Source of the DNA: a virus
Virus record (IMG/VR): IMGVR_UViG_3300037508_002051
Coordinates: 1-23,899 of that record
Length of the DNA: 23,899 nucleotides
Reading direction: 5' to 3' (one strand)
Both the position numbers and the translations under genes were made by a program. A model generated the notes under the pieces. It was not told the DNA's origin and did not search any database. It saw nothing but the letters and a program-made list of their open reading frames with translations. Position 1 is the first letter of the stretch; each line of letters opens with the position of its first letter. Of the stretch, positions 1 through 23,899 are shown piece after piece.

Positions 1-1138
1 TACCATCCCTATTTAATTGTATAAAACCAAGAATAGGAACTTTATATCTGACAGCAAAATTATGTAAGCTTGTCATCATAAAACCTAAAACCTGATACTC
101 TTTCATGTCCTGAGATATTCCTGCGCTATCCATTAGTTTTAGATAATCATAAACAATAACGCAGTCTTTGGCTGTTCCATCCGGATGTAGTCCAACCTCT
201 TTAACCAACCATCTTCTCATGATAGCCAATTGTTCTTCAAATGGCTTACCAGCGATTGATTTGTAATATAGTCTAACGTCTTTGAGTTCTTTTTGAGCCG
301 TTTGTAATCTATTATTTTTATCCGGAGACTCAAATGCTTTACCGGTTTCTATACTTGAAATCTCTATTTCTGTCATCATGGCTAAAACTCTGTTAAGATG
401 ATCGTCTGTGCTCATCTCTGTATCCATATTTAATACTGGTACTTTAACATTTTTTGCTATATGTAAACCAATATTATCTGCTAGCAGAGTCTTACCAGTT
501 TTTGGTCTTGCGGCTATAATACTTACTGATCCTTTTCTAAGACCACCGCCTATAGCATTGTCATAAACATGAAATCCTGTCGATATACCAACTTGATCAA
601 TAGGATTTTCTTTGATATTATTGATATAATCATCAACGATATTAGCTATACAAACAGGATTATTATCAGTATCATTTAGTAGGGTCGAGAAATTGAAGAT
701 ACTATCTTCTGCCAATCCTATAATCGACGATATTGGTTCGGCTCCGGTGATATCCAATAATTTTTCTTTTGCTTCTTCTAATTGATCTCTAAGTAATCTA
801 GCTATTTGTAGTTTTCTAATTTTAGCTGCAAATTTTCTGACATTTTCTAGATTAACAGGAAAATCTATAATAGCTTTTAAATGTTGAGTCTCATTTTTTT
901 GAGATAAAATATGACCAAAATTTAATGATTGAGCAACAGATAGGATTGATGCTATATCTATAGAAGGACTATGGTCTTTTTCACATATCTCTTTTATTAC
1001 TTGATATATCATTATATTACTATCAACAGTAAATGTTGATGGTTGTATAATATCAGCAATATCTAAATATGCATTTTCACCATATTTGCATATTCCAGAC
1101 AATACCGCTCTTTCTGCGGCAGGATCACAAAGTATCAT
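1..1138 (-). CDS. dnaB: DnaB-type replicative helicase, 3' end cut off
   Basis: This is the replicative helicase that would unwind phage DNA at the fork with ATP. About 379 residues are visible and the frame stays open to base 1, so the C-terminal end is missing. Residues 1-110 look like the helical DnaB N-terminal domain. A RecA-like motor follows, with Walker A RPKTGKT at about 211-217, a hydrophobic Walker B strand DCVIVYDYLKLM, and QLNRDG at the edge, which matches the DnaB H4 motif. The start ATG at 1138 follows GGATGAAA, a weak ribosome site, 3 bp after the stop of the zinc-ribbon gene. Gene and family are clear from the motifs. Whether it carries a fused primase cannot be judged, but the N-terminus begins directly in the helicase domain and shows no primase. 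Confidence 0.93.
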   Translation of the reverse strand, partial: MILCDPAAERAVLSGICKYGENAYLDIADIIQPSTFTVDSNIMIYQVIKEICEKDHSPSIDIASILSVAQSLNFGHILSQKNETQHLKAIIDFPVNLENVRKFAAKIRKLQIARLLRDQLEEAKEKLLDITGAEPISSIIGLAEDSIFNFSTLLNDTDNNPVCIANIVDDYINNIKENPIDQVGISTGFHVYDNAIGGGLRKGSVSIIAARPKTGKTLLADNIGLHIAKNVKVPVLNMDTEMSTDDHLNRVLAMMTEIEISSIETGKAFESPDKNNRLQTAQKELKDVRLYYKSIAGKPFEEQLAIMRRWLVKEVGLHPDGTAKDCVIVYDYLKLMDSAGISQDMKEYQVLGFMMTSLHNFAVRYKVPILGFIQLNRDG

Positions 1139-1141
1139 TTT

Positions 1142-1543
1142 TCATCCAGCGTTTGTTGAACAGTTATTACATTTATAGCGCGAAGGACTATCATGCACAA
1201 GGGCGGGATTTATATTTTCTGTTTTTCCACACACTCTGCACTTCACAGATATTGGTTCGTATTCTCTTGTTCGTGCAACTGGTGGATGTTTTGCTAATTT
1301 TTCATCTATTAGCTTATCATCTTTGTGCATATGAAACTCGCTCATTTTTTCAAATTTATTACCGGATTGGGCTGGAAGTCTTTTATTTTTGGTACGGATA
1401 CTGTTTGTTAGACTAGTATTTTCGCTATCAACAGAAGGAGTTTCTTCCTTTGTTTCGGCTTTTTCGTCCGGTAATAAAGATTGAAGTACGGTAATTAAAT
1501 TTTTTATTTGTTCTGGGTTATTTAATAAATCTTTAAGATCCAT
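1142..1543 (-). CDS. Small zinc-ribbon protein, unknown function
   Basis: I do not recognise the family of this 133-residue protein. The first 25 residues form a Leu/Ile-rich helix (MDLKDLLNNPEQIKNLITVL). A polar, probably disordered middle follows, then a C-terminal zinc ribbon with CxxC pairs at C102/C105 and C125/C128. The four cysteines are spaced as in a nucleic-acid-binding or protein-docking ribbon. It lies between the helical protein (11 bp overlap with that gene's end) and the dnaB start, so a role as helicase loader or adaptor is possible. That is position-based inference only. Confidence 0.82.
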   Translation of the reverse strand: MDLKDLLNNPEQIKNLITVLQSLLPDEKAETKEETPSVDSENTSLTNSIRTKNKRLPAQSGNKFEKMSEFHMHKDDKLIDEKLAKHPPVARTREYEPISVKCRVCGKTENINPALVHDSPSRYKCNNCSTNAG

Positions 1544-2024
1544 GTTTACTTTTACTCTTTTGGATGGAAATCATGACATCAGATAAGTTTTTTATACTAT
1601 TAGCAAGATATTGCAACCTATCACTACGTTGTTTTGCATATTTTTTTATACTATTCAGTCCATTAGCTTTTTCATTATGTTTAATAGCCTGTATCGATTT
1701 TTCGATATAACCATACCCCTTATAGTTATTGATATCATCTGCTATAACTTCTTTTATATTTTCATCTGCCCAGTTATATCTTGCTATTTCTCTATTTAAA
1801 CTACGTTGTACATAGAAAGAGAACTGAGATAATCTATATGATATTTGCGCACAATCTTCTGGACTTAATTTTTCTATTTCGTCTCTATTCATTGATGTAT
1901 ATTTATTAATTTCTTCCGATGGTATAACATTAGCAGAGAATTCCGACAAGCCTATAGAATTTTCGTATTCGTCTAAAATCTTATCCCAATACTGTAATTC
2001 TTCTTTAGATGATTTGCTGTTCAT
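1533..2024 (-). CDS. Helical protein, possible UvsY-like recombination mediator
   Basis: The 163-residue protein is predicted almost entirely helical and strongly charged. Visible parts are a central helix with Tyr/Phe/Arg (about 70-90), a basic Tyr-rich stretch around NNYKGYGY, and a C-terminal heptad-like helix (about 130-158, with regularly spaced Leu/Ile). UvsY of T4-like phages, the loader of UvsX recombinase on single-stranded DNA, has a comparable size and helical plan, and this gene sits two genes downstream of a recA/uvsX gene. I see no diagnostic UvsY motif, so this is an inference from shape and place. It overlaps the nuclease gene by 20 bp. The start ATG at 2024 has only a weak purine-rich upstream site. 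Confidence 0.8.
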   Translation of the reverse strand: MNSKSSKEELQYWDKILDEYENSIGLSEFSANVIPSEEINKYTSMNRDEIEKLSPEDCAQISYRLSQFSFYVQRSLNREIARYNWADENIKEVIADDINNYKGYGYIEKSIQAIKHNEKANGLNSIKKYAKQRSDRLQYLANSIKNLSDVMISIQKSKSKHGS

Positions 2025-2424
2025 GATTTATTCTTTGAGTCCATTGGTCAATATCTTCGTGATATGGTAATTCTATATATCTTATATTATTAACATTGCA
2101 CCATTCTGATTTTTCTCTATCTTTTTTTTGAGCTTTAAGAAAACTCATCATATTACCATGATAATATGGCACATATTTATAGTGTTGTTCTCCATGAACC
2201 TCAACACACCATTTTAATAGTGGTAGATAAAAATCTAGATATGCTATTTGTCCTTTTCTTATAGGCACCAAAACTTCTTCTAAGATTTGTAGCGTAGGAT
2301 GAAGAGAAATTAATAAGTTTCTTGCTTGCAAATGGTACGACGACTTATTCTGTATTTTACCCTTTGAAACGTAACCTGTCAAGGCCCAAGAAACAACTTC
2401 TCCATCCAAATTAGTTATATTCAT
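2005..2424 (-). CDS. Vsr/DUF559-like endonuclease (PD-(D/E)xK fold)
   Basis: This is a likely small DNA nuclease of 139 residues. The recognisable core is an acidic residue pair at E49/E50, then LDFYLP (D64) and CVEVHGEQHY (E75, Q80, H81), then an Asp/Lys-rich helix (KKDREKSEWC) and a closing strand NIRYIELPY. This D...ExxGxQH layout is that of Vsr-like and DUF559-like nucleases. It resembles the free-standing nuclease domain of Vsr-like homing enzymes but has no extra DNA-recognition domain. Its ATG overlaps the recA stop (TAATG), so it should be translationally coupled to the recombinase. A role in recombination intermediates or host DNA breakdown is inferred; a homing function is the alternative. 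Confidence 0.82.
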   Translation of the reverse strand: MNITNLDGEVVSWALTGYVSKGKIQNKSSYHLQARNLLISLHPTLQILEEVLVPIRKGQIAYLDFYLPLLKWCVEVHGEQHYKYVPYYHGNMMSFLKAQKKDREKSEWCNVNNIRYIELPYHEDIDQWTQRINHEQQII

Positions 2425-3437
2425 TACTTTTTAATGCCCAGTAAGCTTTTAACAGAATCTTCGACCTCTTTTGCTATTTCTGGATTTTCCATCAAAAATA
2501 TTCTAGTTTTTTCTGCCCCTTGAAATTTGTGAGAGTCTTTGCTGGTTTTGATGGTATACCATGCTCCACCTTTATTTATAACTCCGACATCTGAGGCCAG
2601 ATTGACAAGCTCTGTGAGCTTATCTATACCTTCGTTATAACGAATAAAGCTTTTTGCTACTCCTCCCGGAGGGCCGAGAGCAGAACAAATAACTTGCCAT
2701 TCGACCTCTTGGCCTATCTGAGTATCATCTGCTCCTAAAGACCATGGTTTAGAACTTTTTGCTCGTAGTTTAATATCGGTTTGATATGCGATGCCTTGGC
2801 CGCTTTTCTCTTTAAACTCTGCTCCGTATCCTGTAGGATTACCCATCAAGTGAGTAATACCGATCACAATATTTTTATTAACAGGGATGACGTTGGAAAC
2901 TTTTCTACAGAATTTGGCTAATAATTTTGCTCCATCTGCTCTTTGCATTTTATCCATATCACTAGTAATTTCAGCTTCTGTGCATAGTGCAGAATATGAG
3001 TCTATGATTACTATAGAGCCAGGAATTTCGTTTATAATTCTTTCTGCTATTTGTAGATATTCTTCAGCGTGTAAGATTTTACCTTGTTGAGATCCTATAA
3101 TATGAAATCTACTCAGATCCAATCCTTTTATTCCAAGTAGATCTCGTTGTTTTAGTCTACCTTCAATATTTAGGTAATACACTTCTCTAGGATTCTTTAG
3201 ATCTCCTTGATATTCTGGTTTTTGTGCAGTGGTTGCGAAGTCTAATGATGATAAAGTTTTACCACATTTAGGTTGTCCTGTAAATATTACAAAGCTACCT
3301 TCTGGTATTCCGCCACCAAGAACTATGTCCAGAGCAGGACTAATTGGAATAGTCAATATCTTTTTTTCTACCAGTGAGTTACCGGACAATATAATATCAT
3401 CTCCAAAATTTTTGATTATATCTTCTTTAAGACTCAT
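2424..3437 (-). CDS. recA: RecA/UvsX-type recombinase
   Basis: This 337-residue strand-exchange ATPase would drive phage recombination and replication restart. Residues 40-61 hold GGGIPEGS and Walker A GQPKCGKT (54-61). E92 sits where RecA has its catalytic glutamate, Walker B is IVIIDS (142-147), and the Gly-rich DNA loop lies at about 198-214. The switch position occupied by Gln in bacterial RecA (INQ) reads ITH here (H196), as in UvsX-like proteins. The C-terminal lid with GGAWYTI matches RecA GAWYSY. It starts at ATG 3437 with AGGA 8 bases upstream. No intein or intron is seen. The length is close to bacterial RecA without its acidic tail. The downstream nuclease is coupled by TAATG. Confidence 0.95.
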   Translation of the reverse strand: MSLKEDIIKNFGDDIILSGNSLVEKKILTIPISPALDIVLGGGIPEGSFVIFTGQPKCGKTLSSLDFATTAQKPEYQGDLKNPREVYYLNIEGRLKQRDLLGIKGLDLSRFHIIGSQQGKILHAEEYLQIAERIINEIPGSIVIIDSYSALCTEAEITSDMDKMQRADGAKLLAKFCRKVSNVIPVNKNIVIGITHLMGNPTGYGAEFKEKSGQGIAYQTDIKLRAKSSKPWSLGADDTQIGQEVEWQVICSALGPPGGVAKSFIRYNEGIDKLTELVNLASDVGVINKGGAWYTIKTSKDSHKFQGAEKTRIFLMENPEIAKEVEDSVKSLLGIKK

Positions 3438-3849
3438 TATCTATATCCTCTAGTTTTGAAAGTATATTATTAGATTTTTTATCATTATTTGTTCTATATT
3501 TTTTATGAGATGATCTGTCTATATCTTTTGAAAATTCTTTGTTTTGTGAATCTAATATTTTCTGGTGATGCTCTATAATAGGTTTGAGCATCGGCGCTCG
3601 CAACGAATATGTATTCACAGTTTTGCTATCTTGTAAAGCTTTTACTATGGCCAAAGGGCTGTATTGTTTAACTAATTTATTGGCTGTTGCAATCTGATTT
3701 CTATAAAAAGCAGACCATTCTTTATTTAGCCAAAATTTATAATGAATATCTTTTTTATCAAGCTTTGCCTTTTTTTCACAAATAATTTCTGTGATATATT
3801 GGGCGGCAGATACTTCCTTATTATTGGAGTATCTCGATATAAATTTCAT
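3427..3849 (-). CDS. Hypothetical protein upstream of recA
   Basis: This is a 140-residue protein of a family I do not recognise. The N-terminal 100 residues look globular and mixed, with aromatic motifs FWLNKEWSAFYRNQ and YSLRAPMLKPII. The last 40 residues are Lys/Asn/Ser-rich and probably disordered. It is basic overall, which would allow nucleic-acid binding. It overlaps recA by 11 bp and the HTH protein gene by 4 bp, so it belongs to the recombination transcript. No function should be assigned beyond that association. Confidence 0.78.
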   Translation of the reverse strand: MKFISRYSNNKEVSAAQYITEIICEKKAKLDKKDIHYKFWLNKEWSAFYRNQIATANKLVKQYSPLAIVKALQDSKTVNTYSLRAPMLKPIIEHHQKILDSQNKEFSKDIDRSSHKKYRTNNDKKSNNILSKLEDIDNES

Positions 3850-4166
3850 TTGTTGAATGGTTTAAATATATGATCTGGAGACTTGTGTGAACTAGATAGT
3901 TTTGCTCTATTATGATCATTCATCATAGACGCTTCTTGTGTCATAATAGCAACAGTATTATTTTTTTTAACAGCCGTTTTTGTTATCATAAGGTCTTTGG
4001 GACTAGGTGGAGGAGGCGGTATCGGAGGACTAAGATTCTCAGAATCTATGACTGTTTGTACACTATCGATAGACAAATTAACCTCTGAAGCAATTTGATC
4101 TACAGTAAGATTTTGAGCAAACAGATACTTTATAGCGTAGATATTATTTTTGGATACTTTAGCCAT
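3846..4166 (-). CDS. Helix-turn-helix protein with polyproline linker
   Basis: This is a 106-residue protein. Residues 9-40 form a sigma-factor/Hin-like helix-turn-helix (YLFAQNLTVDQIASEVNLS), followed by a run of prolines at about 48-59 and a short C-terminal segment with VAIMTQEASMMNDHNRAK. It is a probable DNA-binding regulator or an adaptor with a proline hinge. The start is taken at ATG 4166 rather than the adjacent GTG at 4169: AGAGG lies 5 bases upstream and the stop of the preceding gene shares the A of this ATG (TGATG). The DNA target is unknown. The short C-terminal motif may be a protein-binding peptide. Confidence 0.77.
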   Translation of the reverse strand: MAKVSKNNIYAIKYLFAQNLTVDQIASEVNLSIDSVQTVIDSENLSPPIPPPPPSPKDLMITKTAVKKNNTVAIMTQEASMMNDHNRAKLSSSHKSPDHIFKPFNK

Positions 4167-4549
4167 CACAACCTCTCTCTTTCTGCTTTAATTAACCATG
4201 CATTATTTTTGGTGGATAAAAATTTAAGATAGTAATCAAATACTGATTTATTAGTATTGATAAATTTATTACTTGGTCTAACAACATTATCAAGAAAACT
4301 ATAGCTTTTTTCTCTATCGAACTTAGAGAATGGATTAAATAACTCGTTATTATTTGATATTTTGATCTGATAGATAATATGATTTTCTTTATTTATTGAT
4401 TTGGCTAATACTGTGTTATCGTCAATATTTTTTCTGTAAAGATTATCCTCGTCTATAAAGTCACAATCTTGCTCTAAACAAAAAAATTTACTTATTGTGT
4501 CTGATAACCTATGATCTTTTTTAGGCGTAAATAAATAATTTTCACTCAT
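4166..4549 (-). CDS. Hypothetical protein, paralogue A
   Basis: This 127-residue protein has no family I recognise. It is clearly related to the gene at 5269-5676: both share a KF[FY]CL..(D/E)(F/Y)ID(E/D)D block, an FNP motif, an SF(L/I)(D/N)N block, and a C-terminal FL.TKN..WL..A.R helix, in the same order. The shared C-terminal helix with Trp and basic residues may be a docking surface. It overlaps its upstream neighbour by 8 bp and abuts the HTH gene. The two copies are separated by two unrelated genes. Confidence 0.8.
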   Translation of the reverse strand: MSENYLFTPKKDHRLSDTISKFFCLEQDCDFIDEDNLYRKNIDDNTVLAKSINKENHIIYQIKISNNNELFNPFSKFDREKSYSFLDNVVRPSNKFINTNKSVFDYYLKFLSTKNNAWLIKAERERL

Positions 4550-4922
4550 TTGTCACCTTTTCTGGTAGATTTGCTTCTTCAGCCGATGATATCATACATT
4601 TTTCTACATATTCAAAAAAGTTTTTTATATATGTATTATAATTTTCTCCAGACGGAACTGGTATATGATAGCTGTTGGTGCATACCGTATTTATTTCTGG
4701 ATATTTATTGTCTTCTATTTTTTTGAGAATATTTGCTGTTAGATTAATATATATTTCATATTGAGCATCTGTTTGCTTACTGATATTATTAGGATCATCA
4801 AAAATATAGTTATATTCAGAAAGATTTTCTTGTTTTAAATCTTTTAGAGAGTCTATTTGTTTTTTGTAAATATCTATTTCTTCTTTAGTAAAAAACTGAG
4901 ACGGTTCTATGCTATCTGTCAT
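4542..4922 (-). CDS. Acidic hypothetical protein
   Basis: This is a 126-residue acidic protein, rich in Asp, Glu, Asn and Tyr, mostly predicted helical, with no recognised domain. The N-terminal half has helical repeats (EEIDIYKKQIDSLKDLKQENLSEYNYIF). The middle holds a proline-containing HIPVPSGENYNTYI segment. The start ATG at 4922 lies 1 bp from the stop of the FmdB-like gene. No signal peptide or membrane segment is seen. Function unknown. Confidence 0.75.
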   Translation of the reverse strand: MTDSIEPSQFFTKEEIDIYKKQIDSLKDLKQENLSEYNYIFDDPNNISKQTDAQYEIYINLTANILKKIEDNKYPEINTVCTNSYHIPVPSGENYNTYIKNFFEYVEKCMISSAEEANLPEKVTNE

Positions 4923-4923
4923 A

Positions 4924-5265
4924 TTAAGTCCATTTTGTTTTTGGCGGTTTTTTAATTCTGTTCATACCTTTAGGCAAAACTTTGTCATCTGTCGATTTAT
5001 AAGAATTATGTTTGGAGTATAGGCTTTGTTTTTGATCATCGCTTAGTCTATCTCTATTCCTGTTAGCTAAATCTCCGATAGTTTTTAATTCACTATCATG
5101 TTTTTTTATAGAGCCCTGAATACTGGACACATCATCTGCATAACTTCTTTCTGTTTGTTTACTATTACACAGACTACATTTTGGAGAAGCAATATAGTCC
5201 TTAATATAAAAGAATAATTCAAATTTTTTAGAACAGGAGTTGCAGACATATGTGTAGGTTGGCAT
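4924..5265 (-). CDS. FmdB-type zinc-ribbon protein
   Basis: Residues 1-40 match the FmdB-type putative regulatory zinc ribbon: start MPTYTYVCNSC, paired cysteines C8/C11 and C30/C33, with the aromatic and acidic residues usual between them. The remaining 70 residues are polar and end in a Lys/Pro tail (NRIKKPPKTKWT). Such ribbons occur in many phages and bacteria and their biochemical role is poorly known. The gene sits 3 bp after the stop of paralogue B, with no obvious ribosome site, which suggests translational coupling. Confidence 0.85.
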   Translation of the reverse strand: MPTYTYVCNSCSKKFELFFYIKDYIASPKCSLCNSKQTERSYADDVSSIQGSIKKHDSELKTIGDLANRNRDRLSDDQKQSLYSKHNSYKSTDDKVLPKGMNRIKKPPKTKWT

Positions 5266-5268
5266 GGT

Positions 5269-5676
5269 TTATTTTAGATCTCTTTGAGCATCTTTTAACC
5301 AAGACAGATTTTTTGTCTTCAAAAAAGTTATGTACTTTTGAAATACCTGTGGAGTAACCTCTTTAAAATCCCATTCGCTTTTACATATATTATTGATGAA
5401 TGACAAAGAATTTTTTTCTTCTATAGAAGACAGAATCTTCTTAGGATTGAAAATTTTTGAATTTGGATCCAATTTAATATAATATCTACCATAAGATTTG
5501 TCATTATCCGTAAAATGTTTTGGTTTTTTGGAAAATATTATTTTGGCAACGGCATTCAACATATTCTCATTATTTAGCCTAGGATATCCATCGTCATCTA
5601 TATAGTCTTCTGATCCTAACAAACAATAGAATTTATCTTCATTAGAAACGGATCGATTTGTATTAAAAATAGCCAT
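5269..5676 (-). CDS. Hypothetical protein, paralogue B
   Basis: This is a 135-residue relative of the gene at 4166-4549. Matching blocks are KFYCLLGSEDYIDDD near residue 15, IFNPKKIL in the middle, SLSFINNI, and a C-terminal FLKTKNLSWLKDAQRDL helix. The family is unknown to me. It is soluble and of mixed charge. Its start overlaps the HNH gene by 14 bp. Paralogue A and this copy differ enough that the duplication is old, or the two were acquired separately. They could form a heterodimer, which is speculative. Confidence 0.8.
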   Translation of the reverse strand: MAIFNTNRSVSNEDKFYCLLGSEDYIDDDGYPRLNNENMLNAVAKIIFSKKPKHFTDNDKSYGRYYIKLDPNSKIFNPKKILSSIEEKNSLSFINNICKSEWDFKEVTPQVFQKYITFLKTKNLSWLKDAQRDLK

Positions 5677-6250
5677 CTATATATTTTATCCATTCTTTTT
5701 GATCTGAGTCACTACTGTATATAGTAGGTAGTTCTTTTGCTAACGGCAAGTATCTTGGCTCATAAAATGGTTTTTTAGGAATATTAAGCAATTTCATATT
5801 CGCTTGTTCTGGTGTCTTATTTGATTTTTTCCTATTACATTTAACACAAGCAGTGGCTATGTTTAACCAATTAGTAGCATTCTTTTTATCAGGATGGAAT
5901 TGACTTTTTGGAATAACATGATCATAAGTTAATTCATTCTGATTGAATCTTATTCCACAATATTGACAAGTATGATCATCTCTAATAAATAAATTTTTTC
6001 TAGAAAACTTTAAAGATCTATTATGAATATTGAAATATTTTTGCGTTTTTGCAACTAAAGGCACTTTAAATTGTTTATCGTTAGTTCCTTGAATATATTT
6101 GTCTTTATAATATTCAATGATTTCTATCTTAAAAGTCGGATTATTCTCATATTTAATAGACCAAATAATAGCTTTTTGCCAACTAATAATTCTTAATGGT
6201 GAATAATCAGCATTTAATAATAAACACTTACTATTTTCTGCCTTGTTCAT
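5663..6250 (-). CDS. HNH endonuclease
   Basis: This 195-residue HNH nuclease carries the zinc-ribbon variant of the fold: CQYCG (C95, C98), LTYDHVIPKS (D110, H111, the metal and general-base residues), WLNIATAC (N130) and CVKCNRKKSNKTPEQA (C135, C138). These are the standard residues of the family. The N-terminal 85 residues (LLLNADYSPLRIISWQKAI) match the common companion region of phage and bacterial HNH proteins of this type. It may be a free-standing homing or host-DNA-degrading enzyme. It overlaps the end of phoH by 20 bp and paralogue B by 14 bp, so it is well integrated in the operon, unlike a recent homing insertion. Confidence 0.92.
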   Translation of the reverse strand: MNKAENSKCLLLNADYSPLRIISWQKAIIWSIKYENNPTFKIEIIEYYKDKYIQGTNDKQFKVPLVAKTQKYFNIHNRSLKFSRKNLFIRDDHTCQYCGIRFNQNELTYDHVIPKSQFHPDKKNATNWLNIATACVKCNRKKSNKTPEQANMKLLNIPKKPFYEPRYLPLAKELPTIYSSDSDQKEWIKYIDGYF

Positions 6251-6968
6251 AATTGTCTAATTTTGCTAAAATTTTTGCTATTATAGGATTACGAATAATA
6301 TCATGATCAGTTAGTGTAGAAATACCTATACCGTCTACATCTGATAAATTTTTTATCATTTCATAAAAACCACCCTGTAAATGTCTAGCAAGATCTGATT
6401 GCGAAACATCTCCAGTTAGTACCATTTTACTGTTCTGGCCAATTCTTGTCAATAGCATTTTCAATTGTTCGTATGAAGCATTTTGACATTCATCCGCCAC
6501 TATAAAACAATCATGAAAATTTCTTCCTCTCATAAACCCTAAAGGTACAATTTCTATTTTATTATTTAGTTTAAGCGTTGCATTAAGTGCTGGGCCAATA
6601 AAATAATTTATCTCATCTTCTATAGGTAATAGATAAGGAAATAATTTTTCTTCGTATTTACCTGGCAGATAACCTATTTTTTCTCCTGCTTCAACGACTG
6701 GTCTGGTTATAATGATTTTTTTGATTTTATCTTCCAATAAATGTTCTAAAGCTAAACCAACGGCGCAGTGGGTTTTACCACTACCGGCACTACCTTGACA
6801 AAAAGTAATAGTATTTTCTACTATAGATCGTATATATTCTTTTTGATTTTCTGTTCTTGGCTTTAATCTATTTCTAGATGATAGTCTTGTATTATCTTGA
6901 TTAAGGGGCGAATTTGTGAGATCAATGATTTTTTCTTTTCTGGTGCTACCATTTTTTTTCTTTCTCAA
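6231..6968 (-). CDS. phoH: PhoH-family ATPase, TTG start
   Basis: This is a 245-residue PhoH-like P-loop ATPase. Walker A GSAGSGKT lies at 59-66, the PhoH signature TRPVVEAGEKIGYLPG at 88-103, Walker B FIVADECQNA at 155-164, and the sensor region TGDVSQSDL at 185-193. PhoH proteins are common in phage genomes; an RNA-helicase or RNase-linked role has been proposed but is not settled. The basic N-terminus (1-40) is extra to the core. The only good start is TTG at 6968, supported by AAAGGG ending 6 bases before it; no ATG precedes the P-loop. A 58 bp spacer to the MazG gene is the longest in the early block and holds a possible promoter-like box. Confidence 0.93.
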   Translation of the reverse strand: MRKKKNGSTRKEKIIDLTNSPLNQDNTRLSSRNRLKPRTENQKEYIRSIVENTITFCQGSAGSGKTHCAVGLALEHLLEDKIKKIIITRPVVEAGEKIGYLPGKYEEKLFPYLLPIEDEINYFIGPALNATLKLNNKIEIVPLGFMRGRNFHDCFIVADECQNASYEQLKMLLTRIGQNSKMVLTGDVSQSDLARHLQGGFYEMIKNLSDVDGIGISTLTDHDIIRNPIIAKILAKLDNYEQGRK

Positions 6969-6974
6969 GTTATG

Positions 6975-6980
6975 CCCTTT
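6975..6980 (-). promoter_or_regulatory. Ribosome binding site of phoH
   Basis: AAAGGG on the minus strand lies 6 bases before the TTG at 6968. It fixes TTG as the phoH start in the absence of an upstream ATG. Confidence 0.6.
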
Positions 6981-7009
6981 ATAATAAGTTATATATTAAT
7001 AACGACATA

Positions 7010-7022
7010 TTAATATACACCA
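7010..7022 (-). promoter_or_regulatory. TGGTGTATAwTAA box upstream of phoH
   Basis: Minus-strand TGGTGTATATTAA sits in the 58 bp gap before phoH. It matches at 12 of 13 bases the box before the gene starting at 17920, where the same bases contain a TATAAT -10 element. It may be a promoter core or operator. No convincing -35 element is seen here, and the AT-richness makes chance partly likely. Confidence 0.3.
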
Positions 7023-7026
7023 TATA

Positions 7027-7392
7027 TCATATTACAAACGACTTAAGATCAGGAGCTTTCCATCCTTCTGGTTTTAGTACTTTGCCGTCTTCTCTCTTTT
7101 TTACTTTTCCTGTAACAGGATCCACTTTAGCAAAATTCGTTTTCATCACTTCGTCCCATGCTCCTTGGGCATTACTACCGGTGCTATTTATAGCACCTGC
7201 CGTAACCACAATAATATCTATTAAGGCATCTAGTATTTCTACTCTATCTACATTGTTGATAGCCTCCTGAAGTTCAGACACTTCTTCTTTTATAAGAGTG
7301 TAATACATATCAAATTGAGATTGATTCCACTCGCATACTGTTTGATCACAGGCTACCATAAACTTGGTTTGGTCTTCAAACACATTACCCAT
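7027..7392 (-). CDS. MazG-like nucleotide pyrophosphohydrolase
   Basis: This 121-residue all-alpha NTP pyrophosphohydrolase (MazG/PRA-PH-like) would hydrolyse a nucleoside triphosphate to the monophosphate plus pyrophosphate. Metal-binding acids are visible as KEEVSELQEA (E36, E37, E40) and EILDALIDIIV (E52, D55, D59), the ExxE...ExxD pattern of the superfamily. The C-terminal KREDGKVLKPEGWKAPDL is typical of the phage and bacterial subgroup. Context next to ribonucleotide reductase fits house-cleaning or salvage of nucleotides. Lowering of host alarmone levels by phage MazG has been proposed, without proof here. AAGGAT precedes the ATG at 7392. Confidence 0.9.
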   Translation of the reverse strand: MGNVFEDQTKFMVACDQTVCEWNQSQFDMYYTLIKEEVSELQEAINNVDRVEILDALIDIIVVTAGAINSTGSNAQGAWDEVMKTNFAKVDPVTGKVKKREDGKVLKPEGWKAPDLKSFVI

Positions 7393-7410
7393 AATTTAAT
7401 ATCCTTTATA

Positions 7411-9063
7411 TTAAGATTCACAGTTTGTACAAGCTAAAATATTACGCGCTAGTTCTTGTGCTGGATTGGCGCTTCGTTGATAATAAAAAGTTTTAATTCC
7501 TAATTTCCATCCTTCTATGAGAAGATCGCTTACTTGTTTTGGCGGTATGTCTGGTCCAATCATTAAATTCAAAGATTGAGACTGATCTATATGTTTCTGT
7601 CTTTGGGATGCTTGAATAATAATTTCTTTCTGACTAATTTCACCAAATGTTTTAAATACTTCTTTTTCATTATCAGATAAGAACTTTAGATGTTGAACAG
7701 AGCCTCCTTTAACCAAGATACTCTTCCAAACTGTTTCATCGTTTTTATTATATTTTTTGAGAATTTCTTTTAGATGAGGGTTCTTATATGTGAATTTTCC
7801 TTTTGCTAAATTCTTAACAAAATAATTACTATTCAATGGTTCTATGCTAGGACTTACTTGCCCCAATATAAAACTACTACTAGTTGTAGGAGCAATGGCT
7901 AATGTTGTGACGTTTCTACGACCATATCCTTCGAGGATAGGAGCTTCTCCGAATTTTTCTGCTAATTCTCTTGATGCTTTGTCTGATCGTTCTCTAATAG
8001 TTTGCCATATATTAGCATTAATTAGTTTAGCTTGCATACTTTCAAAACTTATCATTTTGCTTTGAAGATACGAATGCCATCCCAATACTCCCATGCCTAA
8101 TGCTCTATGATTTAGAGCAAAGTTTCTGGCGCTCTTCATAAAACGAATATTCTCTGTTTTATTTACAAACTCTTGATTAACACTGTCTAAGAAATATATA
8201 AGAGTTTCTATTGCATCTGTTTGTATTATTTCGTCCCAATGAAGCAGATTAAGAGAGCTTAGAACACAAACAAAACTATTATTTTCGTCTGATGCTAAAC
8301 TAATTTCTGAACATAGATTACTACTATTTATTTTTATATTCTTGTCTTTATAAGCTTGTGGGGCGTTATTATTTACAGTATCATAAAAGAATATGTATGG
8401 ATATCCACTTTCAAATCGTTTTTGAATAATTTTAGCCCAAATTTTTCTTTTATGTTTGTCTCCTTCAACCATGCTATTCATCCATTCATCAGTAATGGTA
8501 ACGCCAATACTCATATTTTGAATAGGATGACCCTCATTACGAATTTGTAAAAATTCTTCTATATCGGGATGCTCCACAGGTAAATATGCGGCAAAACTTC
8601 CTCTTCGTGCTGATCCTTGACTAATCACATCTGCTACTTTATCAAACAATTCCATAAAGTGAACAGGTCCGCTACTTTCTCCACCAACACTAATACTTGC
8701 GCCTCGTGATCTTAATTCACCAAAATAACCACTAGTACCACCACCTAATTTGCTCATCATGCCAACTTCGGCCACTTTATACAGGATACTGTCCATTCTA
8801 TCTCCAATATGAGAATTGAAGCAACTAACCGGTAATCCTCGGGAATTGCCATAATTGGTCCATACTGGAGTGGACAATGAGTAAAATCCTAAACTCATAT
8901 AACGTTCAAATTTTTCTGCAAAACCCGGAATGTTTAATAGTCTCTCAGAGTTTTGCGATATGTTTTTTATTCTATCTTCTGGAGAAACGCCTTGTTCAAG
9001 GTATCCTCTTTCTAAGAATAAGCGACTATGCGAATTAAGCCAATAGTACGGTTGCGTTGTCAT
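7411..9063 (-). CDS. nrdA: Class I ribonucleotide reductase, alpha subunit
   Basis: This is the catalytic subunit (550 residues) that reduces ribonucleoside diphosphates to deoxy forms. Active-site residues are visible: C81 (PVSCFNS) and C266 as the redox pair, N249-C251-E253 (SNLCSEI) with C251 the thiyl-radical cysteine, radical-transfer tyrosines Y527-Y528 (FYYQRSANP), and a C-terminal C545/C548 shuttle pair (CTNC). APTTSSSFILGQVSPSIEP (391-409) is the usual nucleotide loop. The protein begins directly at WLNSHSRLFLERGYL, so the N-terminal ATP-cone that gives dATP feedback in longer NrdA proteins is missing. The start ATG at 9063 follows AGGA. The gene is downstream of the beta gene, the reverse of the common nrdAB order. 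Confidence 0.97.
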   Translation of the reverse strand: MTTQPYYWLNSHSRLFLERGYLEQGVSPEDRIKNISQNSERLLNIPGFAEKFERYMSLGFYSLSTPVWTNYGNSRGLPVSCFNSHIGDRMDSILYKVAEVGMMSKLGGGTSGYFGELRSRGASISVGGESSGPVHFMELFDKVADVISQGSARRGSFAAYLPVEHPDIEEFLQIRNEGHPIQNMSIGVTITDEWMNSMVEGDKHKRKIWAKIIQKRFESGYPYIFFYDTVNNNAPQAYKDKNIKINSSNLCSEISLASDENNSFVCVLSSLNLLHWDEIIQTDAIETLIYFLDSVNQEFVNKTENIRFMKSARNFALNHRALGMGVLGWHSYLQSKMISFESMQAKLINANIWQTIRERSDKASRELAEKFGEAPILEGYGRRNVTTLAIAPTTSSSFILGQVSPSIEPLNSNYFVKNLAKGKFTYKNPHLKEILKKYNKNDETVWKSILVKGGSVQHLKFLSDNEKEVFKTFGEISQKEIIIQASQRQKHIDQSQSLNLMIGPDIPPKQVSDLLIEGWKLGIKTFYYQRSANPAQELARNILACTNCES

Positions 9064-9091
9064 TTAAAGTCCTATAAACCATTAATAATGA

Positions 9092-10063
9092 TTAAAACAA
9101 AGCCTCTATATCAAACGATAGAGCCTTCTTAGAATATTCTACTGGGCGAGAATGAAAAAAATCGGTCATATTATTACCAAGAATTTGTTCATCAAACCAC
9201 AGTGTTTTGGATAACAATTTTTGATCAATATCGAATACCGGCTCGTATCCTATTTGATCTAATGATTCGTTTAGCCTATTTTTAATAAACTCTTTGAGAA
9301 GATCGGCATTTAAGTTTTCTTCTCCATAGCCATTAACAATCCAATCGATTATTTCACATTCATATCTAACTGCTTCTTTAGACTCATGAATAATCTTATC
9401 CTCTAATTCTTTATCAAATAGTTCTGGATATTCTTGTTTGATAGTGTTTATTATTTTGATACCTATCATAGCATGAAGATTTTCTTCTCTGCTAGTATAT
9501 TCAACTTGTTTATTTGTGTCTTTAAGTAAATTCAAGAATCTGCCAAAATAACTAATAGTATAAAATTGAGAAAATAATGCTATGTTCTCAACAAACAGAG
9601 TAAATAAAATAAGAGAGTAAATAAATTGTTTTTTATTGTCTTGATGAAATTTATGTAAATGCTTACGAAGATAATTTACTCTGCCTTTAATAATATCTAA
9701 TTCTAGAATTTTTTCAAAGTTATCATCTATACCCAAAACCTCCAAAAGTCTTTCATAGGCATCACCATGAATAACTTCCACATGAGCCATTGTGTAGCCC
9801 AAATCATTAAGAGAAGGATGTGGTAAATTATCACCAAGTTTGGCCCAAAATTTCTTTACGCTAATTTCTAATTGACCAATGGTTGATAATGCTCTAATAA
9901 TAATCTGTTTTTGTTGTTCTGTTAAATTTACTCTAAAATCTTGAACATCGCTGCTAAAATTAAATTCGCGATGAGTCCAAAATCCATTATGCATAGCTTC
10001 TATAAAGTCTTGGGTCCAAGGATAATTGTCGGGTTTTCTGGAAATTTGTTCGTCGAATATCAT
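9092..10063 (-). CDS. nrdB: Class I ribonucleotide reductase, beta subunit
   Basis: This 323-residue ferritin-like subunit makes the tyrosyl radical used by the alpha subunit. Metal ligands fit the family: E66 (QLEIS), E96 and H99 (EVIH), E159 (FVEN), and E194 and H197 (EENLH). The radical tyrosine is conserved as Y103, four residues after H99 as in NrdB of E. coli. The C-terminal tail SFDIEALF should dock on NrdA. The ATG at 10063 overlaps the stop of the 50-codon ORF upstream (ATGA), so translation is probably coupled to it. Both catalytic subunits look intact, so the reductase is predicted to be active. Confidence 0.97.
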   Translation of the reverse strand: MIFDEQISRKPDNYPWTQDFIEAMHNGFWTHREFNFSSDVQDFRVNLTEQQKQIIIRALSTIGQLEISVKKFWAKLGDNLPHPSLNDLGYTMAHVEVIHGDAYERLLEVLGIDDNFEKILELDIIKGRVNYLRKHLHKFHQDNKKQFIYSLILFTLFVENIALFSQFYTISYFGRFLNLLKDTNKQVEYTSREENLHAMIGIKIINTIKQEYPELFDKELEDKIIHESKEAVRYECEIIDWIVNGYGEENLNADLLKEFIKNRLNESLDQIGYEPVFDIDQKLLSKTLWFDEQILGNNMTDFFHSRPVEYSKKALSFDIEALF

Positions 10064-10212
10064 AATGGTTTTCTTTCTTTTTTTACTAAAATAGCAGCTA
10101 AACCTAATATAGTTAAAGTTGTAAATTCTTTACCGATAGGATTAAAGTTTTCTATTAGATATAGTTGTATAAAATATATGGTAGATAAAATATAAAATAG
10201 GGTAATCATCAT
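10060..10212 (-). CDS. 50-residue membrane microprotein between dCMP deaminase and nrdB
   Basis: This short ORF fills what otherwise looks like a 145 bp gap. It opens with ATGATG, whose first ATG overlaps the dCMP deaminase stop (ATGA at 10212-10209), runs without a stop for 50 codons, and closes with TGA overlapping the nrdB ATG (ATGA at 10063-10060). The product has a hydrophobic segment at 3-18 (ITLFYILSTIYFIQLY), a polar loop with NFNPIGKEF, a second hydrophobic segment at about 31-42 and a basic tail KKERKPL. It would be a small two-helix membrane protein with a positive-inside end. No family recognised. Perfect fit on both sides and coupling to nrdB support it as a real gene. Confidence 0.72.
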   Translation of the reverse strand: MMITLFYILSTIYFIQLYLIENFNPIGKEFTTLTILGLAAILVKKERKPL

Positions 10213-10691
10213 ATTACACCATTCAATTGTCTCAGCCACTCAAGATTCGGGTCTATATAAAAAATTTTCATACCACTCATTTCAACGAACATATTGAATC
10301 TATTTTTTGCATCATCATCGAATAAAATTGTACCGTGATCATCTATCATATAGACTGTATCTATACCTTCTTGGTGTAGCGCTATTATACAATCATTACA
10401 ACATTGGCCAGTAACGTAAGCTGTACCACCATCTGGTCTAACAACACAATTAGCAAGAGCATTTCTTTCGCTATGTACCATCCAATGGTATTTTTCCGGT
10501 CTTGTTAAAGGCAATTGGCTATCATCCAATCCTTTGGGAAATCCATTGTATCCAACACCAAGAATACGATTTTGCTTATCCGTTATAATACATCCGTGTT
10601 GTGTATGAATATCGTGACTTCTTTGAGAAACCACCCTGGCTAATCCAAGAAAATAATCGATCCACGACGGTCTGTTTTTTGAGTGTGTCAT
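10209..10691 (-). CDS. dCMP deaminase
   Basis: This 160-residue deoxycytidylate deaminase makes dUMP for dTTP synthesis. Zinc and catalytic residues are H73 and E75 (VHSERNA, a HAE variant), and C98 and C101 (QCCNDC); the proline normally before the first cysteine is replaced by cysteine. GVGYNGFP (46-52) is the nucleotide-binding turn. The N-terminal SHDIHTQHGCII corresponds to the usual SRDPSTKVGAVI stretch. It is the first gene of the nucleotide-metabolism block, begins at the ATG at 10691, has no clear Shine-Dalgarno sequence, and lies right at a consensus-like promoter. Its TGA overlaps the microprotein start. Confidence 0.95.
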   Translation of the reverse strand: MTHSKNRPSWIDYFLGLARVVSQRSHDIHTQHGCIITDKQNRILGVGYNGFPKGLDDSQLPLTRPEKYHWMVHSERNALANCVVRPDGGTAYVTGQCCNDCIIALHQEGIDTVYMIDDHGTILFDDDAKNRFNMFVEMSGMKIFYIDPNLEWLRQLNGVI

Positions 10692-10697
10692 TCATGT

Positions 10698-10725
10698 ATT
10701 ATACTCTAATTCACTGTCGTGTCAA
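10698..10725 (-). promoter_or_regulatory. Strong sigma70-type promoter for the nucleotide-metabolism operon
   Basis: On the minus strand TTGACA (10725-10720) and TATAAT (10703-10698) are both perfect consensus hexamers, 16 bases apart. The -35 box lies in the last codons of the glycosyltransferase gene. The ATG of dCMP deaminase begins 7 bases after the -10 box, so the expected transcription start falls at or next to the start codon. It would drive dCMP deaminase and the genes down to dnaB, probably by host RNA polymerase. Confidence 0.75.
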
Positions 10726-11641
10726 CTGTTTTTTGTACGATGGCTGTTTTGCGAACGAAATCGTATGTTTGAACACGTTTGGGATTCATATGGTGCCATT
10801 CTATAGTAAAATTTTCTTTAGAGTCATCGAGAATTTTACCATAAACATTTAAATCTTCTTGTAAATAACAATCATTATTATATAATTTCACCATATGAAA
10901 AATACCATTTGGAGCTTTCTTATTTAAGATATTGATAGTTTTATGTTTGACTGTTGCAAACTTTAAATTATTATAGCCAATAATATATCCAAATATTCTT
11001 TCTAGAGCATGAGAATACGTTCCGTCGGTTTTTTCTTCAACTTTATTTATTTCTCTCGATAATAATTTTTGAAGAACATCTTGATATGGTATAAAATAAT
11101 TTTTAAATATGTTTGTTTTGCTCATGAACATATTACCACCAAAAAAAGAATAATTTTTGATATTATCATAATCAATTTTTAGTATATCACATATTTCTCT
11201 AATTTGTTTTGAGTGATAAGATTCGTTATCGCTAAGTAATAAGTTTTGATTTCCAATAGCCCCATACTCAGGAGACAAAATAGTCTTATAATTATGCCAA
11301 AAAATTTTTTTACTACCTAAAAAATCATGCAGTAGCACATGTCTCCATTCAACTTGATTGTACGCTCCTAATAAACTTTTTTTACTATGCAATTTAATAA
11401 AATATGGTTCTTTTACATTTGGTAATATTTGTAAAAAAGAAGCTACATCGGCTCCATAATTTTTATGAAAACTGATAGTTGTTTTAAAATTGTTTTTAGC
11501 AGAATGTACTATATCTTTTTGTTGGCCGTGATCTTCTGATAGAGCTAAATATAAATAGATATTATCTTTAAATGGGGATAGTAATTTTTTAAAATCTTTC
11601 CAAAGATCCGGATGATATAAATAAAGACACACCGCTATCAT
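10706..11641 (-). CDS. RgpF-like glycosyltransferase
   Basis: This 311-residue protein resembles rhamnan synthesis F (RgpF) family glycosyltransferases. The visible signature is KNYGADVASFL (60-70), YFIKLHSKKS (80-89), EWRHVLLHDFLGS (98-110), then SFFGGNMFMSK (about 164-174), which in this family lie around the sugar-nucleotide pocket. No signal or membrane segment is present, so it would act in the cytoplasm. It follows three Thr/Ser/Pro-rich virion-type proteins on the same strand. Sugar addition to those stalks, or to host surface polymers, is a reasonable inference but not shown. The ATG at 11641 has no clear ribosome site and lies 14 bp after the previous stop. Confidence 0.82.
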   Translation of the reverse strand: MIAVCLYLYHPDLWKDFKKLLSPFKDNIYLYLALSEDHGQQKDIVHSAKNNFKTTISFHKNYGADVASFLQILPNVKEPYFIKLHSKKSLLGAYNQVEWRHVLLHDFLGSKKIFWHNYKTILSPEYGAIGNQNLLLSDNESYHSKQIREICDILKIDYDNIKNYSFFGGNMFMSKTNIFKNYFIPYQDVLQKLLSREINKVEEKTDGTYSHALERIFGYIIGYNNLKFATVKHKTINILNKKAPNGIFHMVKLYNNDCYLQEDLNVYGKILDDSKENFTIEWHHMNPKRVQTYDFVRKTAIVQKTVDTTVN

Positions 11642-11655
11642 AGATTATTAATTTA

Positions 11656-13002
11656 TTAAGTTGAAAAACAAACATTTGTATTTTTTGTAGCAACATTGTA
11701 TATCCATCTTAAAAATCTTTCATTATTACATCCATATTTAACAAATGTATATTCTGGATATGCTGTAATAACTTTATTTACTTCCGATTCAACATTATTG
11801 AAATATTGGCCAAGACTGCCTGATTCGTCTATAAAAACTAGAATTCTTGATCCTGGAGGAGGAATTGTTTCCCAACGATTTCTATCTAGAAAACTATTAT
11901 TTTTTATCCAGTTATCGTCGAGTCTTGATCCATTAATTAAACACCGATATCTTGTATCTGTGGGGGTTCTAGGGGACCAAATAAAATTTTTAGGTCTAAT
12001 AGGACATAAACTAGGAGTATATGCTCCTTCTGGTTGAACAGGGAATAGTGGTTCTGGTACACATGATATGATTCGAAATCCATTAAAATTAACTGATCTT
12101 TTACAAAAAGAATGAAATATTAATATTTTATTAAAATCAAAGTTTGATGATATAGTATTAATAGCTGCTATATCTGTTTCCCACAATCCACTAGCGCCTC
12201 CTTGAGCATAATCTGTTGCTCTTGTTATTATTCCACTACTATCTTCGTATCTTGTTGGATATAATTGTCCTGCTTGAGCGCATTCTGCCCAACTATTGAA
12301 TTCAGAGTACAAAGTATATCCCCTCCAATTCAAAAGAGACGGAGGACCCGCCCATCTTACATATCCTTGTGGATTAATACATTCAGGATTTGTAGGATCC
12401 TGTAAGCATTGCCAATTATTTGATTCGTCAATAAACATTAAGATATAATCATTCGGTGTTATATTTAATGGTTGTGTTGGCGTTACTGTTGGGGTAACAG
12501 TTCTAGTTTGAGTTGTAGTAATAGTAATAGAAGGAGTTATGGTTTGTGTTGCACTAATAGTGGGACTAAGCGTTGGTGTCGGAGTAGCGCCACTGGTCGA
12601 TGATACAGTTGGCGTCTGAGAGTTGGTGGCTGTGATAGTCGGCGTAATCGTTTCTATCGGAGTATTTGTAGGGGTATTTGTAGGAGTGGAAGTTGCTGTG
12701 ACGGTATTTGTTGGAGTAATTGTTTGAGTGACTGTATTTGTCGGGGTTGCTGTCGTAGTAATTGTATTCGTTGGGGTGGCTGTTGGGGTAATTGTATTTG
12801 TAGGAGTGACTGTCGGAGTAACTGTGTTTGTGGGAGTGACTGTCGGAGTAACTGTGTTTGTGGGAGTGACTGTCGGAGTAACTGTGTTTGTGGGAGTTAT
12901 GGTTGCTGTAAGTGTAGTGGTAGGAGTATAAGTTGGTGTTATTGTTGGGGTTATAGTTGGTGTAGAAGACGGTATTATTTCACAACATTTTATATTTTGC
13001 AT
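11656..13002 (-). CDS. Thr/Pro-stalk protein with VWA-like MIDAS motif
   Basis: This 448-residue protein starts with MQNIKCCEIIPSS, followed by a Thr/Pro-rich stalk (about 12-178) of TPTNTVTPTV-type repeats and a Cys-containing globular part (about 180-448). Near the C-terminus, RILVFIDESGSLGQ (386-399) matches the D-x-S-x-S MIDAS motif of von Willebrand A domains. A similar strand YILMFIDESNNW (186-197) opens the globular part, so it may be a duplicated or split fold. Eight or more cysteines suggest disulfides outside the cell. The N-terminal KCC-x-IIPS motif is shared with the 1102-residue protein at 17963-21271. Likely a virion surface fibre or decoration protein. No clear ribosome site upstream. 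Confidence 0.85.
   Translation of the reverse strand: MQNIKCCEIIPSSTPTITPTITPTYTPTTTLTATITPTNTVTPTVTPTNTVTPTVTPTNTVTPTVTPTNTITPTATPTNTITTTATPTNTVTQTITPTNTVTATSTPTNTPTNTPIETITPTITATNSQTPTVSSTSGATPTPTLSPTISATQTITPSITITTTQTRTVTPTVTPTQPLNITPNDYILMFIDESNNWQCLQDPTNPECINPQGYVRWAGPPSLLNWRGYTLYSEFNSWAECAQAGQLYPTRYEDSSGIITRATDYAQGGASGLWETDIAAINTISSNFDFNKILIFHSFCKRSVNFNGFRIISCVPEPLFPVQPEGAYTPSLCPIRPKNFIWSPRTPTDTRYRCLINGSRLDDNWIKNNSFLDRNRWETIPPPGSRILVFIDESGSLGQYFNNVESEVNKVITAYPEYTFVKYGCNNERFLRWIYNVATKNTNVCFST
12803..12892. repeat. 30-bp tandem repeat, three exact copies
   Basis: Three identical 30 bp units in the stalk of the MIDAS-motif protein, each coding for the ten-residue unit TNTVTPTVTP. Degenerate relatives continue on both sides. 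Confidence 0.9.
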
Positions 13003-13017
13003 AAATATAAGACTATT

Positions 13018-16000
13018 TTAGGGAATAAATTGAATACTTTGTCCGCCAACATATGGCGATTGTGTCGGAGTAATTGTTGCGGTAATCGTTGGTGTTATTG
13101 TTTGAGTAATGGTTGGCGAAATACTAGGAGTAACTGTTGGGGATGCGCTAGGCGTTTCTGTTGGAGTAACTGTTGGGGATGCGCTAGGTGTTTCTGTTGG
13201 AGTAACTGTTGGGGATGCGCTAGGCGTTTCTGTTGGAGTAACTGTTGGGGATGCGCTAGGTGTTTCTGTTGGAGTAACTGTTGGGGATGCGCTAGGCGTT
13301 TCTGTTGGAGTAACTGTTGGGGATGCGCTAGGCGTTTCTGTTGGAGTAACTGTTGGGGATGCGCTAGGTGTTTCTGTTGGAGTAACTGTTGGGGATGCAC
13401 TAGGTGTTTCTGTTGGAGTAACTGTTGGGGATGCGCTAGGTGTTTCTGTTGGAGTAACTGTTGGGGATGCGCTAGGCGTTTCTGTTGGAGTAACTGTTGG
13501 GGATGCGCTAGGTGTTTCTGTTGGAGTAACCGTTGGTGACACACTATTTGTTGGAGTAGCCGTTGGTGACACACTATTTGTTGGAGTAGCCGTTGGTGAT
13601 TCTGTTGGCGTGGCTGTTAATGATGATGTTGGCGTCGGAGATAAGCCTTCAGTTGGTGTTATGGTTTGAGTAATAGTAGGAGTAATAGACGGTGTTTGTG
13701 TTGGGGTAGGAGTAAACAAGCAACTAATATTCAAATTATTAGGCAGACTAGTAGAGCAAATACTGTTGATGATTAATCTAGCATCGCCACTATTATTTGC
13801 ACATACTGGTTCTGGTATGCTGTCATATTGTGTGCTATATTCCCAATATCCGCTATTCCCCCACCCATTTTTTCGTGGACTATAATACGCTGCTTTATAC
13901 CATTCATTGAGATTTGGAATAGTATAAGAACCACTATTGTGAGGAACTATATTTAAAGCGCTGTGTATATTATTAGATATAGAGCCGCTTATTGTATAAG
14001 ATCCGTTTTCGGTAGTAAAAGCATTTGGCGTAATACCATCATTGTTTAATGTCTGATATCCAGTAGGCTGTCCATTATGTAGCCAGTTACAATATCTTGC
14101 GGCATTAAGCCAAGATATATAATTAACAGGTTTATTACTAAAATTTATTTTTGGTTCATAAGAATAAGGGGCGGTTAATCCTATCCTTAATATTCCTCCA
14201 TAAGGATCTCCAGACATAGCAGTATTGTATAGATTATATGTATCATATGTTGCGACACTATTTAAAAATTCTATATAATTACAATTAGTAATAAGATGTT
14301 TATTTATTTGATAAAAATAATTAACTGATCCTAATTCATTTATTGGGTCCGCTATATTGCCCGTATCGTTTACTGTTACAAAACTAGATAAATTTAAAGG
14401 ATTTCCTGTTGTTACTATTCGTAATCCTATGTTTTCACCAAAATCTGGTATTTCTATTTGTTCTACATCTTTAATACTACTACTATCTGTTTCAAAGTCA
14501 CCTCCCAATATAATAACTAAATCATTAAAAAAAACAATTTCTGCGACATTTCCATTTTGATCATATGTTCCATAATAACTTGGTCCACCGTTACTTCCAA
14601 CGGTTGTAACATTTCCACTTACGCTGCTATTCCAGTTGCCAGATGTTGCAAAATTAATTGTATTAGATAAAGGGGCATATTCTGCTGGTGTTGATGTTAT
14701 TGTTGGTGTAGGAGTTGATGACTGTGTTGGTGTGAGAGATACAGATAAGGATGGGGTCAATGTGTTTGTTGGAGTGACCGTTTGAGTTTCTGTGGGTGTT
14801 GAGGTTAGTGTCTGTGTTATTGTAGATGTCGGGGTAGTAGTGGGAGTCTCCGTCGGGGTTGGAGTAGAAGTTGCTCCGGATGTTGGTGTTGGCGTGTTAG
14901 TTTCGGTTATTGTTGGAGTTATGCTTTCTGTCGGTGTCGGTGTTGGAGTTATGCTTTCTGTCGGCGTTAGCGTTGGAGTTGCTGTTGGGCTTTCTGTTGG
15001 GGTTGGTGTCGTGGTTTCCGTTGGAGTTGGTGTTTGGGTTTCTGTCGGAGTAACTGTTGGAGTTTCTGTCGGAGTAACTGTTGGAGTTTCTGTCGGAGTA
15101 ACTGTTGGGGTTTCTGTTGGAGTAACTGTTGGAGTTTCTGTCGGAGTTGCTGTTGGGGTTTCTGTTGGAGTTTCGGACGGTGTCAGAGTCGGGGTTTCTG
15201 TAGAAGTTGTTGTCGGCGAAGCATTTGGGGTTATGGTTGATGTAATGGTTGGTGTTAAAGTAGGAGTTGATGTGTTTGTGGTGGTGATTGTAGGACTAAC
15301 AGTAACAGAAGATGTAATTGTATTTGTAACGGTATTGGTTGGAGTTAATGTTGTTGTTGGTGTAAAAGTCGGAGTGATTGTTGGTGTTGTTGTGATTGTT
15401 GGGGTCAGGGTTGTTGTTGGTGTTTGACTTACAAGTATAGAATTTTCAAAAACATTAATAATTTTATTATTTAGTTTAGCACCAGACAAAATAAATCCTT
15501 TATATTTAACAATAATATCTTCTCCACCATATACTCTAGAATCATAAATTAATTGACCAAGTTTAATTCTATCGCATGAAGTTGTTGTGACGGTTGGTGT
15601 TACTGTTGGTGTTTTGGTTATGGTCGGAGTTATTGTCGGTGTTATGCTCGATGTAGGCGTAACAGTAGGGGTTCTAGTTAATGTTCTCGTAGGTGTTCTA
15701 GTAATAGTGGTAGTGGTTGTTGGTGTTCTGGTTGGAGTACTTGTTTTGGTGGGAGTTATACTATTAGTAATTGTTAATGTTGGAGTAACTGTTGGTGTTC
15801 GCGTTACTGTTTCTGTGGGTGTAATAGTTTGAGAAGGAGTGAAAGATGGTGTAAAAGTTGGAGTAACAGTATTGGTAGGACTAATGCTAGGCGTTGGAGT
15901 AGGACTAATACACACATTAGGAGAATCTATAGTATTACTAGCTACGCCAATAGAATTTGCTGAAACTTTATCTGGGACAGAGTCGCTTTGAGTGGCATAT

Positions 16001-16854
16001 GTCCAGTAACCTGGACCAGAACCATTTTTATCTAGTGTATAATAAGCAGCCTTGTGCCATTCATTTCTATTAGGTAGCCAGTATAGATTTTTATTATCGG
16101 GATTTGGAACAGACGAAGGATTGGCAAAATTAAGAAGATAAACACCGTTCTCAGTTGAATTTGAACTAAGTCCAAAAGTTTGGGGTCTGTTATTATATAA
16201 CCAATTAATATATCTAGCGGCATCATACCAGTTTACAAAATTAACTGGCTTATCATCCATATTAGCTTTAACAGAATAGACTGAGTTAGGACTGGAACCA
16301 TTAACAGAAATACCGCCCCTTGGACTTGAGGTCATATTACTATTATACGGCCAAATATTACTATTTATTTGAGCATCGGTTCCGCTGGCAGCAACAGCAT
16401 TTAAAAATGACACATACTCAGCATTTGTTATTTCATATTTGGAAATTTGAAAATCATAACTAACAGATCCTAGATTGCTTCTTGTAAAATCAACACTATT
16501 ATTAGCACCAGAAATAGTAACAAAGCTTGAATGCGCGATGTTTAAGGAGCTATGTGCTGCGACCCTAAAACCTATTGTTTCGTTTCTATTTTCACGAGAA
16601 ATAGATCCAGATGTTACTAAAAAAGACTCGTCCAAAGATGAAAATCCACCACCATATAAAACTATTCTACCATTATCTTGATAGTCTATAATTTCTCTAA
16701 CGTTGCCATTTTGATCATATGTTCCAAAAAAACTAGGACCACCGTTACTACCTACGCTGGTAACATTTCCATTTTGACCGTTCCAATCGGCGTAGGATGC
16801 ATAGTTCGCACTATTACAGTATCCTATAATAGAGTAAGATGGAGGATTTGACAT
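13018..16854 (-). CDS. Giant stalk protein with two permuted SUMF1/FGE-like modules
   Basis: This 1278-residue protein has the order: FGE-like module 1 (about 12-305), Thr/Pro stalk (315-425), a small 50-residue domain (427-477), a long Thr/Pro stalk (478-722), FGE-like module 2 (727-1025), and a stalk ending in 11 copies of a 12-residue repeat (about 1110-1242). Each module shows SUMF1/FGE motifs in swapped order: GTYDQNGNV, a GG strand and GFR come first, then a KYEITN-like strand, a PVNFVNW-like strand, a WLPNRNEW-like strand and a YWTYATQSD-like strand. The paired catalytic cysteines of true formylglycine-generating enzymes are missing, so a binding or structural role is likely. A tail-fibre or adhesin role fits. 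ATG at 16854 follows AGGA. Confidence 0.88.
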   Translation of the reverse strand: MSNPPSYSIIGYCNSANYASYADWNGQNGNVTSVGSNGGPSFFGTYDQNGNVREIIDYQDNGRIVLYGGGFSSLDESFLVTSGSISRENRNETIGFRVAAHSSLNIAHSSFVTISGANNSVDFTRSNLGSVSYDFQISKYEITNAEYVSFLNAVAASGTDAQINSNIWPYNSNMTSSPRGGISVNGSSPNSVYSVKANMDDKPVNFVNWYDAARYINWLYNNRPQTFGLSSNSTENGVYLLNFANPSSVPNPDNKNLYWLPNRNEWHKAAYYTLDKNGSGPGYWTYATQSDSVPDKVSANSIGVASNTIDSPNVCISPTPTPSISPTNTVTPTFTPSFTPSQTITPTETVTRTPTVTPTLTITNSITPTKTSTPTRTPTTTTTITRTPTRTLTRTPTVTPTSSITPTITPTITKTPTVTPTVTTTSCDRIKLGQLIYDSRVYGGEDIIVKYKGFILSGAKLNNKIINVFENSILVSQTPTTTLTPTITTTPTITPTFTPTTTLTPTNTVTNTITSSVTVSPTITTTNTSTPTLTPTITSTITPNASPTTTSTETPTLTPSETPTETPTATPTETPTVTPTETPTVTPTETPTVTPTETPTVTPTETQTPTPTETTTPTPTESPTATPTLTPTESITPTPTPTESITPTITETNTPTPTSGATSTPTPTETPTTTPTSTITQTLTSTPTETQTVTPTNTLTPSLSVSLTPTQSSTPTPTITSTPAEYAPLSNTINFATSGNWNSSVSGNVTTVGSNGGPSYYGTYDQNGNVAEIVFFNDLVIILGGDFETDSSSIKDVEQIEIPDFGENIGLRIVTTGNPLNLSSFVTVNDTGNIADPINELGSVNYFYQINKHLITNCNYIEFLNSVATYDTYNLYNTAMSGDPYGGILRIGLTAPYSYEPKINFSNKPVNYISWLNAARYCNWLHNGQPTGYQTLNNDGITPNAFTTENGSYTISGSISNNIHSALNIVPHNSGSYTIPNLNEWYKAAYYSPRKNGWGNSGYWEYSTQYDSIPEPVCANNSGDARLIINSICSTSLPNNLNISCLFTPTPTQTPSITPTITQTITPTEGLSPTPTSSLTATPTESPTATPTNSVSPTATPTNSVSPTVTPTETPSASPTVTPTETPSASPTVTPTETPSASPTVTPTETPSASPTVTPTETPSASPTVTPTETPSASPTVTPTETPSASPTVTPTETPSASPTVTPTETPSASPTVTPTETPSASPTVTPTETPSASPTVTPSISPTITQTITPTITATITPTQSPYVGGQSIQFIP
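13139..13534. repeat. 36-bp tandem repeat, 11 copies
   Basis: Eleven in-register 36 bp units code for the 12-residue unit SPTVTPTETPSA near the C-terminus of the giant stalk protein. Differences between copies are single-base third-position changes that leave the protein unchanged. Two more degenerate units follow. Confidence 0.95.
13780..14676 (-). other. FGE-like module 2, halves in swapped order
   Basis: Codons about 727-1025 of the giant stalk protein. The part with VGSNGGPSYYGTYDQNGNV, ILGGDF and NIGLRIV precedes the part with NKHLITNCNYIEFLN, NKPVNYISW, IPNLNEWYKAAYY and YWEYSTQYD. In ordinary SUMF1/FGE domains the second set comes first. Confidence 0.7.
15039..15158. repeat. 24-bp tandem repeat, about five copies
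   Basis: Near-identical 24 bp units coding for TPTETPTV in the central stalk of the giant protein, grading into looser Thr/Pro repeats on both sides. They share the GGAGTAACTGTTGG core with the 36 bp array. Confidence 0.85.
15940..16821 (-). other. FGE-like module 1, halves in swapped order
   Basis: Codons about 12-305 of the giant stalk protein. VGSNGGPSFFGTYDQNGNV, VLYGGGF and TIGFRVA come first, a joint of about ten residues follows, then KYEITNAEY, KPVNFVNWYDAARY, YWLPNRNEWHKAAYY and GYWTYATQSD. Confidence 0.72.
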
Positions 16855-16866
16855 TCATATTCCTAG

Positions 16867-17115
16867 TTATTTATTTATGAATTTATTGTATAATATTAAA
16901 CTTAATACTCCTCCAGCAACGCCCATAAATATTCCAGACGGGCTAAGACTATCATATGTTCCTAGAATATAAAGTACTGCCCCACCCATGTATGAGCCAG
17001 CAACACCAAGAGCAACAGTTTGAAAAAAACCTAATCGCAAATTAACAGGAACTATGGCCTTTGCTAAAGAACCAACAAATAAACCATATACAATCCAGAT
17101 TAGAAGATTAAACAT
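16867..17115 (-). CDS. GlsB/YeaQ/YmgE-type small membrane protein
   Basis: This 82-residue inner-membrane protein has three hydrophobic helices (about 3-22, 31-51, 60-77) and the Gly-rich pattern of the transglycosylase-associated family: GLFVGSLAKAIVP, then LGVAGSYMGGAVLYILG, then GIFMGVAGGVLSLILYN. The family name does not mean enzymatic activity; the function is unknown in bacteria too. In a phage, a small multi-helix protein like this could be a holin-like or envelope-stress factor. GGAGG lies 6 bases before the ATG at 17115, which overlaps the previous gene's end by 8 bp. Confidence 0.83.
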   Translation of the reverse strand: MFNLLIWIVYGLFVGSLAKAIVPVNLRLGFFQTVALGVAGSYMGGAVLYILGTYDSLSPSGIFMGVAGGVLSLILYNKFINK

Positions 17116-17497
17116 TGGTAGCCTCCAGAAGTGTTAAAGATTCTTCGTCATTAAGATTCTTACCAACTTCCATGATGGCATTTTTTAAACTAACTCCGTA
17201 TTGTTGATATTGTTTTTTACTCAAATGTTGTTTTAATATTTTGTTTAGTCTATAGTTATTTAACCAGCTATCTTTAATTGTTAAATTAACTATAGTATGT
17301 CTAAGATCTAAAGCCTCGCTCATTTTATCATTCTTACGTCTTTTGCTTCTACATTCTTGAATTACTCTTATAAGACTTAATATTACTCCAATTACTATAA
17401 TTATAGTTATAGGATCAAATCCATAATTATTATTTTTAATATTCGCTTTGTCTATGACTTTTTGGGCAATGTGTTCTAGATTAGGATTTAATTGCAT
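17108..17497 (-). CDS. Single-pass membrane protein, unknown function
   Basis: This is a 129-residue protein from ATG 17497. The longer frame begins with TTG at 17536 inside the preceding gene and is less likely. One membrane helix lies at about 29-46 (PITIIIVIGVILSLIRVI), followed by a strongly basic stretch (CRSKRRKNDK) and a helical soluble tail of about 75 residues. The charge distribution puts the tail in the cytoplasm. No family recognised. It sits in a cassette of four small membrane or exported proteins between the two giant virion-type genes. Confidence 0.75.
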   Translation of the reverse strand: MQLNPNLEHIAQKVIDKANIKNNNYGFDPITIIIVIGVILSLIRVIQECRSKRRKNDKMSEALDLRHTIVNLTIKDSWLNNYRLNKILKQHLSKKQYQQYGVSLKNAIMEVGKNLNDEESLTLLEATNV

Positions 17498-17510
17498 ATT
17501 TAATCTTTCG

Positions 17511-17741
17511 TTAGGGTAAACAATATCCACAATCAACCATTTTTATTCCATCTCCACTTAGATATTTTCCGCTTCCTTTACAAACTGGGCATTCTTTTCT
17601 TTTATATTTTTTAATTGGTTCATTCCCAATATTTTTAACTATAGCTCCGGATAGAATAACAGGAGCAGTAGATGCTCCATTGTATTTTATTGATGTGAAA
17701 AATACCGACGCAAATAAAATTGATAATATTAGTTTATTCAT
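17511..17741 (-). CDS. Small exported protein with DnaJ-type CxxCxGxG zinc motif
   Basis: This 76-residue protein has an N-terminal signal-like segment (KLILSILFASVFFTSI, residues 3-18) with a possible cleavage region near ASTAP. A basic stretch KKYKRKE follows, then CPVCKGSGK (C51, C54) and CGYC (C71, C74). One CxxCxGxG plus one CxxC makes a single DnaJ-like zinc site. Such a site is usually cytoplasmic, so its place behind an export signal is odd. The segment could instead be an uncleaved anchor. The start overlaps the preceding stop as ATGA at 17741-17738. Confidence 0.78.
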   Translation of the reverse strand: MNKLILSILFASVFFTSIKYNGASTAPVILSGAIVKNIGNEPIKKYKRKECPVCKGSGKYLSGDGIKMVDCGYCLP

Positions 17742-17920
17742 TTTTTAATTCTTGGAAATAATGGCTTACGTTTTAATGGTGGTTTTGGAATAGGAGGAAA
17801 AGGATTTATATCATCTAATTCCCTACTTTTTTTAGGTATTATGAGCTTCAATATATTTAGTATAAAGTTTAGTACTATACTAATTAATCTATTTAATGCT
17901 AATTTATCAAAAAAATTCAT
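17738..17920 (-). CDS. 60-residue membrane microprotein with proline-rich basic tail
   Basis: The N-terminal half holds a hydrophobic or amphipathic helix (LISIVLNFILNILKLIIP, about 12-29). The C-terminal half is PFPPIPKPPLKRKPLFPRIKK-like: proline-rich and strongly basic. This is compatible with a small membrane-active protein. No known family. It is preceded by a 42 bp gap with a promoter-like sequence and AAGG 8 bases before the ATG at 17920, making it the first gene of the small membrane cassette. Confidence 0.72.
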   Translation of the reverse strand: MNFFDKLALNRLISIVLNFILNILKLIIPKKSRELDDINPFPPIPKPPLKRKPLFPRIKK

Positions 17921-17942
17921 AGTATTGCCTTATAAATAACTT

Positions 17943-17970
17943 ATTATACACCAAATTATGTTTTATACAA
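17943..17970 (-). promoter_or_regulatory. Possible promoter for the small membrane-protein cassette
   Basis: A perfect TATAAT (17948-17943) lies 16 bases after a weak -35 match TTGTAT (17970-17965), 22 bases before the ATG at 17920. The -10 region is part of a TGGTGTATAATAA box nearly repeated upstream of phoH. Plausible, but AT-rich sequence gives such matches easily. Confidence 0.4.
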
Positions 17971-20900
17971 TATAGTATGGCGAGTATAGTACAAGATGGG
18001 CGTTGCTCAGTGAATACCCAACAGTATTATGAATAGCTATTGCTGCTCTGAATTGACAATTAATTTGAGAACAACTAATATCTGAATTGAGAATATTCTG
18101 ACTTCTTTGATAAAGCAAGCCACCAAAAGACTGATTTGAATTGATGAGTTGTGCATTAATTAACGAAGAAAAAATTCTACTATTATCGATAGGAACAGAT
18201 GTTTTTGGATAAAGTATATTTTCTACCCAAAAGGTTATCACATATCCTTCATAATTATTAAAATTAATAAGATTTCTAATATCATATAAAAATGAAAACG
18301 TGTTATCATTTTTTGTTATATCCGATAAATAAAAAGGATTTATAGGCATAGGCGTTTTTGTCGGTGTTGGCGTTGTAGTTGGAGTTGGTGTGACTAATGG
18401 TTTGTTATAAATAAATATTGCATCATTTTTAGCTATTGCTACTATTTTATTTCCATTAGAATTTATACATATGTCTTTCCAGTCTTTAATTCCAGGATCA
18501 TTAAATTCTTGAAATGTAGAGCCAAAATCGTTACTAATATATAATAAACCACCTTCATTTGCATTTTTAAATGTAGATATAACTAATGCATCTCCTTGTT
18601 CATTGGTGGCTATATTGGTTATTGGTCCTGTTGTAATAAAATTATCTATTTCTGTCCAAGTATTACCGCTATCAATACTTCTTACTAGAGCACCTCTATT
18701 ACCTGCATTGGCTGCTGCATATAGTCTAATAGGAGATGCTGCTACTGCTACCCAATATCTATCATAAATGTAAGGATTAGGTCTTAAATACCCAGTTCGT
18801 GAAATGCCATCAACTACAATACCTCCTCCTTGCCTAGCACTGATTGTTCTATATCGCTGTTCGCCTTGCGCTAGACCATAACTTGTAGATGTGAATGCTA
18901 GGCCACCTGTTTCTGTTAAATAGCTAGTTGCTACAAATTGAATATTTAGTGGATCATATGTCACTGTTGATGATCCCCAATCTAAATACCCTAATGTTTG
19001 ATTATTCTTTACATAGAAACCATATACTGCGGACTCAGGAGCTGGTCTTGATATATGAATCCATGTAGCATAATTAACATTTGGATCCGATGACAATTGC
19101 CATGTTGTGCCTCTATCGTAACTATAATAAATTGTTGAGTCTAGTGTACAGGCAACCATGACTAATCCATTGTGATCCATTGCTATATCTGACCATCGAG
19201 CAATAGTTGCTCTTTGAGTCCAATTAATTCCTCCATCTAAACTTATATAAATATAATCATTATTAGCGCAAGCTGCTATTTTAGTACCATCAGCCGATAT
19301 TGTTACTGCCGTCCAGTCTTTGATATTGTTATATATTGACCATCCGGGAACAAAAACTGACGGCATAGGAGTATGTGTTGGTGTTGGAGTAGCGGTTGTT
19401 GTTAGAGTAATAGTAGCGGTAGTAGTCGGGGTCCTAGTTGGTTCGCTAGTGAAGTTGGGCGTTGTTGTGATTGTTGGAGTAGGCGTTGGTTCGCTAGTGA
19501 AGTTGGGCGTTGTTGTGATTGTTGGAGTAGGCGTTGGTTCGCTAGTGAAGTTGGGCGTTGTTGTGGGAGTATTAGTATTTGTGGGCGTTAACGATGGATC
19601 TGGAATAGACGGTGTCGATACAGTTATATTGCAACAATAATTTCCTGCATTGTCTCCGTATGCACCATCATATATTCCGATGTATAGAGATCCAGATGTT
19701 TGGGCAATAAAAGTAATTTTTGAACCTATAACAAATATATCATTTAAATTTGATACAGTTAATAATGGTTGATTATTATTATCAATTTTAGCAATAGCAA
19801 CATTCCAATTACCATATATGGAATTATTTTTAAGAAAACCATCTGCATTAGTATTACAAATATTACTATATAAATAACATGTGGTGCAGCCTCTTGTTGT
19901 GATCTCAACAGTAGAGCCTTGTTCGATATAAATATTACTGTTTTTAAGAATAGGAATACCCCATCCGGCCCCAAGAGTGGCTGGTAGTTCTATTTCAGAA
20001 GATGTGCAGATGGTTGGTGTAAGAGGATCGCAAGGAATACTTGGAGGAGTGCGAGTAGGCGATAAAGTCGGAGTGTTTGTTGGGGTAGATGTAAGAGTTG
20101 TTGTTGGAGAAGGATATGGTCCACAAGGACCAGCAAAAATAATACCATCACCTGAGTTAAATTCTCTATTATATCTAGGTATAAACAAAGAACCATCATT
20201 TTGATTAATAGCAATATTTGGAATAATACATTTAGATAAATATGAAAAAATAGTAGAAACAATAGTATTAGTTGTAAGATTAATACCTATAATATATGTT
20301 TCTATATCAGTGCTTATATTATTATAGATGCCATCACCAGTACTAGTGGCATAGTATAAAATATTATTAGATGTATCAAAAAAAAGATTACCAATTGATC
20401 CTGAGTTTCCAAATACTAAAGGTATATTATCAATAATATTTAATGTAGATATATCATATGTTTTTATATATGAATTAATACCAATAATATTTTCATATAA
20501 AACATATAACAGATTATTATAAATATATATTTCTGTCCAATGACTAAGATCCAATATATTTGATTCACTTAGTTCATTATTAGTAGTATCAATTATACAT
20601 AATTTATTTTCATTGTTGCTATGAAATGATATATATAATTTATCATTTATCTCATCAATAGTTAAACTAGAAACTAGATTATTAGAAAAAGAAGATAAAA
20701 TATTTTCATTAGACGATATAATTGTATCAGATAAACAATCAATAGTATGAAGAACTAATTGATTAGAAATACTAGAGCGACTAATTGTATATATTTTATT
20801 AGTAGTTGAATTTATACAAATATTGGTTGGAAAACCTTTAGTTCCTAGTATTATATCATTAGAACCTATAGGAATAATTTTTATTACATGATATAAACTA

Positions 20901-21271
20901 TCGTCTAAAATTATAATACCTGGATTTTTACCATAATTAATAATATATGCTTTACTTAAATTTTCATTAATAACAGCATCGCCCAACTGCCATCCACTCT
21001 CATATGTGGTTCTAATTTTAGTTTTATAAACAGTATTAATTATCTCTATCTGATCATTACCAGAATCAATACAATAAAGAGTTTTACTATTATTATTAAA
21101 ATATAAATTACTAGAAGTTATTAAATTATTAGTTTCTGTTTGTCTAGAAAATAATAGTTCTGTTGTATGATAGCAAGATCCTAAAGCCGGAGGGGTTGGC
21201 GGGGGTATGGTCGTTGTTACTGTTGGACTAGGTATTATAGTACAACATTTTGATTTTTTGATATCGCTCAT
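17963..21271 (-). CDS. Modular adhesin: beta-propeller, LecA-like lectin and Asp-box propeller
   Basis: This 1102-residue protein starts MSDIKKSKCCTIIPSP. Residues 33-385 form repeated beta-blades with NxxxYYATS- and IDTTNN-like turns, as in YncE/NHL propellers. A short Thr/Pro linker leads to about 425-552, which ends in SLYIGIYDGAYGDNAGNY, closely resembling the calcium-binding loop of the LecA (PA-IL) galactose lectin (ligand candidates D535, D540, N541). A Thr/Pro linker with 16-residue repeats follows. Then an Asp-box propeller (640-957) has SLDGGINW, SYDRGTTW, SIDSGNTW and SNDFGSTF. A last linker and a 125-residue C-terminal domain close it. All parts suit binding of glycans on a host or surface. 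Sialidase catalytic residues are not recognisable. Confidence 0.87.
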   Translation of the reverse strand: MSDIKKSKCCTIIPSPTVTTTIPPPTPPALGSCYHTTELLFSRQTETNNLITSSNLYFNNNSKTLYCIDSGNDQIEIINTVYKTKIRTTYESGWQLGDAVINENLSKAYIINYGKNPGIIILDDSLYHVIKIIPIGSNDIILGTKGFPTNICINSTTNKIYTISRSSISNQLVLHTIDCLSDTIISSNENILSSFSNNLVSSLTIDEINDKLYISFHSNNENKLCIIDTTNNELSESNILDLSHWTEIYIYNNLLYVLYENIIGINSYIKTYDISTLNIIDNIPLVFGNSGSIGNLFFDTSNNILYYATSTGDGIYNNISTDIETYIIGINLTTNTIVSTIFSYLSKCIIPNIAINQNDGSLFIPRYNREFNSGDGIIFAGPCGPYPSPTTTLTSTPTNTPTLSPTRTPPSIPCDPLTPTICTSSEIELPATLGAGWGIPILKNSNIYIEQGSTVEITTRGCTTCYLYSNICNTNADGFLKNNSIYGNWNVAIAKIDNNNQPLLTVSNLNDIFVIGSKITFIAQTSGSLYIGIYDGAYGDNAGNYCCNITVSTPSIPDPSLTPTNTNTPTTTPNFTSEPTPTPTITTTPNFTSEPTPTPTITTTPNFTSEPTRTPTTTATITLTTTATPTPTHTPMPSVFVPGWSIYNNIKDWTAVTISADGTKIAACANNDYIYISLDGGINWTQRATIARWSDIAMDHNGLVMVACTLDSTIYYSYDRGTTWQLSSDPNVNYATWIHISRPAPESAVYGFYVKNNQTLGYLDWGSSTVTYDPLNIQFVATSYLTETGGLAFTSTSYGLAQGEQRYRTISARQGGGIVVDGISRTGYLRPNPYIYDRYWVAVAASPIRLYAAANAGNRGALVRSIDSGNTWTEIDNFITTGPITNIATNEQGDALVISTFKNANEGGLLYISNDFGSTFQEFNDPGIKDWKDICINSNGNKIVAIAKNDAIFIYNKPLVTPTPTTTPTPTKTPMPINPFYLSDITKNDNTFSFLYDIRNLINFNNYEGYVITFWVENILYPKTSVPIDNSRIFSSLINAQLINSNQSFGGLLYQRSQNILNSDISCSQINCQFRAAIAIHNTVGYSLSNAHLVLYSPYYIV
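19440..19564. repeat. 48-bp tandem repeat, about 2.6 copies
   Basis: Exact 48 bp units coding for the 16-residue unit EPTPTPTITTTPNFTS in the linker after the LecA-like domain. No base differs between the two full copies. Confidence 0.9.
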
Positions 21272-21277
21272 TATAGT

Positions 21278-21574
21278 TCAGCCTGTTGGTAGTGTTATAA
21301 TATTGAAATTACTTTCAAGAGTATTAATTCTACCTTCTAAAATTTGTATTTGACTATTAATTAAGGCTGAAGCCTGTTCTACGGTAGTATTTAGTAGAGC
21401 TATTGATTCAGGAGTTATTGTTGGAATATTTTGTGTTGTTGAATCACTATCATATTTGAATTCAATTAAAACTATAGTATTAGTATCTCTATTAAGAGCC
21501 CATTTTTGATTATCTGGTAAAGCTGGTAAATTAACACCTAGATTTGGAACCGGTACAAGTTGTGGTAAGCTCAT
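21278..21574 (-). CDS. Short coiled-coil protein preceding the adhesin
   Basis: This 98-residue protein has a proline-rich N-terminus (LPQLVPVPNLGVNLPALPDNQKWALN) and a C-terminal heptad-like helix (about 58-90, LLNTTVEQASALINSQIQILEGRINTL), suggesting a trimeric coiled coil. AAGGAT precedes the ATG at 21574. The stop is 6 bp before the adhesin gene, so the two are probably made together. A role as fibre adaptor, attachment protein or chaperone is possible. Family not recognised. Confidence 0.78.
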   Translation of the reverse strand: MSLPQLVPVPNLGVNLPALPDNQKWALNRDTNTIVLIEFKYDSDSTTQNIPTITPESIALLNTTVEQASALINSQIQILEGRINTLESNFNIITLPTG

Positions 21575-21589
21575 AATGTATCCTTAATA

Positions 21590-22525
21590 TTATATATTGT
21601 GTCCTAGATAGTCAAAACCATAATCTGGTAATTTTTGTAATGGAAATCCGTCAAAGTCGCTAAAAGCGTATGCCCCATTACCTTTTAACATACCGGCTGC
21701 TACATCTGCTTTTATTAAAAATGATCCGTCAGGTATTGGACCCCATGAAGGATGACCACCATCATTCCATTTACCCCAGCTATTCTGTACTAGAAAAGCT
21801 GGTTCACTACTAGTATCATCACAAGCAATCCATGCCATAGCATGAGCCCAAGAGCCTTGCGGTTTAGCAAAACCCTTACTGTCTCTTCGGCTACTAAAAC
21901 CATAGCTACTACAAACACTAATTCCATAACCGTTAGCAAGAGCATCTCGTGCTTCTTCTACTGTTCTAACCAAACTTACAGTTTTAACTTGATGATCGTT
22001 TGCAAGATCTATAACTTTGTCTGGTAAGCTACGACCACCCCATCCAGCACCTAACATACCTTGATATTTACTAAGATCAACAACGCCAGGGTAATTTTTT
22101 CTAACTAAGACACCACCATATTGGCTGACAAATTGTGCTGCTCTAGAACAACTCATTCCTTGTCCACCATGACCTCTTGCTCCGTATATTGCTTCTGTTG
22201 CGCCTCTTGCTATCCAACTTTCTTTATGTTTATCTACATCTATTTCTACAGCACGAGAAATATCTACAGCATTTCTAGTAGAGTGGCTTACACAGTCCCC
22301 TGTAACCTGGCGCTCATTATAAGGGTTCTTATCGAACTTTAAAACACTTTTGTATGGAGTAGATAATTTACCTTTACCGGTTCCAACAATTTTTTTGGCT
22401 CCGTCTCCAAAATAACCATACTTAGAATTTTCTAAAAGATTTTCGAATATATGCTCTTCCCAAAGACATCCCTGAAATCCATCTTTGTATAGTTTTAATA
22501 ATTGTTCAGGAGATAGTCTTGCCAT
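21590..22525 (-). CDS. Papain-like (C1 family) cysteine peptidase
   Basis: This 311-residue protein has the papain fold markers in order: Q73 and C78 in RQVTGDCVSHSTRN (oxyanion Gln and nucleophile), H228 in GSWAHAMAWIA, and N248 in FLVQNSWGKWN. SWGK and the following Gly-rich turn are typical of the family. There is no signal peptide, no membrane segment and no long propeptide (about 70 residues precede the catalytic core). Possible roles are maturation of virion proteins, injection-linked cleavage, or host protein breakdown. GAGGGA precedes the ATG at 22525, which overlaps the previous stop (TAATG). Confidence 0.9.
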   Translation of the reverse strand: MARLSPEQLLKLYKDGFQGCLWEEHIFENLLENSKYGYFGDGAKKIVGTGKGKLSTPYKSVLKFDKNPYNERQVTGDCVSHSTRNAVDISRAVEIDVDKHKESWIARGATEAIYGARGHGGQGMSCSRAAQFVSQYGGVLVRKNYPGVVDLSKYQGMLGAGWGGRSLPDKVIDLANDHQVKTVSLVRTVEEARDALANGYGISVCSSYGFSSRRDSKGFAKPQGSWAHAMAWIACDDTSSEPAFLVQNSWGKWNDGGHPSWGPIPDGSFLIKADVAAGMLKGNGAYAFSDFDGFPLQKLPDYGFDYLGHNI

Positions 22526-23025
22526 TATTTACTTCCCTCATAAAAAGCCCATGCTAAACCATTAAAAGCTTCGACGGCCTTTTTTCTAAGTTCGGGGTCT
22601 AGAGCAACATTATCGTCTCCGATATGCTGTACAACAACATAGGTAGCCGCTTGTGTTAGATCAGGATATTTACCTTTAAGATCCAAATTATAAAAAGCTC
22701 CAGCTATTTTATTAGCTTCTCTAATTTCATCAGTATTTTTAATTACTTCATTTTCACCATCTAGTTCTATTAGTCTTGCCAAGTCAGAGAATAATCCGCT
22801 TAATTTCACACCATCAACTGATCGATCCGAGCTTCCGGATTTTAGGATCTCGGTTACTTTTTGACAATTATCCTTTAATGACGGATCCAACGGAGCTAAT
22901 ACCGATGGAGCATGATTTATTGGATTGGTGGATAGATTATTTTTAATAACTGGTCCAAGTAATCCGTATGTTAATAATAGTCCTCCAATGACTAAAACTA
23001 TTATATTAGTATTTTTAATATTCAT
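22525..23025 (-). CDS. N-terminally anchored protein, unknown function
   Basis: This 166-residue protein has one membrane helix at about 8-29 (IIVLVIGGLLLTYGLLGPVI) and a soluble, helical, mildly acidic domain facing the other side. The start is set at ATG 23025 by AGGAG five bases upstream; the in-frame ATG at 23043 lies before that site and is disfavoured. The start overlaps the preceding stop (ATGA). Immediately downstream is the cysteine peptidase, translationally coupled through TAATG. No family recognised. Confidence 0.8.
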   Translation of the reverse strand: MNIKNTNIIVLVIGGLLLTYGLLGPVIKNNLSTNPINHAPSVLAPLDPSLKDNCQKVTEILKSGSSDRSVDGVKLSGLFSDLARLIELDGENEVIKNTDEIREANKIAGAFYNLDLKGKYPDLTQAATYVVVQHIGDDNVALDPELRKKAVEAFNGLAWAFYEGSK

Positions 23026-23357
23026 TTTGTCTCCTGGCCGCATGTGTTGGGACTAAGATGTGGAAATGCGCTATCTAAAACTTCAACAGCTTTTGGACAC
23101 TTCATTTTTTCTGCTAAATCCCTAGTATTTTTCCAACTACTAATTAATTTTAGAAAATCATTATCATTTTTTGCAACAGCAGACTCTGTGCTGACTCTGT
23201 TTACTAGTTTACCAATAAGCCCAGCAATATAATCTTTAACTGGTACTAATTGATCCTTAAATAGTACAAATAATATAAGAGCGGCTCCTCCATAAACCAT
23301 TAGATCTGTTCCTGATAATCTACTACTAAATTCTTGAAAACTTTCGGCATAATTCAT
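23022..23357 (-). CDS. Single-pass membrane protein, unknown function
   Basis: This 111-residue protein has a hydrophobic helix at about 19-36 (LMVYGGAALILFVLFKDQ), then a second moderately hydrophobic stretch (DYIAGLIGKLV) and a soluble tail with two cysteines (MKCPK and NTCGQ). It is the first of two small membrane genes directly upstream of the cysteine peptidase. The pair share the layout of an N-terminal anchor plus soluble tail, with ATGA overlap. Family unknown. Confidence 0.78.
   Translation of the reverse strand: MNYAESFQEFSSRLSGTDLMVYGGAALILFVLFKDQLVPVKDYIAGLIGKLVNRVSTESAVAKNDNDFLKLISSWKNTRDLAEKMKCPKAVEVLDSAFPHLSPNTCGQETK
23031..23035 (-). promoter_or_regulatory. Ribosome binding site selecting ATG 23025
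   Basis: AGGAG on the minus strand lies five bases before ATG 23025 and downstream of the competing ATG 23043, which decides the start of the anchored protein. Confidence 0.7.
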
Positions 23358-23370
23358 AAGATTCGTCCTT

Positions 23371-23799
23371 TCAGACTAGATAATTGTGTTGAACTGTTAA
23401 TTTTGGTTTAAAAACGCCCGCTTCTCTAAAAATTTTAACCATACTGTCAATTGTTGAACTGACCAAAATCATAAGAAAACTTTTAACATAAGAATGAATG
23501 TACCCTTCTATTATGTGCGGCACAACGGGAATGTCAACTGCTAAAAATAAGCTATCATAAAATTTACTAATCATACTCATAGCTAGCTCTTTTTTTTGTG
23601 GACTACTTAAATCTCGTCCAATAATTTCTATAATTTGTATTATGCTAGCTATTGCTAATTGCAAAAGTTTCCATGCTTGATCTATTGCGAATCTTTTAAC
23701 ATCCTTAAATGATTCTTTTGTTCTACTTATCAGTTTTTCTACTTCGTTTAGTATTAGTTCTTGGCTTTTTGGTGTTTCTGGACTTTCTTGGTTTGTCAT
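23371..23799 (-). CDS. Helical membrane-active protein, possible holin-like
   Basis: This 142-residue protein starts at ATG 23799 (the TTG further upstream is disfavoured). The N-terminal 40 residues are polar and charged. A hydrophobic helix follows at about 41-60 (QAWKLLQLAIASIIQIIEII), then a charged hinge, a segment LFLAVDIPVVPHIIEGYI, and another hydrophobic helix at about 104-120 (YVKSFLMILVSSTIDSM). This layout fits a small membrane or membrane-associated phage protein, and a holin is one possibility. No diagnostic motif. The gene starts inside the end of the preceding gene, with a 77 bp overlap. Confidence 0.78.
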   Translation of the reverse strand: MTNQESPETPKSQELILNEVEKLISRTKESFKDVKRFAIDQAWKLLQLAIASIIQIIEIIGRDLSSPQKKELAMSMISKFYDSLFLAVDIPVVPHIIEGYIHSYVKSFLMILVSSTIDSMVKIFREAGVFKPKLTVQHNYLV

Positions 23800-23899
23800 C
23801 TTTTTTCTCCTCATTAACAACTGGTGGGGTGTTGACAACTTCTGGTGTAATTTCCGTTTTGATATTTTTTCTACTATTAATATACTTATATAATATTAC
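23723..23899 (-). CDS. C-terminal tail of an upstream gene, start outside window
   Basis: An open frame enters at the right edge and runs 58 codons to TAG at 23725-23723. It has hydrophobic residues at its visible start (VILYKYI), a Pro/Val stretch (EITPEVVNTPPVVN) and a strongly basic Lys/Arg/Thr tail (KKDDKPRKSRNTKKPRTNTK). Such a tail is common at the end of phage proteins. It overlaps the next gene by 77 bp in another frame. Being partial, its identity cannot be given, and its reality rests on composition and the absence of stops. Confidence 0.55.
   Translation of the reverse strand, partial: VILYKYINSRKNIKTEITPEVVNTPPVVNEEKKDDKPRKSRNTKKPRTNTKRSRKTDK
23807..23812 (-). promoter_or_regulatory. 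Ribosome binding site selecting ATG 23799
   Basis: GAGGAG lies seven bases before ATG 23799. It fixes the start of the downstream gene even though it sits inside the coding frame of the upstream one. Confidence 0.7.

Follow-up and report, generated by a model that had tools for sequence, protein, structure and literature searches.

The window analysed here is an entire IMG/VR record (IMGVR_UViG_3300037508_002051), a linear virus fragment of 23,899 bp. It encodes a DnaB-type helicase, a UvsX-like recombinase, a PhoH-like protein, NrdA, NrdB and a papain-like protein, together with a dCMP-deaminase-like protein identified by reading the sequence, and this gene set is compatible with a large tailed phage. 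Among named phages, the best match of NrdA is Agrobacterium phage Atu_ph07 (60%). The papain-like gene (21590-22525, minus strand; a weak Peptidase_C1 match) has 270 relatives in IMG/VR with 75-99% identity, on contigs that reach about 232 kb, and gave 0 matches among 50,697 phage records; it can be regarded as a marker for a widespread phage group. The conserved block of one relative has a head maturation protease gene at a distance of about 7 kb. Further along the minus strand, a small conserved ORF (17511-17741) carries a CPVCKGSGKY...CGYC motif resembling the zinc-binding repeats of DnaJ, and a 1278-aa stalk protein (13018-16854) contains two FGE-sulfatase-type (C-type-lectin-like) domains. 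The stalk of the latter holds a 36-bp tandem repeat (13127-13536; 11.4 copies, 97%), for which length variation is likely. An RgpF-like (rhamnan synthesis) protein (10706-11641, minus strand), with several homologues in relatives, adjoins the stalk genes, and glycan modification by the phage itself is possible. Two long ORFs on the plus strand (12724-13669 and 14792-15427) were rejected as genes, being mechanical shadows opposite Thr/Pro repeats.

The protein at the centre of this study is encoded on the minus strand at 17963-21271 by ORF P0002, which starts with ATG and runs uninterrupted for 1102 codons. The sequence-only reading had described it as an adhesin in which a YncE-like propeller, a LecA-like lectin and an Asp-box propeller are linked by Thr/Pro stalks. 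The ORF is real, the Thr/Pro stretches do separate its folded parts, and each of the three named folds is supported by profiles, predicted structures or both. According to the translation, a short N-terminal motif, KCCTIIPSPT (residues 8-17; the core of the DNA pattern lies at 21222-21250), precedes a YncE/YVTN-like β-propeller region (residues 30-385, 20117-21184). A first Thr/Pro stalk (residues 386-425, 19997-20116) leads to the LecA-like jelly-roll domain (residues 426-554, 19610-19996), which includes a putative calcium loop, D535-GAYG-D540-N541 (19649-19669). The second stalk (residues 555-639, 19355-19609) holds a 48-bp tandem repeat (19437-19565; 2.7 copies, 100% identical). It is followed by a BNR/Sortilin-Vps10-like Asp-box propeller from residue 640 to about residue 956, where the last stalk begins (18362-19354), and by a C-terminal domain (residues 977-1102, 17966-18343) that gave no match in database searches. 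The first propeller region has a G+C content of 22.8%, compared with 33.1% for the window, and may have a separate, recent origin. Matches of the ORF to phrog_15511 were discounted because the low-complexity Thr/Pro stretches produce them.

Searched as a single sequence, residues 426-554 gave 0 matches in Pfam, the PDB, PHROGs, the phage records and viral_contigs, so that kinship with LecA could be demonstrated only by way of relatives. A search of 38 related phage contigs with the domain returned weak matches in a 2219-aa ORF and in an 1890-aa ORF. The latter (L089, 3951-9620, minus strand) is a stalk protein with DUF285 repeats, whose LecA-like domain (residues 897-1014) is inserted in an FGE-sulfatase-type domain and scores just below the PF07828 cut-off (22.0 against 22.5 bits, E = 1.7e-4). 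A profile built from five phage domains had as its top five PDB matches PllA (5.5e-7, over the full length) and four PA-IL-type entries. Combining 34 sequences into one profile gave PllA at 1.8e-13 and LecA at 3.1e-6.

The bacterial relatives point in the same direction. A motif scan of bacterial genomes yielded 76 loci, mostly from Acidobacteria, Planctomycetes and Anaerolineae, and a profile of 67 of these bacterial domains, from which the window protein had been left out, scored P0002 at 47.6 bits, the best of 2000 shuffled sequences reaching 9.5. As the bacterial set was chosen by its loop motif, conservation of the D/D/N residues within it is circular, and most of the score, 27.1 bits, comes from the last 31 residues of the domain. 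The loop segment SLYIGIYDGAYGDNAGNY lies at residues 528-545 of the protein. Domain residues 1-98, which lie outside the motif, contribute 10.1 bits, and these are the independent part of the score; as this part is modest, the predicted fold carries weight. Judged by these profiles, the resemblance to LecA is far beyond chance. The sequence-only reading had proposed a profile search of residues 420-555 against the LecA family, and the outcome was divided: the family profiles recognised the domain, and PF07828 itself did not, P0002 giving no match at the gathering cut-off. The domain is therefore filed as LecA-superfamily-like and not as a member of PF07828. A PF07828 search of the window and 34 relatives likewise found nothing, a weak negative in that it initially missed even the L089 domain, which was found by hmmscan. 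An early motif scan that matched an unrelated gene was discarded, and a second one, of viral sequences, gave no match.

For the fold, we used an AlphaFold2 model computed without templates from a 34-sequence alignment with LecA-like relatives, which reached a pLDDT of 88.9 and a pTM of 0.83. All nine Foldseek matches below 0.001 were to LecA, PllA or EclA-N, with an E-value to LecA of 9.1e-6. In VIA-align superpositions the model gave Z-scores of 13.6 with LecA and PllA and 13.1 with EclA (103-107 residues, 2.1-2.4 Å), while the next-best fold followed at a clear distance with a Z-score of 7.5. The structural match that the earlier reading had named as its check was thus found, and we regard the LecA-like fold of residues 426-554 as practically certain.

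The same reading had placed D535, D540 and N541 at ligand positions, and the alignment with the LecA superfamily bears this out: the three residues are in register with the calcium-coordinating side chains of EclA and PllA. Compared with LecA, the calcium loop is short by two residues, as it is in the motif-chosen bacterial relatives, and the aligned galactose-contact stretch, in a part where the alignment is uncertain, reads NTNADG. The galactose contacts of LecA include a His and a Gln, neither of which occurs in this stretch. EclA coordinates its calcium through the Asp114, Asp121 and Asn122 side chains plus two oxygens of the main chain (PMC11875179). Its N-terminal domain, EclA-N, retains the site, although no sugar that it binds specifically has been identified (PMC11875179), and calcium ligands therefore do not predict galactose binding. 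Given the aligned ligands, the short loop, the NTNADG stretch and the EclA-N precedent, we consider calcium binding by the domain likely, glycan binding plausible and galactose specificity unsupported.

Could the domain then bind no sugar at all and serve, stabilised by calcium, in a structural role or in binding to proteins, leaving any host recognition to the propellers or the C-terminal domain? The apparently unconserved contact stretch, the shortened loop and the EclA-N precedent would all fit such a role, as would the L089 phage paralogue, in which a His replaces one aligned ligand Asp. On the other hand, the window copy retains all three side-chain ligands, and the solved family members with known ligands bind galactosides, so that we hold this alternative to be unlikely, if the strongest of those considered here.

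The two propellers are supported by different kinds of evidence. The region from residue 640 to about residue 956 matches Sortilin-Vps10 in Pfam (E = 1.4e-9; 37.7 bits, cut-off 33), and BNR as well. Four Asp boxes of the form S/T-x-D-x-G-x-x-W/F, the number expected from the first inspection, were located at residues 677, 717, 865 and 913 (19220-19243, 19100-19123, 18656-18679 and 18512-18535, minus strand). Related phages also encode such Asp-box propellers, and there is hardly any doubt about the assignment. In the AlphaFold model of residues 30-385 (mean pLDDT 53.5), the blades are confident in about the first half, roughly residues 55-190, and low beyond. The top Foldseek match of this model is Escherichia coli YncE (E = 1.1e-8), which superimposes with a Z-score of 16.2, a value that many other propellers approach within one Z unit. 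The underlying alignment included two YVTN-type propellers from one related phage and may favour a YncE-like fold. Sequence evidence for this propeller is weak: a single-sequence scan gave no viral relatives, and the YVTN repeat, which gives a strong match in a LecA-like-domain protein of a related phage, had no match on the 1102-aa ORF. Based on the model, a YncE-like propeller is nevertheless the probable structure of this region.

β-propellers are not glycan-binding folds in themselves, and Asp boxes are structural elements. The description of all three folds as glycan-type binding folds is consequently not supported for the propellers, and since the FRIP-type motif is absent, an identity as sialidase was rejected. 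The Asp-box propeller could still be catalytic in a glycan-degrading depolymerase for which the lectin serves as the targeting module; it matches the NCBIfam "F510_1955 family glycosylhydrolase" with an E-value of 2.4e-14, but with 53 bits where the cut-off demands 175. The missing FRIP-type motif, a best Pfam match to a binding propeller (Sortilin-Vps10) and a stalk protein of L193 that has this propeller type as its only head all speak against catalysis, and we judge this alternative very improbable and the least likely of those considered.

Besides the folds, the N-terminus of the protein proved informative. The 1102-aa protein begins with MSDIKKSKCCTIIPSPT, and a second stalk protein of the window (11656-13002, minus strand), with an unrelated head, begins with MQNIKCCEIIPSSTPT and thus has the same anchor (motif at 12962-12990). 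The KCCxIIPS coding pattern occurs twice in the window, compared with 0.00 occurrences expected. In a scan of IMG/VR, the eight matches, which include several near-identical copies, were without exception N-termini of proteins with Thr/Pro stalks. Two of the eight, on L192 and L193, are proteins whose first 56 residues are common to both and whose heads, as read from the sequence, are an FGE-like domain in one and an Asp-box propeller in the other. We read this pair as direct evidence that heads are exchanged while anchor and stalk stay the same. Diversity-generating retroelements are known to target FGE/C-type-lectin folds, so such an element was considered as well; it was set aside, as there is no RVT_1 match in 30 relatives.

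The gene lies in a variable slot of the genome (17940-21603, minus strand), as indicated by the comparison with relatives. In close relatives the flanking genes are conserved, and what varies is the stretch bounded by the papain-like gene and a group of small ORFs at about 16867-17920. Identity with L002 is 95.1% in the flank reaching to position 21481 and 84.6% in that from position 17955, and the stalk protein that they enclose is a different one; in L005 the site is empty, the two matching blocks adjoining directly. In a survey of 80 relatives, of which 74 were informative, the gap measured less than 500 bp, and the slot was hence empty, in 61, while 13 carried cargo; the insert of the window is the longest among the relatives surveyed. 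A module that varies against conserved flanks is a trait of phage receptor-binding proteins, and the 1102-aa protein displays it. As the slot is empty in most related phages, the protein is probably a swappable adhesin. This slot and the common N-terminal anchor are the new elements of the present analysis and lay outside the view of the sequence-only reading.

A second gene accompanies the stalk protein. A 98-aa ORF with a coiled-coil-like heptad pattern at its C-terminus (21278-21574, minus strand) has homologues beside or in the slot in L002 and L006. Wherever the slot holds a KCC stalk protein (the window and L002-L004), a homologue of this ORF precedes it, and in L006-L008 the homologue is kept with no stalk protein behind it. 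We take the two genes to be one cassette that occupies an accessory slot and is not essential, because most relatives do without it. Other cargo of the slot comprises a trypsin-like protein and proteins of 688-776 aa without a Pfam match (L046 10937-13264, L063 10937-13246 and L056 2702-4765). The latter contain a CC motif in their early part (CASCCPIQF, CIECCPSTF).

On the basis of its architecture and gene context, we propose that the 1102-aa protein is a modular phage virion adhesin whose heads are swapped, a reading to which we assign a probability of about 0.62. It is favoured by a slot that is swapped or empty, the common KCC anchor, the kinship with LecA, the aligned calcium ligands, the propellers, stalk proteins with variant heads in relatives, and the head maturation protease gene near the conserved block of one relative. 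Counting against it are the missing PF07828 match, the shortened calcium loop and apparently unconserved galactose-contact stretch, the dispensability of the cassette, and the fact that the ORF matched no virion protein family beyond one low-complexity match. In the proposed mechanism, the cysteine-containing KCCxIIPS motif is probably what attaches the chain to the virion, and the 98-aa coiled-coil-like partner may assist. The Thr/Pro stalks would keep the YncE-like propeller, the LecA-like jelly roll and the Asp-box propeller clear of the particle. The LecA-like domain would most likely hold calcium at D535, D540 and N541 and use it to bind a surface glycan, with the propellers contributing further contacts. 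With stalk gene and partner gene forming a cassette in an accessory slot, related phages would change heads by exchange.

Alternatively, the protein may be made by the infected cell and act off the virion, on the surface of the host cell or in the medium, for instance in phage exclusion or in altering cell adhesion. No virion attachment domain of known type was recognised in the 1102-aa protein, and the slot, whose neighbours are the papain-like gene on one side and small ORFs, some of membrane type, on the other, could belong to a lysis or late accessory region. However, that one genome encodes several stalk proteins sharing this anchor, and that heads are exchanged between relatives, suits receptor-binding proteins better, and the N-terminus has no obvious secretion signal or signal peptide-like start. 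We therefore consider a site of action away from the particle improbable and retain the virion adhesin as the preferred reading. More tentatively, at somewhat less than even odds, the common KCCxIIPS anchor and Thr/Pro stalk may act as a universal socket for unrelated heads (LecA-like lectin, YncE-like and Asp-box propellers, FGE/C-type-lectin-like folds) that are recombined at dedicated slots in a group of uncultured environmental phages. If so, these phages would possess a head-swapping display system on their particles, and LecA-type lectins would be described from viruses for the first time.

Bacteria are the known source of LecA-type lectins. The domain resembles LecA and PllA in its jelly-roll fold (Z-score of 13.6), profile homology and three calcium side-chain positions. 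These lectins are small soluble tetramers, whereas the window domain is one part of a 1102-aa stalked phage protein, with the shorter calcium loop, an apparently unconserved galactose-contact stretch and no recognition by PF07828. EclA from Enterobacter cloacae (PMC11875179) shares the fusion of a LecA-type domain to other domains and the Asp/Asp/Asn calcium ligands, and its domain is similar with a Z-score of 13.1, but it has one extra CBM-like domain where the window protein has two propellers and Thr/Pro stalks and is encoded in a phage genome. With the bacterial LecA-like family of Acidobacteria, Planctomycetes and Anaerolineae, the likeness lies in the NDx4DNxG loop spacing and the overall profile; these proteins mostly have other architectures and were compared for the domain alone. 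Modular heads that vary between close relatives are also a feature of the BACON repeats of crAss-like phages and of tentaclins diversified by retroelements (PMC6949934, PMC10743442). Unlike these adhesins, the window protein combines a LecA-type head with a KCC anchor and a Thr/Pro stalk, and a search of 30 relatives found no reverse transcriptase of such an element. The layout of anchor, stalk and head thus offers a testable rule for changing recognition without a diversity-generating retroelement, and the LecA-like domain, if it binds glycans, would supply phage adsorption with a lectin head of a new kind.

No paper on phage domains resembling LecA or PA-IL emerged from literature searches, and searches for similar stalked phage proteins found nothing relevant. 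The LecA-like domain had no clear match in PHROGs, in the 50,697 phage records (as a single sequence) or in BFVD (none with E ≤ 0.001). Within the related phages, many of whose contigs are fragments, this search found LecA-like domains in 4 of 34 contigs. In G027 they occur together with YncE, RCC1 and laminin-G-like domains, and in the near-identical G023 and G037 one lies within an FGE-like domain and another in a second ORF. In G017 the LecA-like domain is accompanied by a LamG-type part, recognised by eye.
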